From a filamentous cyanobacterium ESFC-1 (GTDB lineage Bacteria; Cyanobacteriota; Cyanobacteriia; Cyanobacteriales; Spirulinaceae), in contig KB904821.1 in assembly GCA_000380225.1 (NCBI GenBank), positions 4,584,938 to 4,648,937 of the forward strand: DNA of 64,000 bases, given 5' to 3'. A program made the translations under genes and the position numbers. The first letter of the stretch is position 1; each line of letters starts with the position of its first letter. The notes under the pieces were generated by a model. The model ran no database searches. It was not told the origin of the DNA and saw nothing but the letters and a program-made list of their open reading frames with translations. Positions 1 through 64,000 of this stretch are shown one piece after another.

Positions 1-684
1 GAGACGTTGCTCAAAATAAGTTAAAGCTGGCTCTAACTCGTTTAGCTCTCGATGACTACAGCCCAACCAAGCCAAAGCCAAGCTTTCCATCGCTCGCTCT
101 TGGACAATTTGGGCGTATTCCAGTACAGTTAGACAACCCGCGATCGCGTCGTTAAACTTACCTTGATAATACTGAACTTTACCCACCTCGATCGCAAGCC
201 AATTCGCTGTATTTAAATCATCAAACTCTAGTAAAACTTTAATTTGTAGCTTGTAGAGTTCTAAAGCTTCATTTAACTGGCTTTGCTCAAAATAATATTG
301 CGCCAATTGACTCAAATGTTGCCAAACTTGTGTATAAAACTGCTCTTGATTCAGTTTTCGGAAAAAGCGATATGCTTGGCATAAATTCTCAATACCTTGC
401 CCAATTTCGCCTTTGGCTTGTTGAGTGAAACCAAGATAATAATAAGCGGCTCCTTGCTGCCATTGGTTTTCTAATTCAAGAGCCACGTTAAGATATTCTG
501 TTAGGGTTGCGATCGCGTTGTCCCAATCTTGAGCCGAATAATACGCTATTCCTAAATTCCCCAAGATTTCGCATTCGGCGGGACGGTTATCTTGTCTGGC
601 TTCGAGGCGATCGCCTCGTTTGCGAATTTGGATCAGTTGTTCTTGGAAGGTGGCAATTTGTTCTTGCGGCGTTGGTGCGTTCAT
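1..684 (-). CDS. TPR-repeat protein, 3' part cut by the window edge
   Basis: The frame is open from an ATG at 684 down to base 1, giving 228 codons with no stop, so the C-terminus lies outside the window. The translation begins MNAPTPQEQIATFQEQL and contains helix-pair repeats of TPR type, for example NLGIAYYSAQDWDNAIATL, YYYLGFTQQAKGEIGQGIENL and YYFEQSQLNEALELYKLQ. No catalytic domain is visible in the part seen. TPR arrays bind other proteins; the partner is unknown. The missing C-terminus could carry an effector domain such as CHAT, which cyanobacterial TPR proteins often have, but this is speculation. Confidence 0.75.
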   Translation of the reverse strand, partial: MNAPTPQEQIATFQEQLIQIRKRGDRLEARQDNRPAECEILGNLGIAYYSAQDWDNAIATLTEYLNVALELENQWQQGAAYYYLGFTQQAKGEIGQGIENLCQAYRFFRKLNQEQFYTQVWQHLSQLAQYYFEQSQLNEALELYKLQIKVLLEFDDLNTANWLAIEVGKVQYYQGKFNDAIAGCLTVLEYAQIVQERAMESLALAWLGCSHRELNELEPALTYFEQRL

Positions 685-827
685 AGGACAACTCCAGACT
701 GTAATCCACTCACTTTCTCCTAATTTAACCCATCGCCTTAATAACTAGGTTAAACTACACAAATAATTAATAAATTTATAGCAAAGCTGAGTTGTATTAC
801 GATTCTGCTTCATTAGCCCAGTACCTA

Positions 828-1184
828 TCACTTATCCTCTGCCAAAATTGCCTGAATGTCGTTTACTGTGATATCAGTTTGTTCAGTTTTACTATAAATT
901 GTCAACAGTAAAATACTTGTCTCTGACTCTAGTAAATAAATAACGCGATAACCTGCACTTTTGCCTTTTTTGAGATTGCTATTTTTGACTCTAACCTTGT
1001 AAATATAAAGATCGGACTCAAAACCAACAAGGCGATCGCCCAAAAAATTACCTTGTTGCAACTCAACAATTAATGATTGCAGATCGGAACGAATATTCCG
1101 ATATTTCTTGGCTAATTTCTTTAAATTCTTTTTAAATTCAGGAGTTAGGTCGATTTGGACTTCACTTGAATCATTCTGCATCAA
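828..1184 (-). CDS. RelE/ParE-family toxin of a type II toxin-antitoxin pair
   Basis: 118 residues. The pattern LTPEFKKNLKKLAKKYRNI, then GDRLVGFESDLYIYKVRVKN, then GYRVIYLLES and LLLTIYSKTEQTDI matches the compact RelE/ParE fold: two N-terminal helices and a sheet ending in the typical ..IYSK.. strand. RelE members usually cut mRNA in the ribosome and ParE members attack gyrase; the sequence alone does not decide between them. Its start overlaps the upstream small gene by 14 bases (1171-1184), the usual antitoxin-then-toxin arrangement, which implies translational coupling. A lone plasmid or phage remnant is less likely because the partner is intact. Confidence 0.75.
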   Translation of the reverse strand: MMQNDSSEVQIDLTPEFKKNLKKLAKKYRNIRSDLQSLIVELQQGNFLGDRLVGFESDLYIYKVRVKNSNLKKGKSAGYRVIYLLESETSILLLTIYSKTEQTDITVNDIQAILAEDK

Positions 1185-1413
1185 TGCCTTCCCACATCTG
1201 CTCTAAAGGAATGCGATCGCGCTTCTTGGCTTCTTGTAATGCTTGTTTTAAACTGGCTTTTATTTCTTCTGTTGGTGTGTCATCAGGATCGCGATCGTCA
1301 GTCATCAATATAATAATTTTGACGCGATGGTTGGCGGGAATTTCTAAGGGTTGGTCGAGTAGCAGTTGCCCATTTTCATCAACATTTCCCATCACTTCAA
1401 ATGCTTGTATCAT
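1171..1413 (-). CDS. Putative antitoxin paired with the RelE-like toxin
   Basis: 80 residues, ATG at 1413. The N-terminal half (FEVMGNVDENGQLLLDQPLEI, then HRVKIIILM) resembles the short beta-rich N-terminus of cyanobacterial antitoxins that start with a swapped-hairpin-like segment. The C-terminal half is acidic and helical (EEIKASLKQALQEAKKRDRI, then EQMWEGIDAE), as expected for the toxin-wrapping tail. It lies directly upstream of the toxin and overlaps it by 14 bases. Such antitoxins normally neutralise the toxin and repress their own promoter. I see no clear operator in the 200 bases upstream, which are filled by repeats. Confidence 0.65.
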   Translation of the reverse strand: MIQAFEVMGNVDENGQLLLDQPLEIPANHRVKIIILMTDDRDPDDTPTEEIKASLKQALQEAKKRDRIPLEQMWEGIDAE

Positions 1414-1472
1414 GGTTGTTTTGATTGCTTTCTTTTAAATTATAGTAATATAAATTGACTTATTGATTAGTT

Positions 1473-1548
1473 CGCGAAAGTGGACTTTGCCATATTGGTT
1501 CCCCAGATTTCGCGCTCTGCGGGCGGGTTAGGGGAGAAATGGTAGGTT
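1473..1548. repeat. Dispersed repeat F, copy 1 (diverged)
   Basis: This stretch shares blocks with 35857-35930 and, in reverse orientation, 43021-43085. The shared blocks are a GGACTTTGC block, a CCCCAGATT/CCCCGGATT block and a GCGGGCGGGTTA block in the same order. This copy is the most diverged and its first hairpin is decayed. It lies between the toxin-antitoxin pair and the glpK 3' end. Confidence 0.55.
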
Positions 1549-1569
1549 GAAACTTGCTGGTGGGGCTTT

Positions 1570-1602
1570 AGAACCCCGGATTCTTAAAGAAACCGGGGTT
1601 CT
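1570..1602. repeat. Inverted repeat of the AGAACCCCGG family, possible glpK terminator
   Basis: Arms AGAACCCCGGATTCT (1570-1584) and AGAAACCGGGGTTCT (1588-1602) are inverted copies with one mismatch and a 3-base gap. The same arms recur at 34980-35043 and 58754-58818. This copy sits 24 bases beyond the glpK stop and could act as a hairpin at the 3' end of that transcript, though no T-run follows on the minus strand. Confidence 0.6.
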
Positions 1603-1625
1603 GGGGTAAGTCGGGGGTTCTGGGG

Positions 1626-3128
1626 CTAATCAATCCAATCTTTGGCGCGTTCGACGGCTTTGCTCCACTGCTCGAAGTTGGCTTGGGCTTGGGCTTGATT
1701 TTCGCCGGGTTTAAAGGTGCGTTCGACTTGGCGCTTGGCGATCAAGTCGTCGTAGTTATCCCAGAAACCCGTGGCGAGTCCGGCTCCGAAAGCTGCGCCT
1801 TGGGCGGTTGCGTCGAGGATTTCGGGGCGCTCGACGGGAATGCCCAGGACATCAGCTTGGAATTGCATGAGGAAGTCGTTGCGAGATGAGCCGCCGTCAA
1901 CTTTTAGGAGGGCGATGGGGGTGTCGCCGTCTTTGTTCATGGCATCGACGACTTCTTTGACTTGGTAGGCGATGGATTCGAGGACAGCCCTCACGATATG
2001 TTCTTTTTTCACGCCCCCGGTAATGCCTTGGAAGGAGCCACGGGCGCTCATATCCCAGTGAGGTGCGCCCAAACCACTCAGGGCGGGGACGAAGTAAACG
2101 CCGTCGGTGTCGGGGACTTGGGTGGCGAGGGCTTCGGTTTCGGCGGCATTGCTAATCATTTGTAAGCCGTCGCGCAACCATTGGATACAGGCCCCAGAGG
2201 TGAACATCGCGCCTTCGAGGGCGTAGTTGGTGGTGTCGGGGGTGGTCCAAGCGACGGTGGAGAGGAGTTGGTTTTGCGATCGCGTGACGTTATTGCCACT
2301 ATAGGCCACGAGGAAACACCCGGTTCCATAGGTGCATTTGAGTAAGCCGGGTTTATTGCATCCATGCGCGAACAAGGCGGCTTGTTGATCCCCGAAGATG
2401 GCGGTAATGGGAATTTCTGCCCCGAATAAGCCGGGGTCGGTTTTGCCAAACATCCCTAAACTGGGTTTAATTTCCGGCATCCAGTTCGGGGGAATTTTAA
2501 ATAATTCTAAAAGATCGCTATCCCATTCGCGATCGCCCAGGTTCATTAACATGGTGCGACTGGCGTTACTATGGTCGGTGGCGTGGACTTCGCCGCCGGT
2601 GAGATGCCACAAAATCCAACTGTCAACGGTTCCGGCTTGAATGTTGTTAAAGTCTACTTCAGGACGGTTTTCCTTGAGCCAATCCCGCAACCATGCTAAC
2701 TTGGTGGCAGAGAAGTAGGCATCTACGACTAAGCCGGTGCGCTCTTGAATGAGTTTGTCTTGGCCGGCGGTGCTGAGTTCGCGGCACAGGGGGGCGGTGC
2801 GGCGGTCTTGCCAAACGATCGCGTTGTGGAGCGATTTCCCGGTGGTTTTGTCCCACAACAAGCAGGTTTCCCGTTGGACGGTTAAGCCAATGGCGGCGAC
2901 TTCGGCGGCAAAGGTGTCGGTTTCTGCGAGGACATCGCTAATGACTTCGCGGGTGTCGCGCCAAATTGCTTCGGGGTCGTGTTCGAGCCAACCGGGATGG
3001 GGATAATATTGAGTTAATTCTTTATAGGCTTGGCCGACGACTTCCCCGTTTTTGTTGAATAGGATCGCTCGATTGCCTGTGGTACCGAGGTCGAGAGCCA
3101 GTATATATTGAGGTGTCGTTTTTTGCAT
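1626..3128 (-). CDS. glpK: Glycerol kinase
   Basis: 500 residues, the usual length for the FGGY family. It phosphorylates glycerol to glycerol-3-phosphate with ATP. The N-terminal phosphate-1 motif LDLGTTGNRAILF is present, with DHSNASRTMLMNL, FGDQQAALFAHG and the C-terminal adenosine-site segment VDGGSSRNDFLMQFQADVL and TAQGAAFGAGLA. The gene is divergent from glpD with a 409-base spacer, so the two genes convert glycerol to dihydroxyacetone phosphate from a shared control region. Identification is firm; related FGGY sugar kinases lack this combination of motifs and this neighbour. Confidence 0.96.
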   Translation of the reverse strand: MQKTTPQYILALDLGTTGNRAILFNKNGEVVGQAYKELTQYYPHPGWLEHDPEAIWRDTREVISDVLAETDTFAAEVAAIGLTVQRETCLLWDKTTGKSLHNAIVWQDRRTAPLCRELSTAGQDKLIQERTGLVVDAYFSATKLAWLRDWLKENRPEVDFNNIQAGTVDSWILWHLTGGEVHATDHSNASRTMLMNLGDREWDSDLLELFKIPPNWMPEIKPSLGMFGKTDPGLFGAEIPITAIFGDQQAALFAHGCNKPGLLKCTYGTGCFLVAYSGNNVTRSQNQLLSTVAWTTPDTTNYALEGAMFTSGACIQWLRDGLQMISNAAETEALATQVPDTDGVYFVPALSGLGAPHWDMSARGSFQGITGGVKKEHIVRAVLESIAYQVKEVVDAMNKDGDTPIALLKVDGGSSRNDFLMQFQADVLGIPVERPEILDATAQGAAFGAGLATGFWDNYDDLIAKRQVERTFKPGENQAQAQANFEQWSKAVERAKDWID

Positions 3129-3537
3129 TAGTCAATCGCTGATTATTTTTTTATAACTTCATTCTTTTTAATTGTCTCGGAATTTTGGGATTTTTTAACA
3201 ACAATTTTAATTAAATTTAACGTAATCTCTATATCGAGATTATATGTTTAGGATGAGAAATTTTAAAGTTCAAAATGAGTTTTGCTGCCCAAATCACGAC
3301 GCGATCGCGTTAGGGGCAAAAGGAAAAAATTGCTAAAAAACTATTAAGAATTAGCATTAAAAACTGCCTTCAATCAACCTTTGGAGAGATGGGAATAGGG
3401 ATAACGGCCGGGAAATTTACCAGACAAGAGAGATTTTGTGCGATCGCGTCTTGAAAAAATTGTGATGAGTGAAAGTCGCCGAATCCGAATCTATTTCTAT
3501 AATGGGGGTGACGCTATGAAACGACGAGATTCAAGTT
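3129..3537. promoter_or_regulatory. glpK-glpD divergent control region
   Basis: A 409-base AT-rich spacer between divergent glpK and glpD. It holds one perfect palindrome (3223-3242), HIP1 sites, and a 10-codon reading frame ATG...TGA at 3516-3545 that overlaps the glpD GTG start in another frame. I see no recognisable riboswitch and cannot place promoters with confidence. Confidence 0.5.
3223..3242. promoter_or_regulatory. Perfect inverted repeat, candidate operator for glpK and glpD
   Basis: Arms TAATCTC (3223-3229) and GAGATTA (3236-3242) are exact inverted copies separated by TATATC. The 20-base symmetric site lies about 95 bases from the glpK start and 300 from the glpD start. Its size fits a dimeric repressor. 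No glycerol regulator gene is next to it, so the binding protein is unknown. Confidence 0.5.
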
Positions 3538-5226
3538 GTGCCTGATTATCAAAAACTACAAAACGAACAATATGACCTGATTGTAATTGGAGGTGGGATT
3601 AACGGTGCAGGCGTTGTGCGAGATGCAGCGTTGCGCGGATTGAAAACCATTTTGCTCGAAAAAGCCGACTTCTGCGGCGGGACGACCAGTTGGTCTACTC
3701 GCTTGATTCACGGGGGTTTGCGCTATTTAGAATACTTTGAATTTTCCTTGGTGCGCGAATCCTTGCGCGAGCGGGAAATTCTGCTGCGGAATGCCCCCCA
3801 CTTGGTCAAACCGCTACTCCTGACCATTCCCATTTACGGCGATCGCTCCCGTCCTTACTGGAAAGTTTGGGCGGGTATGATTTTGTACGATATCTTTAGT
3901 TTCGACAAAACCTTACCCGAACATCGGATGCTGTCGCAAAAGAAATTCCGGCAGTTATTCCGCCATCTCGACCCGGATGACCTTTCGGGGGCGGCGCAAT
4001 ATTACGATGGTCAAGTCGAATATGCCGAGCGTTTGGCTTTAGAAAATATTATGTCGGCAGAAGAAGCCGGCGCAACGGTGATGAATTATGCCGAAGTGAC
4101 CCAACTGCACCGAGAAGGCGATCGCATCACCCATTTAACCTGTAAAAATGCCCTCACGGGGGAAGAATTTACGGTCAACGGCAGCGACCAAGCAGTTTAT
4201 ATTAACACCGCCGGGCCTTGGGTGGATAAAGTCCTACGAGGGGGACGCAAAAACAACCAACCCGCCCCGATCAGCGAAACCCGGAAAATCGGCCCCACTA
4301 AAGGCAGTCACATTATTGTAGACCCCTTCCCCGGTGCGCCGCCGACGAGTTTGTATGTAGAAGCGAAATCAGACGGCAGACCGTTTTTCATTGTGCCTTG
4401 GTTGGGAATGTACCTGATCGGGACAACGGATATTTTCTACGACAGCGACCTGGATAAAATCAAAGCCAGCAACGACGAAATTGATTATCTGTTGCGAGAA
4501 ACCAATTTAGTCATTCCGACGGCGAAGTTGTCGCGGGCTGATGTGAAGTTTACTTATTCTGGGGTGCGACCTCTGCCTTACACGGGCAAAGACAAAGCTG
4601 GCAGCGTGACCCGCAGCCATATTCTGTTTGACCATACTCCCGACGGGGCGAAAAACTTAATTTCCTTGATCGGCGGTAAGATTACCACTTATCGTCAGGT
4701 GGGCGAGGAAATGGTAGAAAAGGCGTATAAGAAGATGAAAAAAGCTGCGCCGAAGTGTAAGACTGAGTATGCGCTGTTACCTGGCGCAATTTTGCCGGAT
4801 GACCCGCGTGTTGACGGGGCGATCGCGGATTACTGCCCCCAAGTGCCTCTGACAACGGTGCATCATTTGTTTGCGATTTATGGGGCAAAAGCTCTGGATA
4901 TCCTGGCTTTGACTGATGATGAGCCAGAATTAGCGGAAATCATAGTTCCCGGTTTACCGGATATCAAAGCGCAAATCGTCTATTCGGTGCAGTCGGAATA
5001 TGCGGTGACGCTGGTAGATATTACTCGCCGTCGCACCAGTATTGCGATGCACGCTAATTACGGCTTTGATGCCCTCGATACGATTACCGATATCCTGAAG
5101 CGCTATTGCGGCTGGACGCAAGGAGATTGCGAGACTCAGATGGAATATTATCGCACCTTTATGCAGGATAATTGCGTCCCCGATTACGCGATCGCTGAGG
5201 TGGCGTTGTCGTCTTCGGTGGAGTAG
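3538..5226 (+). CDS. glpD: Glycerol-3-phosphate dehydrogenase, FAD-dependent
   Basis: 562 residues. It oxidises glycerol-3-phosphate to dihydroxyacetone phosphate at the membrane, passing electrons to quinone. The FAD-binding N-terminus YDLIVIGGGINGAGVVRDAA carries the GxGxxG pattern at about residues 17-22, followed by the family signature FCGGTTSWSTRLIHGGLRYL. Later signatures are GTTDIFYD and the C-terminal LIGGKITTYRQVGEEM. The start is GTG at 3538: the frame closes at a TGA at 3517-3519, and the nearby ATG at 3516 is in another frame and ends at 3545. That out-of-frame peptide may couple translation. It is divergent from glpK. Confidence 0.95.
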   Translation: MPDYQKLQNEQYDLIVIGGGINGAGVVRDAALRGLKTILLEKADFCGGTTSWSTRLIHGGLRYLEYFEFSLVRESLREREILLRNAPHLVKPLLLTIPIYGDRSRPYWKVWAGMILYDIFSFDKTLPEHRMLSQKKFRQLFRHLDPDDLSGAAQYYDGQVEYAERLALENIMSAEEAGATVMNYAEVTQLHREGDRITHLTCKNALTGEEFTVNGSDQAVYINTAGPWVDKVLRGGRKNNQPAPISETRKIGPTKGSHIIVDPFPGAPPTSLYVEAKSDGRPFFIVPWLGMYLIGTTDIFYDSDLDKIKASNDEIDYLLRETNLVIPTAKLSRADVKFTYSGVRPLPYTGKDKAGSVTRSHILFDHTPDGAKNLISLIGGKITTYRQVGEEMVEKAYKKMKKAAPKCKTEYALLPGAILPDDPRVDGAIADYCPQVPLTTVHHLFAIYGAKALDILALTDDEPELAEIIVPGLPDIKAQIVYSVQSEYAVTLVDITRRRTSIAMHANYGFDALDTITDILKRYCGWTQGDCETQMEYYRTFMQDNCVPDYAIAEVALSSSVE

Positions 5227-5236
5227 GTTTGATTGA

Positions 5237-5267
5237 GCAGGTGGGGTTTTTTGACCCTGCCTTTTTT
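5237..5267 (+). terminator. Rho-independent terminator after glpD
   Basis: Stem GCAGG (5237-5241) and CCTGC (5256-5260) with a 14-base loop, followed by C and six T at 5262-5267. It lies 11 bases past the glpD stop. The stem is short, so this is a moderate call. Confidence 0.5.
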
Positions 5268-5268
5268 G

Positions 5269-5470
5269 TTGTTGGTTGTTGGTTGTTGGTTATTGGTTGT
5301 TGGCAGAATCCCCGAATTGGTCATTGGTAATTGGTAATTGCTAATTTCCTCCCCCTCTTCCCCCTCCTCCCCCTCCTCCCCCTCTCCCCACTCTTGGACG
5401 GGGAAACCCCGCCCCTACACGCCCACTGCCCACTGCCTACTGCCCAAGACCCACTCCCCAAAACACAACT
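5269..5470. repeat. Repeat island 1: heptamer arrays and palindrome
   Basis: In order: five copies of TTGTTGG or TTATTGG (5269-5303), a TTGGTAA heptamer run (about 5318-5343), a pyrimidine stretch of CCCTCTT/CCCTCCT type (5348-5390), a palindrome GACGGGGAAACCCCGCCCC (5397-5415), then CCCACTG heptamers. The same modules recur in similar order at 20928-21475, 44346-44490 and 63482-63605. No gene is seen here. Confidence 0.8.
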
Positions 5471-5568
5471 GTTTGCGATCTTCCTAAAAATCGTTATATT
5501 GGGATTAGATCGCAACAGATTGCCTCGATCGGGCGAGTCAAAATTCCAGTAGCATAAATCAAATTCCC

Positions 5569-6222
5569 ATGAATGTGTTTGTGGTGGGCGATGTCCACGG
5601 TTGTCTAAAAACGTTTAAAACGCTTGTCAAGGATCATTGGCAACCGGAAACGGATATTTTGGTGCAACTGGGGGATTTGATTAACCGGGGGAATTTTGTA
5701 GCAGAAACAGTATTATATGTTCAAGAGTTGCAGGACAAATGGCGCGATCGCGTGATTGTGTTGCGGGGTAATCACGAACAAAAATGTATTAATTTTGTAG
5801 AATCGGGGCGCGATCGCGATTGGTCTTGGAAAAGTCGCAAGAAAACCATCGCCAGTTTTCAACGCCAGGGCATGGAGTTGTCGGAGGTGAGTGAATGGTT
5901 GCAGCAGTTACCGTTGGTGTGGGAAACGGATAGTTTATGTCTGACCCATGCGGGGATTGCCCTCACGACGGATAAACCTTTCGATCCGAATAATAAAGAG
6001 GGGGTATTGTGGACGAAAAGCCCCCTGAAAAATATTGGGAAACTGCAAGTGGTGGGTCATACGCCGATGCCGGGGGGGATTCCCCGTTATAATCCCGATG
6101 GTCATGTTTGGTATATCGATACGGGGGTTTTTCTGCGACGGACGCTCACGGGCATTAAATTTGATGAGCAAGGGCAAATCATAGACCGCCGCAGCATTCC
6201 CACCGATCCGCGTGATATCTAG
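5569..6222 (+). CDS. PPP-family metallophosphatase, PrpA/ApaH-like
   Basis: 217 residues, the size of bacterial PPP phosphatases that act on phosphoproteins or dinucleoside polyphosphates. Metal-site motifs are clear: GDVHG (7-11), GDLINRG (35-41) and GNHE (67-70), then LTHAGI and VVGHTPMP with the later histidines. The second motif has Asn where most members have Asp (GDxxDRG); the metal-binding first Asp is kept, so activity is plausible. The substrate cannot be told from sequence. The end overlaps the convergent TetR gene by four bases. The region upstream is a repeat island, so its promoter must lie within about 100 bases. Confidence 0.85.
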   Translation: MNVFVVGDVHGCLKTFKTLVKDHWQPETDILVQLGDLINRGNFVAETVLYVQELQDKWRDRVIVLRGNHEQKCINFVESGRDRDWSWKSRKKTIASFQRQGMELSEVSEWLQQLPLVWETDSLCLTHAGIALTTDKPFDPNNKEGVLWTKSPLKNIGKLQVVGHTPMPGGIPRYNPDGHVWYIDTGVFLRRTLTGIKFDEQGQIIDRRSIPTDPRDI

Positions 6223-6848
6223 GCTTCTGGGGCTAATACGCCGTGAAGAAAGATGTCGGCAATGCCTTCGGCCATTTCTTTCATTTCTTGGTGAGAGGCG
6301 TTGGGATTGATGATGGTTTGGTCGGAAAAGCCCGCGATCGCAAACATTCCTAGGAAGACTTGGGCAACGATTTTGGGGTTGGTGCGGCGATAAATCCCGC
6401 GATCCATGGCAGTTTGGAAGAAGGCTTCAGCCACATCGGTCATTTTGGTAATGACTTCTCCTTGGATGCGATCGCGCAATTCCGGGTGAAATTGGGCTTC
6501 CATAAAGCAAACTCGCATGAGATCGCTGCTTTCGCGCAAGCGAAACATTCGCCGTCGCATGACTTGGGCTACAGCTTTATAACTCCCCATCTCACTTAAT
6601 TCTGTGAGCAAGTCGGTTAAAAGCTCGACCCAACCGTTGGTAGCAACTTCGATGAGGATGGCTTTTTTGTTGGTGAAATGGCGAAATAATGTGCCTTCTG
6701 CCACTCCTGCCGCCGCGGCCAAATCCTTGGTGGTGGTGGCATCATAGCCTTTACGAGCGAATAGTTGCAATGCCGCTTTGAGGATACGAGTGCGAGTGTC
6801 TTCCTCGGTCGCGGTGTCGTCCAGGGAAGGTCGATGAAAAACACGCAT
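6219..6848 (-). CDS. TetR-family transcriptional regulator
   Basis: 209 residues. The N-terminal helix-turn-helix is typical: TRILKAALQLFARKGYDATT, then TKDLAAAAGVAEGTLFRHFTNKKAIL (about residues 19-65). The rest is a helical ligand and dimer domain with no recognised ligand motif. It probably represses its own or a neighbouring gene in response to a small molecule. It is convergent with the phosphatase (4-base overlap), and its own upstream region (6849-7012) precedes it on the minus strand. No efflux pump or enzyme is adjacent, so the target is unknown. Confidence 0.9.
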   Translation of the reverse strand: MRVFHRPSLDDTATEEDTRTRILKAALQLFARKGYDATTTKDLAAAAGVAEGTLFRHFTNKKAILIEVATNGWVELLTDLLTELSEMGSYKAVAQVMRRRMFRLRESSDLMRVCFMEAQFHPELRDRIQGEVITKMTDVAEAFFQTAMDRGIYRRTNPKIVAQVFLGMFAIAGFSDQTIINPNASHQEMKEMAEGIADIFLHGVLAPEA

Positions 6849-7012
6849 AAGACTTGATGGGGATTACTTGCATTTAGCGTATCGTTATTAAGCGGCGATC
6901 GCGGACGTTTGCTACAAAAACTTCACAAAAGTTCGAGTCTCGACTGAATTTTTGATGCAATTGTTTACAAAAAAATTAAGAGGGCGCGATCGCCCTAAGA
7001 TAACATCAAGGA

Positions 7013-7519
7013 CTACATTTCTGGAAATTCGTAGAAAATTGTGCCTTTGGTATGGTGATTTTCAATACTGGCATAGCCTTTTTTCACCATTTCTGTTAAT
7101 TCTGCTTCTACTTCTTCAAAATCTGCCCCAGTATCTAATACGGCTTGGGTTACAGAAATTTGTCCGTCTCGTTTTTGAGCCGCTTTTAAGATTCTTAATC
7201 TTAATGTTTCCGTGGTAGGTTGGGGGGAAGGGGGAATCACTTGGGTTGGGGCAGAAGTGGTAGAATCGATGGGGATTCCCGCCGCCGTCATGCCCATTTT
7301 AAGGCGCAGTTTCATTTCATATTCTTCATTCATATTGGGAATTAAAAACAAGTCGATAAATTGACCGAAGCCGAAGATTCCCCAAGTGAATAACCACAGC
7401 AATCCCGATCCAATTTTACCGTTGTACAGGCGATGTAAGCCCCCTAATCCCATAAAAGCACCAAGCCACAGGGCATAAGAAACGACGAGACGCTCGCTTT
7501 TCATAGCTGATTTGTTCAT
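7013..7519 (-). CDS. TM2-domain membrane protein
   Basis: 168 residues from ATG 7519 (MNKSAMKSERLVVSYALW). The TM2 domain spans about residues 6-55: two membrane segments with the GGLHRLYNGK turn and a WGIFGFGQFIDLFLIP second helix. A soluble C-terminal half follows, beginning about residue 100, with a small winged-helix-like segment (LRLRILKAAQKRDGQISVTQ, then EEVEAELTEMVKKGYASI). TM2 proteins are common small membrane proteins of unknown job. An earlier ATG at 7654 is in frame and has a purine-rich AGAGAAG upstream, but the added 45 residues look unlike a domain, so the shorter start is preferred. Confidence 0.75.
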   Translation of the reverse strand: MNKSAMKSERLVVSYALWLGAFMGLGGLHRLYNGKIGSGLLWLFTWGIFGFGQFIDLFLIPNMNEEYEMKLRLKMGMTAAGIPIDSTTSAPTQVIPPSPQPTTETLRLRILKAAQKRDGQISVTQAVLDTGADFEEVEAELTEMVKKGYASIENHHTKGTIFYEFPEM

Positions 7520-7712
7520 AGTATCTAGTTTTATTGTAGTCTGCTCTCGATCGTCACAGGAGCGTTTTACCCCCGATGGGCTATTTTCGTTGTTGGTGGT
7601 GCGCTGTGACGGGAAGTGTAGTTTCCCTCCTATCTTAACGATTGGGATTGCCATCTTGAGAACTTCTCTTGGGGCTACGCGATCGCGGCGGTCAATTACG
7701 CAAAATTAGGGG

Positions 7713-8735
7713 TTAATTTTTATTATGGCAAGTCGTGAAAGAATTGTTGTCAAAAAGCCGCAATAAGTCGTCTAGCACTAAATTAGCAGCAATTGCCCCT
7801 TCACCGCCAATCCAATATTCAAAATCGACGAAATAGACGCGATCGCACTGCACCGCTTTGAGTTGCTGCCAGAGGGGATTTTGGGTAAACTGACGATACA
7901 GGCGCGATCGCGGATCGCTACGGGCAATAAAAATAATATCCGCATCTGCCCTGGGGATAGTTTCGAGAGAGATTTGTTCTTTGAGGCGATCGCGGTCTTG
8001 CATCGGCGGCGGTTTTAAGCCCACATCCTGCATAATTTGGCGAATATGGGATTGGTTTTCATATAAGCGCACCTGACTCGGCATAAATCGCGCGATCGTG
8101 ACTTGCGGCGATTTTTCACCCATGTTTGCTTGCAGTTGGGCAACTGCGCGATCGTAATCTTGGATAATTCGCTCTACGGCATCCCCTTGATTCAACGCCA
8201 TACCATACCCCCGCAAATTATCCTGCCAGCGTAACGCTAAGGCATCATACAGCACCGTTGGCGCGATTTGAGACAAAATTGGGTAAATGGCGCGATGTTC
8301 CCCCGCATTGCCCAAAATGAGGTCAGGTTTGAGTTGAATAATTTTCTCTAAACTCGGTTGATTCACATCCCCCAAATACTCAATTCCTGCGATTTGTTGA
8401 GGAGAGAGAAACCCCGGAAAATTGCCCACATTTCCCGAAGCCACCCACGGTGCAGCCCCCACGGGTTTCATTCCCACAGCCAAAGCCGTTTCGAGGGCTG
8501 CATTTCCCAAGGTAATCACGCGCTGAGGATGGCTGGGAACAAGGGTTTTTCCCTGGCTATGCTGAATCAGGTGGGCTTGCGTTTCATCCAAGGGTGCAGA
8601 CAGCATAAACGGCTGACAAGCTGTTAAAAAAAGAGCGAAAAAACATAAGAAGCAACGCTTTTTCAAAACGAACTTATAAGGTAGGCATTCCCCACCTTTT
8701 CCCCTCTCAAAAAATAGTACTAACCAAGCAATCAT
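7713..8735 (-). CDS. FecB-type substrate-binding lipoprotein (iron-siderophore or related)
   Basis: 340 residues. A basic stretch and hydrophobic core end in the lipobox LTAC (KKRCFLCFFALFLTACQPF), so it should be exported and lipid-anchored. The mature part has the class III binding-protein layout: HPQRVITLGNAALETALAVG, KPDLILG, a long linking helix, and a second lobe ending in WLIGG-like sequence (EYWIGGEGAIAANLVLDDLL). Such proteins deliver ferric siderophores, haem or cobalamin to an ABC importer. No permease or ATPase gene is next to it, so it is an orphan that must use a transporter encoded elsewhere. A TTG at 8666 would give a more normal signal peptide and is a plausible start. Confidence 0.82.
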   Translation of the reverse strand: MIAWLVLFFERGKGGECLPYKFVLKKRCFLCFFALFLTACQPFMLSAPLDETQAHLIQHSQGKTLVPSHPQRVITLGNAALETALAVGMKPVGAAPWVASGNVGNFPGFLSPQQIAGIEYLGDVNQPSLEKIIQLKPDLILGNAGEHRAIYPILSQIAPTVLYDALALRWQDNLRGYGMALNQGDAVERIIQDYDRAVAQLQANMGEKSPQVTIARFMPSQVRLYENQSHIRQIMQDVGLKPPPMQDRDRLKEQISLETIPRADADIIFIARSDPRSRLYRQFTQNPLWQQLKAVQCDRVYFVDFEYWIGGEGAIAANLVLDDLLRLFDNNSFTTCHNKN

Positions 8736-8849
8736 TATTGCGGAATTGAGACAAAGTACAGAAGCTTACAGCTAGAGATGATAGTATTTTCATTTTAGAG
8801 ATAAACTAGCATTGAGTTTTTTCTCAATAGCATATCTATTTAGAAAATT

Positions 8850-8896
8850 GAGACGGAGCCTCGTTTTTACGTCCCTTTGTAAAACCAAAGAACGAG
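8850..8896. repeat. Dispersed repeat E, copy 1
   Basis: Shared with 35941-35990 and 41288-41336: a GAGGC-like arm, AGCCTC, CGTCCCTT, then an inner palindrome (here TTTGTAAAACCAAAGAACGA). Each copy folds into two small hairpins. It lies upstream of the binding-protein gene. Confidence 0.6.
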
Positions 8897-8933
8897 ATTA
8901 GGTGTTTACATCCGAATTTGTAAATACTATAAA

Positions 8934-9290
8934 ATTGTACATTGTTAATTGTACATTGTTAATTGTACATTGTTAATTGTGCATTGTTAATTGTACATTG
9001 TTGATTGTACATTGTTAATTGTGCATTGTTAATTGTGCATTGTTAATTGTACATTGTTAATTGTGCATTGTTAATTGTACATTGTTAATTGTACATTGTT
9101 AATTGTGCATTGTTAATTGTACATTGTTAATTGTGCATTGTTAATTGTGCATTGTTAATTGTACATTGTTAATTGTACATTGTTAATTGTACATTGTTAA
9201 TTGTACATTGTTAATTGTGCATTGTTAATTGTACATTGTTAATTGTGCATTGTTAATTGTACATTGTTAATTGTACATTGTTAATTGTGC
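8934..9290. repeat. 14-bp tandem repeat made of two heptamers, about 26 copies
   Basis: The unit is ATTGTTA plus ATTGTAC or ATTGTGC. I count about 26 GTRC positions spaced exactly 14 bases apart from 8940 to 9287, 16 with A and 10 with G, in no simple order. One ATTGTTG variant occurs near 9000. The array ends 7 bases before the polA stop codon. Otherwise the 561-base spacer 8736-9296 contains only repeat E and AT-rich sequence. Confidence 0.95.
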
Positions 9291-9296
9291 ATTAAT

Positions 9297-12200
9297 TCAC
9301 TTCGCTTCCATCCAGTTTTTCCCCGTGCGGGCTTCAACTTTCAAGGGAACAGATAACTCGACTGCTTGAGTCATTGTATCGTGAATTTTGGGTTCTAATT
9401 CCTCCCATTCATCTGGGGGAACTTCTAACACCAATTCATCATGAACTTGCAACAACAATCGGGCTTCGTAGTTTTGTAAAATGTCGTGCAGTTTTATCAT
9501 CGCGATTTTGATAATATCTGCACTAGAACCTTGAATGGGCGCATTAGCCGCAGCCCGCAAAAGTTGAGCATCACCCCAATTAATATTCTTCAAATCATCT
9601 AAATCGATGTCTTCGGGGTTACTTCCTCGCAGTTGCGTTAAAGCGGGACTGGCAAAGTTGAAATAACGGCGGCGATCGCAGATTGTGGTAACATAACCCT
9701 GGGCGATCGCTTCTTTTTTTATCCGATCGAGATAAGCGAATACAGAAGCATAACGAGAGCGATATTTCTCAATAAATTCTTTTCCAGATGCAGAACTCAC
9801 TCCCAAAGCTCTTGAAAAACGGATCGCTCCCATTCCATAGATTACCCCAAAGTTGATTGTTTTGCCCCAACGTCTTTCATCATCCGTGATATCTTCCTTT
9901 TCAAATAGTAACTGTGCGGTAACGCGATGCACATCTTGGTTATTGCGATAAGCTTCCACTAAAACGGGTTCTTGACTTAAATGTGCGAGGATTCTTAACT
10001 CGATTTGCGAGTAATCTGCCGATGCGAGTAACCAGCCATTTTTAGGAAGAAAGGCTTTGCGAATTTGGCGAGAAAAGGCACTGCGGATAGGAATATTTTG
10101 TAGGTTAGGATTAGATGAAGATAAACGCCCGGTTGTCGTTACCGCTTGATTGAAATCCGTATGAACCCGCCTTGTTTTCTCTTGGGTTAGTGCGGGTAAA
10201 GCGTCTACATAAGTTGATTTGAGTTTGGAGAGGGTGCGGTATTCTAGGATTTTGTCAATGACGGGATGACGGCCTTGTAATTTCTCTAGGGTGGCATGAT
10301 CGGTAGAGTAGCCTGTTTTGGTTTTGCGAGACTTTTTTTTGTTAAGATTGAGTTTCTCAAAAAGCACCTCGCTGAGTTGTTTTGGCGATCCTAAATTAAA
10401 CTCGCATTTTGCGTCTTTATAAGCCCCTTTTTCGATTTTTTCTAACTCTTGTTCGAGTTCTTCAGACAAGTCGGTAAGGTATTTAGTGTTAATGCGGATT
10501 CCCCGTCTTTCCATCGTGGCTAAAACGGGTTCTAAGGGCTGTTCGACTTCAAGCAACAGCTTTTTCAAAGCGGGATATTGTTCTAATTCTGCGGTAAGTT
10601 TGGGAACTAAGTTATAAGTTGCATAGACATCCATCCCACAGTAAAAAGCAACGTCTTTGATCGCAATATCGGCGATAGTTTTGTCTTTGGGAACTTCGAG
10701 ATCGCTGTAACTTTGGGCTTCGATACCTTCGAGATAACGTAACGACAAATCCCCTAGATTGTGATTTTTTTCGGGAGACAAGACATAACTTGCCAGCATC
10801 GTATCAAAAACCACCCCAGCGAGGTTAATTTGATTTTGCCATAAAACCAGGCGATCGAATTTGGTATTTTGGAATACTTTAGGATAGCGATCGCCCTCTA
10901 AAATAGGTTTTAAGGTTTTGATAACTTGCTTGGTTTTGAGTTGCTTGCCTTGGCTATGATTCAGGGGAATATAAGCCACATCTTGGGGCTTGTCTCCCCA
11001 ACAACAACCCAACCCGACTAACTTGGCTTCAAAGGTATCGAGAGAGGTAGTTTCGGTATCCCAAGCAATGGGCTTTTCCGGATTAGTTTGGCTTTCCAGT
11101 TGTGCGACTAAAGCCTCTAGTTTCTCCTGGGTATCGATAATTTGTGGCTGAATGGTAATGGTTTCAATTTCTTGGGCTTTCTCGGTATCTTCTGCACTAA
11201 AAAACCATAATGACTCGTCTTCGGGTTCATCGAAACTGGTAGTCTCAGGGGCTTCGCTGACAACTTTGCCGCCAAATTCGGTTTGCAGTTTGTCAATTTG
11301 AGCAATAAAGTTTTTCAGTTCTAATTTTTCGAGAAGGGGAACTAACTCTTTTTCCTTAAAGCCTTGAAGCTGACAATTTTCTAAGGTAATCTCTAAGGGA
11401 ACATCAAACTTGAGTTGTGCTAAATACTGCGAATGTTCTGCGTCGGCTTTTCCGGTTTCGAGTTTCTTGCGAGTTGCGCCTTTTATGTTCTCGATATTTT
11501 CGTAAATCTTGGCTAATGTGCCGTATTGAGTTAATAGTTTGACGGCGGTTTTTTCACCAATACCGCGCACCCCAGGAATGTTATCAGATTTATCGCCACA
11601 AAGGGCTTTATAATCTACCACTTGTGCGGGAGTAATGCCTAAACGTTCGACAACATCTGCTTCGTGGGTGTCTACAACCCCGGCACTTCTCGCACTCCGA
11701 ATAGATTGTTTATCGAAGTATAAAACACTCACATTGTCGCGATCGCGCACTAATTGAAACAAATCGCGATCGCCCGTCACAATCTTAACCGGATAACCCG
11801 CTTTTGTGGCTTGCTGCGTCAGGGTTGCGAGAATATCATCGGCTTCGTAACCCTCCACCGAAGCCATCGCCAAATTGAGCGCAGACAGCAGCTTTTTCAA
11901 ATTTTTGATGTCTGGGCCAAAATCATCCGGCGTTTCGGCTCTATCGGCTTTGTAGGTTGCGTCAGCGTCATGTCTGAAGGTGGGTGCAGCCAAGTCAAAC
12001 GCGATCGCGAGGCGCTGGGGTTTCTCGGCTTGCATCACCTGTAGCAAGAATCGGAGAAAGCCAAAACAAATATTGGTGGGAATCCCGGTAGAGGTGCGTA
12101 AACCACCATCTGCGTTTTTCGCAAAGGCAAAATAAGAACGATAAGCCAAGGAATGGCCATCAATCAGGATTAGGGTGGGGGGTGTTGTTGTTTTAGTCAT
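9297..12200 (-). CDS. polA: DNA polymerase I
   Basis: 967 residues from ATG 12200 (MTKTTTPPTLILIDGHSLAY). The order is a 5' nuclease domain (about 1-300, with GDRDLFQL and GDKSDNIPGVRGIG), a 3'-5' exonuclease domain (about 370-560) and the family A polymerase (600-967). The exonuclease keeps its acidic residues (WDTETTSLD, NTKFDRL, YCGMD), so proofreading should work. Polymerase motifs are DYSQIELRIL, the O-helix region RRWGKTINFGVIYGMG and VHDELVLEVP. It fills repair gaps and removes RNA primers. A GTG 39 bases upstream is in frame, but lies inside a HIP1 site and adds unlikely sequence. The stop codon lies right next to the tandem array. Confidence 0.97.
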   Translation of the reverse strand: MTKTTTPPTLILIDGHSLAYRSYFAFAKNADGGLRTSTGIPTNICFGFLRFLLQVMQAEKPQRLAIAFDLAAPTFRHDADATYKADRAETPDDFGPDIKNLKKLLSALNLAMASVEGYEADDILATLTQQATKAGYPVKIVTGDRDLFQLVRDRDNVSVLYFDKQSIRSARSAGVVDTHEADVVERLGITPAQVVDYKALCGDKSDNIPGVRGIGEKTAVKLLTQYGTLAKIYENIENIKGATRKKLETGKADAEHSQYLAQLKFDVPLEITLENCQLQGFKEKELVPLLEKLELKNFIAQIDKLQTEFGGKVVSEAPETTSFDEPEDESLWFFSAEDTEKAQEIETITIQPQIIDTQEKLEALVAQLESQTNPEKPIAWDTETTSLDTFEAKLVGLGCCWGDKPQDVAYIPLNHSQGKQLKTKQVIKTLKPILEGDRYPKVFQNTKFDRLVLWQNQINLAGVVFDTMLASYVLSPEKNHNLGDLSLRYLEGIEAQSYSDLEVPKDKTIADIAIKDVAFYCGMDVYATYNLVPKLTAELEQYPALKKLLLEVEQPLEPVLATMERRGIRINTKYLTDLSEELEQELEKIEKGAYKDAKCEFNLGSPKQLSEVLFEKLNLNKKKSRKTKTGYSTDHATLEKLQGRHPVIDKILEYRTLSKLKSTYVDALPALTQEKTRRVHTDFNQAVTTTGRLSSSNPNLQNIPIRSAFSRQIRKAFLPKNGWLLASADYSQIELRILAHLSQEPVLVEAYRNNQDVHRVTAQLLFEKEDITDDERRWGKTINFGVIYGMGAIRFSRALGVSSASGKEFIEKYRSRYASVFAYLDRIKKEAIAQGYVTTICDRRRYFNFASPALTQLRGSNPEDIDLDDLKNINWGDAQLLRAAANAPIQGSSADIIKIAMIKLHDILQNYEARLLLQVHDELVLEVPPDEWEELEPKIHDTMTQAVELSVPLKVEARTGKNWMEAK

Positions 12201-12757
12201 AGGGTCATTGTACAAAATTGTTCGGGAGTGCGATCGCACCCAAGGAAAAATGACTGTATCTTAGAGATCATCAAGGTTTTAGCTTATAAAAAACACACTG
12301 AATTTAACGAGTTTTCTAAAGTTAAATAACGCAAATATTGCAAAATTTAAACAACTGTGAAGTTTCATCAAAACCCCTAGACAGGATAAAAACTGAGCTG
12401 TTATGTTTAAAAACATAAGGCACAACGAAGTCACACCTTCGTCCCCAAACGGAACTCAGAGCCTGTGCCACTAACTGCTCTAGTTCAGCCCATTCAACTT
12501 CCATTCTGGCAATCATGCCCTGTATTTGGAGGAAAATGATGGTCTCGTCCGCAAGCATTGACTGGATAAATGTTTAGGTGTTCGTTCAGTTGAATGTTCA
12601 TTAAATTAGCGCTTCGAGCCATAATCACCCCGCCTGAAACCAGCGCTCTGATATAGAATTAAGCAGAAGTTAGATTGGGTCGTTTGTACATACTTTGGAA
12701 GTTAGTCAAAAAGTCATTTACAAATTAGCACTGTTATTTACCGTCGTTCAACCCCAA

Positions 12758-12806
12758 CCCTGTTAATGTTGTGATTGTATTGTTTTTCCGAACAACATTG
12801 ACAGGG
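12758..12806. repeat. 15-bp near-perfect inverted repeat
   Basis: Arms CCCTGTTAATGTTGT (12758-12772) and ACAACATTGACAGGG (12792-12806) pair with one mismatch that is a G-U pair in one RNA strand. The loop is 19 bases. No T-run follows, so it is not a standard terminator. No second copy is seen in the window. Confidence 0.7.
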
Positions 12807-12857
12807 TAATCTCATGGCTGTATTTAATCCCCCATTCTCTACATAGGGATTAATTCA

Positions 12858-12900
12858 GCCCTCACCCCAAACCCCTCTCCCACGGGTAGAGGGGCTTATT
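12858..12900 (-). terminator. Dispersed repeat D, placed as a terminator-like hairpin after the helicase gene
   Basis: The repeat CCTCACCCC...CCCCTCTCCCACGGG recurs at 35717-35759 and inside the CHAT gene at 36903-36945. Here arms CCCCTCT (12872-12878) and AGAGGGG (12888-12894) form a stem that follows the helicase stop by 15 bases on the minus strand. Function as a terminator is inferred from position. Confidence 0.45.
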
Positions 12901-12908
12901 TTATAACT

Positions 12909-15900
12909 TTAACTCCAATAAATCTCAATTGGGCGATCGCGATCGGGTAAAATCAACTCAAGCTGAAAAGGAGTAAACCTCACCACTCCACGATATTTCC
13001 CTGAATTGTCGCTGAAATGTAAGGCTTCCCCTTGGGGGCTTTGTAGGGTAAACTGCTGAGATTTAATCTTACGCGATCGCCCTTCAATTCGCAAGCTTTT
13101 ATCCGTCAAAATATCCAAAATCAAGACTTGCTGCGTTTCCTTCATCATGCGAATTTCTAACCCGTCTATTTGAAAACCAATCAAATCGCGATCGCGAGTT
13201 TCGGGGATAATATTGGGGGGGAGATTGCGAATTTCAGGAAAGCTGGATGGAGAAGGAGAAAATACAGGCACATCCGTCAAATCTGGGGGCGCGAGGGTGA
13301 TATCCTGTAAGGCAATCTGCCATTGTTGTGCTTTTTGGGTAGCTTGGGCTTCGGCTTTCTGGGCTTTCGCGGTTGCTTGGGTGGTTTGGTAATATTGAGC
13401 TTGACGCAGCTTTGTGGCTAACCAACGTTTTTGAGCGAAAATAGACGTTGCGGTAAAATCTTCGTAGAATTGCAGCGTCTCTACCAACGCACCAATTTTT
13501 TCCAGCGTCACCCCAACATACTCCATCGAGACGTATTGCTGCCAGTTGGAGGCTAAAATCTGCTGTTTCAGGAAGGTTGTATAACGCTTGCGTAAGTCAA
13601 TATTAAGCGTATCGGGAGTTAAATCGGATTTCGCAAGATGGCTGATAATAGTTTGTTTGAAGGACGTATTTTCAGGATGATTCAGTAACTCAAGATGACT
13701 TTCTAGGGTTGCGATCGCGTCGAGCCAATAGCCATCATCAATATAATAGCGAATGGTAAACCGTAACGATCGGGTAAAGTCTTGGGGTAAGCGAGACTGA
13801 ATAATTTGCAAGCAAGACTTGACTTTCTCTAAATTATCTAACCAACTGTAAGTGGCTAAAGCATTTTTATAGTTGTCGAGGGCTTCATAAGCCGTTGCAA
13901 CACTATTCAACCATTCGCGATCGCGAGGTTTGTTATTATCTTTCCAATGCTGAATAACCTGTTGATATTCTTGGGCTTGAATCAGGAATTGTAAACCTGT
14001 GGGAAAGCCTAAAACCTCTGCTTTAGCTAAATAATACTCGCGAATTGTGGTAATGTTACCCGCTTCAGCATAACTGACGGTTGCTTGATAATCTCGTCCC
14101 CAGTAAAAACATTTTAGGGCTAAATTAGCGGCGTTGGGATAGCCATTATTTTTAAGCGGTTGTAAGGTATTACCGAGAAATTGCCATTGCTGCGGTTGTA
14201 GAGAATCCGGCTGTGCGATCGCGTTTTGAATATAACTTAAATATTGCTTTAACGCTGCATCAACTTGACTAGAATCACTGCGATCGCTTTGTAAATCGGT
14301 TTCGTTAGACAACCAATGACTAAAGTTTTCTAAAGTTGTCCAATCCCCCGTTTCTGCACTCATAAAATCAATGATTGCGGCTCGAGAAGGAGAAAGGGTT
14401 TCCACGCGATCGCGAATTAATTGTAATTCCTGCCAAACCATTCCTTGCCAATAACAATCAAAGGCTTCTTGCCAATTTTCTTGTTGTTTAAAGTGTTTTC
14501 CTGCTTCCTGAAACTCTCCCTCAAATTTTAACGCCATTGCTTCACAATATTGCGCTTTTTCCTTATTTTCTAAACGCTGATAAGCCCCTTTCGCACGACG
14601 CAAAAACCCTGTATTTCCATTATCAATACCTTGCTTTTCTAACTGACTGGCAAGAGTTTCAAGATCGTCGGTTTGGACTAAGGTAGTAGGATCGCAAGCT
14701 TGAATCAAACAAACGCGATCGCGCCATTGTTGTCTTAACTTTTCGGATTTAATAGCTGATAAAAACTGATCGAGCTTTTCCGATTGATTCGCACGATTCC
14801 ATAATTGCCGATCTCCCGTTTCCGTATCAAAAATAAAAAGCTTATCTGTAGCACGACTAACCGCGACATAAAGCTTATTAAAAAAGTAATTAACTTCCTC
14901 TGCGGGTTCATCAGAAACTTGCCAACTGCCGGGAGGACAAGCTTCACCAAACTTATACAGTACCACTTGATTAAACTCTAAACCTTTGGCTTCAATCGCG
15001 CTAAAAATGTTCCAAGTCCGATCGCTTGTATCACCATTAGAGGCGTACAATGAAGCCAAAATTGTATCTTTTTCAATATATTCTTTTTCCCCTCCCTCAT
15101 CACACGGGATAATCATAATTGTGTTTTGTAAAAACTTTTTAGTTTCTTCGAGGGAAATATCTTTTTCTAAGATAAACTTCTGGGGTTGAAAATTACCGAC
15201 TCGCCGTGATTTTTGAGGTGCAATTTCTTTGAGGTCAAATAAATATTTGCGCCACAGTTGCACTAAATTACTCACTCCCACAATAGCGCGAGTCGAGCGA
15301 TAATTACACTCTAACTCCCGAAAATTCATATCAATTTTTAAGCGTCGTGTGGGGGAAAGAGTTGCAAGTACCTCATTATAAAAACTCGCCTTTAAACTTT
15401 TCCAACTAAACCCTGTGGGGTTAAGCGTTTGTAGAGGATCGCCAGCAAAAGCAAAAGGTAAACTATCTATATGTTGACTTTCTAAATCGTATTCATACAA
15501 CACCGATAAGCGCATAATCGCTTGCAATTCTAAGCGGGTAAAATCTTGAGCTTCGTCACAGAAAATTGCCGTATAAGTTGGCGTACAACATTGTAAATGT
15601 AATACCTTTCGCACCAAATCCTGATCGTCCCAAAGTTGATGTTCTTTGGTATAATTTTTATACCATTGCCAAACAGTATTATAGATACCCCGAAACTCAT
15701 CTATCGTGATAGTTCGCTCCTTTTTGGGGATATCTTCATAATCTTCAATCTCTAAATAACGATCGTGTTCATCCAAGATATAACCTTTAATAAAAGTGCG
15801 AATCGTTTGCCAACAACGTTCGGGAGAATAGGGACGGTGCTGACGTTTCAGGAGTTTGCGGAAGCGATGGAAAGAAACATAATCTTTCTCTTGAAAATTG

Positions 15901-17132
15901 GCTCTTTCTTCTAAGGGCAATAAGCTGCGTAAAAAATGCCGAAAACAGCGAAAGAAGGGTTGAAGATCGGGAACATCAATTAAAGCATTGTTATTCGCCA
16001 CAAAATGATGATGAGACTTTAAAATTAATGTAACTTGTTCTTTGGCAACTTGTAGTAAACGGTCGTTATAAGCTAAAAATAAAGGATGAGGTAGACAGAC
16101 ATTTTGCGAATTTTGGACTAAATAACGGTGACAATAATCAGCGAATAAATAGAATAACATGGTAGACTTACCACTACCCGCTTGACCATTGAGAAATAAA
16201 GGCAAAGAAGCTTCTTGGGTGGTTGAAACCGCATCAAGAATTTCTTGTTCTTCGACGGATAAAGCTAAATTAACACTCGCTTCTTTTTCTAAAGCTTGCC
16301 AAAATTCTCCTAAACCCAAAAGATAATCGGGATAAGCGCGACTTGCCAAAGCAGTCAACTCATCTAAAGTTAAGGAGGTGAAGAAATCTGAAGGATTCGG
16401 TTGATCTGTTGCGATAAGATTGGCTAATATTGCATCAATTTCTGAAGAATTGGGTTCGGGGTGCAACGGTGCAATCAAAAATAAAATCGGGCATTCTGGC
16501 TCATCAACTGGGGTAAATTTACTATATAAAACCGCGCAATCTTTTGTTTCGTAAAGCCAAACATTTGCCCAATGAAGGGATTGCCCCAAACAATCAGTAG
16601 AATCGACTAAATTGAGTAAAGCTTGATGATAAGTTTGCCAATTTTCTGGTAAGCTAGAGGGTAAAAATTGTTGCAACCAATAACGGCTTTCATAGATAAT
16701 TGTATTTTGTAAATCGGTGTGCCACCTCGGACGATCCAGCCAAACTTGTAAATGGGCTGGAAGGGGTTGAGGAGCAACAGAAGCGCAATTTTGTTCGGCT
16801 TTATAAGCCTGTAACCATTCCTCTAACTCCTCGTCAGAGATTTTCACCGGGACTTTGTGATTGTCCAAAAAATTCTCGTATTCCGGGCCACCCCGTAAAT
16901 AAACCTTTAACCAACACAAGATAAAATCGTTCCTGACCCGCCGAATTTGGGCGATGAGGCGCAGGTTGCCTTCCTTTCGTTTCAAAAAGGGGTAAATGGT
17001 TTGAAAGCGCGATCGCGCCTGTTCTCGGCTCAGAGATTGCAGTTGATTACAAAACAGCTTAAACCGTTCTGGGTCTACATCTGGGTGACGCTTGAGTTCG
17101 GCTTTAAAGGCTTCGGGACGATAAACATACAT
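12909..17132 (-). CDS. Large superfamily I (UvrD/Rep-like) helicase with repeat-rich C-terminus
   Basis: 1407 residues. The motor is split by insertions: Walker A GQAGSGKST at about 316-323, motif II FCDEAQDF (525-531), motif III AGDPLQTLNP (563-572) with NFRELECNYRST after it, and motif VI VSRATDKLF near 770. About 300 residues precede the motor and include a basic segment (RLIAQIRRVRNDFILCWLKV). From about 840 on, short helical repeats with alternating QWQ, ALATYSWLD and CEAMALKFEGE-like units suggest a TPR-like solenoid, and the end is beta-rich. UvrD/Rep enzymes unwind DNA in repair, but this length and architecture are unlike the housekeeping enzymes. It could be a repair, restriction or anti-phage protein; no partner gene is adjacent. 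Confidence 0.85.
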   Translation of the reverse strand: MYVYRPEAFKAELKRHPDVDPERFKLFCNQLQSLSREQARSRFQTIYPFLKRKEGNLRLIAQIRRVRNDFILCWLKVYLRGGPEYENFLDNHKVPVKISDEELEEWLQAYKAEQNCASVAPQPLPAHLQVWLDRPRWHTDLQNTIIYESRYWLQQFLPSSLPENWQTYHQALLNLVDSTDCLGQSLHWANVWLYETKDCAVLYSKFTPVDEPECPILFLIAPLHPEPNSSEIDAILANLIATDQPNPSDFFTSLTLDELTALASRAYPDYLLGLGEFWQALEKEASVNLALSVEEQEILDAVSTTQEASLPLFLNGQAGSGKSTMLFYLFADYCHRYLVQNSQNVCLPHPLFLAYNDRLLQVAKEQVTLILKSHHHFVANNNALIDVPDLQPFFRCFRHFLRSLLPLEERANFQEKDYVSFHRFRKLLKRQHRPYSPERCWQTIRTFIKGYILDEHDRYLEIEDYEDIPKKERTITIDEFRGIYNTVWQWYKNYTKEHQLWDDQDLVRKVLHLQCCTPTYTAIFCDEAQDFTRLELQAIMRLSVLYEYDLESQHIDSLPFAFAGDPLQTLNPTGFSWKSLKASFYNEVLATLSPTRRLKIDMNFRELECNYRSTRAIVGVSNLVQLWRKYLFDLKEIAPQKSRRVGNFQPQKFILEKDISLEETKKFLQNTIMIIPCDEGGEKEYIEKDTILASLYASNGDTSDRTWNIFSAIEAKGLEFNQVVLYKFGEACPPGSWQVSDEPAEEVNYFFNKLYVAVSRATDKLFIFDTETGDRQLWNRANQSEKLDQFLSAIKSEKLRQQWRDRVCLIQACDPTTLVQTDDLETLASQLEKQGIDNGNTGFLRRAKGAYQRLENKEKAQYCEAMALKFEGEFQEAGKHFKQQENWQEAFDCYWQGMVWQELQLIRDRVETLSPSRAAIIDFMSAETGDWTTLENFSHWLSNETDLQSDRSDSSQVDAALKQYLSYIQNAIAQPDSLQPQQWQFLGNTLQPLKNNGYPNAANLALKCFYWGRDYQATVSYAEAGNITTIREYYLAKAEVLGFPTGLQFLIQAQEYQQVIQHWKDNNKPRDREWLNSVATAYEALDNYKNALATYSWLDNLEKVKSCLQIIQSRLPQDFTRSLRFTIRYYIDDGYWLDAIATLESHLELLNHPENTSFKQTIISHLAKSDLTPDTLNIDLRKRYTTFLKQQILASNWQQYVSMEYVGVTLEKIGALVETLQFYEDFTATSIFAQKRWLATKLRQAQYYQTTQATAKAQKAEAQATQKAQQWQIALQDITLAPPDLTDVPVFSPSPSSFPEIRNLPPNIIPETRDRDLIGFQIDGLEIRMMKETQQVLILDILTDKSLRIEGRSRKIKSQQFTLQSPQGEALHFSDNSGKYRGVVRFTPFQLELILPDRDRPIEIYWS

Positions 17133-17310
17133 AAACTCACCTCACGCGATCGCGACTTTCTTATTATTATTTTCTACTGTTCCCTCAGAAGTTGCACTTT
17201 TAACCCCCAACCGAGAAATATCCCAATCTGCCCAGAATGAAATAGGATCGCAGTAAAGCAGGTCAAACCCTCGTCTTTTTTACCCGCCCTAGCCATTTAT
17301 TCCCCGAACA

Positions 17311-18648
17311 ATGCGCGACTTGAGTCAAATCACCCCTCAATCTACTCTAGGCGACTTACCCCTCAACGACTTCCAAGTGGGCCCAAATACCTCCGGGAGA
17401 GCGATCGCGCATCATCTCAAACAACGCCCCGATCTACCTGGAGTCATTATCGCCGATCGCCAAGGACTTCTCGGTATGATTTCCCGGCGCAATTGTCAAA
17501 CCCAAATTGCCAACCCCAAAACGCGGGACACCTTTCTACAACAACCCGCGAGTGTCTATCTACAAAAATACAAAAAACGAACCCGCTTTCTCAAACTACG
17601 AGACAGCGAATCCATTGATGTTGCGGTGCGTCTGGGCTTGAGTCGTCCGTCTCAAGACATCTACGAACCCCTTGTCATCACCTTTACCGATCCCGGCTTA
17701 CCGGACTTCCAAGCCTTTTTTCTCCTCGACTTCAAAACCCTGCTGATCGCCCAAAGTAAAATTGTTGCGGCCATTAACCTCGAAGTCCACACCTCCCGCA
17801 CCGAAACCCAACACTACCTGCATAAACTCGAAGAATCCCAACGTAAAGTCCGCGAATACACCAAACTCCTCGAAAGCCAAAAAACCGTCATCCAAGAACG
17901 CAACCTCCTCCTCGAAAGCCAACAAGTGGAACTCCTCGAACAAGCCCGCGAAATCTCCCAGTACAACAAACGCCTGATCAAAATCGGTAAACTCCTGTCT
18001 TCTGAAGGCAAAAAAGCCTTTCAAGCCACCTTCGCTGGAGTCAACGCCATCTGTCAAAATACCGCCCAAATCGTCAACACCGGACGCTTACTCAGCAGCG
18101 AACTGCAAACCATTCGCGAAACCTCCAAACTGATCGAAGAAATCAGCCGTCAAGTGCAACACCTCGCCGTCCAAGCGGCCATTGTGGCCAATCGCACCAG
18201 CTTTGAAATGCGGGGTTTTGGGCAAATTACGGGGGAAATTGGTAAACTCGTCGGCCAAACCTTTGAAGCGGCAGAACGAACCGAACAAGTTGCCGAGCGC
18301 TTTCGCACCCATATTGCCAACTTAACCCAATCTGCCCATGAAGGGACAACCACCGCCCGTTCTCTGGTGGGGAAAATCGAACAAGCCGAAACTGCCCTGG
18401 CTGAACTCGAAACCTTGGTACAACTGGAAAAAGCTTCAGGGGTTGTTACCCACATCGATCCTGAAGTCACCTTAACTGAACCGTCTGAAAATTCTCAAGC
18501 TTTATTCGAGCAAATTGCCTCGGCGGAAACCACCCTTTCAGAACTCAAGAACCTTGTCCAGTCCAAAGATTCCAACTCTTTGATTGAGAAGATTCGCCAT
18601 ACCCTGACCAAAGCCAAAACCTATCCTCAAGAGCGATCGCCCTCTTAA
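17311..18648 (+). CDS. Soluble MCP-like signalling protein with CBS-like N-terminus
   Basis: 445 residues, no membrane segment. Residues 1-150 form two alpha/beta units resembling CBS-type sensors (SGRAIAHHLKQRPDLPGVII, then GLLGMISRRN). A long coiled coil follows (about 155-235, rich in LLESQ repeats). Residues 250-330 look like a chemoreceptor signalling hairpin: ISRQVQHLAVQAAIVANRTS and then GFGQITGEIGKLVGQTFEAA. Such a layout suggests a cytosolic sensor that controls a partner through the coiled coil. The next gene, a kinase-like TPR protein, starts 53 bases downstream on the same strand, so the two may be co-transcribed. The ligand is unknown and no CheA or CheW is nearby. Confidence 0.65.
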   Translation: MRDLSQITPQSTLGDLPLNDFQVGPNTSGRAIAHHLKQRPDLPGVIIADRQGLLGMISRRNCQTQIANPKTRDTFLQQPASVYLQKYKKRTRFLKLRDSESIDVAVRLGLSRPSQDIYEPLVITFTDPGLPDFQAFFLLDFKTLLIAQSKIVAAINLEVHTSRTETQHYLHKLEESQRKVREYTKLLESQKTVIQERNLLLESQQVELLEQAREISQYNKRLIKIGKLLSSEGKKAFQATFAGVNAICQNTAQIVNTGRLLSSELQTIRETSKLIEEISRQVQHLAVQAAIVANRTSFEMRGFGQITGEIGKLVGQTFEAAERTEQVAERFRTHIANLTQSAHEGTTTARSLVGKIEQAETALAELETLVQLEKASGVVTHIDPEVTLTEPSENSQALFEQIASAETTLSELKNLVQSKDSNSLIEKIRHTLTKAKTYPQERSPS

Positions 18649-18677
18649 GCTCAGGTTAAAATAACGGCAACGATTTA

Positions 18678-18690
18678 CCCAACTGTTGGG
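18678..18690. promoter_or_regulatory. Perfect 13-base palindrome just before the kinase-like gene
   Basis: CCCAAC-T-GTTGGG, symmetric around 18684, 11 bases before the chosen ATG at 18702. It could be an operator or an RNA hairpin close to the ribosome-binding position. No second copy was noticed in the window. Confidence 0.35.
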
Positions 18691-18701
18691 TGCAGACAAT
18701 T

Positions 18702-20663
18702 ATGAGTCAACTGTTAGGCGATCGCTATCAAGCCGTCAAAATCCTCAAAACTTATGGGTTTGGCAAGACCTATCTCGCCGCAGATATGCAATTGCCCGAT
18801 CGCCCTAAATGTATTATCAAACAACTGCAATATCCCGATACCAGTCCTAAAAGCCGCAAACTTCTCCAAATCCTGTTAGAGAAAAAAGCCGAAGCCTTGA
18901 CCAGTATTGCCCCTCATCCCCAGATTCCTGAATTGCTGGATTATTTTCAAGGTCGCCAGCACTTTTACCTCGTCGAAGAATTTATCCCTGGGACTTCCTT
19001 AGAAACAGAAATTGGCGGCGATCGCCCTTTTTCCCAAGCTAACACGATCCAATTCCTGCAAGAAAGTTTAACTGCCCTCAGCGTCATTCACAACGCGGGC
19101 TTAATTCACCTCAACCTCAAACCCAGTAACCTGATTCGTCACGGGACGACTGGAAAGCTGATTTTAACCGGATTGGGCATATTTCACGATATCTGCGATC
19201 GCGCTTGGCGTTCCCATACCCAAACCGCACCGGGGGAACTCAACGGTACTGCTGTCTATATGTCCCCCGAACAACAAGACCATCAACCCCAATTTAGCAG
19301 CGACCTCTACACCCTAGGGATTATTGCCATTCAAGCGGCTACAGGTTACAGTCGCGCCGAACTCTCGACTTATGCGGGGGCTGCCAAAACCTCCTCCCCG
19401 GAGGAAGCTTGGCACTACGGCATCTCCCTCGATCCTCGCTTGATACAACTGCTCAATCGCCTGATCCACCCGTCTAGTCAGCAACGCTACCAACTGACGA
19501 AGGATGCCTTGGCTGATTTACAAGCCCTTCAGCACAATACCGCCGTTAATGCTGTATCTAATAATACACAAAAACCCCCAAATCCGCCGCCACCGCAACC
19601 CCCCGAACCTGCAACTTCTTCTTTACCCCCGACTACCCCTACCCCTAGAAATCCGCAAAAATGGCGTTGGGGCATAGGGGCGGTGATTTTAGGCAGCGCG
19701 ATCGTCGTCTTGATGGGAATCCAACTACCGCAACGGTTAGCCAGCCTGTATTTCAACCATCAAGGACAAAATGCCGCCGAGGGCGATCGCCCCGAAGTCG
19801 CCCTCAGTGCTTACAATCGCGCCCTCCAACTTCATCCTCAAAATACCACCGTTTTGTATCAAAGGGGAATGCTGTACGACCGCCTCGGCAACACCACCGC
19901 CGCCCTCGAAGACTTTACCGGAGCCATTCAGAATAGTGCCACCCCCATTGAAGCTTATTATCAACGGGGGAATTTACGCTTGCAACTCGGCGACCACCAA
20001 GGCGCGATCGCCGACTATAGTAAAGCCCTCGAACTCAACCCCAACTACACCGAAGCCTATGTCAATCGTGGCAACGCCCAAGCCTCCCTCGGTAACGAGC
20101 GTCAAGCCACCCAAGACTATACCAAAGCCATCGAACAAGATGATAATTTCGCCGCCGCTTATCTCAATCGCTGCTTATCTCGTTCTAACCTCGGCGATCA
20201 CTTCGGAGCCGTTGAAGATTGCACCAATGCCATTAATTTGCGTCCGACTCATCCTTATGCTTATCAAAACCGCGGCCTCGCTCGTCGTCGCGTCGGTGAC
20301 TTTCAAGGGGCAATTATGGACTACAACACCGCCATCGAACTCAATCCCGAAGATGCCGACCCTTACTACAATCGCGGTTTAGCCCGTTATGACCTGGGCG
20401 ATACCGGGGGCGCAATTGACGACTTTAGCATTGCCATCGAACTCAATCAAGATCATGTATTAGCTTACTACGATCGCGCCCGTTTATGGCTCGAACAAGG
20501 CGATCGCGATCGCGCCATCACCGACTTTCAAATTGCCGCCACTCGCTGCCTCGAACTCAGTCGCCTCGGCTGTTACGAAGATGCTCAATACCAACTCAAC
20601 GAATTAGGCGTAACCTTATCCGAACTCTCAGAAGCCAACTCCGGTACAAAAAGGGGCGATTGA
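18702..20663 (+). CDS. Serine/threonine kinase-like protein with TPR repeats, probable pseudokinase
   Basis: 653 residues from ATG 18702 (MSQLLGDRYQAVKIL). Residues 8-270 have the protein kinase fold: glycine loop TYGFGKTYLA (17-26), a Lys in KCIIKQL (K40) and YMSPEQ (186-191). The catalytic loop reads HLNLKPSN (136-143), so the catalytic Asp is Asn, and the DFG position reads GLG (157-159). Both residues needed for phosphotransfer are missing, so it is probably inactive as a kinase. A proline-rich linker and one membrane helix (about 321-343) follow, then at least seven TPR units (YYNRGLARYDLGD type) to the end. It may act as a membrane-bound scaffold downstream of the MCP-like protein. An in-frame GTG lies at 18690. 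Confidence 0.85.
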   Translation: MSQLLGDRYQAVKILKTYGFGKTYLAADMQLPDRPKCIIKQLQYPDTSPKSRKLLQILLEKKAEALTSIAPHPQIPELLDYFQGRQHFYLVEEFIPGTSLETEIGGDRPFSQANTIQFLQESLTALSVIHNAGLIHLNLKPSNLIRHGTTGKLILTGLGIFHDICDRAWRSHTQTAPGELNGTAVYMSPEQQDHQPQFSSDLYTLGIIAIQAATGYSRAELSTYAGAAKTSSPEEAWHYGISLDPRLIQLLNRLIHPSSQQRYQLTKDALADLQALQHNTAVNAVSNNTQKPPNPPPPQPPEPATSSLPPTTPTPRNPQKWRWGIGAVILGSAIVVLMGIQLPQRLASLYFNHQGQNAAEGDRPEVALSAYNRALQLHPQNTTVLYQRGMLYDRLGNTTAALEDFTGAIQNSATPIEAYYQRGNLRLQLGDHQGAIADYSKALELNPNYTEAYVNRGNAQASLGNERQATQDYTKAIEQDDNFAAAYLNRCLSRSNLGDHFGAVEDCTNAINLRPTHPYAYQNRGLARRRVGDFQGAIMDYNTAIELNPEDADPYYNRGLARYDLGDTGGAIDDFSIAIELNQDHVLAYYDRARLWLEQGDRDRAITDFQIAATRCLELSRLGCYEDAQYQLNELGVTLSELSEANSGTKRGD

Positions 20664-20863
20664 GGGGCATCTGAAATCGCCAAAATCTCCCGACGACCAC
20701 TACCGCGCCCACAACGGCGACAGCGCCCATAGCGATTGTAATAGCTACTGGCCACAATGGTTTCAGAGGTGGGCGTTTGTTCGACAACCCGAACTTGAGG
20801 GGACATTTCCGGGCTTAATAGCACCACATTCAGCCCCATTAACAGCGTCGAAATCATAACCAA
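20585..20863 (-). CDS. Possible small exported protein, weak call
   Basis: 92 codons, overlapping the kinase-like gene end by 79 bases on the opposite strand. The N-terminus MVMISTLLMGLNVVLLSPEM could be a signal peptide. The middle YYNRYGRCRRCGRGSGR is arginine and cysteine rich. I do not recognise the product. It may instead be chance coding opposite a TPR gene; only the non-overlapping part (20664-20863) argues for it. Confidence 0.3.
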   Translation of the reverse strand: MVMISTLLMGLNVVLLSPEMSPQVRVVEQTPTSETIVASSYYNRYGRCRRCGRGSGRREILAISDAPQSPLFVPELASESSDKVTPNSLSWY

Positions 20864-20927
20864 TCTACCTTTTCTCGCAACTACTCCCCTTTACGTCGCG
20901 ATCGCCCGCCCATCGGGATTGGTTACT

Positions 20928-21270
20928 TGGTTGTTGGTTGTTGGTTGTTGGTTGTTGGTTGTTGGTTGTTGGTTGTTGGTTATTGGTTATTGGTTGTTGG
21001 TTGTTGGTTGTTGGTTGTTGGTTGTTGGTTATTGGTTATTGGTTGTTGGTTGTTGGTTGTTGGTTGTTGGTTGTTGGTTGTTGGTTGTTGGTTGTTGGTT
21101 GTTGGTTGTTGGTTGTTGGTTGTTGGTTGTTGGTTGTTGGTTGTTGGTTGTTGGTTATTGGTTATTGGTTGTTGGTTGTTGGTTGTTGGTTGTTGGTTGT
21201 TGGTTATTGGTTATTGGTTATTGGTTATTGGTTGTTGGTTGTTGGTTGTTGGTTATTGGTTGTTGGTTAT
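20928..21270. repeat. TTGTTGG/TTATTGG heptamer array, 49 units
   Basis: 343 bases of strict 7-base periodicity. Units are TTGTTGG except for a minority of TTATTGG units, which often occur in adjacent pairs. Because 7 is not a multiple of 3, all frames read through as a repeated LLVVGCW-type peptide; this is not a gene. It belongs to the heptameric tandem repeats known in cyanobacteria and lies upstream of rpsB. Confidence 0.97.
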
Positions 21271-21593
21271 TCGCCCAAATCCGTCAATTGGTTATTTCCT
21301 CCCACTCTCCCCCCTCTTCCCACTCCTCCCCCTCTCCCCCCTCTTCCCCCTCTTCCTACTGCCTACTTCCTACTGCCCACTGCCCAAAAACCTGCCCACT
21401 GCCCAAAAACCTGCCCACTGCCTAAGACCTACTGCCCAAAACCCTGATGACTGATAACTGATAACTGATGACTGATAAAGTGTTATCCTAGAAAAGTTGT
21501 ATTAACAAACCGCACATTCAGGCATTCGGGTGTTTCTCAAATTGTAGAAATCCAGACCTGGATGGAGGCTAAACCCGATTAGGAGAAAAAAAT
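21271..21593. other. Repeat island 2 tail and rpsB leader
   Basis: After the heptamer array come an AATTGGTTATTTCC block, pyrimidine repeats (21300-21356), CTACTGC/CCCACTG heptamers (to about 21440) and ACTGATA/ACTGATG heptamers (21446-21477). The rpsB leader occupies 21480-21593 and includes the ribosome-binding sequence AGGAG at 21581-21585, 8 bases before the ATG. No gene is seen. Confidence 0.75.
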
Positions 21594-22400
21594 ATGCCAG
21601 TTGTTTCCCTAGCAAACTTGCTAGAGTCTGGGGTTCACTTTGGTCACCAGACCCGCCGTTGGAATCCTAAAATGGATCCCTACATCTATACCTCCCGCAA
21701 TGGGGTTCACATCATTGACTTGGTGCAAACCGCCCAGTACATGGAGGAAGCTTACGACTATATGCGGACGGCTGCCGAACAAGGCAAGCGCTTTTTGTTT
21801 ATCGGCACCAAGCGTCAAGCCGCCGGGATTATCGCCCAAGAAGCCGCCCGTTGTGGCGCATACTACATCAACCAACGCTGGTTGGGGGGGATGCTGACCA
21901 ACTGGGAAACCATTAAAACCCGTGTCGAGCGCCTCAAAGAACTCGAACAACTCGAAGCCAACGGTAGCATTGACCGCCGCCCTAAAAAAGAAGCTTCCGT
22001 GTTGCGTCGGGAACTCGGTAAGCTGGAAAAATACTTAGGCGGGATTAAAGGAATGCGTCGTCCGCCGGATATCGCGATTATTGTGGATTTGCGTCGAGAA
22101 TACAACGCCATTCTCGAATGTCAAAAGCTCGGTATTCCCATTGTGTCGTTGCTTGATACCAACTGCGACCCGGATGTGGTAGATATTCCCATTCCGGCCA
22201 ATGATGACGCGATTCGCTCGATTAAACTGGTCATTGGTAAACTTGCCGATGCGATCTATGAAGGTCGTCACGGTCAAGGAGATATGGAAGAAATCGAAGA
22301 CTACAACGAATTTGAAGAAGCTATCGAGGAAGAAGACTTCGACGGTGAAGAAGAAGATGTTGATAGCCAGGAAAGCGAAGGTGAAGGCGACAACGCCTAA
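21594..22400 (+). CDS. rpsB: 30S ribosomal protein S2
   Basis: 268 residues. Characteristic S2 sequence throughout: [53 protein letters not shown] and [16 protein letters not shown], then [16 protein letters not shown] and [20 protein letters not shown]. It binds the 30S subunit at the junction of head and body. The C-terminus carries an extra acidic tail of about 35 residues rich in Glu and Asp, longer than in most bacteria. It is followed after 36 bases by tsf, the conserved rpsB-tsf operon. A strong AGGAG precedes the ATG. Confidence 0.98.
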
Positions 22401-22436
22401 AATAGTCAGCAGATAACCCAAAGTTAAATTTGAGTC

Positions 22437-23108
22437 ATGGCAAAGGACAAGACAGCAAGCGTTTCGGCCCAAGATGTAAAAGCACTGCGCGAAAAAACAG
22501 GCGCAGGGATGATGGATTGTAAGAAAGCGTTGACTGAAAACAACGGCGATATGGAAAAAGCCGTTGAATGGTTGCGCCAAAAAGGAATCGCCTCCGCCGA
22601 GAAAAAAGCGGGTCGGGTGGCCGCAGAAGGTTTAGTAGACAGCTACATTCATACGGGTGGCCGTGTGGGTGTGTTGGTGGAAGTCAACTGCGAAACCGAC
22701 TTTGTAGCCCGTCGGGATGAGTTTAAAAGCTTGGTGCGCGATATCGCCATGCAAATTGCAGCTTGTCCGAATGTGGAGTATGTGACCACAGATGATGTCC
22801 CTAAATCTTTTGTGGAAAAAGAAAAAGGGATTGAAATGGGTCGCGAAGACTTGGGCAATAAGCCGGACAACATTAAAGAAAAAATTATTCAAGGTCGCAT
22901 TGACAAGCGCTTGAAAGAAATTTCTTTAATGGATCAGCCCTACATCAAAGACCAAAGTATTGATGTGAATGAGTTGATTAAAAATGCGGTGGCTCAATTG
23001 GGCGAAAATATCAAAGTGCGCCGTTTCAGTCGCTTTACTTTAGGTGAAGGGATTGAAAAAGAAGAAAGCAACTTCGCTGATGAAGTAGCAGCACAAATGC
23101 AGAAGTAA
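22437..23108 (+). CDS. tsf: Elongation factor Ts
   Basis: 223 residues, the short form found in cyanobacteria and chloroplasts. It exchanges GDP for GTP on EF-Tu. The N-terminal UBA-like segment [19 protein letters not shown] is diagnostic, and [19 protein letters not shown] belongs to the core that contacts EF-Tu. The C-terminal subdomain ([16 protein letters not shown]) is present. It is the second gene of the rpsB operon and is followed by a clear terminator. Confidence 0.98.
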
Positions 23109-23125
23109 TGCTGCGTTAAGAAAGG

Positions 23126-23169
23126 CTGGCTAGGGACAGGATTTTGGGTCTCAGGGCCAGTTTTTCTTC
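23126..23169 (+). terminator. Rho-independent terminator after tsf
   Basis: Outer stem CTGGC (23126-23130) with GCCAG (23156-23160), extended by GGGAC/GTCTC with a G-U pair, then TTTTTCTT at 23161-23168. It lies 18 bases past the tsf stop and closes the rpsB-tsf operon. Confidence 0.75.
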
Positions 23170-23195
23170 TAGAAGACAAGCTTTTTACAACGGTT

Positions 23196-24158
23196 ATGGT
23201 TAGGTCGGTTCAAAAAATTGAGCAAGAATTAGAGGCGATCGCGACTCAGGTTAGCGATTTTGGTCAAGCGTTACGCCAAGCTTATCGTCAATATTTGACC
23301 CTTTTGGGTGAATCGGCAAAAAAGCAGTTGGTTTTGGCGAGTTATCAAATTTGTACGCAATCTTACCCCGATGCTTTTTTAGAGTTGTCTTTGAGTCAAC
23401 GGCAATCTCTCCAACAAGGGTTGCGACAAGTGGGCGATCGCACTTGCCAAGAATTACCGCAACTCCTCGACAACCCTTTGCCGCCTCCTGAATCGCCCAA
23501 ACCGCCTTCTTCCGAAGCGGCCAGCGATGACCCCACTCCCCCGGTTTTAGAAATTACTGCCGAAGCCCTAGAAGCGATCGCCGCCGCTTCTGAGGCCAAT
23601 ACCGCAGAACTCCCACCAGAAGCCTTAGAAGCCCTAACCAATGCGGCTCAATCGGCTTCTAAGGATATAGAGCAAACGCCCCCCGAAGAACTCCCTCAGC
23701 TTGATTTTGAGGCGCGATCGCCAGAGGTTTTGATCGGTGGGCTGAAGTTTCTCGAACAGCACATCGACCTGAAACTGCAAACTTTATCGATTGATGCTAA
23801 TGAATTGCTGCATCAATCGGGCATCTTACCCCAAGCTTTACCGGCCAAGTTGCTAGAAATGGCCATGCAAGCGGAGGATGCGGTTCCCAGTGGCAGTCAT
23901 GGGGCCAATTTACTCAATTTAATCGTCGAAGCCGAACCCGAAAACAGCGACAAAGAGAACACGGTGATACACGTTGCGGCGATTCGCTTGCGTTTATCCG
24001 AACTGGAGTTTAGCGATCCGATGTTAAACGCCGAACGCAACAAAATTCGCCAACTGCTTCAACAAGTGCAGAAACTCTACAAAAAGAACCAAAAACGCCA
24101 GCGAGAATGGGCGATCGCCCAAGCAGAAGCGGCGTGGCGATCGAGTTGGTTTGAATGA
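23196..24158 (+). CDS. Conserved cyanobacterial protein of unknown function
   Basis: 320 residues, soluble, acidic. The N-terminal helical segment (VQKIEQELEAIATQVSDFGQ to about residue 90) is followed by a low-complexity Pro/Glu/Ala linker (95-170) and a second helical region, LKFLEQHIDLKLQTLSIDAN, with HQSGILP. The last 60 residues are a basic coiled coil (NKIRQLLQQVQKLYKKNQKR). I do not recognise a domain with a known function. It follows the tsf terminator by 27 bases, so it probably has its own promoter within the terminator region or depends on read-through. Confidence 0.7.
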   Translation: MVRSVQKIEQELEAIATQVSDFGQALRQAYRQYLTLLGESAKKQLVLASYQICTQSYPDAFLELSLSQRQSLQQGLRQVGDRTCQELPQLLDNPLPPPESPKPPSSEAASDDPTPPVLEITAEALEAIAAASEANTAELPPEALEALTNAAQSASKDIEQTPPEELPQLDFEARSPEVLIGGLKFLEQHIDLKLQTLSIDANELLHQSGILPQALPAKLLEMAMQAEDAVPSGSHGANLLNLIVEAEPENSDKENTVIHVAAIRLRLSELEFSDPMLNAERNKIRQLLQQVQKLYKKNQKRQREWAIAQAEAAWRSSWFE

Positions 24159-24217
24159 TCCCAAAGCAAAAATCGGTAAATTGGTAAATAACATTAATGT
24201 ACGATTGACATTTACCT

Positions 24218-25561
24218 ATGACTGCCACGCGATCGCCCAACTGGGAGATAATTCAACAAGAGTTAAGTCCTCTTGACTGTATTACGGATTCTGGTCAAAT
24301 TACCAAATTATCTCTCGATTATTATCATTTTAGTCCAATTTTACAAGCACAACTCGCAGAGAAACGGGGTGACGTGGCGATTCGTCCCACCACCCCCGAG
24401 GAAGTGCTACAAATTGCGCGAACCTGCGTCAAACATCGTCTACCTTTAACGGTGCGAGGGGCAGGAACGGGGAATTATGGCCAGTGTATTCCCCTCGAAG
24501 GGGGCATTATTCTCGATACCACGCGTCTGAATGGCATTCGCTGGCTTCAAGATGGCGTGGCTTGTGTTGAACCGGGCGTTAAAATGGCGGCGTTTGACAA
24601 AGAAGCCCGTCCCCAGGGATGGGAGTTGCGGATGTATCCTTCAACCTATCGCACCGCTACCATCGGCGGTTTTATTAGTGGGGGAAGTGGCGGTATTGGT
24701 TCGATTACCTACGGACAACTGCGCGATCGCGGCAATGTTTTAGCGGCTAAAGTGGTTACCCTCGAAGACGAACCCCGCATTCTCGAATTGAGAGGGGATG
24801 AGGTTCACCAAGTCACTCATGCCTATGGCACAAACGGCATTATTATCGAACTAGAAATCGCTTTAGCCCCGGTGCTGCCTTGGTCTGAGCAGATTATTGT
24901 TTTTGACGACTTTCTCACGGCGGCTCGTTTTGGTCAAGCCCTCAGCGATGCCGATGGGATTTGGAAAAAGTTAGTCAGCGTTCATGCGGCTCCGATTCCC
25001 TCTTATTTTACGGCACTCAAATCTTACTTGCCTGAAGGAAAATCCTGCGCTTTGGTGATGGTGTCTCAAGGAAGTGAGCAGGCGTTGTCAGATTTAGTGG
25101 GGGAGTATAACGGGGAGATTACCTACAATAAATCCAGCCAAGAGGGACAAAAAGGTCTCATTTTAGCTGAATATACCTGGAATCACACCACTCTGCACGC
25201 TCGCGCTGTGGATGCCAATTTGACCTATTTACAGACGTTCTACTTTACCCTCGAAAAAGTTGAGCAGATGTATCATCATTTTGGTGATGAGGTGATGATC
25301 CATTTGGAGTTTTTACGAGCGGGGGGTCAAGGGATTCCGGCAGGATTGCAGTTGGTGAGGTTTTCTAATGAAGACCGTTTACAGGAAATCATCGCTTACC
25401 ACGAAGCCGAGGGAGCCGTTATTGCCAATCCTCATACTTATATCCTTGAAGATGGGGGACGCAAAACTATTGATGTGGCCCAACTCAATTTTAAAAAGGC
25501 TGTCGATCCTCATGGCTTGATGAATCCGGGCAAAATGCGAGCTTGGTGGGAGCAGTCTTAG
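24218..25561 (+). CDS. FAD-binding oxidoreductase of the glycolate oxidase GlcD type
   Basis: 447 residues. The FAD-binding PCMH domain is evident: AIRPTTPEEVLQIARTCVKH, LPLTVRGAGTGNYGQ (the pyrophosphate loop) and RTATIGGFISGGSGGIGSI. The C-terminal cap ends HGLMNPGKM, the usual ending of this family. Members oxidise 2-hydroxy acids or alditols with FAD; the substrate here is not determined by sequence. It stands alone: no GlcE or GlcF subunits are adjacent. The start ATG at 24218 precedes a HIP1 site in the seventh codon region. Confidence 0.85.
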   Translation: MTATRSPNWEIIQQELSPLDCITDSGQITKLSLDYYHFSPILQAQLAEKRGDVAIRPTTPEEVLQIARTCVKHRLPLTVRGAGTGNYGQCIPLEGGIILDTTRLNGIRWLQDGVACVEPGVKMAAFDKEARPQGWELRMYPSTYRTATIGGFISGGSGGIGSITYGQLRDRGNVLAAKVVTLEDEPRILELRGDEVHQVTHAYGTNGIIIELEIALAPVLPWSEQIIVFDDFLTAARFGQALSDADGIWKKLVSVHAAPIPSYFTALKSYLPEGKSCALVMVSQGSEQALSDLVGEYNGEITYNKSSQEGQKGLILAEYTWNHTTLHARAVDANLTYLQTFYFTLEKVEQMYHHFGDEVMIHLEFLRAGGQGIPAGLQLVRFSNEDRLQEIIAYHEAEGAVIANPHTYILEDGGRKTIDVAQLNFKKAVDPHGLMNPGKMRAWWEQS

Positions 25562-26360
25562 TTCGCTTTTTTGGCTTTTTCTGGGGCTTGGGGCTGCACC
25601 CGGAGTCAAGGTGTAATTTTCAGCAAGCCAGAATAACCCTCAAAGCCGCATTTTGTCGTCATTGGCGCTCACATCATTACCACTTAATCACCAACTTGAA
25701 GATGAAAGCACAGTTTTTTTCTTCCCCCTCCTTCCCCTCTCAATCGGTAAGACTGAGCGCCAAGTCTAGCACCTTGACTTGGGGCTGGTGTTGTCGTCAA
25801 ATTATCTTGGGGAATACCAGTCCCATTTTGCGATCTTGGGTAAATGTTTGATGTTTCCTATTAACTATTAACTTGGATCAGAGTTGTTTAAAGTTTTTTA
25901 CATAGCACAACTAAGCAGGAAATACGGATTTAGTAATATTTATTTAAGATTTCCCGTGAAGATTCAGACTCAATCTCCCGATTCAGTTTGTTTGAGCCAC
26001 AACTTGCCCCAAAAGCACCATTTAAAAATCATAATCCAACGATTTATACACCTTAACAATTAAGTTTAAATCCTGCGATCGCCTGACCCTCGATAGTCTG
26101 AATGTAAACCCTAGAAAGCCCGGCTAACCTGGAATTTGAGCCGTAGCGATCGCCCTTGAGTATGAAGGCAATTTTTGACAATGAGAAGCCAGAGTTTGAT
26201 TTTACTATTGCACCATAGGATTTCTGTGCTAAACTACTAAATAAGCATTCAGATTATCGGGCCTTAAAAGTTTGTCTATGTTTTTCAGCAAGCACATTTC
26301 CGAGTCTCAATCGCTTACCCTTCATTAGTATTTTGATTTCACTGGAGTCCGGAAACAATC
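25562..26360. other. Long non-coding spacer upstream of rbp
   Basis: About 800 bases. I see no convincing gene on either strand; the open frame across 25543-25851 has an atypical composition and no recognisable product. A pyrimidine-rich stretch is at 25718-25742. The part next to rbp probably holds its promoter and an untranslated leader of about 120 bases. Confidence 0.5.
26208..26235 (+). promoter_or_regulatory. Candidate sigma-70 promoter for rbp
   Basis: TTGCAC (26208-26213), a 16-base gap and TAAACT (26230-26235), 125 bases before the rbp ATG. Only a weak match, chosen because the leader length suits cold-regulated rbp genes. Confidence 0.3.
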
Positions 26361-26651
26361 ATGTCAGTTTATGTGGGCAACCTCAACTACAGCGTTACCC
26401 AAGCTCAACTTAACGAAGTATTCGCTGAGTACGGCAATGTTAAGCGAGTTTACCTTCCTACCGACCGCGAAACAGGTCGTCCGCGCGGTTTTGGTTTTGT
26501 AGAAATGGAGCAGGAAGCCGAAGAAGAAGCAGCGATTGCTGAACTCGATGGTGCAGAGTGGATGGGTCGTACCCTAAAAGTCAATAAAGCTCGCGAGCGT
26601 ACCAACAACGGCAATTCGCGCAATCGCGGTCGGGAGCAAACTGCTTACTAA
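26361..26651 (+). CDS. rbp: RNA-binding protein with one RRM domain
   Basis: 96 residues. One RRM fills residues 1-80: RNP2 is VYVGNL (3-8) and RNP1 is RGFGFVEM (about 47-54), with acidic helices between. A short Arg/Gly/Asn tail follows (RNRGREQTAY). This is the small cyanobacterial Rbp type, which binds RNA and is often cold-induced. The gene sits 182 bases upstream of rpsU on the same strand, the well-known rbp-rpsU arrangement in cyanobacteria, which supports the call. Confidence 0.95.
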   Translation: MSVYVGNLNYSVTQAQLNEVFAEYGNVKRVYLPTDRETGRPRGFGFVEMEQEAEEEAAIAELDGAEWMGRTLKVNKARERTNNGNSRNRGREQTAY

Positions 26652-26833
26652 ATTCTAATTAAACTCGATCGGTCTTTTGTTGAAAAAGTTTTTCACCTCA
26701 AGACTGGATCGCAGCGTCAATGTCGGTTAATCTGGATTAGCTCGTTGCTTATTGCTACGATCGAGCTAGTCCCTAAACCGATATTAGGCGCTGATTTAAC
26801 TTGTCAATAATATTTAAGGAGGAATGATATCGA

Positions 26834-27013
26834 ATGACCCAAGTGATTGTTGGAGAAAACGAAAACATTGAATCTGCACTACGTCGCTTTCGTCGTCAAG
26901 TGTCTAAAGCAGGCATTTTTGCGGACATGAAGCGTTTACGCCACTTTGAAACCCCCATTGAGAAGAAAAAGCGTAAAGCCATTGCTAGACGACGTAAGAA
27001 GCGTTCCCGTTAA
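26834..27013 (+). CDS. rpsU: 30S ribosomal protein S21
   Basis: 59 residues ([19 protein letters not shown], ending ARRRKKRSR), a normal length for S21. The [11 protein letters not shown] segment and basic tail are typical. It helps the 30S subunit during initiation. A strong AAGGAGG at 26817-26823 lies 10 bases before the ATG; a closer ATG at 26824 is out of frame. Located after rbp and possibly co-transcribed with it. A long hairpin follows at 27064-27139. Confidence 0.95.
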
Positions 27014-27063
27014 TCCCAACAACCCACCCCCAGGTTTAAAAATTAAATTAAAAATGTAACGGG

Positions 27064-27139
27064 AGTTGGCTGTTGCTTCAACACTGGAGTTGGAAAATAC
27101 TCCTCTTATTCAAGTGTTAAGCGGTATATACAGCCAACT
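27064..27139. repeat. Long bulged hairpin between rpsU and the SMC gene
   Basis: Outer arms AGTTGGCTGT (27064-27073) and ACAGCCAACT (27130-27139) are perfect inverted copies. Inside, AACACT (27080-27085) pairs with AGTGTT (27113-27118), and GGAGT (27086-27090) with ACTCC (27099-27103). The three stems nest. It lies between convergent genes, so it may end or protect either transcript. No T-run follows. Confidence 0.7.
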
Positions 27140-27142
27140 TAT

Positions 27143-29215
27143 TTAGTGAGAAAGCGAGACTTCAATAATTTCTGTATATTCAAATTCATCCTGGCTGCGT
27201 CGGACTAAAGGATAAACGCGATCGCGCAACTGGAGAGAATCTTCTTCGCAATCGGATTTAGGGGAATTATACACCAAGACGTACTCTTTGCCAATAGAAG
27301 GATTAACTTCGTTTTCCACTTCCCCCCGCCATTGGGTTTTCGTGACTAAAATAACCAGTTGATTGGCCAATTCAGGGATGTAGTGGGCGACTTGACGGCG
27401 GTAAATTTCGTCTAGACTGCCAAAAGGGGAGTCCATCACCACGGGAAAGGTGCTGCTGTCGGGGCCCATGAGGGTGTTGCGCTGACTCCACTGACGCACG
27501 CGATCGATAATTCCCCCAATAAACGATAAACTGAGAATTTGATTTTCCCCGGTCGATGCCGCCACGGGGAAGGCAATGCCGGAAGTGTTTTCGACTAAAC
27601 TTAACTCGTAGTCGGTATTTAACCGGGGAATATAGGGGGTAAAGGAAATGGAACTAAAAATTTCTTGTACTCGCATTTCTAGGGAATAGCGAAATTGGGT
27701 TTCGAGGCGATCGCGCACTTCTAAAAGAGTGGCGATCGCGTCTGTGGTGGCTGCAATCCGACGCTGAATTAAAGCTTGTCGATCGGCTCGTTGTTGGTGT
27801 TTTTGAATTTGTTTTTGATTCCCTTCTAGGGCAATTTCGAGTTGGGCAATTTGCTGTTGATTTGCCCCTTGTTCTAAGGTTAAATCGCGAATCGTCACTT
27901 CAAGGCGATCAAGTTGGTGTTGGAGTTGTTGAATATCGGTGTCGGGATAGGTGCGTAACTTTTGCCGCAAATCGTCTAATTGATTTTCGAGACTGGCCAA
28001 ATTTTCCCGTTGTTGCTGTAAACTACTCGATAAGCGATCGCTATTTGACCAAAAATCTGCGAGGCGCTGTTCGATTTCTGCGGCTTGGGTTTCGGTGCGA
28101 ATGACGGCTTCTTCGATATCAGCTAATCCGGCTTTTTCGAGCCATTGTTGCACTTGTTCATAAGTTCCGGTTTCGGGGTGTAACGGTGTGCCACAAATGC
28201 ACAATTGGCGCTGTAATAAGTCTTGGATAAACTGCTTTTTAACGCCACTGGGTAGCGCTCCTTGAGAACGCAAATCAATGACTAATTGCCGGAATTTTGC
28301 GATCAAAGGCGGTGTAAAAACCGTATGAGCGCGACCCGAAATAAGCCGTTTTAGCTCGGATTTGGTCGTGAGTAAGTTGGCGCGATCGCTCACGGCTTGG
28401 GCTTCGAGTTTTTGCTTGAGTTGCTGAAAATCTTTAGCCCCGCCTAAATCAATCATTTGGCGGTCTAAGGCTTGTTTAATCGTTTCTTGCTGGGCGATCG
28501 CGTCTTGGATTTCTTGCTGTCGTTGACCCAGGCGATCGCGTTCTTTTTCCAGTTTACTTTGTTCGCGAATTAGCTTTTGCGTCTGGGTGTCCCCCACATC
28601 TTTTAATTCCAGTTGTAGGGTTTTCTTCGCCTTTTTTAAATGCTCAATCCCCCGGTCTAATACCTTCACCCCTAACAACGCCTTTGTATCTTCAGCAATG
28701 GTACTTTTGCGATTGCTAGAACGGAAAATATGCTCAATTCTTTCCCCATCAAAAAAGAAATATTGATGTAAACTTTCCGGCAGAATCCCTTGAATAATAT
28801 CCGTGGGGTGTTGGGTGGGAACGTGCCATAAACCATCATCCCCCGCCAGTTGCATAAATAACTTAGCTTGGCTGTAGGTAATATGCTTGTGGGGGTCACG
28901 ATGGGCAAAACATTGGCGTTTGAGGCGATAAGTTTTGCCGTCTCGCTCAAAACCTAACTCCACCCAACAAATCACCTCTGTCCCCACCTCTGCTTCGTAA
29001 AGCGCCCGCTTATTAATCAGCATTTCCGGTTCAGCAAAAGCGGCGGTAAACCGTTCGTAGAGTACCCAGGTAAAGCAATTTAAAAGCGTGGTTTTACCCG
29101 CCCCATTATTACCATGAATCACTGTCGTATTACGCGACCCAGAGGCAAAATGAATTTCTGGGGTGATGCCATAAAACTGGCGAAAATTACGCATCCGTAA
29201 AGAAATTAATTTCAT
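27143..29215 (-). CDS. DndD-like SMC ATPase
   Basis: 690 residues. N-terminal ATPase half: LRMRNFRQFYG and Walker A HGNNGAGKTT (34-43), then FFFDGERIEHIF (153-164), a motif typical of DndD. A long coiled coil follows (about 185-560), with a CIC motif at 339-341 in its tip region that recalls the Rad50 zinc hook. The C-terminal half has TGENQILSLSFI and Walker B FPVVMDSPFGSLDE. DndD is the ATPase of DNA phosphorothioation. Here no dndC or dndE lies nearby, so the role may differ. It overlaps a 57-residue gene by four bases, so the two are coupled. It may act in DNA repair or defence. Confidence 0.8.
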   Translation of the reverse strand: MKLISLRMRNFRQFYGITPEIHFASGSRNTTVIHGNNGAGKTTLLNCFTWVLYERFTAAFAEPEMLINKRALYEAEVGTEVICWVELGFERDGKTYRLKRQCFAHRDPHKHITYSQAKLFMQLAGDDGLWHVPTQHPTDIIQGILPESLHQYFFFDGERIEHIFRSSNRKSTIAEDTKALLGVKVLDRGIEHLKKAKKTLQLELKDVGDTQTQKLIREQSKLEKERDRLGQRQQEIQDAIAQQETIKQALDRQMIDLGGAKDFQQLKQKLEAQAVSDRANLLTTKSELKRLISGRAHTVFTPPLIAKFRQLVIDLRSQGALPSGVKKQFIQDLLQRQLCICGTPLHPETGTYEQVQQWLEKAGLADIEEAVIRTETQAAEIEQRLADFWSNSDRLSSSLQQQRENLASLENQLDDLRQKLRTYPDTDIQQLQHQLDRLEVTIRDLTLEQGANQQQIAQLEIALEGNQKQIQKHQQRADRQALIQRRIAATTDAIATLLEVRDRLETQFRYSLEMRVQEIFSSISFTPYIPRLNTDYELSLVENTSGIAFPVAASTGENQILSLSFIGGIIDRVRQWSQRNTLMGPDSSTFPVVMDSPFGSLDEIYRRQVAHYIPELANQLVILVTKTQWRGEVENEVNPSIGKEYVLVYNSPKSDCEEDSLQLRDRVYPLVRRSQDEFEYTEIIEVSLSH

Positions 29216-29385
29216 TGCACCACATTTTTAATAATGGTTAAAATATCATCATTAATGTGGCGGGGATGGCGTTGATAGAGTTTTTCTTTTTCGAGTTGCA
29301 AGACTCGTTCTACAATCGCGCGAACTTCCGGGGAGGCTTGCTGGATCGGTTCTTGAACTTTGTGAATGTCAGGAGAATCAGACAT
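29212..29385 (-). CDS. Small acidic partner of the SMC ATPase, unknown function
   Basis: 57 residues from ATG 29385 (MSDSPDIHKVQEPIQQASPE), ending ILTIIKNVVQ. Mostly helical (EVRAIVERVLQLEKEKLYQR), with a basic HPRH patch. Its stop overlaps the ATPase start (29212-29215, ATGA type), so the two are translationally coupled and probably work together. An in-frame TTG at 29403 would add six hydrophobic residues. I do not recognise the family; it is shorter than DndE and unlike it by eye. Confidence 0.65.
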   Translation of the reverse strand: MSDSPDIHKVQEPIQQASPEVRAIVERVLQLEKEKLYQRHPRHINDDILTIIKNVVQ

Positions 29386-29469
29386 AAACGTGAATAAAAA
29401 CAAGGCACAATTCTATTTTGACATATAACTGTGCCTGCAAAATTACAATTTTGGAGAAAATCTCTGGCT

Positions 29470-29844
29470 CTAAGCAGCTTGAATAGAAACTTTTTCAGTG
29501 GGGTAGCCCATCGCTTTCCAGGCTTCTGCCCCCCCAATCAACTCTGAAACATTCTGATAACCTGCTTCTCGCAGTTGAGTGGCGACAATTGCTGTTTGCT
29601 CGTCAGTTTCGTCGTAAATATAAATATCGCGTGTTAATTCTAATGCCATTAACGACCGATCGATCAACTCTTTTCCCGGAAATGAAATTGCCCCGGTAAT
29701 GCGTTCGCTGTTGTAGTCATTTAAAGGACGAGTATCAATAATCGTCAGTCCAGGTTTTCCCCAGTCTAAACGTCCCTTTAACTCATAGGGTTCCGAACGA
29801 GGCTTGAGTGGAGGAGGTGTAGGAATCCAAGAAAAAATATTCAT
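29470..29844 (-). CDS. Rhodanese-like domain protein lacking the catalytic cysteine
   Basis: 124 residues, one domain. The rhodanese hallmarks are IIDTRPLNDYNSERITGAISF (residues 34-56) and the C-terminal VSELIGGAEAWKAMGYP. The active-site loop, normally with Cys, reads YIYDETDEQT with Asp at about 78, so sulfur transfer by the usual mechanism is not expected. Such proteins are thought to serve as binding or regulatory modules. It is transcribed in the same direction as the SMC pair but lies 84 bases upstream of it, so common transcription is uncertain. Confidence 0.85.
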   Translation of the reverse strand: MNIFSWIPTPPPLKPRSEPYELKGRLDWGKPGLTIIDTRPLNDYNSERITGAISFPGKELIDRSLMALELTRDIYIYDETDEQTAIVATQLREAGYQNVSELIGGAEAWKAMGYPTEKVSIQAA

Positions 29845-29928
29845 GCTGTTGAGTCAATATTTTAGTGGCTTACTTTCTAATATATTAAATATTGTTAATT
29901 TTGTTGTAGCATAAGTTGCATTTTTTCC

Positions 29929-30459
29929 TCAAAAATGCTTATAGTCTTCAAATTGTGCCAAATTAGCGATTAATTGTATAAAATCCTGCAAAATCTCCTT
30001 TTGATTATGGGGCGTTAAAATCGGCACATGAACAAAAAGACATGATTTTGACCGAGAAAGGGTTTCAAAATAACTTAAAACCCGAAAATAAAGTCCTTCG
30101 CAGACAAATTTCCCAGCATCGTGGCTAATTTTGCTATTTTTCAAGGAATTTAAGAGTAAGCTGAGATTTAGATCGGTGTAGAGTTGGCGATCGCGCCCCC
30201 AAGCATTCGATTCGAGGGTGAGTTGCGATCGCCTTTCTGCCATGCCGCAACAAACCACAAAATCCGGTTGAAGGGCTTGGATTTGCGCGATCGCCTGCTG
30301 ACTCGCCAACTCAGTATCCACAGGCAACTGGCGCAAAAAAGTTAAAGACACAGAAGGTAAATTGTGGGCTGCCACTAACCCCAATAAATCGTCAGAACTG
30401 TTAGAAACCTGATGGGGTAGCCAAGTTTGAAAAGACGTTAATAAAATGCGGGTAGACAT
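29929..30459 (-). CDS. Peptidase C15 (pyroglutamyl peptidase I) family protein
   Basis: 176 residues from ATG 30459 (MSTRILLTSFQTWLPHQVSN). The C15 triad is recognisable: Glu in GMAERRSQ (about 75), Cys in DAGKFVCEGLYF (about 120) and His in FVHVPILTP (about 144). The family removes N-terminal pyroglutamate from peptides. It is shorter than the roughly 215-residue enzymes, mainly at the N-terminus and in the middle, so the substrate pocket may differ. An earlier start at 30507 is in frame but adds a hydrophobic segment unlike the family. The gene is divergent from hisH, with about 116 bases between them. Confidence 0.75.
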   Translation of the reverse strand: MSTRILLTSFQTWLPHQVSNSSDDLLGLVAAHNLPSVSLTFLRQLPVDTELASQQAIAQIQALQPDFVVCCGMAERRSQLTLESNAWGRDRQLYTDLNLSLLLNSLKNSKISHDAGKFVCEGLYFRVLSYFETLSRSKSCLFVHVPILTPHNQKEILQDFIQLIANLAQFEDYKHF

Positions 30460-30575
30460 CTGCAATTTAACCTCAAATCTTAGGAAAATAGCGAGTTTCA
30501 GCAACAACCGCGATCGTCATCCCCTAAAATAAAAATGTTTCGTGCTGAAATATTCTTCCAACAAAGATTGTAACT

Positions 30576-31211
30576 ATGGCAGCGATCGCGGTAATTGATT
30601 ACGACATGGGTAACCTGCATTCGGCTTGTAAAGGCTTAGAAAACGCCGGGGCTACCCCTACCATCACCGACTCCCACAAAGACATCCAAAACGCCGATGC
30701 GGTGGTGTTACCGGGGGTGGGTTCCTTCGATCCTGCCATGCAACATTTGCGATCGCGCGATCTGGTTCAACCGATTCAAGACGCGATCGCCAGTGGTAAG
30801 CCCTTCCTCGGTATCTGCCTCGGCTTACAAATCCTCTTTGACGGTTCCGAAGAAGGCACAGAACCCGGTTTAGGCATTATCCCCGGTTTGGTGCGCCGTT
30901 TCCACCCCGAACCCGGCTTAACCATTCCCCAGATTGGCTGGAATCAACTGAACTTCGAGCAACCCCATCTCCCGGTGTGGCAGCAACTCGGCGAAAGTCC
31001 CTATGTGTACTTTGTCCACTCCTACTACGTCGATCCCGTCGATCCCAAAGTCACTGCCGCCACTGTAACCCACGGTTCTCAAACCGTCACCGCCGCGATC
31101 GCCCGCGATAACCTCGTCGCCGTTCAGTTTCACCCGGAAAAGTCCTCCACCGCCGGTTTACAACTGTTAGCCAACTTTGTCAGCCAAGTGCGAATGCAAG
31201 TGACGGTTTAA
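30576..31211 (+). CDS. hisH: Imidazole glycerol phosphate synthase, glutaminase subunit
   Basis: 211 residues. With HisF it makes imidazole glycerol phosphate and AICAR in histidine synthesis; HisH supplies ammonia from glutamine. The nucleophile is Cys81 in GICLGLQILF, and the His-Glu pair is in VQFHPEKSS (about 187-195). The oxyanion strand LPGVGSF and YFVHSYY are typical of the family. hisF is not adjacent, common in cyanobacteria where his genes are scattered. Confidence 0.97.
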   Translation: MAAIAVIDYDMGNLHSACKGLENAGATPTITDSHKDIQNADAVVLPGVGSFDPAMQHLRSRDLVQPIQDAIASGKPFLGICLGLQILFDGSEEGTEPGLGIIPGLVRRFHPEPGLTIPQIGWNQLNFEQPHLPVWQQLGESPYVYFVHSYYVDPVDPKVTAATVTHGSQTVTAAIARDNLVAVQFHPEKSSTAGLQLLANFVSQVRMQVTV

Positions 31212-31660
31212 TTCATGAATTATTGCTAAAGATAGCTTTAGGCAATCGGCAATCGGTGTGTAGGGGCGGGGTTTCCCCGTCCAAGTTTACGTTAATATTT
31301 TTATTTTTTCGATTGTTGCGGGATAATCTCATCAAATCTCAATACCCAAAGTTGAGATTGCGCGCGCGAAACCTCACCCCGACATCGGCTTTCTGTCCTC
31401 TTGACATCCCAGATTTAGGTTTAACTTGTCACTCATGACAAACAACCAATAACCAATAACCAACAACCAATTATTATAAAATTATGAAAAGCGCGATCGC
31501 GTTGCTTGCAGCATCATTGTCAATCTGCAAAATCTAGCAATCCAACAATGATGAATCGTAAGACTCCCTTTTCAACTCGATGAAAAGAAAAATCTTCCGA
31601 ATTCCCAGCGATCGCCTGGTGCGGTCGTTGACCACTGATAACTGATAACTGATAACTGAA
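31212..31660. repeat. Repeat island 5 between hisH and the UPF0016 pair
   Basis: No gene seen. It holds a GGGGCGGGGTTTCCCCGTCC palindrome (31263-31282) in reverse orientation, CCAATAA/CCAACAA heptamers (31440-31470, the complement of TTATTGG/TTGTTGG) and ACTGATA heptamers (31634-31657). The last heptamer unit ends directly before the GTG start of the next gene. Confidence 0.75.
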
Positions 31661-32026
31661 GTGACTTCCACTCCCTCAACTGAATCCCAACCCCAATCAC
31701 CCCCCAACTCAGAAATCGATACCGCGACAGCCAAAAAGCGCCCCCTTAGTTTCGGGGCCACCTTTAGCTCCACCTTTATCGCCATTTTCTTGGCAGAAAT
31801 GGGAGATAAAACCCAACTCGCCACCCTCTTGATGAGTGCCGAATCTCACGCCCCTTGGATGGTATTTCTGGGGGCAGCATTGGCTTTGATTTCTACCAGT
31901 TTAATCGGCGTATTATTAGGCTATTGGCTGTCTAAGCGTGTGTCTGCAAAAACTATGGATTTAGCCGCCGCCACCATGTTATTGTCCGTGTCGGTGTTGT
32001 TGTTGTGGGATGTTGTACAAGGATAA
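31661..32026 (+). CDS. Half-size UPF0016 (GDT1-type) cation transporter, first subunit
   Basis: 121 residues, GTG start. After a 30-residue polar N-terminus come three membrane segments and the family motif AEMGDKTQLATL (about 46-57). UPF0016 proteins export Mn or Ca and are usually six-helix proteins with two such motifs; here each gene carries one half. The stop overlaps the next ATG (TAATG), so the two halves are made together and very likely form a heterodimer. The start lies directly after an ACTGATA repeat and no ribosome-binding sequence is visible; the start could therefore be mis-assigned. Confidence 0.8.
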   Translation: MTSTPSTESQPQSPPNSEIDTATAKKRPLSFGATFSSTFIAIFLAEMGDKTQLATLLMSAESHAPWMVFLGAALALISTSLIGVLLGYWLSKRVSAKTMDLAAATMLLSVSVLLLWDVVQG

Positions 32027-32304
32027 TGGATTGGCAATTAATTAGTTTAAGTTTTATCACCGTCTTTTTAGCCGAAATTGGCGACAAAAGCCAGTTAGCC
32101 GCGATCGCCCTCAGTGGTAGCTCCAAATCCCCCAGAGCCGTCTTTTTCGGCACAGCAGGGGCGTTATTACTCGCCAGTTTAATCGGCGTTTTAGTCGGGG
32201 AAGGAGTCGCCCAAATCTTGCCAGCCCGCTTGCTCAAAGTCCTAGCCGCCTTTGGTTTCGCCATTTTAGCCCTGCGGATTGTCTGGTTTGGGGAAGACGA
32301 CTAA
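32026..32304 (+). CDS. Half-size UPF0016 (GDT1-type) cation transporter, second subunit
   Basis: 92 residues from the ATG that overlaps the preceding stop by one base. Three membrane segments and the motif AEIGDKSQLAAIAL (about 15-28), the second copy of the ExGDKS/T signature. Together the two genes reconstitute the full six-helix transporter. In cyanobacteria Mn export by this family protects against manganese excess; whether this pair moves Mn or Ca is not decided by sequence. Its stop overlaps the convergent NfeD-like gene by four bases. Confidence 0.85.
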   Translation: MDWQLISLSFITVFLAEIGDKSQLAAIALSGSSKSPRAVFFGTAGALLLASLIGVLVGEGVAQILPARLLKVLAAFGFAILALRIVWFGEDD

Positions 32305-32567
32305 GGCTCATCGGTGAGGGGTTGCACCAACAGGGTAATTTCCTCAACCCCAATCACCCGCACCTTATCCCCAGGGGAAAATACAATCTCGCGATCGCAC
32401 TTCGCTAACCACCAACCCGCCCGAAAATACACCCGTCCCCTTTGTTGCGGGCAAATCTCGCAATCGACAATGGCGACTCCCTCAAAACGGCGATCGCGTT
32501 TCACCATTCCTGTCACCATTGGTTCGCAGCGACGCATTAGCATCCAGGATTTAATCGTATTTAACAT
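32301..32567 (-). CDS. NfeD-like OB-fold protein
   Basis: 88 residues from ATG 32567 (MLNTIKSWM). After an amphipathic start it has the small beta-barrel of NfeD C-terminal domains: EGVAIVDCEICPQQRGRVYF, GWWLAKC, SPGDKVRVIGVEEITLLVQP. Full NfeD proteins have membrane helices and partner with stomatin-like proteins; this one has only the soluble domain, as is common in cyanobacteria. Role unknown. Convergent, four-base overlap with the transporter gene. A TTG at 32576 is a possible earlier start. Confidence 0.7.
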   Translation of the reverse strand: MLNTIKSWMLMRRCEPMVTGMVKRDRRFEGVAIVDCEICPQQRGRVYFRAGWWLAKCDREIVFSPGDKVRVIGVEEITLLVQPLTDEP

Positions 32568-32707
32568 CACTAGCAATTCTCACACCACCTAACTCGCAAA
32601 GATAAACAATCCTTGCAGTACGCCCACTTTTACGGTTACGCGGGTCAGGTTTCAGGATGGTTTGTGTTTATAGTGGATTTGTCTCAATTAAAATCAGACA
32701 AACAAAT

Positions 32708-33307
32708 ATGAAAACTGCCGTTGAATCCGAAACGTTAGCATTAGAAATTCCGAGCGCGATCGCCCTGCGAGTAACTCCCGCACAATTTGAAGCGATCGCC
32801 CTGGTTAATCGCGATTTAAAACTCGAACGTACTGCAACCGGAGAACTTATTATGAATCCTCCCACCGGAGGCGAATCAGGTAGACGCAACTTCAAGCTGA
32901 TTGGTCAATTTGCTCGCTGGTGTGAGGAAAATGAAGACTTAGGAGAAGGCTTCGATTCTTCAACAGGCTTTATTTTGCCAAACGGTGCAAATCGCTCTCC
33001 TGATGTTTCTTGGGTGCGTCGCGATCGCTGGAATGAATTAACTGAGCAGCAGCGTCAAGGCTTTGTTCCGCTCTGTCCTGATTTTGTGGTGGAATTGCGT
33101 TCAAACAGCGATCGCCTGCCCCAACTTCAAGCTAAAATGCGCGAATATCTCGAAAATGGTGCGAGTTTGGGTTGGCTCATCGATCCACAAAATCAACAAG
33201 TCGAAATTTATCGATCTTCTCGCGATCGCGAAGTCTTAAATAACCCCACTTATCTTTCCGGTGAAACGATTTTACCCGGATTTGTTTTAGATTTAAGCCG
33301 AATTTAA
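32708..33307 (+). CDS. Uma2-family protein (DUF820, PD-(D/E)XK nuclease fold)
   Basis: 199 residues from ATG 32708 (MKTAVESETLALEIPSAIAL). Fold markers: LERTATGELIMNPPTGG, SPDVSWVRRDRW (the Asp-containing strand), PDFVVELRSNSD (Glu of the ExK-like motif, with Arg-Ser in place of Lys) and YLENGASLGWLIDPQNQQVEIY. Such genes occur in dozens of copies in cyanobacterial genomes and their role is unknown despite the nuclease fold. A second member is at 60861-61514. Alone on its strand; no partner is evident. Confidence 0.85.
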   Translation: MKTAVESETLALEIPSAIALRVTPAQFEAIALVNRDLKLERTATGELIMNPPTGGESGRRNFKLIGQFARWCEENEDLGEGFDSSTGFILPNGANRSPDVSWVRRDRWNELTEQQRQGFVPLCPDFVVELRSNSDRLPQLQAKMREYLENGASLGWLIDPQNQQVEIYRSSRDREVLNNPTYLSGETILPGFVLDLSRI

Positions 33308-33361
33308 CGCTAATTTCAAAGCAAAATTAAGGCATTTTTGCAGGTAAAATGGGGATGGTTT

Positions 33362-34954
33362 TTAATCGTTTTTCCGGGGTTGGGCGCGATCGCCTTCTGG
33401 GGATTTGTTAGGGAAAAAGACTCTGCGAATCAGCCAAGCGAATCCACCAAAAACTAAACCGATCGAAAGACTGATAAAAATAACAACTGTAAAGGGATGA
33501 AAGCTGCTGTGAATATCCGGTATCCAGCGAATCGTGATTTCCTCGTTTTGGCTTCCTGCGGTGAGATACCCAGAACTCGAAGCGGCAATCCCCGCACCCC
33601 CTAAGCCCGCACTGATCGTATAAATTAGGGTTTCCAGTTTGCGATCGCTCTCTTTTTCGCTGGCTTCATTCGCTTGTCGTTCGGCTTCGAGTTGCTGTTG
33701 AAATTCGCGATTTTGTGCGTGTAAAGCGTTTAAAAAGCTCTGTTCTTGCTTTTTTAAATCATCTTGGTAACGGCGATCGCGCTCTTTTTCCCAGCGTTGC
33801 CATTGTCGCTCGCATTCGGCTTGATCGATTTCAACGATACCGCGAATCGAATCGATGCAGGCTTGAATTAATTCCGTTCCCTGCTCAAAATAACTTAAAT
33901 CGGCGGCGATTTGGGATTGAAATTGAGGTGCAGTTTGTTCGCCGAAATGCCGCCAAAATGATAGTTCTTCCTTATCAAGTTCTAGTATAGCACAAATCTC
34001 CTCAATTTTATCGTTATAATTGTTACTATTTATTAAAATTGTTGTGTAAAAATCCTTCATTTTCCGCAACAGGCGATCGTAGGCTAAAAAATCGCTAGAA
34101 AGTTGTTTTAATTGAGTCTTGAAACTGCGGAGATTGGTATTATCGAGGGGATTAGGGGAAGCATTATCGAGTTGGGTTTGAATTGTGTCTAAAGTCGGAT
34201 CGAGGTTGCTATAATCCTGTTTTAGTTTTTTATAAATTTCCCGGCTATCATAAAACGCTCTGACGACTTTATGGCGAAAGAAAAACAAATCAATGAGAGA
34301 ATTATAACAACGCTGTAATGTTTGGTCTGCGAGTTCATCTCGAAATAACCAAATCAGAACATGAGGAGACTCATCGGGTTTGCGCGGATTGCCATATTCA
34401 AAAATAGAACTACCAAACAATTCCCCCGAATGCGCTAAAGGAATTGTAGAAGTCTTGAACAACTTTTGATAACAAGAATTTGCCAGTTCCTTGAGATAAT
34501 CCATTTGGCGTTGTTTGGTTGTGCGAGTTAGCCAAAGGGTTAAAAGTATCGTTTCTCCCAGGAAAGATTCTGTGAAGGGAAATTGTAATTTGTTACTGGG
34601 GTTAAACTGTTGCAGGATATCAATTTCAACATTTCCTATCGTCTCGTCTTCTTCGTCTTTTTCGTCATAACCCACATTAAAAAATACCCCATAACTGTCA
34701 TCAAATTGCAGGAGTTGTAGATATCCTTCTATTTCGGGATAGTCTGTGAGGTTGAAGGGAATATCTTGATTTTCTGATGTTAGGAGAAAGCGAGGCTGAG
34801 AGAAATCAAGATGAGTCGTTAATTCCTCAGAGGTGAATTGATGGAGGAGAGTTTCGCAATTTTGCCAAAAGGGATTTTTGCCTTTCGGTTGGCTTTTTTG
34901 TTGGAGATGGTACGCATATAAATAAACATTAGGAGCAAAAATGCGATGAGTCAT
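33362..34954 (-). CDS. Unknown coiled-coil protein with two C-terminal membrane helices
   Basis: 530 residues. Residues 1-380 are soluble and mainly helical, with clusters such as LRSFKTQLKQLSSDFLAYD. A strong coiled coil follows (about 385-450, WQRWEKERDRRYQDDLKKQE and on). Two hydrophobic segments end the protein: TISAGLGGAGIAASSSGYL (about 450-475) and FTVVIFISLSIGLVFGGFAW (about 490-512), then a basic tail. This topology, long cytosolic part plus C-terminal hairpin, is seen in membrane effectors and CorA-like proteins, but I do not recognise the family. It starts a run of minus-strand accessory genes and is preceded by palindromic repeats. Confidence 0.7.
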   Translation of the reverse strand: MTHRIFAPNVYLYAYHLQQKSQPKGKNPFWQNCETLLHQFTSEELTTHLDFSQPRFLLTSENQDIPFNLTDYPEIEGYLQLLQFDDSYGVFFNVGYDEKDEEDETIGNVEIDILQQFNPSNKLQFPFTESFLGETILLTLWLTRTTKQRQMDYLKELANSCYQKLFKTSTIPLAHSGELFGSSIFEYGNPRKPDESPHVLIWLFRDELADQTLQRCYNSLIDLFFFRHKVVRAFYDSREIYKKLKQDYSNLDPTLDTIQTQLDNASPNPLDNTNLRSFKTQLKQLSSDFLAYDRLLRKMKDFYTTILINSNNYNDKIEEICAILELDKEELSFWRHFGEQTAPQFQSQIAADLSYFEQGTELIQACIDSIRGIVEIDQAECERQWQRWEKERDRRYQDDLKKQEQSFLNALHAQNREFQQQLEAERQANEASEKESDRKLETLIYTISAGLGGAGIAASSSGYLTAGSQNEEITIRWIPDIHSSFHPFTVVIFISLSIGLVFGGFAWLIRRVFFPNKSPEGDRAQPRKND

Positions 34955-34979
34955 GATTCAATATCAATAGAGAGGATTC

Positions 34980-35043
34980 AGAACCCCGGTTTCTGGGGTA
35001 AGATCGCAATTTATAGACTAGGCGAATAAGAAACCAGGGTTCT
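34980..35043. repeat. Inverted repeat, AGAACCCCGG family
   Basis: Arms AGAACCCCGGTTTCT (34980-34994) and AGAAACCAGGGTTCT (35029-35043), inverted copies with one mismatch around a 34-base middle. It lies 26 bases upstream of the 530-residue gene's ATG. Confidence 0.75.
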
Positions 35044-35056
35044 TAAGATTAAGTTG

Positions 35057-35279
35057 TAGGGTGCGTTAACGAAGTGTAACGCACCGCCTTAATAATAGGA
35101 CTGGAAATAACACAATTTAATACTACTTTATTCATCTTTCAAAAATCTGTTGATTTGGCTAACTTTAAGAAATTCTGAGGTCAAATTAATTTGCCAAATT
35201 TCATCAAAAAATTCTAGATTTTCGTCATAAATTAGCCAGTAGGGTGCGTTAACGAAGTGTAACGCACCGCCTTAATAAA
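35057..35279. repeat. Two identical 40-bp direct repeats with hairpins
   Basis: TAGGGTGCGTTAACGAAGTG begins each copy, at 35057-35096 and 35240-35279. Each contains GGTGCGTTA...TAACGCACC, a hairpin. They flank 143 bases of AT-rich sequence with no gene. The second copy ends 9 bases before the stop of the 116-residue gene on the minus strand. Confidence 0.8.
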
Positions 35280-35287
35280 TATGACTC

Positions 35288-35638
35288 TCATCCTTCAATA
35301 TCATCATTCGCTTTTTGGGTTTTCTGAACTCGCGTGCGGAGAACTTCAGTGATTTCAGGATATTGATTTTTAATACTGTTATCTTCTGTTTGTGTGTTTA
35401 TATTATCAGAACTTCTGATTTTGCGAGTAATGGCTCGATCTACTGCATCTGTAATATCATCGTGATTCTCACACCAAGTTTCCAGACATTCTTCAATTTG
35501 TTCATCGGATTCTGTCTTTAATGCTATTAATTGCTTTTGCAAATTTTCTAAACTCTCTAATACCTCTGTACGTTTAAATAAATGTTGTTTTTCTTCCCAA
35601 ACGAATAGAAATGCGGCGATAGTGTCTTCTGGATTCAT
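35288..35638 (-). CDS. Unknown 116-residue acidic helical protein
   Basis: MNPEDTIAAFLFVWEEKQHL opens the protein; LESLENLQKQLIALKTES and QIEECLETWCENHDDITDAV follow. It is strongly helical and acidic and ends in a polar low-complexity tail. I do not recognise a family. It lies between the 530-residue membrane protein and the TPR-CHAT gene, all on the minus strand, separated by repeats. It could be an adaptor or immunity-type partner for either neighbour, but nothing in the sequence proves that. Confidence 0.6.
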   Translation of the reverse strand: MNPEDTIAAFLFVWEEKQHLFKRTEVLESLENLQKQLIALKTESDEQIEECLETWCENHDDITDAVDRAITRKIRSSDNINTQTEDNSIKNQYPEITEVLRTRVQKTQKANDDIEG

Positions 35639-35716
35639 TAGTATTTTAAACCTTGCTGAAACAATAGAGAAGCTATAGCAGCAAACAAAACAGTTAGGAC
35701 GTTTTATTTGAGGTTT

Positions 35717-35759
35717 GCCCTCACCCCAACCCCTCTCCCACGGGAGAGGGACTTATTTT
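35717..35759. terminator. Dispersed repeat D with a strong hairpin
   Basis: Arms CCCTCTCCC (35731-35739) and GGGAGAGGG (35742-35750), followed by ACTTATTTTC on the plus strand. It is a second copy of the repeat at 12858-12900. Any terminator role would be on the plus strand, where no gene ends, so it may be only a mobile repeat. Confidence 0.4.
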
Positions 35760-35856
35760 CTAAGGATGGATATGTTGTCCTGACCGATTTGGCGGTTGCT
35801 ATAACTTAAATCGAGACTGACGACAACCTATTAAGGTCGAGTCCGTGAAGACGGAC

Positions 35857-35990
35857 TTTGCGCTCATTAGCCCCGGATTTCCAATCCGTGGGCGGGTTAA
35901 CGGGACAAACGGTAGATTTCAAACGGATTTGGCATAAAATCGAGGCAGAGCCTCTAATTTAGCGTCCCTTGGTTGAACCAAGGAACGAGA
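35857..35990. repeat. Dispersed repeats F and E, adjacent copies
   Basis: Repeat F (35857-35930): hairpin AGTCCGT-GAAG-ACGGACT, then CGGATT-TCC-AATCCG and GGGCGGGTTAACGGG. Repeat E (35941-35990): GAGGC-AGA-GCCTC, then CCTTGGTTGAACCAAGG. They lie just after the TPR-CHAT stop on the minus strand. The spacer 35639-36002 contains nothing else I can identify. Confidence 0.7.
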
Positions 35991-36002
35991 ATCAAACGAG
36001 AA

Positions 36003-39000
36003 TCAAGCGCCAATCGTACAAAATGCTGCCCAGTAGAAAGGAGACTCAAACCGTTTAGCATTGGGTTTCTTTTTCCAAGCACCAAAAGTCAGTTTTCGTT
36101 TCATTTCCTCCCGTCGTTCTGGCTTGATAACCGGACAATTATCAATCCAGTCTAACAACTCTTGTACCGTGGCTTCTCGCAGCCATTTCTGGCTTTGTTG
36201 GAGTGCCATAACCACGGACAAATCGCGGTTGTGGGAGAGGGATTGATAAAAGTAAATCATCAACAAAGCGGTAGAAATATCGGCAACCGACCAAAGGGTA
36301 CTAACCACATTAGGAGAACCCGCGAGAATGAAGCCACTGGGTAAGCCGATATACTCGTCGCTGGTTGACTTAAAATCGGTGACTCCGGTTTCGCAAGCGG
36401 ACAGGGTGACAAGGCGGCAGTGGGTGAGGTCGAGGCGGAGGATATCCTCTAGGGTGAGGCATTTGTGTAAATCGAGGAGTTTGTTGTCCTTGAGGGGGAG
36501 GTAGCGGGTGGGGTCATTGCTGGGGGGAGGGGGTGTAAATTCGCTTTTGGCGAGGATGAGGGCGGATTTGAGGGCATTTTCAAAGTTGAAGTAGCCGTGA
36601 CAAGAGAAGTGAGCGCAGTGGGCGTTTTTAAGCGAATCTGCGGTGTCTAAATCGGTGGGGTTGGTGGGGTTGGCTTGGACGATGCTGGCTTTTTCGGCTT
36701 GGTCGTGTTTGAGGGTGTGGGCGGGGTCGAATAGGGTTTGGATGGCTTCGACCTCCATATCAGTGAAAAGGAGGTCTTGGGTGGGATTCTGGAGGGCAAA
36801 GAGGCGATTAAAGTCGGGGCGGGGGCGGTTTTGGGCTTGTTGCAGGACTTGGCAGTTGGGGGCGTAGGCGACTCCTTTGGGGAATAGGTCTTGGAGGAAT
36901 TTGCCCTCACCCCCAACCCCTCTCCCACTGGGCGAGGGGAGTGAGATGGGGAGGGCGTGGAGGGGGAACAAATGCAGGAAACGGTGGGGGATGAGGATGA
37001 GTTTTTGGCAGGAGGGGAATTGGGTTTGGAGGTTGTCTAGGATTTCGTCGAGGTGGAGGATGGGGGAGAGGGTGGCGAGGCTTTGGGAAAGGTTTTCTCG
37101 CCATTCGTCGTTGTTAGGACGGAGGTAGTCGCGGAGGTAGGTGTTTCCCCAGTTGATGAGGTTTTGGCGGTCTTCCTCGGAGGATGTCCAGAGGTCGAGG
37201 CTGTGTTGGGTTAGGGTGAAGGTGAGGATTTTATCACCCAGGATGTACCACTCTAGGATGGCGGTTTCGTCATCGAGGAGGGCTTGCATGGCTGAGAAAT
37301 GCAGGGGTTGGTAGGGTTCGAGGTCTTGTTTTTCTTGGCGGAGATGGTTGAGATCGGTGGGGTCGGGGTTGGGGTCTTGTTCGGCTTGGGCGATTTGGTT
37401 TTTGAGGTTTTGGAGTTTTTGGCGGTCTTCTGGGGGGATAATGCCGCCGGGATAGGCGTTGCGGGTGGCGATGAGTTCGACCAGGTTGCGGGCTTTGCTG
37501 CGGTCGGCATATTCAATCGCGGCGGGGTTTCTGCCCAAAGCCAGACAGACTTCCACCATACCCTGATAAACTCGATTCCATTCTTCGTTAAAGTTGCGTT
37601 TGTAGCCTTCGCTATCGTCGCCTATTTCCCCCCGCAGATATTCCACTCGTTCTAGGGCGGTTTGGAAGCTGCTGTAGGCGTTTTCTAGGGCGGTTTGGGT
37701 TTGTTCGGGGCTGTTGTCGGGGAGGCGAGATTGAGCTTGGTACGCGAAGCCTTGGTTGTTGAGTGTTTGTGCTGAGTCGCGGGCTAACCCCAACTCTCGC
37801 CGAATCCCTGCCGCTTCGTTGTACGCCGCGATCGCCTCATCGAGATTCACTGCCGGGTTGATGCCCATTTCGGCTTGGGTGAGGCGGGCATTCCCTAAGT
37901 TATTCAGGGTTTGTGACAAGTCTTTGGTTAATTCCAACTCTCGCCGAATCCCTGCCGCTTCGTCGTAGGCGGCGATCGCCTCATCGAGATTGAATGCCGG
38001 GTTGATGCCCATTTCGGCTTGGGTGAGGCGGGCTACCCCTAAGTTATTCAGGGTTTGTGACAAGTCTTTGGTTAATTCCAACTCTCGCATAATCCCTGCG
38101 GCTTCGTTGTACGCCGCGATCGCCTCATCGAGATTGACTGCCGGGTTGATGCCCATTTCGGCTTGGGTGAGGCGGGCTACCCCTAAGTTATTCAGGGTTT
38201 GTGACAAGTCTTTGGTTAATTCCAACTCTCGCCGAATCCCTGCCGCTTCGTCGTAGGCGGCGATCGCCTCATCGAGATTGAATGCCGGGTTGATGCCCAT
38301 TTCGGCTTGGGTGAGGCGGGCTACCCCTAAGTTATTCAGGGTTTGTGACAAGTCTTTGGTTAATTCCAACTCTCGCATAATCCCTGCGGCTTCGTTGTAC
38401 GCCGCGATCGCCTCATCGAGATTGACGGCGGGGTTGATGCCCATTTCGGCTTGGATGCGGCGGGCTACCCCTAAGTTAGTCAGGGTTTGTGACAAGTCTT
38501 TGGTCAATCCCAACTCTCGCCGAATCTTTGCCGCTTCGTCGTAGGCGGCGATCGCCTCATCGAGATTGACTGCCGGGTTGATACCCATCCCCGCTTGGGT
38601 GAGACGGGCTACCCCTAAGTTATTCAGGATAGAAGACGAGTCTTTAGTCAATTCCAATTCTCGCGTAATCTCTGCCGCTTCGTTGTATGCCGCGATCGCC
38701 CCTTCGAGATTCACTGCCGGGTTGATGCCCATCTCGGCTTGGGTGCGGCGGGCATTCCCTAAGTTAGTCAGAGTTTGTGACAAGTCTTTGGTGAATCCCA
38801 ACTCTCGCCGAATCCCTGCCGCTTCGTTGTACGCCGCGATCGCCCCTTCGAGATTGATTGCCGGGTTGATGCCCATCTGGGCTTGGGTTTGGCGGGCTAA
38901 CCCTAAGTTAGTCAGGGTTTGGGCACGTTTTTCTGGGTTATTTTCCCGTAGGGCTAACACAACCGCATAACCCCCCAAGGCAATGTCTAATACTTCCCCA

Positions 39001-39488
39001 AAGCGACCATAGGGAAATTCTTGAATACTGGTACAGGTATTTTGTACTAAACCCGCGATGGCTTCGGCTTCGTCGGGGTTTTCAGCCAGGAAATCCTGCA
39101 CCCATTGGGTAATGGTATCCGCCAAAGCGGGGACAAGCAGGGTCATATTTTGCCGCATCACCTCATGGACTGCTGCGGCATTCCCCCCGCTTTCTAACTC
39201 CGTTTTAACCAGTTGTCCCCAAAACTGAGTTAAGGCCTGTTGCGAATTGGTTTCTGTTCCCTGACTCCTTAAAAATTCCCCCAACTGCTGCGCCACATTT
39301 CCCACAAACCCCGCCTCGTCCGCTTGTCCAGCTTCGCGCATCTGCGCCGCCACTTGCTGACACACCTGCACAAATCCCTCATCGACCAATTCCAGATTAC
39401 GGCTGAGAACGTTGTTTTCTTCACCACTCGGACAGGTGAGGAGTTCTTGAATCAGACTGAGATAAGCTTGGATGCGTTGTTCGTTCAT
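36003..39488 (-). CDS. TPR-CHAT protein (caspase-like protease)
   Basis: 1161 residues. Residues 1-185 are helical. From about 189 to 572 there are eight near-identical 48-residue TPR-type units (SQTLNNLGVARLTQAEMGIN type), then one degenerate unit. A coiled segment (about 690-760) leads to the CHAT domain. Catalytic residues are in place: His964 in HFSCHGYF and Cys1032 in LSACETG, followed by GLPSGFILAGSPNVVSTLW. CHAT domains are caspase-like proteases, often effectors of cell death or defence in bacteria, with TPR arrays as sensor or adaptor. Residues about 848-862 (SPSGRGVGGEGK) are encoded by a dispersed repeat. The gene's first 37 codons and leader are copied at 40296-40505. Confidence 0.9.
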   Translation of the reverse strand: MNEQRIQAYLSLIQELLTCPSGEENNVLSRNLELVDEGFVQVCQQVAAQMREAGQADEAGFVGNVAQQLGEFLRSQGTETNSQQALTQFWGQLVKTELESGGNAAAVHEVMRQNMTLLVPALADTITQWVQDFLAENPDEAEAIAGLVQNTCTSIQEFPYGRFGEVLDIALGGYAVVLALRENNPEKRAQTLTNLGLARQTQAQMGINPAINLEGAIAAYNEAAGIRRELGFTKDLSQTLTNLGNARRTQAEMGINPAVNLEGAIAAYNEAAEITRELELTKDSSSILNNLGVARLTQAGMGINPAVNLDEAIAAYDEAAKIRRELGLTKDLSQTLTNLGVARRIQAEMGINPAVNLDEAIAAYNEAAGIMRELELTKDLSQTLNNLGVARLTQAEMGINPAFNLDEAIAAYDEAAGIRRELELTKDLSQTLNNLGVARLTQAEMGINPAVNLDEAIAAYNEAAGIMRELELTKDLSQTLNNLGVARLTQAEMGINPAFNLDEAIAAYDEAAGIRRELELTKDLSQTLNNLGNARLTQAEMGINPAVNLDEAIAAYNEAAGIRRELGLARDSAQTLNNQGFAYQAQSRLPDNSPEQTQTALENAYSSFQTALERVEYLRGEIGDDSEGYKRNFNEEWNRVYQGMVEVCLALGRNPAAIEYADRSKARNLVELIATRNAYPGGIIPPEDRQKLQNLKNQIAQAEQDPNPDPTDLNHLRQEKQDLEPYQPLHFSAMQALLDDETAILEWYILGDKILTFTLTQHSLDLWTSSEEDRQNLINWGNTYLRDYLRPNNDEWRENLSQSLATLSPILHLDEILDNLQTQFPSCQKLILIPHRFLHLFPLHALPISLPSPSGRGVGGEGKFLQDLFPKGVAYAPNCQVLQQAQNRPRPDFNRLFALQNPTQDLLFTDMEVEAIQTLFDPAHTLKHDQAEKASIVQANPTNPTDLDTADSLKNAHCAHFSCHGYFNFENALKSALILAKSEFTPPPPSNDPTRYLPLKDNKLLDLHKCLTLEDILRLDLTHCRLVTLSACETGVTDFKSTSDEYIGLPSGFILAGSPNVVSTLWSVADISTALLMIYFYQSLSHNRDLSVVMALQQSQKWLREATVQELLDWIDNCPVIKPERREEMKRKLTFGAWKKKPNAKRFESPFYWAAFCTIGA
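36903..36945. repeat. Dispersed repeat D inserted in frame in the CHAT gene
   Basis: CCCTCACCCCCAACCCCTCT begins the repeat on the plus strand, the same element as 12858-12900 and 35717-35759. In the CHAT gene it is read without a stop and gives a Gly-Ser-rich peptide between LPIS and FLQDLF. The neighbouring protein sequence on both sides is normal CHAT. Confidence 0.75.
37773..38924. repeat. Eight 144-bp tandem repeats encoding the TPR units
   Basis: Period 144 bases exactly, visible as GATGCCCAT or ATACCCAT every 144 bases from 37861 to about 38869. Units are nearly identical in DNA, including synonymous sites. A 288-base period is superimposed: 37990-38256 and 38278-38544 match almost throughout, indicating a recent duplication of a two-unit block. 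Confidence 0.92.
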
Positions 39489-39575
39489 GGAGAGAAAGAG
39501 ACGAGGAACTATTCTCTCAGTTTTAGCGCAACATCCCTTGGAAGTAAGGGGGTTTTTTCTTAAATCTTGGTGAAG
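39489..39575. repeat. Duplicated leader of the CHAT gene, copy 1
   Basis: Matches 40419-40505 with few differences (GGAGAGAAAGAGA, ACTATTCTCTCAGTTTTAGC, GAAGTAAGGGGG, CTTAAATCTTGGTGAAG). It contains the presumed promoter of the TPR-CHAT gene. The offset between copies is 930 bases. Confidence 0.85.
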
Positions 39576-39635
39576 GAATCGAGATGCTGTCAGAAACCCC
39601 GTTTCTTGTCTTGTGTAAACCGAGAAACCGCCTTC

Positions 39636-39830
39636 CTAAAGATTTCTGATTTTCTTTAACTCCTGCAAAAACTCCTCCCGCACCACCGACCCTAACGCCT
39701 CGCGCCGTTCCTGGGTATAATCTCCTTGACCCCAACCCATTTGTTGCAAAAAGCGAATCGCATCAGACTGTCCCAAATGATTAACTAAAATCTGATAGCC
39801 TTTTTCTCTTAACTCTAGTGCGTTCATCAT
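39636..39830 (-). CDS. Small protein paired with the PIN nuclease, putative antitoxin
   Basis: 64 residues from ATG 39830, or 63 from the next ATG (MNALELREKGYQILVNHLGQ). AAGGAG precedes the starts, at 6 bases from the first ATG, so this start is well supported. Helical, with a WGQGDYTQERREAL segment and a basic end. It starts 13 bases after the PIN gene stop on the same strand, and small genes beside PIN genes are typically antitoxins; that role is inferred from position. Confidence 0.65.
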   Translation of the reverse strand: MMNALELREKGYQILVNHLGQSDAIRFLQQMGWGQGDYTQERREALGSVVREEFLQELKKIRNL

Positions 39831-39843
39831 CAACGACTCCTTT

Positions 39844-40296
39844 TTACTGCTCCCGTAAAACCTCAATCAGCCACACCACCGGATTATTAGTAGCCACATT
39901 TAATTGTAGTTCATGCCTGCGAGCCGTCTTGAGCAGGCGATCGTCCGTAGAAAGAAAAATATCCGCCCCAGATGCTTCTGCACAAGCCAGATGAAAGGAA
40001 TCGAAAAGCCCAAATCCCAACCTTTCCAGTTGTTGTGAACGTTCCTCAACTGCTTCATTAATTTCCTGCATTCGTGTTGCTAATACCAAGAGATTAAGGA
40101 TGCTAGTTTTTTTCTCCAGATTCCGCATTTTTTCCAATTCCACTAGAATTGCTTCACTAGAAATCAGTTGCCATTCTCCCGTGCGAACCCGTTCCAGAAT
40201 ACTTAAAACTGAGTCTCCCTCTAGCCGAACCCGCTCCTGCATCCAGTCATCAAAGGGGCGATTGAGACAACAGACATCTAAATATACAGCAACCAT
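39844..40296 (-). CDS. PIN-domain nuclease, VapC-like toxin
   Basis: 150 residues from ATG 40296 (MVAVYLDVCCLNRPFDDWMQ). PIN acidic residues are in YLDVCCLNRPFDD (first Asp at about 6), the ISSEAILVELEKMR Glu, and LFDSFHLACAEASGADIFLSTDD (the second and third acidic pair). VapC-type enzymes cleave RNA. The ATG overlaps by one base the TGA of a truncated copy of the CHAT gene start (TGATG), so its translation may be coupled to that fragment. A small partner gene follows. An in-frame GTG lies 12 bases upstream, at 40308. Confidence 0.85.
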   Translation of the reverse strand: MVAVYLDVCCLNRPFDDWMQERVRLEGDSVLSILERVRTGEWQLISSEAILVELEKMRNLEKKTSILNLLVLATRMQEINEAVEERSQQLERLGFGLFDSFHLACAEASGADIFLSTDDRLLKTARRHELQLNVATNNPVVWLIEVLREQ

Positions 40297-40418
40297 CACG
40301 CCTCCCACAACTGCGCCGCCACCTGTTGATACGCCTGTACCAACCCCTCCTCACCTGTTCGAGTGGCGGGGAGGGGTTGAATGAGACTGAGATAAGCTTC
40401 GATGCGTTGTTCGTTCAT
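40296..40418 (-). pseudogene. Truncated copy of the TPR-CHAT gene start
   Basis: 40 codons, MNEQRIEAYLSLIQPLPATR then EEGLVQAYQQVAAQLWEA and stop. The intact gene reads MNEQRIQAYLSLIQELL... and then FVQVCQQVAAQMREAG, with a longer middle. The upstream 87 bases are also copied (40419-40505). The TGA overlaps the PIN ATG by one base, so the fragment may now act as a leader ORF for the PIN gene. Whether the peptide has any function is unknown. Confidence 0.8.
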
Positions 40419-40505
40419 GGAGAGAAAGAGAGGAGGAACTATTCTCTCAGTTTTAGCGCAAAGCCCCTCTGAAGTAAGGGGGTTTTTGCTTAAATCTTGG
40501 TGAAG
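40419..40505. repeat. Duplicated leader of the CHAT gene, copy 2
   Basis: Counterpart of 39489-39575. It presumably carries a promoter that now drives the truncated fragment, the PIN nuclease and its partner on the minus strand. Confidence 0.8.
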
Positions 40506-40583
40506 AATAGGGCGAATTTGTAGATTGCTGTCGAGAGGTTTTAGTCCCCTAACCACCCTATCCTGTAAATTATTTTGTCTAAT

Positions 40584-40919
40584 TTATGGGGTAGGAATGA
40601 CTTTTTTTAGTTCTAAAATTAAAGTGGGCAAACTCTTGATGGCGGTATCCCAAACCACATCGAGGTCAATTCCATCATATTCGTGTACGAGTCGATTTCT
40701 CATCCCATTAATGGCTGACCAAGGAATGGTAGTCAAGCGATTGCGAGTCGGTTCAGATATCCGTTTTGCCGCTTCACCAATGATTAAAAATCTCCGAATC
40801 ACCGCATCTTGTAGTTGTAAATCAGTCACTAAATCTTCAGGCGATCGCCCAGAAATATATCCCATCACGATTTCGGCGGATTGCAACATATCAAGTAATG
40901 ATTGAACATCCCGTTCCAT
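40584..40919 (-). CDS. hepT: HEPN toxin of a HepT-MntA pair
   Basis: 111 residues (MERDVQSLLDMLQSAEIVMG), the size of HepT (DUF86). The RX4HXY motif is RNRLVHEY at about residues 72-79: Arg and His are the RNase residues and the Tyr is the position that MntA modifies with AMP in the studied systems. HEPN toxins cut RNA. The start overlaps the nucleotidyltransferase gene by 29 bases. No IS or phage gene is adjacent. Confidence 0.9.
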   Translation of the reverse strand: MERDVQSLLDMLQSAEIVMGYISGRSPEDLVTDLQLQDAVIRRFLIIGEAAKRISEPTRNRLTTIPWSAINGMRNRLVHEYDGIDLDVVWDTAIKSLPTLILELKKVIPTP

Positions 40920-41223
40920 AAATTACCTGTGCAGAAGATAGAATAGCTTGGCGACGCAGATAGTTCCGACTGGTTTCAATTCCCTTCCGAGTGATTAAAT
41001 CCACATCTCTTTGAAAGAGTTGTTTGAGTTCTTCTTCCATTTCAGCTAAATCAAAAAAAGTAGGATGCGCTTCAGGATGAAATTGTACCATCACATCAAC
41101 ATCACTATTGCCATTAAAATCCTCCCGCAGAATCGAGCCGAATAAGGCAAACTCTGTGACATTCCACTTTTGGCAAAATTCAGCAATTTTTTCCATCGGC
41201 AGTGCGATCGCTGTCTCGGTCAT
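40891..41223 (-). CDS. mntA: MNT-type nucleotidyltransferase antitoxin
   Basis: 110 residues. The minimal nucleotidyltransferase motif is FALFGSILREDFNGNSDVDVMV: GS followed by DxD (about 28-45). MntA antitoxins silence HepT by adding AMP units to its tyrosine. Gene order (antitoxin then toxin, 29-base overlap) is the standard one for this module. The MEKIAEFCQKW segment at residue 10 is an alternative start, but the ATG at 41223 is kept. Confidence 0.9.
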   Translation of the reverse strand: MTETAIALPMEKIAEFCQKWNVTEFALFGSILREDFNGNSDVDVMVQFHPEAHPTFFDLAEMEEELKQLFQRDVDLITRKGIETSRNYLRRQAILSSAQVIYGTGCSIIT

Positions 41224-41287
41224 GTTAACCTTAACCTCTAGTTCGCCTCAGTCTATATTGTTGCGTGAGTTATTGTAATTATTTTAT

Positions 41288-41336
41288 CGAGGCAGAACCT
41301 CGTTGTTTCGTTCCTAGGTTATACCAAAGAACGAAC
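41288..41336. repeat. Dispersed repeat E, copy 3
   Basis: CGAGGCAGAACCTCG, then CGTTCCTAGG...CCAAAGAACG, similar to 35941-35990 and 8850-8896. It lies between the mntA start and the DUF2157 gene. Confidence 0.6.
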
Positions 41337-41401
41337 GGGAATAATCTAAAAGCATTGGCATTTCGCTATACTTGGATACTGCCCTACAGATCGCACTCCT
41401 C

Positions 41402-42787
41402 ATGGTTTCCGAGAAATTTCGCCAGCAGTTGCGAACCGAAGTCCAACAATGGCACGACGAAGGCTTGATTGACAATCGCCTGTATGAAGGCTTGATGCAG
41501 CGCTATCGCCTACACGATCTGGAAAATAGCGCTAGAAGTCGCTTTATCTTGATTTTGTTTGGCTTGGGCTGTATTTTGGTCGGTTTAGCGGCGATTACTT
41601 TGGTGTCAGCGAATTGGCAAGGTTGGTCTGTGGTGGTGCGAACAACTATCCTGGTGAGTGTTTTCTTGATTGTGAATAGCCTGGGTTTTTATCTGTGGCA
41701 ACAGGCAGGGGATTCTTGGCAGCATCGCGCGGGACAGGGTTTACTGTTGTTGGGGGTGTTGGTTTTAGGGGCGAATTTGGGGCTGATGTCCCAGATGTTT
41801 CACCAAAGCGGCGAACTTTACCAGTTATTGCTGGTTTGGGCGTTGGGGGCGCTGGTGATGGCGTATGGCCTCAAATTGGCGTTTCTGGGGGTGTTTGCGG
41901 CAATTATTGGCGGCTGGGGCTATGTTTTTGGCATCCCTTATATTTACAATCCGGGGCCGTTGACGGGGTATCAGTTGGCGTTACAGCATTTCCCTATTCT
42001 TACCTTGATTTTCGCGATCCCTTTGGCATATTGGTGTCGATCGCGTTGGTTGTATGGTTTAGGAATTTGGATCGCAACGATCGCCCTAGAAGTGAATTTA
42101 ATTTTTCTGGCGATTAAGCTGTTTGATGCGGGGGTGGCAAGTTCTGCTACGATTATCGCGATCGCGACAACTTTAGCCCCGGCTTTACTCTGGGCGTATC
42201 GTTATCACCCCCGGCCAAAATTAAACTCAATTAATCAAAAGTCAGCGATTTTGTTTATCAGCGTAGTATTTTACCTGTTTTCCTTTCGCTGGTTTTGGTA
42301 TTCACCCCCTAATCCTGGCATCGAACCGATGACACTACAAGATTGGTGGGTGGTGATGGACGCGATCGCGCTGATTGGAGTCGCGTTATATTATTGGTGG
42401 CGGCTCGGTTGGCAACCGGGACAGATGTGGAAACTGGATTTCGCTAGTGTTGCCTTGGGTTTAGCCCTGATTGCTACGACGGGAATTGTGTGGTGGCATA
42501 ATCGTTTTGAGGCGTTAGGCGCGATCGCGGTTGTGACGTTTAATTGCTTTTTAATCTTGTTAGCCTTGGGACTGATTCGCTACGCTTTAATTGCAGGGAC
42601 GAGACAGGGTTTTTGGTGGGGAATGTTGTTGATTGTGGCTCAAATCCTCTCGCGGATGTTGGAGTACAATACAGGACTGTTGCTCAAAGCTGCTGTGTTG
42701 TTTGCTTGTGGGGCAGGCGCGATCGCGGCGGGTTTTTGGTTTGAACGCTATTTGCGATCGTATCAAGCTAATATTTCTGAAAGTTAG
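41402..42787 (+). CDS. DUF2157-type polytopic membrane protein
   Basis: 461 residues from ATG 41402 (MVSEKFRQQLRTEVQQWHDE). The soluble N-terminus (about 1-45) is followed by about 12 hydrophobic segments, beginning SRFILILFGLGCILVGLAAI and ending LLKAAVLFACGAGAIAAGFW. The N-terminal helix WHDEGLIDNRLYEGLMQRYR is typical of DUF2157. Function is unknown. A TTG at 41372 is in frame upstream. It is followed by a heptamer array and shares no operon. Confidence 0.85.
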   Translation: MVSEKFRQQLRTEVQQWHDEGLIDNRLYEGLMQRYRLHDLENSARSRFILILFGLGCILVGLAAITLVSANWQGWSVVVRTTILVSVFLIVNSLGFYLWQQAGDSWQHRAGQGLLLLGVLVLGANLGLMSQMFHQSGELYQLLLVWALGALVMAYGLKLAFLGVFAAIIGGWGYVFGIPYIYNPGPLTGYQLALQHFPILTLIFAIPLAYWCRSRWLYGLGIWIATIALEVNLIFLAIKLFDAGVASSATIIAIATTLAPALLWAYRYHPRPKLNSINQKSAILFISVVFYLFSFRWFWYSPPNPGIEPMTLQDWWVVMDAIALIGVALYYWWRLGWQPGQMWKLDFASVALGLALIATTGIVWWHNRFEALGAIAVVTFNCFLILLALGLIRYALIAGTRQGFWWGMLLIVAQILSRMLEYNTGLLLKAAVLFACGAGAIAAGFWFERYLRSYQANISES

Positions 42788-42792
42788 ATTTG

Positions 42793-42925
42793 TTGTTGGT
42801 TGTTGGTTGTTGGTTGTTGGTTGTTGGTTGTTGGTTGTTGGTTGTTGGTTGTTGGTTGTTGGTTGTTGGTTGTTGGTTGTTGGTTATTGGTTATTAGTTA
42901 TTGGTTATTGGTTGTTGGTTATTGG
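42793..42925. repeat. TTGTTGG/TTATTGG heptamer array, 19 units
   Basis: 133 bases of the same unit as 20928-21270, directly after the DUF2157 stop. Near the distal end TTATTGG units and one TTATTAG predominate. Confidence 0.95.
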
Positions 42926-43191
42926 TGATGAATATTAATCCAACGAGTAGGGGTGAGGTTTCCTTGCCCAATTTCAGTTATTGGGGATTCAGTACTATAG
43001 TCAATCCTCATAAAAACCAGCAGCCCGCCCACAGATTAAAATCTGGGGCTAACGAGGGCAAAGTCCGTTTTCACGGATTCAGATAATTAAGCGCGAATGT
43101 AGGGAACTTAATTGTAATAACTATAACAACAAACAACAAACAACAAAAAGCTAGTCAATCCTCGGAAAAACGTTATCCTTAACGATAAAAA
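42926..43191. other. Spacer with repeat F and CAAACAA heptamers before the desulfurase
   Basis: Repeat F in reverse orientation lies at 43021-43085 (CAGCCCGCCCACAG, ATCTGGGGCTAA, CAAAGTCCG, TCACGGATT). CAAACAA heptamers, the complement of TTGTTTG, lie at about 43127-43146. No gene is seen. Confidence 0.65.
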
Positions 43192-44346
43192 ATGAGACCA
43201 ATTTATTTAGATAACCACGCCACAACTCCCGTCGATCCGAAAGTCGTTGAAGCGATGTTGCCGTATTTTAGCGAGTATTTTGGCAACCCTTCGAGTATTA
43301 CCCATCATTACGGTTGGGAAGCCGAAGCCGGGGTGAAAAAAGCTAGAGAAATTATCGCCGAAAGTATTAATGCTTCCCCGGAAGAAATCATTTTCACCAG
43401 TGGCGCAACCGAAGCCAATAATCTTGCAATTAAGGGAATTGCTGAAAACTATTTCAATCAAGGACGGCATATTATTACCCTGGCGACGGAACATCATGCG
43501 GTACTCGATCCTTGTGAGTATTTAGAAAAACTGGGTTTTGAAGTGACTTATTTACCGGTTGAAAAGGATGGTTTAATTAATCTCGAAACCTTAGAAAAAA
43601 GTCTGCGGGAAGACACGATTTTGGTGTCGATTATGGCGGCCAATAATGAAATTGGCGTGTTGCAACCCCTGGCTGAAATTGGCGAATTGTGTCGCGATCG
43701 CGGGGTCTTTTTTCATACTGACGCGGCCCAAGCGTTGGGTAAAATTCCTTTGGATGTCCAAGGGATGCAGATTGATGTGATGTCTCTGACGGCGCATAAA
43801 CTGTACGGGCCGAAGGGGATCGGGGCGCTGTATGTGCGACGACGCAACCCTAGAGTGCGCTTGGCGGCACAGTTACACGGGGGAGGTCAAGAAAAGGGGT
43901 TGCGGTCTGGGACGCTGTATCCGCCGCAAATTGTGGGCTTTGGGGAAGCGGTACGGTTAGCCCTAGAAGAAAGGGAGACGGAAGGAAAGCGTCAGCAAGA
44001 GTTGCGCGATCGCCTCTGGGAACAACTTCAGCAACTCGATGAGGTTTATCTCAACGGCCACCCTAGCCAACGGTTACCGGGGAATTTAAACGTGAGTTTT
44101 GCCGGGGTCGATGGGGCGGCATTATTACTGGGGTTACAAAATCAGATCGCTGTGTCTTCGGGTTCTGCTTGTTCGACGACTTCGACTGCGCCTTCTCATG
44201 TTCTCACGGCGTTGGGGCGATCGCAGGATTTGGCTTATGCGTCGTTGCGCTTTGGTTTGGGGCGTTTTACGACAGAGGCAGAGATTGAAATGGCAGGGAA
44301 GGCCGCGATCGCGACGGTACAATCGTTACGCCGGGTTACAGTTTAG
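43192..44346 (+). CDS. iscS: Cysteine desulfurase (IscS/NifS type)
   Basis: 384 residues. It takes sulfur from cysteine for Fe-S clusters, using PLP. The PLP histidine is in TEHHAVLDP, the Schiff-base Lys is in SLTAHKLYGPKG (about 203) and the sulfur-carrying Cys is in SSGSACSTTSTAPSHVLTAL (about 327). The N-terminus MRPIYLDNHATTPVDPKVVE is diagnostic of the group I enzymes. No iscU or suf gene is nearby. Known as IscS or NifS; housekeeping type, because no nif genes surround it. Confidence 0.95.
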   Translation: MRPIYLDNHATTPVDPKVVEAMLPYFSEYFGNPSSITHHYGWEAEAGVKKAREIIAESINASPEEIIFTSGATEANNLAIKGIAENYFNQGRHIITLATEHHAVLDPCEYLEKLGFEVTYLPVEKDGLINLETLEKSLREDTILVSIMAANNEIGVLQPLAEIGELCRDRGVFFHTDAAQALGKIPLDVQGMQIDVMSLTAHKLYGPKGIGALYVRRRNPRVRLAAQLHGGGQEKGLRSGTLYPPQIVGFGEAVRLALEERETEGKRQQELRDRLWEQLQQLDEVYLNGHPSQRLPGNLNVSFAGVDGAALLLGLQNQIAVSSGSACSTTSTAPSHVLTALGRSQDLAYASLRFGLGRFTTEAEIEMAGKAAIATVQSLRRVTV

Positions 44347-44490
44347 TCCTTTGTCCTTTGTCATTTGTCCTTGGTTGTTGGTTGTCGGCAGAATCCTTCA
44401 ATTGGTAATTGCTTCCCTACTCTGGGCGGGGAAACCCCGCCCCTACACGCCCACTGCCGACTGCCCTAAAAACTGATGAGGCGATGACTG
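44346..44490. repeat. Repeat island 3
   Basis: Order: TCCTTTG heptamers (44347-44374), TTGGTTG (44377-44390), AATTGGTAATTG (44399-44411), a GGGCGGGGAAACCCCGCCCC palindrome (44424-44443), CCCACTG heptamers (44451-44465) and an ACTGATGA block (44471-44490). Confidence 0.75.
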
Positions 44491-44917
44491 AAGAAACCCT
44501 TGTCATCCTCCCCATTTCGAGCATAAAATAAAAAAGTGCAGTTTGACCCAGATGAACGCTGCGCTTTTTGAAGACAAGCGCGGTATAATACAGTTCAAAA
44601 GCTCCGGTTGTGCTTGGGCCGCTCCATAGCCTTGCAGTCTTCTTAACCTTCCGTCTGGCTGGCTGGCTGCATCCAGTCTTAAATAATCTTTGCTCCTCTA
44701 GCTGAACGATTGTCGCTGATGGCGCTCGAAGATGCGATCGCTATTCTGACTGCGTTCTCTCTAATAAAGCCCAAGCAACTCAGCTTAAACTCACACTCAA
44801 AGTTCCTAAAGATTGCTATCCGAGAGGGTTGCGCGAGTCGCAATGTTCGGAATAAATTTTAGGACATTTCTCTCCAGGATTTAAATACTGCCTTACAGAA
44901 TTTTTCGAGGAAATTGA
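44491..44917 (+). promoter_or_regulatory. Long leader of rne
   Basis: About 330 bases separate a perfect TATAAT (44584-44589) from the rne ATG. A good -35 is not visible. In cyanobacteria RNase E controls its own mRNA through a long AU-rich leader; this region is of suitable length, but I have not identified a defined cleavage site. It has no gene. Confidence 0.4.
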
Positions 44918-46873
44918 ATGCCAAAGCAAATCATTATTGCAGAGAAAAACCACATTGCTGCCGTCTTTTCAGAAGACCAAATCCAAGAATTAGTCGTCGC
45001 CACGGGAAACCAACAAGTTAGCGATATTTATCTCGGTACAGTCGAGAACGTGATTCCGGGTATTGATGCGGCCTTTGTCAACATTGGCGATGCCGAACGT
45101 AACGGCTTTATGCACGTTTCTGACCTCGGGCCCCTGCGACTCCAACAAAGTGCCGGGGCGATTACCGAACTGCTTGCGCCTCAGCAAACGGTTATGGTGC
45201 AGGTAATGAAAGAACCCACCGGGAATAAAGGGCCGCGTCTCACCGGAAAAGTGAGCTTACCGGGGCGCTACCTGGTGCTGATGCCTTCTGGTCGCGGGGT
45301 GAATCTGTCCCGTCGAATTAAAAACGAAAACGAGCGATCGCGCCTGCGGGCTTTAGCCATTCTGATTAAACCCGCCGGAATGGGCTTATTGGTTCGCACC
45401 GAAGCCGAGGGCAAAAACGAAGAAGCGATCATGGAGGACTTGGAAAACCTCAAAAAACAATGGGAGTCCATCCAACAACAATCAGAAAGCACCAAACCCC
45501 CTGCCCTGCTGAACCGAGACGATGACTTTATCCAGCGCGTCCTGAGAGACATTTACACCAACGATGTGAACCGCATTGTGGTAGATTCTCACTTCGCCCT
45601 CAAGCGGGTCAAACAACAACTGATGAACTGGAGTGGCGGTCGTCCCCCCGAAGGCGTGTTAATCGACCATCACCGAGAACGCCAACACATCCTCGAATAC
45701 TTCCGAGTCAACGCCGCGATTCGCGAAGCCCTCAAACCGAGAGTCGATCTGCCTTCTGGCGGTTACATCATCATCGAACCCACCGAAGCCTTAACGGTGA
45801 TTGATGTCAACTCCGGGTCTTTCACGCGGTCGGCCACCTCCCGCGAAACCGTGTTGTGGACCAACAACGAAGCCGCCCAAGAAATCGCCCGTCAACTGCG
45901 CTTGCGGAACCTCGGCGGCGTGATTGTGATTGACTTCATCGACATGGACACCACTCGCGATCAACTCGAACTACTCAATACTTTTAACAAAGCCCTCAAA
46001 GCCGACAAAGCGAGACCCCAGATCGCGCAGCTTTCAGAATTGGGGTTAGTCGAACTCACCCGCAAACGCCAAGGTAAAAATATTTACGAACTGTTTGGTC
46101 ACGAATGCCCCACCTGTGGCGGTTTGGGTCACCTAGCCCACCTCCCCGGCGAAGGCGGCGATCAACGGTTAGCCGATGCACCCATTTCCTTAGCAACGCC
46201 TTCTAATACTTTGTCCCTGAAACCGATTATCGACAAAGACAAAGATAAACGGGAAGTCGAACCGGAAGTGTTACTGGATTTGCGCGGTGATGACAGCAAC
46301 GGCAACGATTTAGACGTATCTCCTGGCGAAACTGGGACGGGTACTCGTCGCCGTCGTCGCAAACGAATCGGGGAAGGAGAAACGGTCAGTAGTAAACCGA
46401 CCAAAGTTAACAGCACTCCAACTCCGACTCCGACTCCGACTCCGACAAGCGAAAGCTCTGGGGACAGCCCCGAAATAGCTTCACGGGGAAATAACTACGA
46501 TCGCGATCGCTACAGTCGCTCCTCCCGACGCGATCGCCCCGAACCCGAAAAAATCTCGGTAGAAATGACTCCCCTCGAACAAGACATTTATGCCTTGATG
46601 GGCATTTCCCCGTTGATTCGCGCCGATCGAGAAGTCAAAAATCCCAAAGCCGCGATCGTCGATGTCAAAGACCCAGAGGACAGTGCAGAAGATAGCGAAA
46701 CTCGCGCATCTTTTACCGAATCAGAAACGCCTCAGACGACTACTGCGACCCTAGAACCGGAAACCAAAAGCTCCTCAGAAGCCGAAGAAGCCGAAGAAGC
46801 CGAAGACCAAGACAGCAGCGATGCTCGTCCGACGATTCGCCGTCGCCGTCGCCGTTCCTCGGCGCGATCGTAA
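44918..46873 (+). CDS. rne: Ribonuclease E
   Basis: 651 residues. The N-terminal S1-like domain (about 30-130, SDIYLGTVENVIPGIDAAFV), the DNase I-like catalytic part with IVIDFIDMD and VIDVNSGS, and the zinc link ECPTCGG (about 395) are all present. The tail is long and disordered with a PT-rich run (46420-46445) and ends RRRRRRSSARS. The RRRRRRSSA segment is the nonapeptide reported to bind polynucleotide phosphorylase in cyanobacterial RNase E. It starts mRNA decay. rnhB follows on the same strand, 75 bases after the stop. Confidence 0.97.
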   Translation: MPKQIIIAEKNHIAAVFSEDQIQELVVATGNQQVSDIYLGTVENVIPGIDAAFVNIGDAERNGFMHVSDLGPLRLQQSAGAITELLAPQQTVMVQVMKEPTGNKGPRLTGKVSLPGRYLVLMPSGRGVNLSRRIKNENERSRLRALAILIKPAGMGLLVRTEAEGKNEEAIMEDLENLKKQWESIQQQSESTKPPALLNRDDDFIQRVLRDIYTNDVNRIVVDSHFALKRVKQQLMNWSGGRPPEGVLIDHHRERQHILEYFRVNAAIREALKPRVDLPSGGYIIIEPTEALTVIDVNSGSFTRSATSRETVLWTNNEAAQEIARQLRLRNLGGVIVIDFIDMDTTRDQLELLNTFNKALKADKARPQIAQLSELGLVELTRKRQGKNIYELFGHECPTCGGLGHLAHLPGEGGDQRLADAPISLATPSNTLSLKPIIDKDKDKREVEPEVLLDLRGDDSNGNDLDVSPGETGTGTRRRRRKRIGEGETVSSKPTKVNSTPTPTPTPTPTSESSGDSPEIASRGNNYDRDRYSRSSRRDRPEPEKISVEMTPLEQDIYALMGISPLIRADREVKNPKAAIVDVKDPEDSAEDSETRASFTESETPQTTTATLEPETKSSSEAEEAEEAEDQDSSDARPTIRRRRRRSSARS

Positions 46874-46948
46874 TAACGCTAACTTGGCATGATATCAGTC
46901 CTCCTTTATTCTGAGGAGGCTGACGATTGTTTTTTGCTCAAGACTCTT

Positions 46949-47584
46949 ATGGCCAGAACCCTCCGCCCCGTATTTAACTACGCTCACTTACCGGAACTCA
47001 AAACCAACTCCGAATGGATCGCAGGTGTAGACGAAGTGGGGCGGGGGGCTTTATTTGGCCCAGTGGTGGCGGCGGCGGTGATGTTACCGCGATCGTCCCT
47101 CGAACAACTGATGATCGCCGGAGTCCGGGATAGTAAGCAACTGTCTCACAAACGCCGTCAGGACTTAGCCACTCAAATCCGGTCGGTGGCCTTCGATCTT
47201 CGCATTGGTTACGCTACCGCCTCAGAAATTGACGAAATTAACATCTTGCAAGCATCGTTACAAGCCATGGGGCGGTCTATTTTAAAACTGAAGTCGCCCC
47301 CTCATTTATGTCTTGTTGATGGTAAAACCCCGATTCCCGATCTTGCCATTCCCCAGCAAAATATTGTCGGGGGCGATCGCCAATCTTTAATGATTGCCGC
47401 GGCCAGCATTGTTGCGAAAGTGTGGCGAGATGAATGGGTCATGCGTTGGGCTGCCAAATATCCTCAATACGACCTAGCCGCTAACAAAGGTTACGGGACG
47501 CAACGCCATCGCCTCGCCCTCCAACAACACGGGCCTTCTCCCCAACATCGCCGTTCCTTTCGCCCTTGTCAGCCCCAGTCTTAA
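46949..47584 (+). CDS. rnhB: Ribonuclease HII
   Basis: 211 residues from ATG 46949 (MARTLRPVFNYAHLPELKTN). It removes ribonucleotides from DNA. The active site is GVDEVGRGALFGPVVAAAV (Asp-Glu pair) with Asp in LVDGKTPIPDL and MIAAASIVAKVWRDE. The C-terminal NKGYGTQRHRLALQQHGPSP and HRRSF are typical. An ATG at 46889 is in frame but the 20 extra residues span a hairpin (CCTCC/GGAGG) and look unlike the family. It follows rne by 75 bases and may share its transcript. Confidence 0.93.
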   Translation: MARTLRPVFNYAHLPELKTNSEWIAGVDEVGRGALFGPVVAAAVMLPRSSLEQLMIAGVRDSKQLSHKRRQDLATQIRSVAFDLRIGYATASEIDEINILQASLQAMGRSILKLKSPPHLCLVDGKTPIPDLAIPQQNIVGGDRQSLMIAAASIVAKVWRDEWVMRWAAKYPQYDLAANKGYGTQRHRLALQQHGPSPQHRRSFRPCQPQS

Positions 47585-47699
47585 CTGATGGGGAGTTTGA
47601 GGGGCTATAAGTCCCGCGCTATAATCTTTGATGAGCGCGTCGGGATACATGGACACAGAAAAGTCAATTGAAGGGTTCGATGCCCTGAAAATTGACAAT

Positions 47700-48972
47700 C
47701 GTACAGATCGTTGTGTTATGCTATTAGCATAAATATTTTTTACGGTAATGTTGAGAGCGACAAGATACAGAATTTATCCCACCGATGAGCAAAGGCAACA
47801 CCTTGCTCAAAGTTTCGGTTGTTGTAGATTCGCTTGGAATTTTGCTCTCAATCTTACCAACGAAACTTACAAAGCTACAGGGAAAGGTCTGAATCGCTTT
47901 GCTATTCACGCAAGAGATAACTAATCTCAAGAAAGAATACGAGTGGATGAAAGAGCCTTATTCTCAATGTTTGCAGGTTGTAGCGCTAAACTTATCTAGA
48001 GCTTTTATCAATTTCTTTGAGGGTAGAGGCTATTTCCCTCAATTCAAGTCAAAGCACCGTAAGCAGTCAATTAGTTACCCTCAAAATGTTTCTCTTGTTG
48101 AAGATGGGTTGAAGTTCCCAAAGATGGGAATTGTTGATGCTAAGTTACATAGACCTATTGAGGGTAAAATCAAGACAGTAACGGTGTCAATGAATGCGAT
48201 CATGTCAATACTTTGCTTCTGTCTTAGTTGATGATGGAAAAGATACACCAGAACAGTCAACAGAAGGAAAAGCGATTGGTATTGATTTGGGGTTAACTCC
48301 GGCTTGCAATTACGTCGGATGGGTCTAAATTTGATAATCCTAGATGGATAGCGAAGCACGAACGCAACCTAAAAGCTAAACAAAGACGGCTATCCAAAAG
48401 GCAAAAAGGCTCTAACAACCGTAATAAAACCCGTAAGCAAGTAGCCAGCGTTCATAATAAAATATCTCGTTGTCGAGAAGACTTCCATCACAAGCTATCA
48501 CGCAGGATAGTTAACGAAAACCAAGTTATTTGTGTGGAAGATTTAGCTGTTAAGAACATGGTTAAAAATCATTGTCTAGCTAAGGCGATAAGTCAAGTGG
48601 GATGGGGTCAATTCTGTACCATGTTAAAGTACAAAGCTGAATGGGAAGGGAAAGTAACCCTTGAGGTAAACCGTTTCTTCCCTTCCTCAAAGACCTGCAA
48701 CGTCTGCCTCAATCAAGTCAGAAGCCTTCCCCTTGATGTGAGGTTTTGGCAGTGTTATCAGTGCGGGACTAAACATGACCGCGACATAAATGCCGCCAAG
48801 AACATAAGAGATGAAGGACTGCGTATTTTATCCCCCCGAACGCGGGAGATCGCCTATCGCCCAGATGTAAGTCGAGATAGTAGAGGACGAAAGAAGTCTA
48901 CTCGGAGCGCAGTCTGTTGGATAGGAAGCCAGCACGCCGTAATCTTTGATTCGGTGTCTGGTAGTTCACAGG
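47700..48972 (+). mobile_element. Decayed IS200/IS605-type element with tnpB only
   Basis: The left side has a hairpin TTATGCT-ATT-AGCATAA (47716-47732) 14 bases before the tnpB start, as at many IS605-family left ends. The right side ends near 48972 after a hairpin around ACGCCGTAATC...GATTCGGTGT and GTAGTTCAC. No tnpA is present. The end positions are estimates; the exact target sites cannot be fixed without an empty site. Confidence 0.65.
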
Positions 48973-48998
48973 GAAGAAGAACTCATCGAAAGTTCTGA
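47747..48998 (+). pseudogene. tnpB: tnpB (RNA-guided nuclease family) with frameshifts
   Basis: The frame begins MLRATRYRIYPTDEQRQHLA and breaks near 47900, 48200 and 48310. The catalytic pieces survive in separate frames: the Asp in GIDLGL, the Glu in CVEDLAVKNMVKN, the zinc ribbon CNVC...CYQCG and the Asp in HDRDINAAKNI. The last frame runs through to a TGA at 48998. TnpB is a nuclease guided by an RNA made from the element's right end. Three frameshifts make the protein non-functional, though the guide RNA part might still be transcribed. The tail overlaps the flavoprotein gene end by 33 bases. Confidence 0.85.
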
Positions 48999-50438
48999 GC
49001 CTTCTTGGTTTTTCAACTCCTCCGTGGTGAACTCCTCATAATAAGAGCGCTCCGTGTTAACATTCCAGAGGTCGTGTTCTTCACCGAGTAAATTACGAGC
49101 GGCCAACAATCCTGTCAGCATGGAATGGTCTTGGTTGTTGTAGCGGTGCATCCCGTTACGCCCCACGGTTTGCAAGTTCTCAAACGGTTCGAGGAACTCG
49201 CGAATCACCTCTAGGTGTTGGCGATAACTGCGGTCATACACCGGATAAGCCTTGGGTTGGCGAATCACCGTCCCATCTTGAACATCTGGAGGAGTCCCAA
49301 AGCCCAAGTTCACCATTTCTTGGGTTGCGAGGGCGATTAAATCTTCGTCTTTCATCGTCCAGATTTCATCCCCTTCGGTGCAAAAGTATTCCATCCCCAA
49401 GCAAGTTTTCCCTTTTTCGGGAACCATAGCCGGACTCCAGTTTTTGAAGTTTTGGATGCGGCCCACTTTGGCCTCTGGTGCGTGAATGTAAATCCAGTTA
49501 TCGGGAAATAAATCGTCAATGTTCACAATCAAGGCAACAATGAGGAAAGCTCGGTAGGAGAGCGATCGCGCCGCTTGTAAAACCGATTCCGGGGGAGGCG
49601 GATCGAGACGAGACACTAACGCGGTAATGGGCATACTGCTAATGTAATGCTCGGCGACAATTTCTTCGGTGCTTCCCGCTTGTTCGACGGTAATTCCTGT
49701 AATTTGGTGATTCTCGCGGCTAATGCGAGTAACAGTCGCTTCTCGCCACACCTCACTGCCTTTTTCGTTGATAATTTCCTCGAAGCGCTCCCACATCATC
49801 CCCGGCCCTAAAATCGGGTACTGAAAAGACTTAATTAAACTGGTGGTGGCTTTACTTTTGTTTTGGAACAAAGCACTCAAGACTGCCCGCTTCAGGGAAA
49901 CGCCGCGAATACGCTGGATAGCCCATTCTGCTTGAATTTTATTACAAGGAATCCCCCAGACTTTTTCGGTGTAGGTTTTGAAAAAGGTCAAGTACAGACG
50001 ACGACCGAAGCAGTGAGTCACCCAATCTTCAAACGTCTCTACTTCAGGACGACGAATGGCGGCTTTGGCTTTGGCGTTGAGGTAACTCATCAAAATCATA
50101 AAGCTGGTGAAAACCCCTAAATTGCCCAAGGTATTCAGTAACGACAAAGGATAGTCGAAGAACTTGCCTTGATAGTAAATGCGAGACAAGCGGGGAACCT
50201 CGATAAACTCGTCTCCCAAGACTTCGTGCCATAATTCGTTCACCTCACCCACCTTGGTAAAAAAGCGGTGACCGCCAATGTCGAAGCGATAACCCTTGTA
50301 GACTTCAGTACGAGCAATACCTCCTACCTTGTCGCCTTTTTCCAAAACTAGGGTTTGTTTGCCGTTTTTCGTCAGTTCGTAAGCAGCAGTCAGACCCGCC
50401 GGGCCGCCACCAACAATTGCAATTGGGTATTGTTTCAC
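48966..50438 (-). CDS. FAD-dependent oxidoreductase, UDP-galactopyranose mutase-like
   Basis: 490 residues. The dinucleotide fold IAIVGGGPAGLTAAYELTKNG (4-24) with GxGxxG and the second signature DKVGGIARTEVYKGYRFDIGGHRFFTK are those of the amine oxidase/Glf group. The C-terminal RNGMHRYNNQDHSMLTGLLA binds FAD. Mutases and desaturases share this fold, so the reaction is uncertain; the neighbouring polysaccharide cluster favours a sugar-nucleotide role. Its TGA (48966-48968) lies inside the right end of the tnpB element, so the last residues may have been altered by the insertion. Confidence 0.85.
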   Translation of the reverse strand: MKQYPIAIVGGGPAGLTAAYELTKNGKQTLVLEKGDKVGGIARTEVYKGYRFDIGGHRFFTKVGEVNELWHEVLGDEFIEVPRLSRIYYQGKFFDYPLSLLNTLGNLGVFTSFMILMSYLNAKAKAAIRRPEVETFEDWVTHCFGRRLYLTFFKTYTEKVWGIPCNKIQAEWAIQRIRGVSLKRAVLSALFQNKSKATTSLIKSFQYPILGPGMMWERFEEIINEKGSEVWREATVTRISRENHQITGITVEQAGSTEEIVAEHYISSMPITALVSRLDPPPPESVLQAARSLSYRAFLIVALIVNIDDLFPDNWIYIHAPEAKVGRIQNFKNWSPAMVPEKGKTCLGMEYFCTEGDEIWTMKDEDLIALATQEMVNLGFGTPPDVQDGTVIRQPKAYPVYDRSYRQHLEVIREFLEPFENLQTVGRNGMHRYNNQDHSMLTGLLAARNLLGEEHDLWNVNTERSYYEEFTTEELKNQEGSELSMSSSSL

Positions 50439-50938
50439 AGTAAATTTTCCGCCGTTACTTAGAAATTGAATTTTTACTTGGGTGTAAGCCTTGCTGGTGC
50501 GATCGCGTCACCTTATTGATAAAGTTCGGGCTAGGATAATTGCCCCAAACCAGCGCGATCGCCTGCTTTTACGAGTGTACAGCCTTTGACTCTAAACTCC
50601 TGTATTGTTACAGACACTTGCTGCGGTGAATTTACGGATTATAACCTTGCTGACCATCGTTTCTTCTCCATTTTTGAGTAATGACCTTCAAAGCCATTGC
50701 CAGAATATCTAACTGTATTTCTACGATTGTAGAAGTGTCAACCCGAAGATGCAAAGGCTTTAATTAAGCTTTAAAAATAGAGTCTCTTTTGTAGAATTAT
50801 CATAAATCTTGGAAAATTGGGGTTGTTATCCTTGAAATAATCGGTCATTGTTGAAATTGATTTCTGCCTGAAATGATCTGAAAAAACAATTTGTTCTTTT
50901 TGGGTATTTGTCAGGACAAGCATCGCCAAGAATCAACC
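50439..50938. other. Spacer between the flavoprotein and polysaccharide genes
   Basis: 500 bases between divergent genes, AT-rich, with two HIP1-like sites (50499-50506 and 50553-50560). It should hold promoters for both sides. I see no RNA gene or repeat. Confidence 0.5.
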
Positions 50939-52060
50939 ATGAATACTGCTGACTCCCCCCTGATTTCCGTTATTATTCCGGCCTATAATGCTGCTACGTT
51001 TATCGAGCGGACTTTAATTTCTGTCCTGACTCAGACTTATCAAAACTTAGAAATAATCGTTGTTGATGACGGTTCTCAAGATGAAACTGTGGCCATTGTT
51101 CAACATTACGCTCAACAAGACGATCGCCTTCTCTTATTACAACAAGAAAATGCCGGAGTTGCCGCCGCTCGTAACTTCGGTATTCGGGCTTCTAAAGGAG
51201 AATTTATTGCCCCGATTGATGCCGATGATATTTGGTATCCCGAAAATCTTGAAAAGCAAGTAAACTGCGCGATCGCGGGAGGTAAAAAAGTCGGTTTAGT
51301 GTACTCTTGGTCGGTAGATATCGATCAAAATGATGAAACGATAGGGGGCTTTCGCGCTTCGGATGTGGAGGGGGATGTTTACAAAACTTTAGTCTGTCAC
51401 AACTTTTTAGGAAATGCCAGCGCCTCCTTGATTCGTCGTTCTTGTTTAAACAAAGTGGGCTATTATGACAGCAATCTCAAAGCCCAAAATGCTCAAGGGT
51501 GCGAAGATTGGGATTTATATTTACGCATTGCTAATATTGCTGATTATGCCGTAGTTCCAGAATTTTTAGTGGGTTATCGCAAACTCCGCAACAGTATGTC
51601 TCGTAACTATGACACCATGAAGCGATCGCACGATCTCGTTATGGCTGCGGTGTCTGAATCTCGCCCCCATCTTCCGAACTTTTTATACAGTATTTCTCGC
51701 AGTAACCTGTACACTTATTTTGCCCACCAAAGCGCCAGTAGTGCTGATTGGGACAATACCCTATTTTGGGTGAAAAAAGCCGTCCAAGCACACGGATTAT
51801 TATCCTTAATCCGCATCGGGACTTACCGCTTGCTCCTCAGCGCCTTTTTAGCAAGTTTCCGCTCCCCCAATCCCCCAATTTCAGAGGCGATCGCGCCAAC
51901 CCAAAATTTGACCCTAAAACAAATTAAACAACAAAAAAGCAAGTTATTTTTGATGTTATTTGTCGGTAACATTTTCCATCAAACCATCGATCGCTTATCG
52001 GGATGGGCGATCGCGTCCCATCAAGCCAAGAAACTACGCTTGGCTAACCTTCTGAAATAA
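50939..52060 (+). CDS. Glycosyltransferase family 2
   Basis: 373 residues from ATG 50939 (MNTADSPLISVIIPAYNAAT). GT-A fold markers: IIVVDDGSQDET, FIAPIDADDIWYPENLEKQV (the DxD motif region) and CEDWDLYLRI. The C-terminus (about 290-373) is helical and lacks a membrane anchor. The donor and acceptor sugars cannot be told. It opens a plus-strand cluster with an ABC exporter and more transferases that together should build and export a polysaccharide or glycolipid. A TTG 48 bases upstream is in frame. Confidence 0.88.
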   Translation: MNTADSPLISVIIPAYNAATFIERTLISVLTQTYQNLEIIVVDDGSQDETVAIVQHYAQQDDRLLLLQQENAGVAAARNFGIRASKGEFIAPIDADDIWYPENLEKQVNCAIAGGKKVGLVYSWSVDIDQNDETIGGFRASDVEGDVYKTLVCHNFLGNASASLIRRSCLNKVGYYDSNLKAQNAQGCEDWDLYLRIANIADYAVVPEFLVGYRKLRNSMSRNYDTMKRSHDLVMAAVSESRPHLPNFLYSISRSNLYTYFAHQSASSADWDNTLFWVKKAVQAHGLLSLIRIGTYRLLLSAFLASFRSPNPPISEAIAPTQNLTLKQIKQQKSKLFLMLFVGNIFHQTIDRLSGWAIASHQAKKLRLANLLK

Positions 52061-52174
52061 AGCTGGAGAAGCCCCAGAAATACTGCCGATCTAGGAGTTG
52101 CTACGGCAGGATAGGCAACGTATAACTAGAATAAACGGGTGCAACTTCTAACATTTGCTTAAAGGGGACTTTGG

Positions 52175-53992
52175 ATGAAATTAGCCCAAGCCATTAGAAT
52201 ATTACTTCCCCTACTGCGGCTTTATCCTTGGTCAATTCCTACCATTGTGATTGTCGGGATTGTTGCGTCCTTTGCCGAAGGGATTGGAATTAGTTTATTT
52301 ATTCCTTTTCTACAAAATTTAGACCCCGAAGCTTATCAAACCAGTAGCGATAACCCTTTACTGGCAACGCTGAATAGTTTTTTGAGCTTTGTTCCTCGCG
52401 ATCGCCGGATTTTTGTTTTACCCTTACTGATCTTTGCCAGTATTATCCTCAAGCACAGTTTGGCTTATGTTAATTTAGCCTTATTTGCGCGGTTGACCAA
52501 CCAAATCGGTCATCACTTGCGATCGCGCATTTTTCGGCAACTGATGACCATTAACTACAGCTACCTCGAAGCCCAAGACTCCGGCAAACTTCTCAATACA
52601 TTATCCGGGGAAACTTGGCGAGTCACCGATGCGATTAGATTGCTGGTGATGCTGTTTATTAGTGCTTCTACAGTTTTCGTTTTTACCTTGCTGCTGTTGT
52701 TGCTATCGTGGCGTTTAACTCTGCTGGTAGCAGTCATGATGAGCCTAATTGCCCTCAGCGTCCAGTTTCTCACGCGACAGTCTACTTCCCTCGGTCGTCA
52801 AGCCGTAGTCGCTAACGGGGAACTTTCGACGCGGATGTGCGAAGGATTAGCAGGAATGCGGACGATTCGGGCGTTTGGTCGGGAAGATTACGAACAAAAC
52901 CGCTTTGATCGCGCCTCTCAAACCACCAGTCAAGTCTTTATGAAAGTAGACTTGTTATCGGGCTTGGTGACTCCCCTGTATGAAATGCTGTCGGGGGCGT
53001 TGGTTTTGTGCATCTTAGTCGCCGTTTTAATCCGCGATCCCTCAGCCTTACCCACTTTGCTCACGTTTCTGTTTATTTTGTATCGCTTGCAGCCTCAGAT
53101 TCAACTCCTCGACAGCAACCGCATCAAACTCAAAACCCTCACCGGATCGATCGCGGATGTAATGCTATTTCTCGATCCTACCGATAAGCCCTACACCCAA
53201 TCGGGTTACGCTACTTTTAATGGCTTGCAAAAAGGCATTAATTTCGAGCAAGTCAGCTTTCGCTACACCCCCGAAGACCAACCCGCATTACAAGACATTG
53301 CCCTGATCATTCCCCAAGGTAAAACTACCGCCTTAGTCGGGCCATCGGGGGCAGGAAAATCGACTTTGATTAACTTAATTTGCCGCTTTTACGAACCCAG
53401 TCAAGGCAAGATTACCATCGACGATCGCCCCTTACCGGAATTGAATCTAGAAATGTGGCGATCGCGCATTGCTATTGTCAGTCAAGATATTTATATTTTT
53501 AGCGGTACGGTGCGAGATAATATCGCTTATGGTCGCCTCGAAGCCAGCGAAGCCGAGATTATCGCAGCAGCCCAACAAGCCAATGCTCACGACTTTATTC
53601 TGCAACTCCCTGAAGGGTACGATACCCCCGTGGGCGATCGCGGGATGCGCTTATCCGGCGGTCAACGGCAGCGTTTAGCCCTAGCCAGAGCCATTGTCCG
53701 CGATCCCGATATTTTAATCCTCGACGAAGCCACCAACGCCCTCGACACGATTTCCGAGCATCTCATCCAAGAAGCGTTAGACCAATTTAGTCGCGCACCG
53801 CGAAGCGGATCCCTTCAGGGTCGTACTGTTATTGTCATCGCGCATCGTCTTTCTACCATCGAACAAGCGGATCAAATTGCGGTGTTACAACAAGGACGCA
53901 TTGTAGAAGTAGGAAGCCTCAAACAACTCCTGGATAATAATGGTTTGTTTGCTCAACTTCATTATTTACAATATCGACAAGCGAATGAATGA
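52175..53992 (+). CDS. ABC exporter, fused membrane and ATPase domains
   Basis: 605 residues. Six-helix membrane domain (about 20-310) and a C-terminal ATPase: Walker A VGPSGAGKST (390-399), signature LSGGQRQRLALARAIV, Walker B ILILDEATNALD and the H-loop IAHRLST. The type resembles the HepA/MsbA lipid and polysaccharide exporters. The D-to-H loop segment carries an extra APRSGSLQ between FSR and GRTVIVIAHRLS, encoded by a 24-base insertion (53796-53819) that looks like a repeat. It lies in the polysaccharide cluster, where it probably moves the product or its lipid-linked precursor across the inner membrane. Confidence 0.92.
   Translation: MKLAQAIRILLPLLRLYPWSIPTIVIVGIVASFAEGIGISLFIPFLQNLDPEAYQTSSDNPLLATLNSFLSFVPRDRRIFVLPLLIFASIILKHSLAYVNLALFARLTNQIGHHLRSRIFRQLMTINYSYLEAQDSGKLLNTLSGETWRVTDAIRLLVMLFISASTVFVFTLLLLLLSWRLTLLVAVMMSLIALSVQFLTRQSTSLGRQAVVANGELSTRMCEGLAGMRTIRAFGREDYEQNRFDRASQTTSQVFMKVDLLSGLVTPLYEMLSGALVLCILVAVLIRDPSALPTLLTFLFILYRLQPQIQLLDSNRIKLKTLTGSIADVMLFLDPTDKPYTQSGYATFNGLQKGINFEQVSFRYTPEDQPALQDIALIIPQGKTTALVGPSGAGKSTLINLICRFYEPSQGKITIDDRPLPELNLEMWRSRIAIVSQDIYIFSGTVRDNIAYGRLEASEAEIIAAAQQANAHDFILQLPEGYDTPVGDRGMRLSGGQRQRLALARAIVRDPDILILDEATNALDTISEHLIQEALDQFSRAPRSGSLQGRTVIVIAHRLSTIEQADQIAVLQQGRIVEVGSLKQLLDNNGLFAQLHYLQYRQANE
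53796..53819. repeat. 24-bp in-frame insertion in the ABC exporter
   Basis: GCACCGCGAAGCGGATCCCT then TCAG, an 8-codon block absent from the usual protein pattern, where SRGRTVIVIAHRLST would be continuous. It resembles short palindromic cyanobacterial repeats. The loop lies between Walker B and the H-loop. Confidence 0.5.
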
Positions 53993-54037
53993 TGAGTTAT
54001 GAATTGAAAGCCACTCCAAAAGAAAGAAAAACTTATT

Positions 54038-54280
54038 ATGAATATATCACCAGAACGACTTAAGCAATTACAAAATCTCCCCGACTCCGAGATTGATACG
54101 TCAGAAATTCCCGAACTTGATGATACATTTTGGCATAATGCTCGCAAAGTTGACGCGATCGCACAAGAAACTATTTCTTTGCCTTTAGATCGCGATGTTC
54201 TCAACTGGCTTCAGCAACAAACTCCCCAATATGAAACTCTAATTAATCAAGTTTTGCGGAATTATATGAATCAACATTAA
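54038..54280 (+). CDS. BrnA-like antitoxin without a visible toxin
   Basis: 80 residues (MNISPERLKQLQNLPDSEID). The C-terminal half, ISLPLDRDVLNWLQQQTPQY and INQVLRNYMNQH, is a ribbon-helix-helix of the BrnA antitoxin kind; DDTFWHNARKV matches their N-terminus. BrnT, the usual RNase partner, is absent on either side: the neighbours are an ABC exporter and a glycosyltransferase. It may be a remnant, or a repressor acting on a pair elsewhere. Confidence 0.7.
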   Translation: MNISPERLKQLQNLPDSEIDTSEIPELDDTFWHNARKVDAIAQETISLPLDRDVLNWLQQQTPQYETLINQVLRNYMNQH

Positions 54281-54388
54281 ATTACGAATAAAGCCACGGT
54301 TATTAATGATTAATTAAGGAAACATTGGATCGTCAGAATAACCAATAACTTTAGATGAGGGCGTTTATCCCTTACTACTAATAAAAAA

Positions 54389-55660
54389 ATGTATCAACTC
54401 ATTGAAATAGAAGTCACACAACCGCTACAGGCAATTAAAACCGAAGCAAAACATACGGGAATTGGCCTCAAACTGCGGTGTTGCGATCGCCCTGTCGGAT
54501 TAATTTTACGGGAAATGCCCCCCGAAACCACCTTAAGTAAAGAAGAATTAGCCGATATTATTCAAGCGGAAATTGGCACAAAAATCATTCAAGAAAAACT
54601 GCGAGATACCCTTTCTCCTGCTCTCGATCTCGATGCTTTTCCTTCCCTCACGGTGGCGATTTGTACGAAAGACCGCCCGGAAAATGTCGAACGCTGCCTG
54701 AAATCTCTCATTCCTTTACAAATTCCCGATAATACGCCCCGATTTGAAATCTTAATCGTGGATAATGCCCCCAGCGACGACCAAACCCAAGCCAAAGTCG
54801 CGCAATTTCCCTCGGTGCGTTATACTTGCGAACCAAAAGCCGGGCTAGATTTTGCTCGCAATCACGCTTTAGCTGTTGCAACGGGGGAGTTTCTGGCGTT
54901 TCTCGATGATGATGTGGTGGTGGATCGCGGTTGGTATGATGGCTTACGCACTGCTTGGGCAGAAAACCCCGATGCTGGAGGGTTTACGGGCTTGGTGATG
55001 CCTTACGAACTCGAAACCGCAGCGCAAATTTTGTTTGAGCGTCGGGGGGGATTTGGACGGGGCTATGAGAAGATTCGCCACGGTCAGATCGCGCCAGGAA
55101 ACCCCCTTTATCCTTGCGGGGCGGGGATTTTTGGGGCGGGATGTAATATGGCGTTTCGTCGCGCCTTGCTGCTCGAAATTGGGGGGTTTGACGACGCATT
55201 AGACACGGGGCGACCTTTGCCTGGGGGTGGTGATTTGGATATATTTTATCGGGTGGTGCGATCGGGTACGCCGTTTATCTACGAACCCCGCTATTTGGTG
55301 TATCACCAACACCGTCGCGATTTGGTGGGTTTGCAGCGTCAATATTGGAGTTGGGGTTTGGGGTTTATGGCCTTTGTGACGAAATCTTACGAGAGCGATC
55401 GCGATAATCAAGGCAAGTTTCGAGGGTTGGTGTGGTGGTGGTTTCGCGATCAGGTGAAGCAATTAATTAAGAGTATTTTGGGTCAGCACAGTTTACCGCC
55501 AAAAATGATTTTAGCGGAGTTGTGGGGCGGGATTCAGGGATTATTGGGGGAATATGGGCGATCGCGTCGTCGAGTTGCTAAAATTCGAGCAACTACTCCC
55601 AATGATTCAGCCATTTCTGAAGCTAATCCGGCTTTAGTAAGCTCAAAACGCCATGAATAA
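54389..55660 (+). CDS. Glycosyltransferase family 2
   Basis: 423 residues. An N-terminal extension (about 1-85) precedes the GT-A domain: LTVAICTKDRPENVERCLKS, ILIVDNAPSD, FLAFLDDDVVVDRGWYDGL (the DxD motif) and later LPGGGDLDIFYRVV. The C-terminus has no membrane helix. It is paralogous to the gene at 56657-57883 (shared DRPEALKTCLRSL- and CEPKPGL-type segments). The end overlaps the next glycosyltransferase by 8 bases, so the three genes from 54389 to 57883 form a tightly coupled operon. Confidence 0.9.
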   Translation: MYQLIEIEVTQPLQAIKTEAKHTGIGLKLRCCDRPVGLILREMPPETTLSKEELADIIQAEIGTKIIQEKLRDTLSPALDLDAFPSLTVAICTKDRPENVERCLKSLIPLQIPDNTPRFEILIVDNAPSDDQTQAKVAQFPSVRYTCEPKAGLDFARNHALAVATGEFLAFLDDDVVVDRGWYDGLRTAWAENPDAGGFTGLVMPYELETAAQILFERRGGFGRGYEKIRHGQIAPGNPLYPCGAGIFGAGCNMAFRRALLLEIGGFDDALDTGRPLPGGGDLDIFYRVVRSGTPFIYEPRYLVYHQHRRDLVGLQRQYWSWGLGFMAFVTKSYESDRDNQGKFRGLVWWWFRDQVKQLIKSILGQHSLPPKMILAELWGGIQGLLGEYGRSRRRVAKIRATTPNDSAISEANPALVSSKRHE

Positions 55661-56657
55661 GCCTATTTCTCTCGATATTGCCATCTGTACTTATAATAAC
55701 GCTGCTTTGCTCCATCGAGCCTTGGACGCGATCGCGCAGCAACAAGTCCATTCTGAGATAAATTGGCGTGTTTTAATTATTAATAACAACTGTACGGATA
55801 ACACCGTCAAAGTAATCGAAAAATACCGCCAATTCGGTAAATTTAAACTGGAAATGGTTGTAGAAACCACTCAAGGTTTAACTCCCGCTCGTTTGCGCGG
55901 TGTGAAGGAAGCACAAGGGGATTGGGTCGCTTTTATCGACGATGATTGCTTTCTGGAAGCCGATTGGGTTGAACAAGCAGCCCAATTTATCGCTCAACAT
56001 CCCGATTGTGGCGCTTATGGCAGTCGCATCATTCTCGATTGGGAAGTTCCCCCTCCCCAATATGCCATGGACTGCGCTTATTCCTACGCTCAACAGGAAC
56101 ACGGAGACAGTCCCAAAACCCTGGGTTGTTTAGTCGGTGCAGGGATGGTGATTCGCAAACAAGCGATAATGGATTGTGGTTGGTGCGATCGCACATTCTT
56201 AGCCGATCGCGTCGGCAAAAAGTTAGTATCGGGGGGTGATGTGGAAATGGCGTTGCGTCTCGCTGCGACTTCCGAGCTTTGGTATAACCCCGCTTGTCGC
56301 TTGCATCATTACATCCCAGAATATCGCCTCACCTTACCCTATCTCTACAAAATCAACTTTGGTTTAGGCAGTTGTAAGCTGTTTGGAGACTCGATGCTGT
56401 GGTCACAATCTTATCCGAGTTGGTTTCTGGCTTCTTGCGGTTATGGTATCCGCGACAGTATCAAAGCCCTGAAATACATTTTTTATAGCTTAAAAGACCG
56501 CAAACCTATCGCCAATGCCATTGTATTTAGTATTTTCACCTGTGGCTGGTGGCTGGGAATTTGGCGAATGCTGTGGCTGAATCCCCAACAGCGTCAAGCT
56601 TTAGTAGGTTGTGCTGTTCCCCAAACGTCCTTTGTTGCAACTATTTCTGAATGCTGA
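55653..56657 (+). CDS. Glycosyltransferase family 2
   Basis: 334 residues. GT-A signature: LDIAICTYNNAALLHRALDA, VLIINNNCTDNTV, FIDDDCFLEADWVEQAAQFI (DxD-like) and GGDVEMALRLA. A hydrophobic segment near the C-terminus (about 292-312, AIVFSIFTCGWWLGIWRML) may anchor it to the membrane. It overlaps the upstream gene by 8 bases, and its TGA overlaps the next ATG by one base. Confidence 0.9.
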   Translation: MNKPISLDIAICTYNNAALLHRALDAIAQQQVHSEINWRVLIINNNCTDNTVKVIEKYRQFGKFKLEMVVETTQGLTPARLRGVKEAQGDWVAFIDDDCFLEADWVEQAAQFIAQHPDCGAYGSRIILDWEVPPPQYAMDCAYSYAQQEHGDSPKTLGCLVGAGMVIRKQAIMDCGWCDRTFLADRVGKKLVSGGDVEMALRLAATSELWYNPACRLHHYIPEYRLTLPYLYKINFGLGSCKLFGDSMLWSQSYPSWFLASCGYGIRDSIKALKYIFYSLKDRKPIANAIVFSIFTCGWWLGIWRMLWLNPQQRQALVGCAVPQTSFVATISEC

Positions 56658-57883
56658 TGAACATCCTACCTTGGAAAATTATTCACCTCGATCTCGCTAC
56701 ACCCTTGCCTTCCCTACAGCCAGAATCCGACTATGATGGTTATTATTTAGTCTTTTGGTGGCGAAATCTTCCGTTAGGGCGCTATGTCTTGCCCAAGGCA
56801 CAGTTACCGCTTCCTCATACCGCCTTATATTCTTTAGCTTTACAGCAAATTGCCCCAGGGATTCGCTTGCGGTTGGGGGACGATTGGGAAACTTTGATTA
56901 ACGATCCTTCCGGGTTACAGCATTTAGAGAAATTATTAACCCCTCCAGATACTTTACCCACGGTATCGGTAATTTTGTGTACTCGCGATCGCCCCGAAGC
57001 CCTCAAAACCTGTTTGCGATCGCTCCAAAACTTATCCACTCCTCCCCATGAAATCATCGTAGTCGATAATGCCCCCCGCACCACTGCCACTCAAGAATTA
57101 GTCGCACAAATGCCGGAAATTAAGTATGTCTGCGAACCCAAACCCGGCTTAAGTATTGCTCGCAATACAGGAATTGAACACAGTAGCGGTGAAATAATCG
57201 CCTTTACCGATGATGATGTTACGGTTCATCCCGATTGGAGTCTGCGACTGGCTCAAAGCTTCCTCGATCCTAATGTTTTTGCGGTAACGGGTGTCGTCAT
57301 TCCTTCGGAATTAGAAACCGAAGCTCAAGTTATTTTTGAAATTGGTCAAGGAGGCTTGAGTGGTGAATATCGTCCCCTTGTTTTTGACCGAGATTTCTTT
57401 GAAACTAATCAAGCCAAATCGGTTCCGGTATGGCAAATTGGAGCCGGGGCTAATATGGCATTTCGACGTAATATTTTTGATAAAATTGGTTATTTTGACA
57501 AACGCTTAGGAGCAGGGGCTTCAGGATGCAGTGAAGATTCAGAATTATGGTATAGAATCCTCGCGAATGGGTTATCTTGTCACCGCGAACCTACTGCTGT
57601 AGTTTACCATTGTCATCGGCAATACCGCGAAAATTTAGAGCGGCAAATGTATCAATATATGCGCGGTCATATCTCCGCTTTATTTCTGCAATTCCTCAAA
57701 TACAAACACTGGGGAAATTTACGCCGCGCCATCTTTTTATCCCTGCATTATCTGGGTTTATTTGGGGGTAGAATTTTACGCGGAGAAGAACTCAAACACC
57801 AAACCATGATTCCAGAATTTTTGGGTTACTTAGCGGGCTTTGGTGTAGCGATCAAATATTTACTTACTCCTTCTAATTCTTAA
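56657..57883 (+). CDS. Glycosyltransferase family 2
   Basis: 408 residues from ATG 56657 (MNILPWKIIHLDLATPLPSL); an ATG at 56651 adds two residues. The N-terminal extension (1-95) is followed by VSVILCTRDRPEALKTCLRS, IIVVDNAPRT, FTDDDVTVHPDWSLRLAQ (DxD) and GCSEDSELWYRI. It resembles the gene at 54389-55660, so the two probably arose by duplication and act on related sugars in the same product. Confidence 0.9.
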   Translation: MNILPWKIIHLDLATPLPSLQPESDYDGYYLVFWWRNLPLGRYVLPKAQLPLPHTALYSLALQQIAPGIRLRLGDDWETLINDPSGLQHLEKLLTPPDTLPTVSVILCTRDRPEALKTCLRSLQNLSTPPHEIIVVDNAPRTTATQELVAQMPEIKYVCEPKPGLSIARNTGIEHSSGEIIAFTDDDVTVHPDWSLRLAQSFLDPNVFAVTGVVIPSELETEAQVIFEIGQGGLSGEYRPLVFDRDFFETNQAKSVPVWQIGAGANMAFRRNIFDKIGYFDKRLGAGASGCSEDSELWYRILANGLSCHREPTAVVYHCHRQYRENLERQMYQYMRGHISALFLQFLKYKHWGNLRRAIFLSLHYLGLFGGRILRGEELKHQTMIPEFLGYLAGFGVAIKYLLTPSNS

Positions 57884-57902
57884 CTTCTTTTCAGCAACTA
57901 CG

Positions 57903-58649
57903 ATGAAAATCAATAAAGTTTCTCTCGGTCAATTTGTCGCCAAAAACCCCTTTGCTCATCCCCTAACCCAAGGCTTTTTCTATCGCGAAAAAATGCGAGC
58001 CATTCACCGTATTTCTCCAGAGGAAAAGTTAGAAAATATTTTAGAAGTGGGGGGAGGACGCAGTGGCTTAACGGCGATGCTATATCCCAATGCTAAAATT
58101 ACGAATCTTGACTTCAACCCCGAATATGCCGAAGTTCCCTGCAATCAAACCGAAAATGTAACTTTTGTTTGTGGAGATGCCACAAATTTACCTTTCCCTA
58201 ATGAAAGCTTTGATGCGATTACGATGTTCGATGTTTTAGAACATATCCCCGATCATCAAAAAGCAGCCGCAGAAGCGTTACGAGTTTTGCGTCCGGGAGG
58301 CTATATTATGGTGAGTACTCCCAATGAAAATTGGCGTTTTCCTTATTACGATTTTATGCGATCTTTTACCCCGAAAGATAGCGATGTCATGGCAGAATGG
58401 GGTCATGTTCGTCGGGGTTATACGCGCCAAGAAGTAGAAGATTTGATCGGGTTTCCTTGTCAAGTTTATGCAACATTTATTAACCCTGTGACGGTGCTTT
58501 GTCACGATGTTGCGTTTTCCCATCTTTCTCCCCTCAAACGTCAGCTTTTGTGTACGGCATTAAGCCCGATTACCTGGACGAGTTACGCTTTGCATAAACC
58601 GGAATCCAAAGGGACAGAAACCGCTTATCGTTGGCAGAAACTTGCGTAA
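57903..58649 (+). CDS. SAM-dependent methyltransferase, class I
   Basis: 248 residues. SAM motif I LEVGGGRSGLTAML (about 48-61), motif II VCGDATNLPFPNESFDAITM and motif IV FDVLEHIPDHQKAAAEAL are clear. The C-terminal half has no added domain. In this setting it probably methylates a sugar in the polysaccharide or its lipid carrier. It begins 19 bases after the preceding glycosyltransferase, so it belongs to the same operon. Confidence 0.9.
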   Translation: MKINKVSLGQFVAKNPFAHPLTQGFFYREKMRAIHRISPEEKLENILEVGGGRSGLTAMLYPNAKITNLDFNPEYAEVPCNQTENVTFVCGDATNLPFPNESFDAITMFDVLEHIPDHQKAAAEALRVLRPGGYIMVSTPNENWRFPYYDFMRSFTPKDSDVMAEWGHVRRGYTRQEVEDLIGFPCQVYATFINPVTVLCHDVAFSHLSPLKRQLLCTALSPITWTSYALHKPESKGTETAYRWQKLA

Positions 58650-58721
58650 AAGAAAAGCAGCTTTAGTATTTATCGCATTTTCAAACAAAGTTTAAGAGTT
58701 CGCATTTTGTTTAAAAATGTC

Positions 58722-58848
58722 ATATCAAATCTGCAAAAACAAACACTGGCGCGAGAACCCCGGTTTCTTACCCGCTTACACAGTCAAGTTAAAATTTTAA
58801 GTTAGAAACCGGGGTTCTTAATCTCCACTTATTAAACGGATTTGATAT
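58722..58848. repeat. Nested inverted repeat, MITE-like
   Basis: Outer arms ATATCAAATCTG (58722-58733) and CGGATTTGATAT (58837-58848) differ at one base. Inner arms AGAACCCCGGTTTCT (58754-58768) and AGAAACCGGGGTTCT (58804-58818) are perfect. It lies between the methyltransferase and GT4 genes and has no coding capacity. Relatives are at 1570-1602 and 34980-35043. Confidence 0.8.
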
Positions 58849-58873
58849 CATCTATTCAACTCATGAAAAAATC

Positions 58874-60178
58874 ATGAATCAACCCCACAAAATTGCTTTA
58901 CTTCCTTGGGGAAATGTCATTGAAGATTTCCTCGACAGCATTAATTTATCGTGGCAAGACTTCTGTACTCAAATGACAGGAGGATGGTTGTTTGGCTATA
59001 TTGAAGCCCTCAAAACGGTAGAGATTGAAACGGTTATTTTCTGTATTTCGGGACGAGTTGAAACGATTAAATCTGATGTCCATCTTCCCACGGGGGCAAA
59101 AATTGTTACTCTACCCACTACAAAAGCTTATCAGGCGATCGCGTCCTCGATGCAGAATCCCTACGGTTGGACAACCCGCGACACCTTCGGCAATTTTAAC
59201 CCTTTGCAAACTCCCTACAAAACCCTACAACGTCACCTCGCACCCTATCTTGCCACTCCCCTCGACTCCCTCACCCAAGCCATCCAGCAGGAAAACTGTA
59301 CCGCGATTCTCTGCCAGGAATACGAATATCCCCGCTTTGATATCGCCAATATTATCGGTAAACGGCTGAATATTCCCGTTTATGCCACCTTTCAGGGAGG
59401 CGACTTTCAGATGAGTGCTTGCGAGCGTTTTTTGCGCCCTCACAGCCTCAAAAACTGCGCTGGAGTCATCATTGCCCCAAAAACTGAAATAAAGCGCGTC
59501 CAAGAGCAATACAATATTCCTGAAAATAAAATTGCTCGGATATTCAACCCCCTCGATTTAAGCTTATGGCAAAAAGGCGATCGCGCTACCATTCGTCAGC
59601 AATTGCAGATTCCCCCAGAAGCCCTAGTAGTAATGTGGCATGGTCGCGTAGAAATACATCGCAAAGGTTTAGATATTCTCATCGATGCGTGGCCGCAAGT
59701 CTGCGACAAAATAGCCGCACCCACCCATTTACTCCTTGTTGGGACAGGTAGCGATGCAGAGATATTTCGCCAAAAGATAGCCCAAATGCCCAACAGTAAT
59801 ATTCATTGGCAAAATCAGTATATCCTCGATCGCCCTCTGATGTGCGATTATCTTGCCGCCGCCGATGTCTATGTGTTGCCTTCCCGTCACGAAGGCTTCC
59901 CGGTAGCCCCCCTCGAAGCGATGGCTTGTGGCTTACCCCTTGTCGCCGCAGATGCACCAGGCATTCCCGATATTCTCGAAGCGGGAGAAGATTCTGGCGG
60001 AATTCAAGTTTCCCGCGAAAATGCGCCTCAGTTAGCACAAGCTTTGGTAAAAATCCTCAATCAACCGGATTTACGGGCAAAATTGCGCCAAAACGCTCGC
60101 CAGCGTATTGAAACTTGTTTTTCCTTAACTGCCGTCGGCCAGCAATTGGCAACTTTTTTAGAAAAAAATCAACCATGA
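58874..60178 (+). CDS. Glycosyltransferase family 4
   Basis: 434 residues. GT-B type: the N-terminal Rossmann half with IALLPWGNVIEDFL, then the nucleotide-sugar half with VVMWHGRVEIHRKGLDILID, LLLVGTGSDAE and the E7E motif VLPSRHEGFPVAPLEAMACGLP (about 352-373). It should add sugars to the polysaccharide or lipid-linked chain. The ATG is separated from the MITE-like repeat by 25 bases. Its stop overlaps the next ATG (ATGA at 60175-60178). Confidence 0.92.
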   Translation: MNQPHKIALLPWGNVIEDFLDSINLSWQDFCTQMTGGWLFGYIEALKTVEIETVIFCISGRVETIKSDVHLPTGAKIVTLPTTKAYQAIASSMQNPYGWTTRDTFGNFNPLQTPYKTLQRHLAPYLATPLDSLTQAIQQENCTAILCQEYEYPRFDIANIIGKRLNIPVYATFQGGDFQMSACERFLRPHSLKNCAGVIIAPKTEIKRVQEQYNIPENKIARIFNPLDLSLWQKGDRATIRQQLQIPPEALVVMWHGRVEIHRKGLDILIDAWPQVCDKIAAPTHLLLVGTGSDAEIFRQKIAQMPNSNIHWQNQYILDRPLMCDYLAAADVYVLPSRHEGFPVAPLEAMACGLPLVAADAPGIPDILEAGEDSGGIQVSRENAPQLAQALVKILNQPDLRAKLRQNARQRIETCFSLTAVGQQLATFLEKNQP

Positions 60179-60816
60179 AAATCATTCTGACTGCGACTGA
60201 TGAACCCCTCGCGACTGCTTGGGAGGAATCCTGCGGCGATTTGGAGAATGTAACGGTTCATCGCGGTTCAATTATAGAGCTTCAGTGCGATGCAGTGGTT
60301 AGCCCTGCTAATAGTTTTGGCTTTATGGATGGCGGTATTGATGCGGTTTATAGCTATCATTTTGGGTGGCAGGTTCAAGAGCGACTGCAAGCATTAATCC
60401 GCGAGAAACATCATGGGGAATTGTTGGTTGGTGCTGCTGAAATTGTCGAAACAGATAATACTAGAATTCCGTTTTTAATCGCGGCTCCGACAATGCGGGT
60501 TCCTATGATTTTAACTGATTCAGCGCATCCTTATCTTGCGGCTCGCGGGGTTTTATTGTTAATAAAAAATGGCGTGTTTACAACTGGCTCTCTGGCTGGT
60601 GAAAAAATAGCTGATGCGGTCAAATCTGTGGCATTTCCCGGTTTAGGGACGGGGGTAGGTAGAGTTCATCCCGAAGTTTGCGCTCGTCAGGTTCGTGCAG
60701 CGATTGAGGATGTAATTTTGGGCAATTTACCGTTTCCTACTTCTTGGTCGGAAGCCCAAGAACGCCATCAGAAATTATATCGCGATCGCGTCCGTGATTT
60801 GCAGTTTGAAGATTAG
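60175..60816 (+). CDS. Macro-domain protein
   Basis: 213 residues from ATG 60175 (MKIILTATDEPLATAWEESC). Macro fold: CDAVVSPANSFGFMDGGIDA (the ADP-ribose loop, about 39-58), LIAAPTMRVPMIL and SVAFPGLGTGVGRVHPEVCA (the second loop, about 157-176). Macro domains bind or remove ADP-ribose or related nucleotides. The ATGA overlap with the GT4 gene couples translation, which is unusual for the family. It may hydrolyse nucleotide by-products of glycosyl transfer, or only be co-expressed. It has no toxin neighbour such as a DarT or ART. Confidence 0.88.
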   Translation: MKIILTATDEPLATAWEESCGDLENVTVHRGSIIELQCDAVVSPANSFGFMDGGIDAVYSYHFGWQVQERLQALIREKHHGELLVGAAEIVETDNTRIPFLIAAPTMRVPMILTDSAHPYLAARGVLLLIKNGVFTTGSLAGEKIADAVKSVAFPGLGTGVGRVHPEVCARQVRAAIEDVILGNLPFPTSWSEAQERHQKLYRDRVRDLQFED

Positions 60817-60860
60817 CGTTTATTTCTATCAACAATTTTGAATTCTTGATTTTGATTAAC

Positions 60861-61514
60861 TCAATCAGGATTCTCGGTCATTTGCTGAAACTGAGCGAGT
60901 AACCAAGCACTCACTTTGCCATGATTGGTGTTGCGGGTGCGTTGTAGGGCAGTTTCGAGTAGGGAAATATCTAAACCCGGTAAAACTTGAGATTGCGCGA
61001 TTCTGCGACTCCCCCGATTGGCGATCGCGAAGGCGATAATTTCTATATTCTGGACATCAACAATCCAATATTCCCTGACCCCCATTTCTTCGTACAATAA
61101 CCGTTTATTGCCCAGATCGTCAGCTAATGAGGTGTTCGCGACTTCAATGGCTAAGTGAGGCGGCGGATATTGGTCGAGATCGACGATTCCAGTTCCCCAA
61201 GGTACAATACTCGCCGTTTCGCCGATGTAATAAGATACATCGGGTTGAGTCTCCCTCACCCCGGTTTGGCGATAAGTGCAGTTATCTTTGCCGTTGAGGT
61301 CAATATCATTCAGCGCCGCGAATAAATGAATCGCGTAAATAACTATAGTATGGTCACTCGCGTGGTCATTCCCGACAGGTGACATTTCCAGCCTCATCTG
61401 GTGGTTGTAGTAGTAGCTTTTGGCTTGGGTGGGGGTTGTGTTGGCGATCGCCTGAAGATAACGATCCCAGGTTGCAGTTATCCAGGTATCTGTGGGGATT
61501 TGGGTACTCGGCAT
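60861..61514 (-). CDS. Uma2-family protein (DUF820, PD-(D/E)XK fold)
   Basis: 217 residues from ATG 61514 (MPSTQIPTDTWITATWDRYL). Core motif strands: LEMSPVGNDHASDHTIVIYA, TQPDVSYYIGE (Asp strand), PHLAIEVANTSLADDLGNKR (Glu strand) and GVREYWIVDVQNIEIIAFAI. Second Uma2 member in the window (see 32708-33307), only distantly similar to it. Function is unknown. An earlier ATG at 61553 overlaps the divergent methyltransferase start region and is less likely. Confidence 0.85.
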   Translation of the reverse strand: MPSTQIPTDTWITATWDRYLQAIANTTPTQAKSYYYNHQMRLEMSPVGNDHASDHTIVIYAIHLFAALNDIDLNGKDNCTYRQTGVRETQPDVSYYIGETASIVPWGTGIVDLDQYPPPHLAIEVANTSLADDLGNKRLLYEEMGVREYWIVDVQNIEIIAFAIANRGSRRIAQSQVLPGLDISLLETALQRTRNTNHGKVSAWLLAQFQQMTENPD

Positions 61515-61554
61515 TTTGGGGGATGAATCACTACAATTAAGATTTACACCCATT

Positions 61555-62040
61555 ATGACCCTGTTGCGACAACCGGATATTGGCTACATCCCCACTCCTC
61601 ATAACGTTACGCGATCGCTCCTCGATTTTGCGAAAATCACCCCAAGCGATATTCTCTACGACTTAGGCAGTGGGGATGGTCGCATTTTAATCGAAGCGGC
61701 GAAGCAATGGGAAACAAGGGGAGTCGGCATTGATATCGACCCGAAACGCATTCAGCAAGCCCAAGAGAATGCCGAAACCGCCGGAGTTGATAATTTACTC
61801 GAATTTCGGCAAGAAGACCTATTTAAGAGCGATTTTCGGGAGGCAACGGTGGTGTTTATTTACCTGTTGCCTCATCTCAATTTGCGTTTGCGATCGCGCC
61901 TCCAAATGCAATTAAAATCCGGCAGTCGCATCATCTCCAAAGACTTTGATATGGGGGATTGGCCACCTTTGCATACCTTATCCTTGCCTGCAAAAACCGA
62001 AGATGATGAAGAAGTCACCCTGTATTATTGGCAGGTTTGA
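61555..62040 (+). CDS. SAM-dependent methyltransferase, class I
   Basis: 161 residues from ATG 61555 (MTLLRQPDIGYIPTPHNVTR). SAM motif I is LYDLGSGDGRILIEAA (about 35-50), with GIDIDPKRIQQAQEN and ATVVFIYLLPHLNLRL. It has the minimal catalytic domain without substrate domain. The substrate is unknown; the layout resembles small protein or lipid methyltransferases. It is divergent from the Uma2 gene and not part of the polysaccharide operon. Confidence 0.85.
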   Translation: MTLLRQPDIGYIPTPHNVTRSLLDFAKITPSDILYDLGSGDGRILIEAAKQWETRGVGIDIDPKRIQQAQENAETAGVDNLLEFRQEDLFKSDFREATVVFIYLLPHLNLRLRSRLQMQLKSGSRIISKDFDMGDWPPLHTLSLPAKTEDDEEVTLYYWQV

Positions 62041-62086
62041 TTTTGTCCTTGGTTCTTTGTCATTTGTCCTTTGTATTTGTTGAAAG

Positions 62087-63457
62087 TTAAGAATATTTGC
62101 GAACCTTAAACAGATTCAAAAATTCCCGTCGGGCTTGTTCGTAAAGGGGAATTTTTTGGGGGGATTCAATGCGAGCATAAACTTTTGCTCCCGGTTGTAA
62201 ATCTTTGTTGGTGGTGTCAATATCGGCAATCACGCGGACAGTGGATTTTCCTAACTGCTCGTCTCGCTCTAAAACTGAGATAATTTCTTTGATTTGAGTC
62301 GTAAAACTGGGTAATCCGGGTTCGGGGGGATTAAATTTTACAATTGCTCCGGCTTGAATCAAATCTCGGTCTTCTTGACGCACTTCAATCACGGCGACGA
62401 GTTGGGAGGTGTCGGCAATTTCGAGGACGGCTTCTCCTTCAGGAAGGGTTTTGCCTTCGAGGAGATAAAGGTCTGGGGTGACAACGATACCATCGAGGGG
62501 CGATCGCAATGTGGTATTTTCTCTGTAAATACCAATGTCTTTGTCTTGTCTTTCTTCGACTTTTTGGACGATCGGTTGACGACGCTCATACAAGGTTTCT
62601 GCCGATGCAACGTCTTGTTGAGCGACTAAAACCGAAGTTTGCAAGCGGTTCATTTCGTCTTGTTTGGCTGCAAGTTCGTCGTACATTCGCCGTTTTGCCA
62701 TGCCCATAGCGGCTTGGATTTCGCCAATTTGCCCTTGTAGGGTGAGTTTTTGCCGTTGGGTTTCGTTGAGTCTTTCCGAAGCATAGGCCCCTTGCTCTAC
62801 GAGAGGGGTAAGATTAGCAATAGTATCATCGAGGGACGCGATCGCCCCCTCTAAATTCACAATCTTTTGTTGATAACCGAAAATGTGCGGCGGTAATGTC
62901 CCGGCTTCCATCGCGTTAATCTCGGCTTGTAATTGCCCCACTCGCTCCTGACTAAATGCCAGTTGTTGTTGCGCTTGATTTAAGCGCATTTGGGCGGTAT
63001 AAACCTGCTGACGAGCCGTTTCGTGGCTTACTCCCGCTTCTTCAACCTGAATTTCGCCTTGGTCGATTTTTTCTTCCATTTGCTGGCTTTCAATCAAAGC
63101 GATAGGATCGCCAACTTCAATCGGCTCATTGACTTCTACTAATATTTCCTTGATTGTGCCAGGAATCTCTGTATGAATCACTCTCCGAGCGTCAGGGGCA
63201 GGATTAAGCCAGGCTTCGGCGCGGACAGAAGGTGCAACGCGAATTTGGCTAATTGCTCCCACAACCACCACAATTCCAGCAAAAATCGCCCATCCTGTGG
63301 GAAAGGATTTAGACTTCGCGGCAGTGGGTTGACTGGGCTGATTCGGTTGAATTTGACTGTCGGTTGGGGGAGGAGTTGCAGCCGGGGGTGGGGTTTGGGG
63401 TTGCGGTTGTATTTGATTCGGCGGTACAACTTGAAAGCGAGAGTTGGGAGAGTTCAT
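62087..63457 (-). CDS. HlyD-family membrane fusion protein
   Basis: 456 residues. A proline and glutamine-rich N-terminus (about 1-45) precedes one membrane helix, GWAIFAGIVVVVGAI (about 54-70). A lipoyl-like segment (EIPGTIKEILVEVNEPIEVG), a long coiled coil (about 125-300, RLNQAQQQLAFSQERVGQLQ) and a beta-barrel end (AGAIVKFNPPEPGLPSF) complete the adaptor. It should bridge an inner-membrane exporter to the outer membrane. The M50-like gene upstream (63623 to the window end) is on the same strand, separated by a 165-base repeat-bearing gap, so they may work together in peptide export. Confidence 0.9.
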   Translation of the reverse strand: MNSPNSRFQVVPPNQIQPQPQTPPPAATPPPTDSQIQPNQPSQPTAAKSKSFPTGWAIFAGIVVVVGAISQIRVAPSVRAEAWLNPAPDARRVIHTEIPGTIKEILVEVNEPIEVGDPIALIESQQMEEKIDQGEIQVEEAGVSHETARQQVYTAQMRLNQAQQQLAFSQERVGQLQAEINAMEAGTLPPHIFGYQQKIVNLEGAIASLDDTIANLTPLVEQGAYASERLNETQRQKLTLQGQIGEIQAAMGMAKRRMYDELAAKQDEMNRLQTSVLVAQQDVASAETLYERRQPIVQKVEERQDKDIGIYRENTTLRSPLDGIVVTPDLYLLEGKTLPEGEAVLEIADTSQLVAVIEVRQEDRDLIQAGAIVKFNPPEPGLPSFTTQIKEIISVLERDEQLGKSTVRVIADIDTTNKDLQPGAKVYARIESPQKIPLYEQARREFLNLFKVRKYS

Positions 63458-63481
63458 GGTTTTTTGGTGGTTGGGTTTTTT

Positions 63482-63605
63482 CGGGAATTGGTTGGTTATT
63501 TGTTGTTTGTTGTTTGTTGTTTGTTGTTGGGTTTCGTTATATCAACCCAACCTACTGCTCACTGCCCCAAAAACTGATGACTGATTACTGATGACTGATG
63601 ACTGA
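63482..63605. repeat. Repeat island 4
   Basis: A GGTTGGTTATTTG block and TTGTTTG heptamers (63494-63522), then a CCTACTGCTCACTGCCC block and ACTGATG/ACTGATT heptamers (63573-63603). The same closing modules end islands 2 and 3. No gene. Confidence 0.7.
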
Positions 63606-63622
63606 AAAGCCTACTGCCTTCC

Positions 63623-64000
63623 TCATCCACGCGGCCAAAAGTAATAAACCGCCCAGCCAATCACCAGTAACAAGACGGTGACGGGGGCGTTGTCGAATGT
63701 CCAGAAGGCAACCATGCGGAATAAGCTGCCAAAAATCATGAGGATGTAGAGGAAGCTCAAAGGGGCGTAGGCGGCGAGGATGGCGCGATCGCGTCCGCTT
63801 TCGGGACTGGGTTTTCCGGTGAACAAAGCTTGGTAAAATTGAAACGATCGCGTGCGGAGATTATTAATCCCGGTGGCGGCAACGGTGAGGTAATAACCGT
63901 CAAATTTGGCCATGGGGTTGAGGTTGACGGCGACGGTGAAAAGGGCGGAAACCATGAGGAGATAACTCATGGGGTGTAACCAACTGCTTTCGACGGAGGT
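63623..64000 (-). CDS. M50-like membrane protein, N-terminal part cut by the window edge
   Basis: The frame is open from the window edge at 64000 to a TGA at 63623; 125 residues of the C-terminus are seen. The segment VNLNPMAKFDGYYLTVAATG is the second conserved motif (NPxxxxDGYY type) of site-2-protease-like membrane peptidases of peptide export systems. Three further membrane segments follow. The usual HExxH lies upstream, outside the window. An HlyD-type gene follows on the same strand, a common pairing, so the two likely export or process a peptide. Confidence 0.75.
   Translation of the reverse strand, partial: TSVESSWLHPMSYLLMVSALFTVAVNLNPMAKFDGYYLTVAATGINNLRTRSFQFYQALFTGKPSPESGRDRAILAAYAPLSFLYILMIFGSLFRMVAFWTFDNAPVTVLLLVIGWAVYYFWPRG

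What the first reader, a model, noticed from the sequence alone, without database searches (positions are those of the whole stretch)
27143..29385. Orphan DndD-like ATPase coupled to a 57-residue protein
Seen: FFFDGE and SMC motifs, a CIC at the coil tip, and a tiny upstream gene overlapping by four bases. Known: DndD normally works with DndC and DndE in phosphorothioation. None of those genes is within the window. Inference: this may be a two-gene SMC system with another job, such as DNA end processing or defence.
Basis: partly seen in the sequence, partly recalled or inferred. Interest (0 to 1): 0.55.

Follow-up and report, generated by a model that had tools for sequence, protein, structure and literature searches.

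The report
Scattered cyanobacterial Dnd–Pbe defence gene pair
The two genes are not an orphan: they look like the pbeB–pbeC core of a sulfur-mark-based antiviral system whose other genes sit tens to thousands of kilobases away on the same cyanobacterial chromosome, and which many cyanobacteria appear to keep or lose as a set even when its genes are scattered.

Summary
The 690-aa protein misses NCBIfam's DndD cut-off (160 vs 246 bits) and falls with PbeC ("CxC") ABC ATPases, with full support and a CxCG hook absent from the seven DndDs compared. The 57-aa protein is PbeB: a cyanobacterial profile finds haloarchaeal PbeB. The same contig carries pbeA, pbeD, a dndB-like gene, dndC, its own dndD, and dndE, in three other places. 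In some other cyanobacteria the genes form one block.

Presence is nearly all-or-none. In 59 genomes (own included) pbeC agrees with pbeA and pbeD in 58 and with dndC and dndE in 56. In 244 phylum genomes pbeC and dndC are both present in 63, both absent in 173, discordant in 8.

Best reading: pbeBC is the ATPase core of the restriction half of a scattered, largely vertically inherited Dnd–Pbe system. PbeA here lacks the PLD domain reported for the tested archaeal system. This argues against a published statement that Cyanobacteria lack phosphorothioate restriction systems (PMC8569181). Antiviral function and DNA sulfur were not tested.

The parts
27143..29215 (-). pbeC: CxC-clade (PbeC) coiled-coil ABC ATPase, 690 aa
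29212..29385 (-). pbeB: 57-aa partner, start codon at 29383..29385, two predicted helices
29212..29215 (-). four-base stop/start overlap pbeB-pbeC; the same overlap in 40 of 47 genomes with pbeC and 64 of 80 named loci
29090..29113 (-). Walker A, residues 35-42 GNNGAGKT
28742..28759 (-). FFFDGE, residues 153-158
28190..28201 (-). CICG hook, residues 339-342, between the long coiled-coil helices; C339, C341, G342 invariant in the 21 PbeC of one alignment (6 phyla or groups) and the 44 cyanobacterial PbeC of another
27539..27556 (-). ABC signature region, residues 554-559 STGENQ (motif name recalled)
27407..27442 (-). Walker B / D-loop, residues 592-603 VVMDSPFGSLDE (motif name recalled)

Best explanation
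The two genes are pbeB and pbeC of a PbeABCD restriction module that works with DNA phosphorothioation by Dnd proteins, with the genes scattered over the chromosome. Shown by sequence: the family of each part, the presence of pbeA, pbeD, dndB-like, dndC, dndD and dndE in the genome, and near all-or-none co-occurrence across Cyanobacteria. Inferred from the published archaeal system (PMC6459918): DndCDE with a cysteine desulfurase sulfur-marks the cell's own DNA. PbeC, a Rad50-like ATPase dimer joined at a CxC hook, scans or clamps DNA with PbeB bound to it, and with the PbeA helicase and PbeD stops replication of unmarked incoming DNA, probably without cutting it. My inference: PbeB is an obligate, co-translated subunit of PbeC, because this is the link that most often survives when everything else disperses. 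Identity as PbeB-PbeC I hold at about 0.93, the mechanism at about 0.7.
For: Tree: 12 PbeC and 7 DndD split with 100/100 support, window inside PbeC; CxCG hook in 12 of 12 PbeC (CMLCG in L. plantarum), 0 of 7 DndD. Gene order helicase-small gene-ATPase-small gene on plasmids of Ruegeria, Natrinema and L. plantarum; Halorhabdus has a transposase after the helicase; Rhizobium has the helicase last; Pseudanabaena has other genes before pbeD. The last gene is annotated as a pbeD-family protein in Ruegeria, Rhizobium and Pseudanabaena, as hypothetical in the other three. Own genome: pbeA 634 bits (cut-off 600), pbeD 195 (74), dndC 710 (290), dndD 682 (246), dndE 134 (72). Contiguous set in relative G026, one block in G044. 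Co-occurrence with pbeC in 59 genomes (both / pbeC only / other only / neither): pbeA 46/1/0/12, pbeD 46/1/0/12, dndC 45/2/1/11, dndE 45/2/1/11; 244 phylum genomes, dndC 63/4/4/173. In 20 of 47 genomes pbeC is unlinked to the other four, yet 18 of the 20 hold all five. PbeB profile finds Natrinema E 4e-10 and Halorhabdus E 1.5e-6 PbeB (E-values for the loci searched). Rad50, Jet and Lamassu ATPases are among the structural matches.
Against: No phosphorothioate or antiviral data for this organism. The genes are in four places, so co-expression is not assured. PbeA lacks the PLD domain reported for the archaeal PbeA that was tested. PbeB was not found beside pbeC in G021 and G049, and Ruegeria's small protein scores only E 0.53 with the profile. 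Eight of 244 genomes hold only one of pbeC and dndC; two of these eight hits are fragments (G040, G103). G014 and G016 have pbeC without a dndE match. dndA was not searched for. PbeD and DndE showed no profile similarity here (probability 1%), so the published view that PbeD is a DndE was not reproduced. Related genomes are not independent: on an RpsB+Tsf tree pbeC needs 8 changes, of which strongly supported branches force only 3, and the sign test there cannot reach 0.05. Structural matches have low TM-scores (0.25-0.43 by query length).
Confidence: 0.85

Rival explanations
1. A free-standing two-gene SMC-like system (PbeB-PbeC) with its own role in DNA end processing or repair, independent of phosphorothioation.
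For: The pair is kept together when the rest disperses; PbeC distances track ribosomal proteins (rho 0.585, 0 of 999 permutations as high); four of 244 genomes have pbeC without dndC.
Against: Presence agrees with pbeA and pbeD in 58 of 59 genomes each and with dndC in 236 of 244. Two of the four pbeC-only genomes are weak cases: G103 is a fragment, and G031 is a draft in which pbeD itself appears on two contigs.
Confidence: 0.08
2. It is the DndD of a split Dnd system.
For: Weak match to the DndD model, 160 bits.
Against: Below the cut-off; a true DndD (682 bits) lies near dndC; the tree separates them with full support.
Confidence: 0.01
3. A decaying remnant of a defence system whose genes have drifted apart and no longer work together.
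For: Scattered genes; single-gene leftovers in other genomes (dndE alone in G003, partial dndC in G040).
Against: Intact reading frames; many motif residues invariant in 44 orthologues; absences mostly hit all five searched genes together, while 18 of 20 genomes with an unlinked pbeC keep all five.
Confidence: 0.05

Closest known systems
DndCDEA-PbeABCD of Haloterrigena jeotgali A29 (PMC6459918, abstract and passages seen)
   Same: Same gene set: pbeA, small pbeB (66 aa there), pbeC ATPase, small pbeD (152 aa there), together with dnd modification genes.
   Different: There one co-transcribed pbe cassette next to dnd; here four places on the chromosome. PbeA there has a PLD domain; here it is 487 aa and helicase only. 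PbeB here is 57 aa. The A29 proteins themselves were not compared here.
CxC-clade ABC-ATPase systems (PMC10853773, abstract and passages seen)
   Same: CxC hook in the coiled coil, short coiled coil, small partner protein.
   Different: That paper calls the CxC ATPase universally linked to a DndE and the small protein rapidly evolving and mostly disordered. Here pbeD lies about 880 kb away, and PbeB is conserved with two predicted helices (best model mean pLDDT 80, the five models 61-80).
Canonical DndD
   Same: ABC ATPase with coiled coil, weakly similar in sequence.
   Different: No CxC hook in the seven compared; near dndC or dndE; the genome has its own.
Rad50/SbcC, Jet and Lamassu ATPases
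   Same: ABC head plus coiled coil.
   Different: Only 10-14% identity in the 50 structural matches listed; Rad50 and SbcC family cut-offs not met.

Membership tests
PbeC / CxC-clade ABC ATPase | CxC hook in the coiled coil | tested here: met
   C339, C341, G342 invariant
PbeC / CxC-clade ABC ATPase | Groups with PbeC, apart from DndD | tested here: met
   100/100 support, 12 vs 7 rows; rows were labelled PbeC by their gene neighbours; two long branches in the PbeC group, one flagged as meeting the DndD branch
PbeC / CxC-clade ABC ATPase | Small protein gene upstream | tested here: met
   four-base overlap in the window; upstream on the same strand in 45 of 47 genomes and 79 of 80 named loci
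PbeC / CxC-clade ABC ATPase | Adjacent DndE/PbeD gene (called universal in PMC10853773) | tested here: not met
   pbeD about 880 kb away in this genome; within 20 kb in 14 of 46. This is a gene-order feature; the gene itself is present
Dnd-PbeABCD system | All of pbeA, pbeB, pbeC, pbeD in the genome | tested here: met
Dnd-PbeABCD system | dndC, dndD, dndE modification genes in the genome | tested here: met
Dnd-PbeABCD system | DndA cysteine desulfurase | not tested
   no search made
Dnd-PbeABCD system | PLD domain on PbeA, as in the tested archaeal system | tested here: not met
   only helicase-type domains found; PADLOC PbeA models match from position 216-255 on
Dnd-PbeABCD system | Phosphorothioate in DNA; virus block dependent on it | not testable with these tools
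   needs mass spectrometry and infection tests
DndD (TIGR03185) | Score over the curated cut-off | tested here: not met
   160.2 vs 245.85 bits
DndD (TIGR03185) | Linkage to dndC and dndE | tested here: not met
   nearest is dndE, about 49 kb away
Rad50/SbcC | Score over curated cut-offs | tested here: not met
Chromosomal SMC | Score over curated cut-offs | tested here: not met

The most novel reading that the evidence does not exclude
In Cyanobacteria the Dnd-Pbe phosphorothioate system behaves as a dispersed, largely vertically inherited unit rather than a mobile defence island: its genes scatter over the chromosome but are kept or lost together, with a helicase-only PbeA. It may be an old lineage-wide DNA self-marking and surveillance system whose first role is not limited to phage defence, and many 'solitary' pbe genes in databases would be unlinked parts of complete systems.
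Probability: 0.4. Interest if true: 0.7.

Novelty: new variant of a known kind. Interest (0 to 1): 0.52.

Why it matters
A 2021 survey states that phosphorothioate restriction systems are absent in Cyanobacteria and uses this for an antioxidant-origin argument (PMC8569181, passages; the passages name dndFGH, and no word there begins with 'pbe'). The Pbe partner is present in near lock-step with dndC here, so that premise needs revision. The 2019 paper left 320 of 553 pbeAC without dndCD within 10 kb, 'solitary' (PMC6459918); scattered genomes such as this one would be counted that way, so at least some 'solitary' cases may be complete. Defence finders that require neighbouring genes could also miss such systems (inference). 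Retention without linkage is itself evidence that these genes work together.

Tried and rejected
DndD identity: rejected. PADLOC labels alone are not decisive, because its PbeC set also scores the true DndD highly (935 bits); hook, tree and gene set were used instead. PADLOC gave no match for the own PbeD, the window PbeB, or three other PbeB. Search of solved structures by sequence: no match at E 0.001. A link to the upstream rhodanese-like gene was considered and rejected: in the held flanks of 128 loci it was found only in the window's own. The ribosomal S21 gene was found in 9 of 128, own included. PbeD-DndE homology was not detected with 8 and 7 sequences. DndF: the model I recall as DndF/DptF (TIGR03238) gave no match over its cut-off in the genome (13.6 vs 50 bits); DndG and DndH models were not run. 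The first small-gene scan did not orient the loci and was replaced. A regex for C.C returned nothing for the window protein because, as I read it, the file held a gapped alignment row; one search is the valid test. The independent-pairs test had too few supported pairs (3) to reach significance. The first tree attempt failed on thread number.

Counts: the 59 genomes include the window's own. 'Unlinked' includes genes on different contigs of draft genomes, which inflates it; the cleaner set is the 12 genomes of at most 6 contigs with pbeC, in which pbeC is alone in 9 and all five genes are apart in 8 (for G024 I count the interrupted pbeA pieces). In one search G024's interrupted pbeA was counted as present; G039 has no RpsB match, so the tree has 58 genomes. 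Some genomes of the 59 are also among the 244. Distance correlations used 31 PbeA and 30 PbeD sequences out of 46 each, and 44 genomes for the ribosomal comparison. The PbeB profile was built from 36 pattern-found sequences, so hits to those are by construction. The 80 named loci are the best of 548 confirmed; one is titled Gracilibacteria (L149). One search looked at 77 of the 80; at all 80.

Literature: searches. PbeABCD with cyanobacteria: one paper in the listing, a general review (PMC12707154), not opened. PMC6459918, PMC10853773 and PMC8569181 were seen as abstract and passages, not in full; supplements were not available, so a mention there is possible. In the 2019 main text no word begins with 'cyano', though it names Hydrococcus rivularis, a cyanobacterium, as holding a PbeC-like 'SMC' protein; in the 2024 main text 'cyano' does not occur.

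Full report
What is there. On the minus strand, a 57-aa gene (29212..29385) overlaps by four bases a 690-aa gene (27143..29215). The large protein has a P-loop, FFFDGE, an ABC signature, a Walker B/D-loop and CICG at residues 339-342. AlphaFold2 gives an ABC-type head with long helical arms and the CICG region between them (best model mean pLDDT 84, pTM 0.58). Rad50, Jet, SMC-type, MukB and Lamassu ATPases are the structural matches listed, with low TM-scores and 10-14% identity.

Not DndD. The NCBIfam DndD model gives 160.2 bits against a cut-off of 245.85; the best PADLOC model is a PbeC model, 989 bits. PADLOC's PbeC set is mixed, since the genome's true DndD also scores 935 bits with a PbeC model, so the label was tested independently. 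In a tree of 19 proteins, 12 PbeC (window included; labelled by their gene neighbours) and 7 DndD separate with 100/100 support; the L. plantarum and Rhizobium PbeC rows are long branches and the program warns about the former. The CxCG hook is in all 12 PbeC (with one extra residue in L. plantarum) and in none of the 7 DndD.

What the pair is. On plasmids of Ruegeria, Natrinema and L. plantarum the ATPase relative sits directly behind a small gene and a restriction-helicase gene and before another small gene. Halorhabdus differs by a transposase between helicase and small gene, Rhizobium has the helicase last, and a Pseudanabaena plasmid has the pbeD-family gene about 1.6 kb further downstream. 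That last gene is annotated 'DNA phosphorothioation-associated protein 4' (the pbeD family) in Ruegeria, Rhizobium and Pseudanabaena, and hypothetical in the other three, where I assign it by position and alignment. This is the pbeA-pbeB-pbeC-pbeD layout of PMC6459918 (abstract and passages). A profile of the cyanobacterial small proteins finds the haloarchaeal ones (Natrinema 3.8e-10, Halorhabdus 1.5e-6) and, weakly, the one of a second cluster in G006 (3.5e-4); Ruegeria's scores only 0.53. The small protein is predicted as two helices, 19-35 and 44-56.

The rest is elsewhere in the genome, all on contig C1. pbeA at 2536283-2537746; pbeD (3731475-3731942), a DndB-family gene, dndC, a gene I recall as GAF-like, and dndD together at about 3.725-3.732 Mb; dndE at 4562703-4563119; the window pair at 4612080-4614322 (coordinates of whole ORFs computed from locus offsets). 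The DndB-like protein passes Pfam DndB (250.6 bits) but not NCBIfam DndB (98.5 vs 328). The DndF model gives nothing over its cut-off. dndA was not searched for.

Linked elsewhere, kept together nearly everywhere. Relative G026 has pbeA, pbeB, pbeC, pbeD, dndC, dndD, dndE in one run on one strand, with three other genes between; G044 has one block. In 59 genomes, own included, pbeC agrees with pbeA in 58, pbeD in 58, dndC in 56, dndE in 56. The pbeA exception, G024, has pbeA in two pieces around an open frame and a group II intron match; the pbeD exception, G039, is 75% complete. In 244 phylum genomes (completeness filter 90%), pbeC and dndC are both present in 63, both absent in 173, pbeC only in 4, dndC only in 4. 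Yet linkage is loose: pbeC is within 20 kb of pbeA in 25 of 46, of pbeD in 14 of 46, of dndC in 11 of 45, of dndE in 8 of 45. Phylum-wide pbeC-dndC is within 20 kb in 33 of 63, and in 14 genomes they lie on one contig 282-2534 kb apart. Against this, pbeB stays upstream of pbeC on the same strand in 45 of 47 and 79 of 80.

History. pbeC changes state at least 8 times on an RpsB+Tsf tree, at least 3 forced by strongly supported branches; in those 3 pairs the other genes nearly always go the same way, too few for significance. PbeC distances follow ribosomal distances (rho 0.585, 0 of 999 permutations as high, 44 genomes) and PbeA distances (rho 0.609, 31 genomes), consistent with mainly vertical inheritance.

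Mechanism. Shown: families, gene set, co-occurrence. Published for the archaeal system: sulfur-marking plus PbeABCD blocks viral replication without visible cutting, and each pbe gene is needed, pbeA only partly (PMC6459918). Inferred: PbeC with PbeB clamps or scans DNA and PbeA's helicase acts with it on unmarked DNA. All 46 over-cut-off PbeA of the 59 genomes have open frames of 457-551 aa, against 668-730 aa for the five lower-scoring long forms listed. In the own PbeA only helicase-type domains are found, so a PLD nuclease in PbeA is unlikely here.

Verdict. Observation right, 'orphan' wrong. The pair is a known kind in an unusual, scattered arrangement, and the co-occurrence argues against the statement that Cyanobacteria lack phosphorothioate restriction systems (PMC8569181, passages).

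Noticed in passing
L106 (G024:C1:3097500-3105000), about 2906-5546: pbeA is interrupted by a stretch holding a 609-aa frame that I recall as typical of group II intron reverse transcriptases, with a group II intron match (RF00029) just before the second pbeA piece.
   Followed up: partly
L107 (G006:C576), 4304-9195: A second pbe cluster with a long 717-aa pbeA, pbeB, pbeC (29% identical to the window) and pbeD, in a genome that also has the usual set.
   Followed up: partly
window 29470-29844: Rhodanese-like gene (recalled) just upstream of pbeB on the same strand; seems to lack the usual active-site Cys motif (recalled). Not found in the held flanks of the other 127 of 128 loci.
   Followed up: yes
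L101 7651-8148: A 165-aa gene, recalled as GAF-like (weak bacteriophytochrome match), lies between dndC and dndD in the own genome; role unknown.
   Followed up: no
L269 3822-3956: On a Nonomuraea plasmid a 44-aa gene overlaps an annotated dndD by four bases, followed by dndE: a small upstream partner may not be limited to PbeC.
   Followed up: no
window 20919-21454: Long repeat open in three frames of the + strand (GCWLLVV-type translation), with a similar stretch near dndE in L103.
   Followed up: no
G021 and G049 (L127, L126): pbeC present but no pbeB found within the flank held; whether pbeB moved or diverged is unknown.
   Followed up: no
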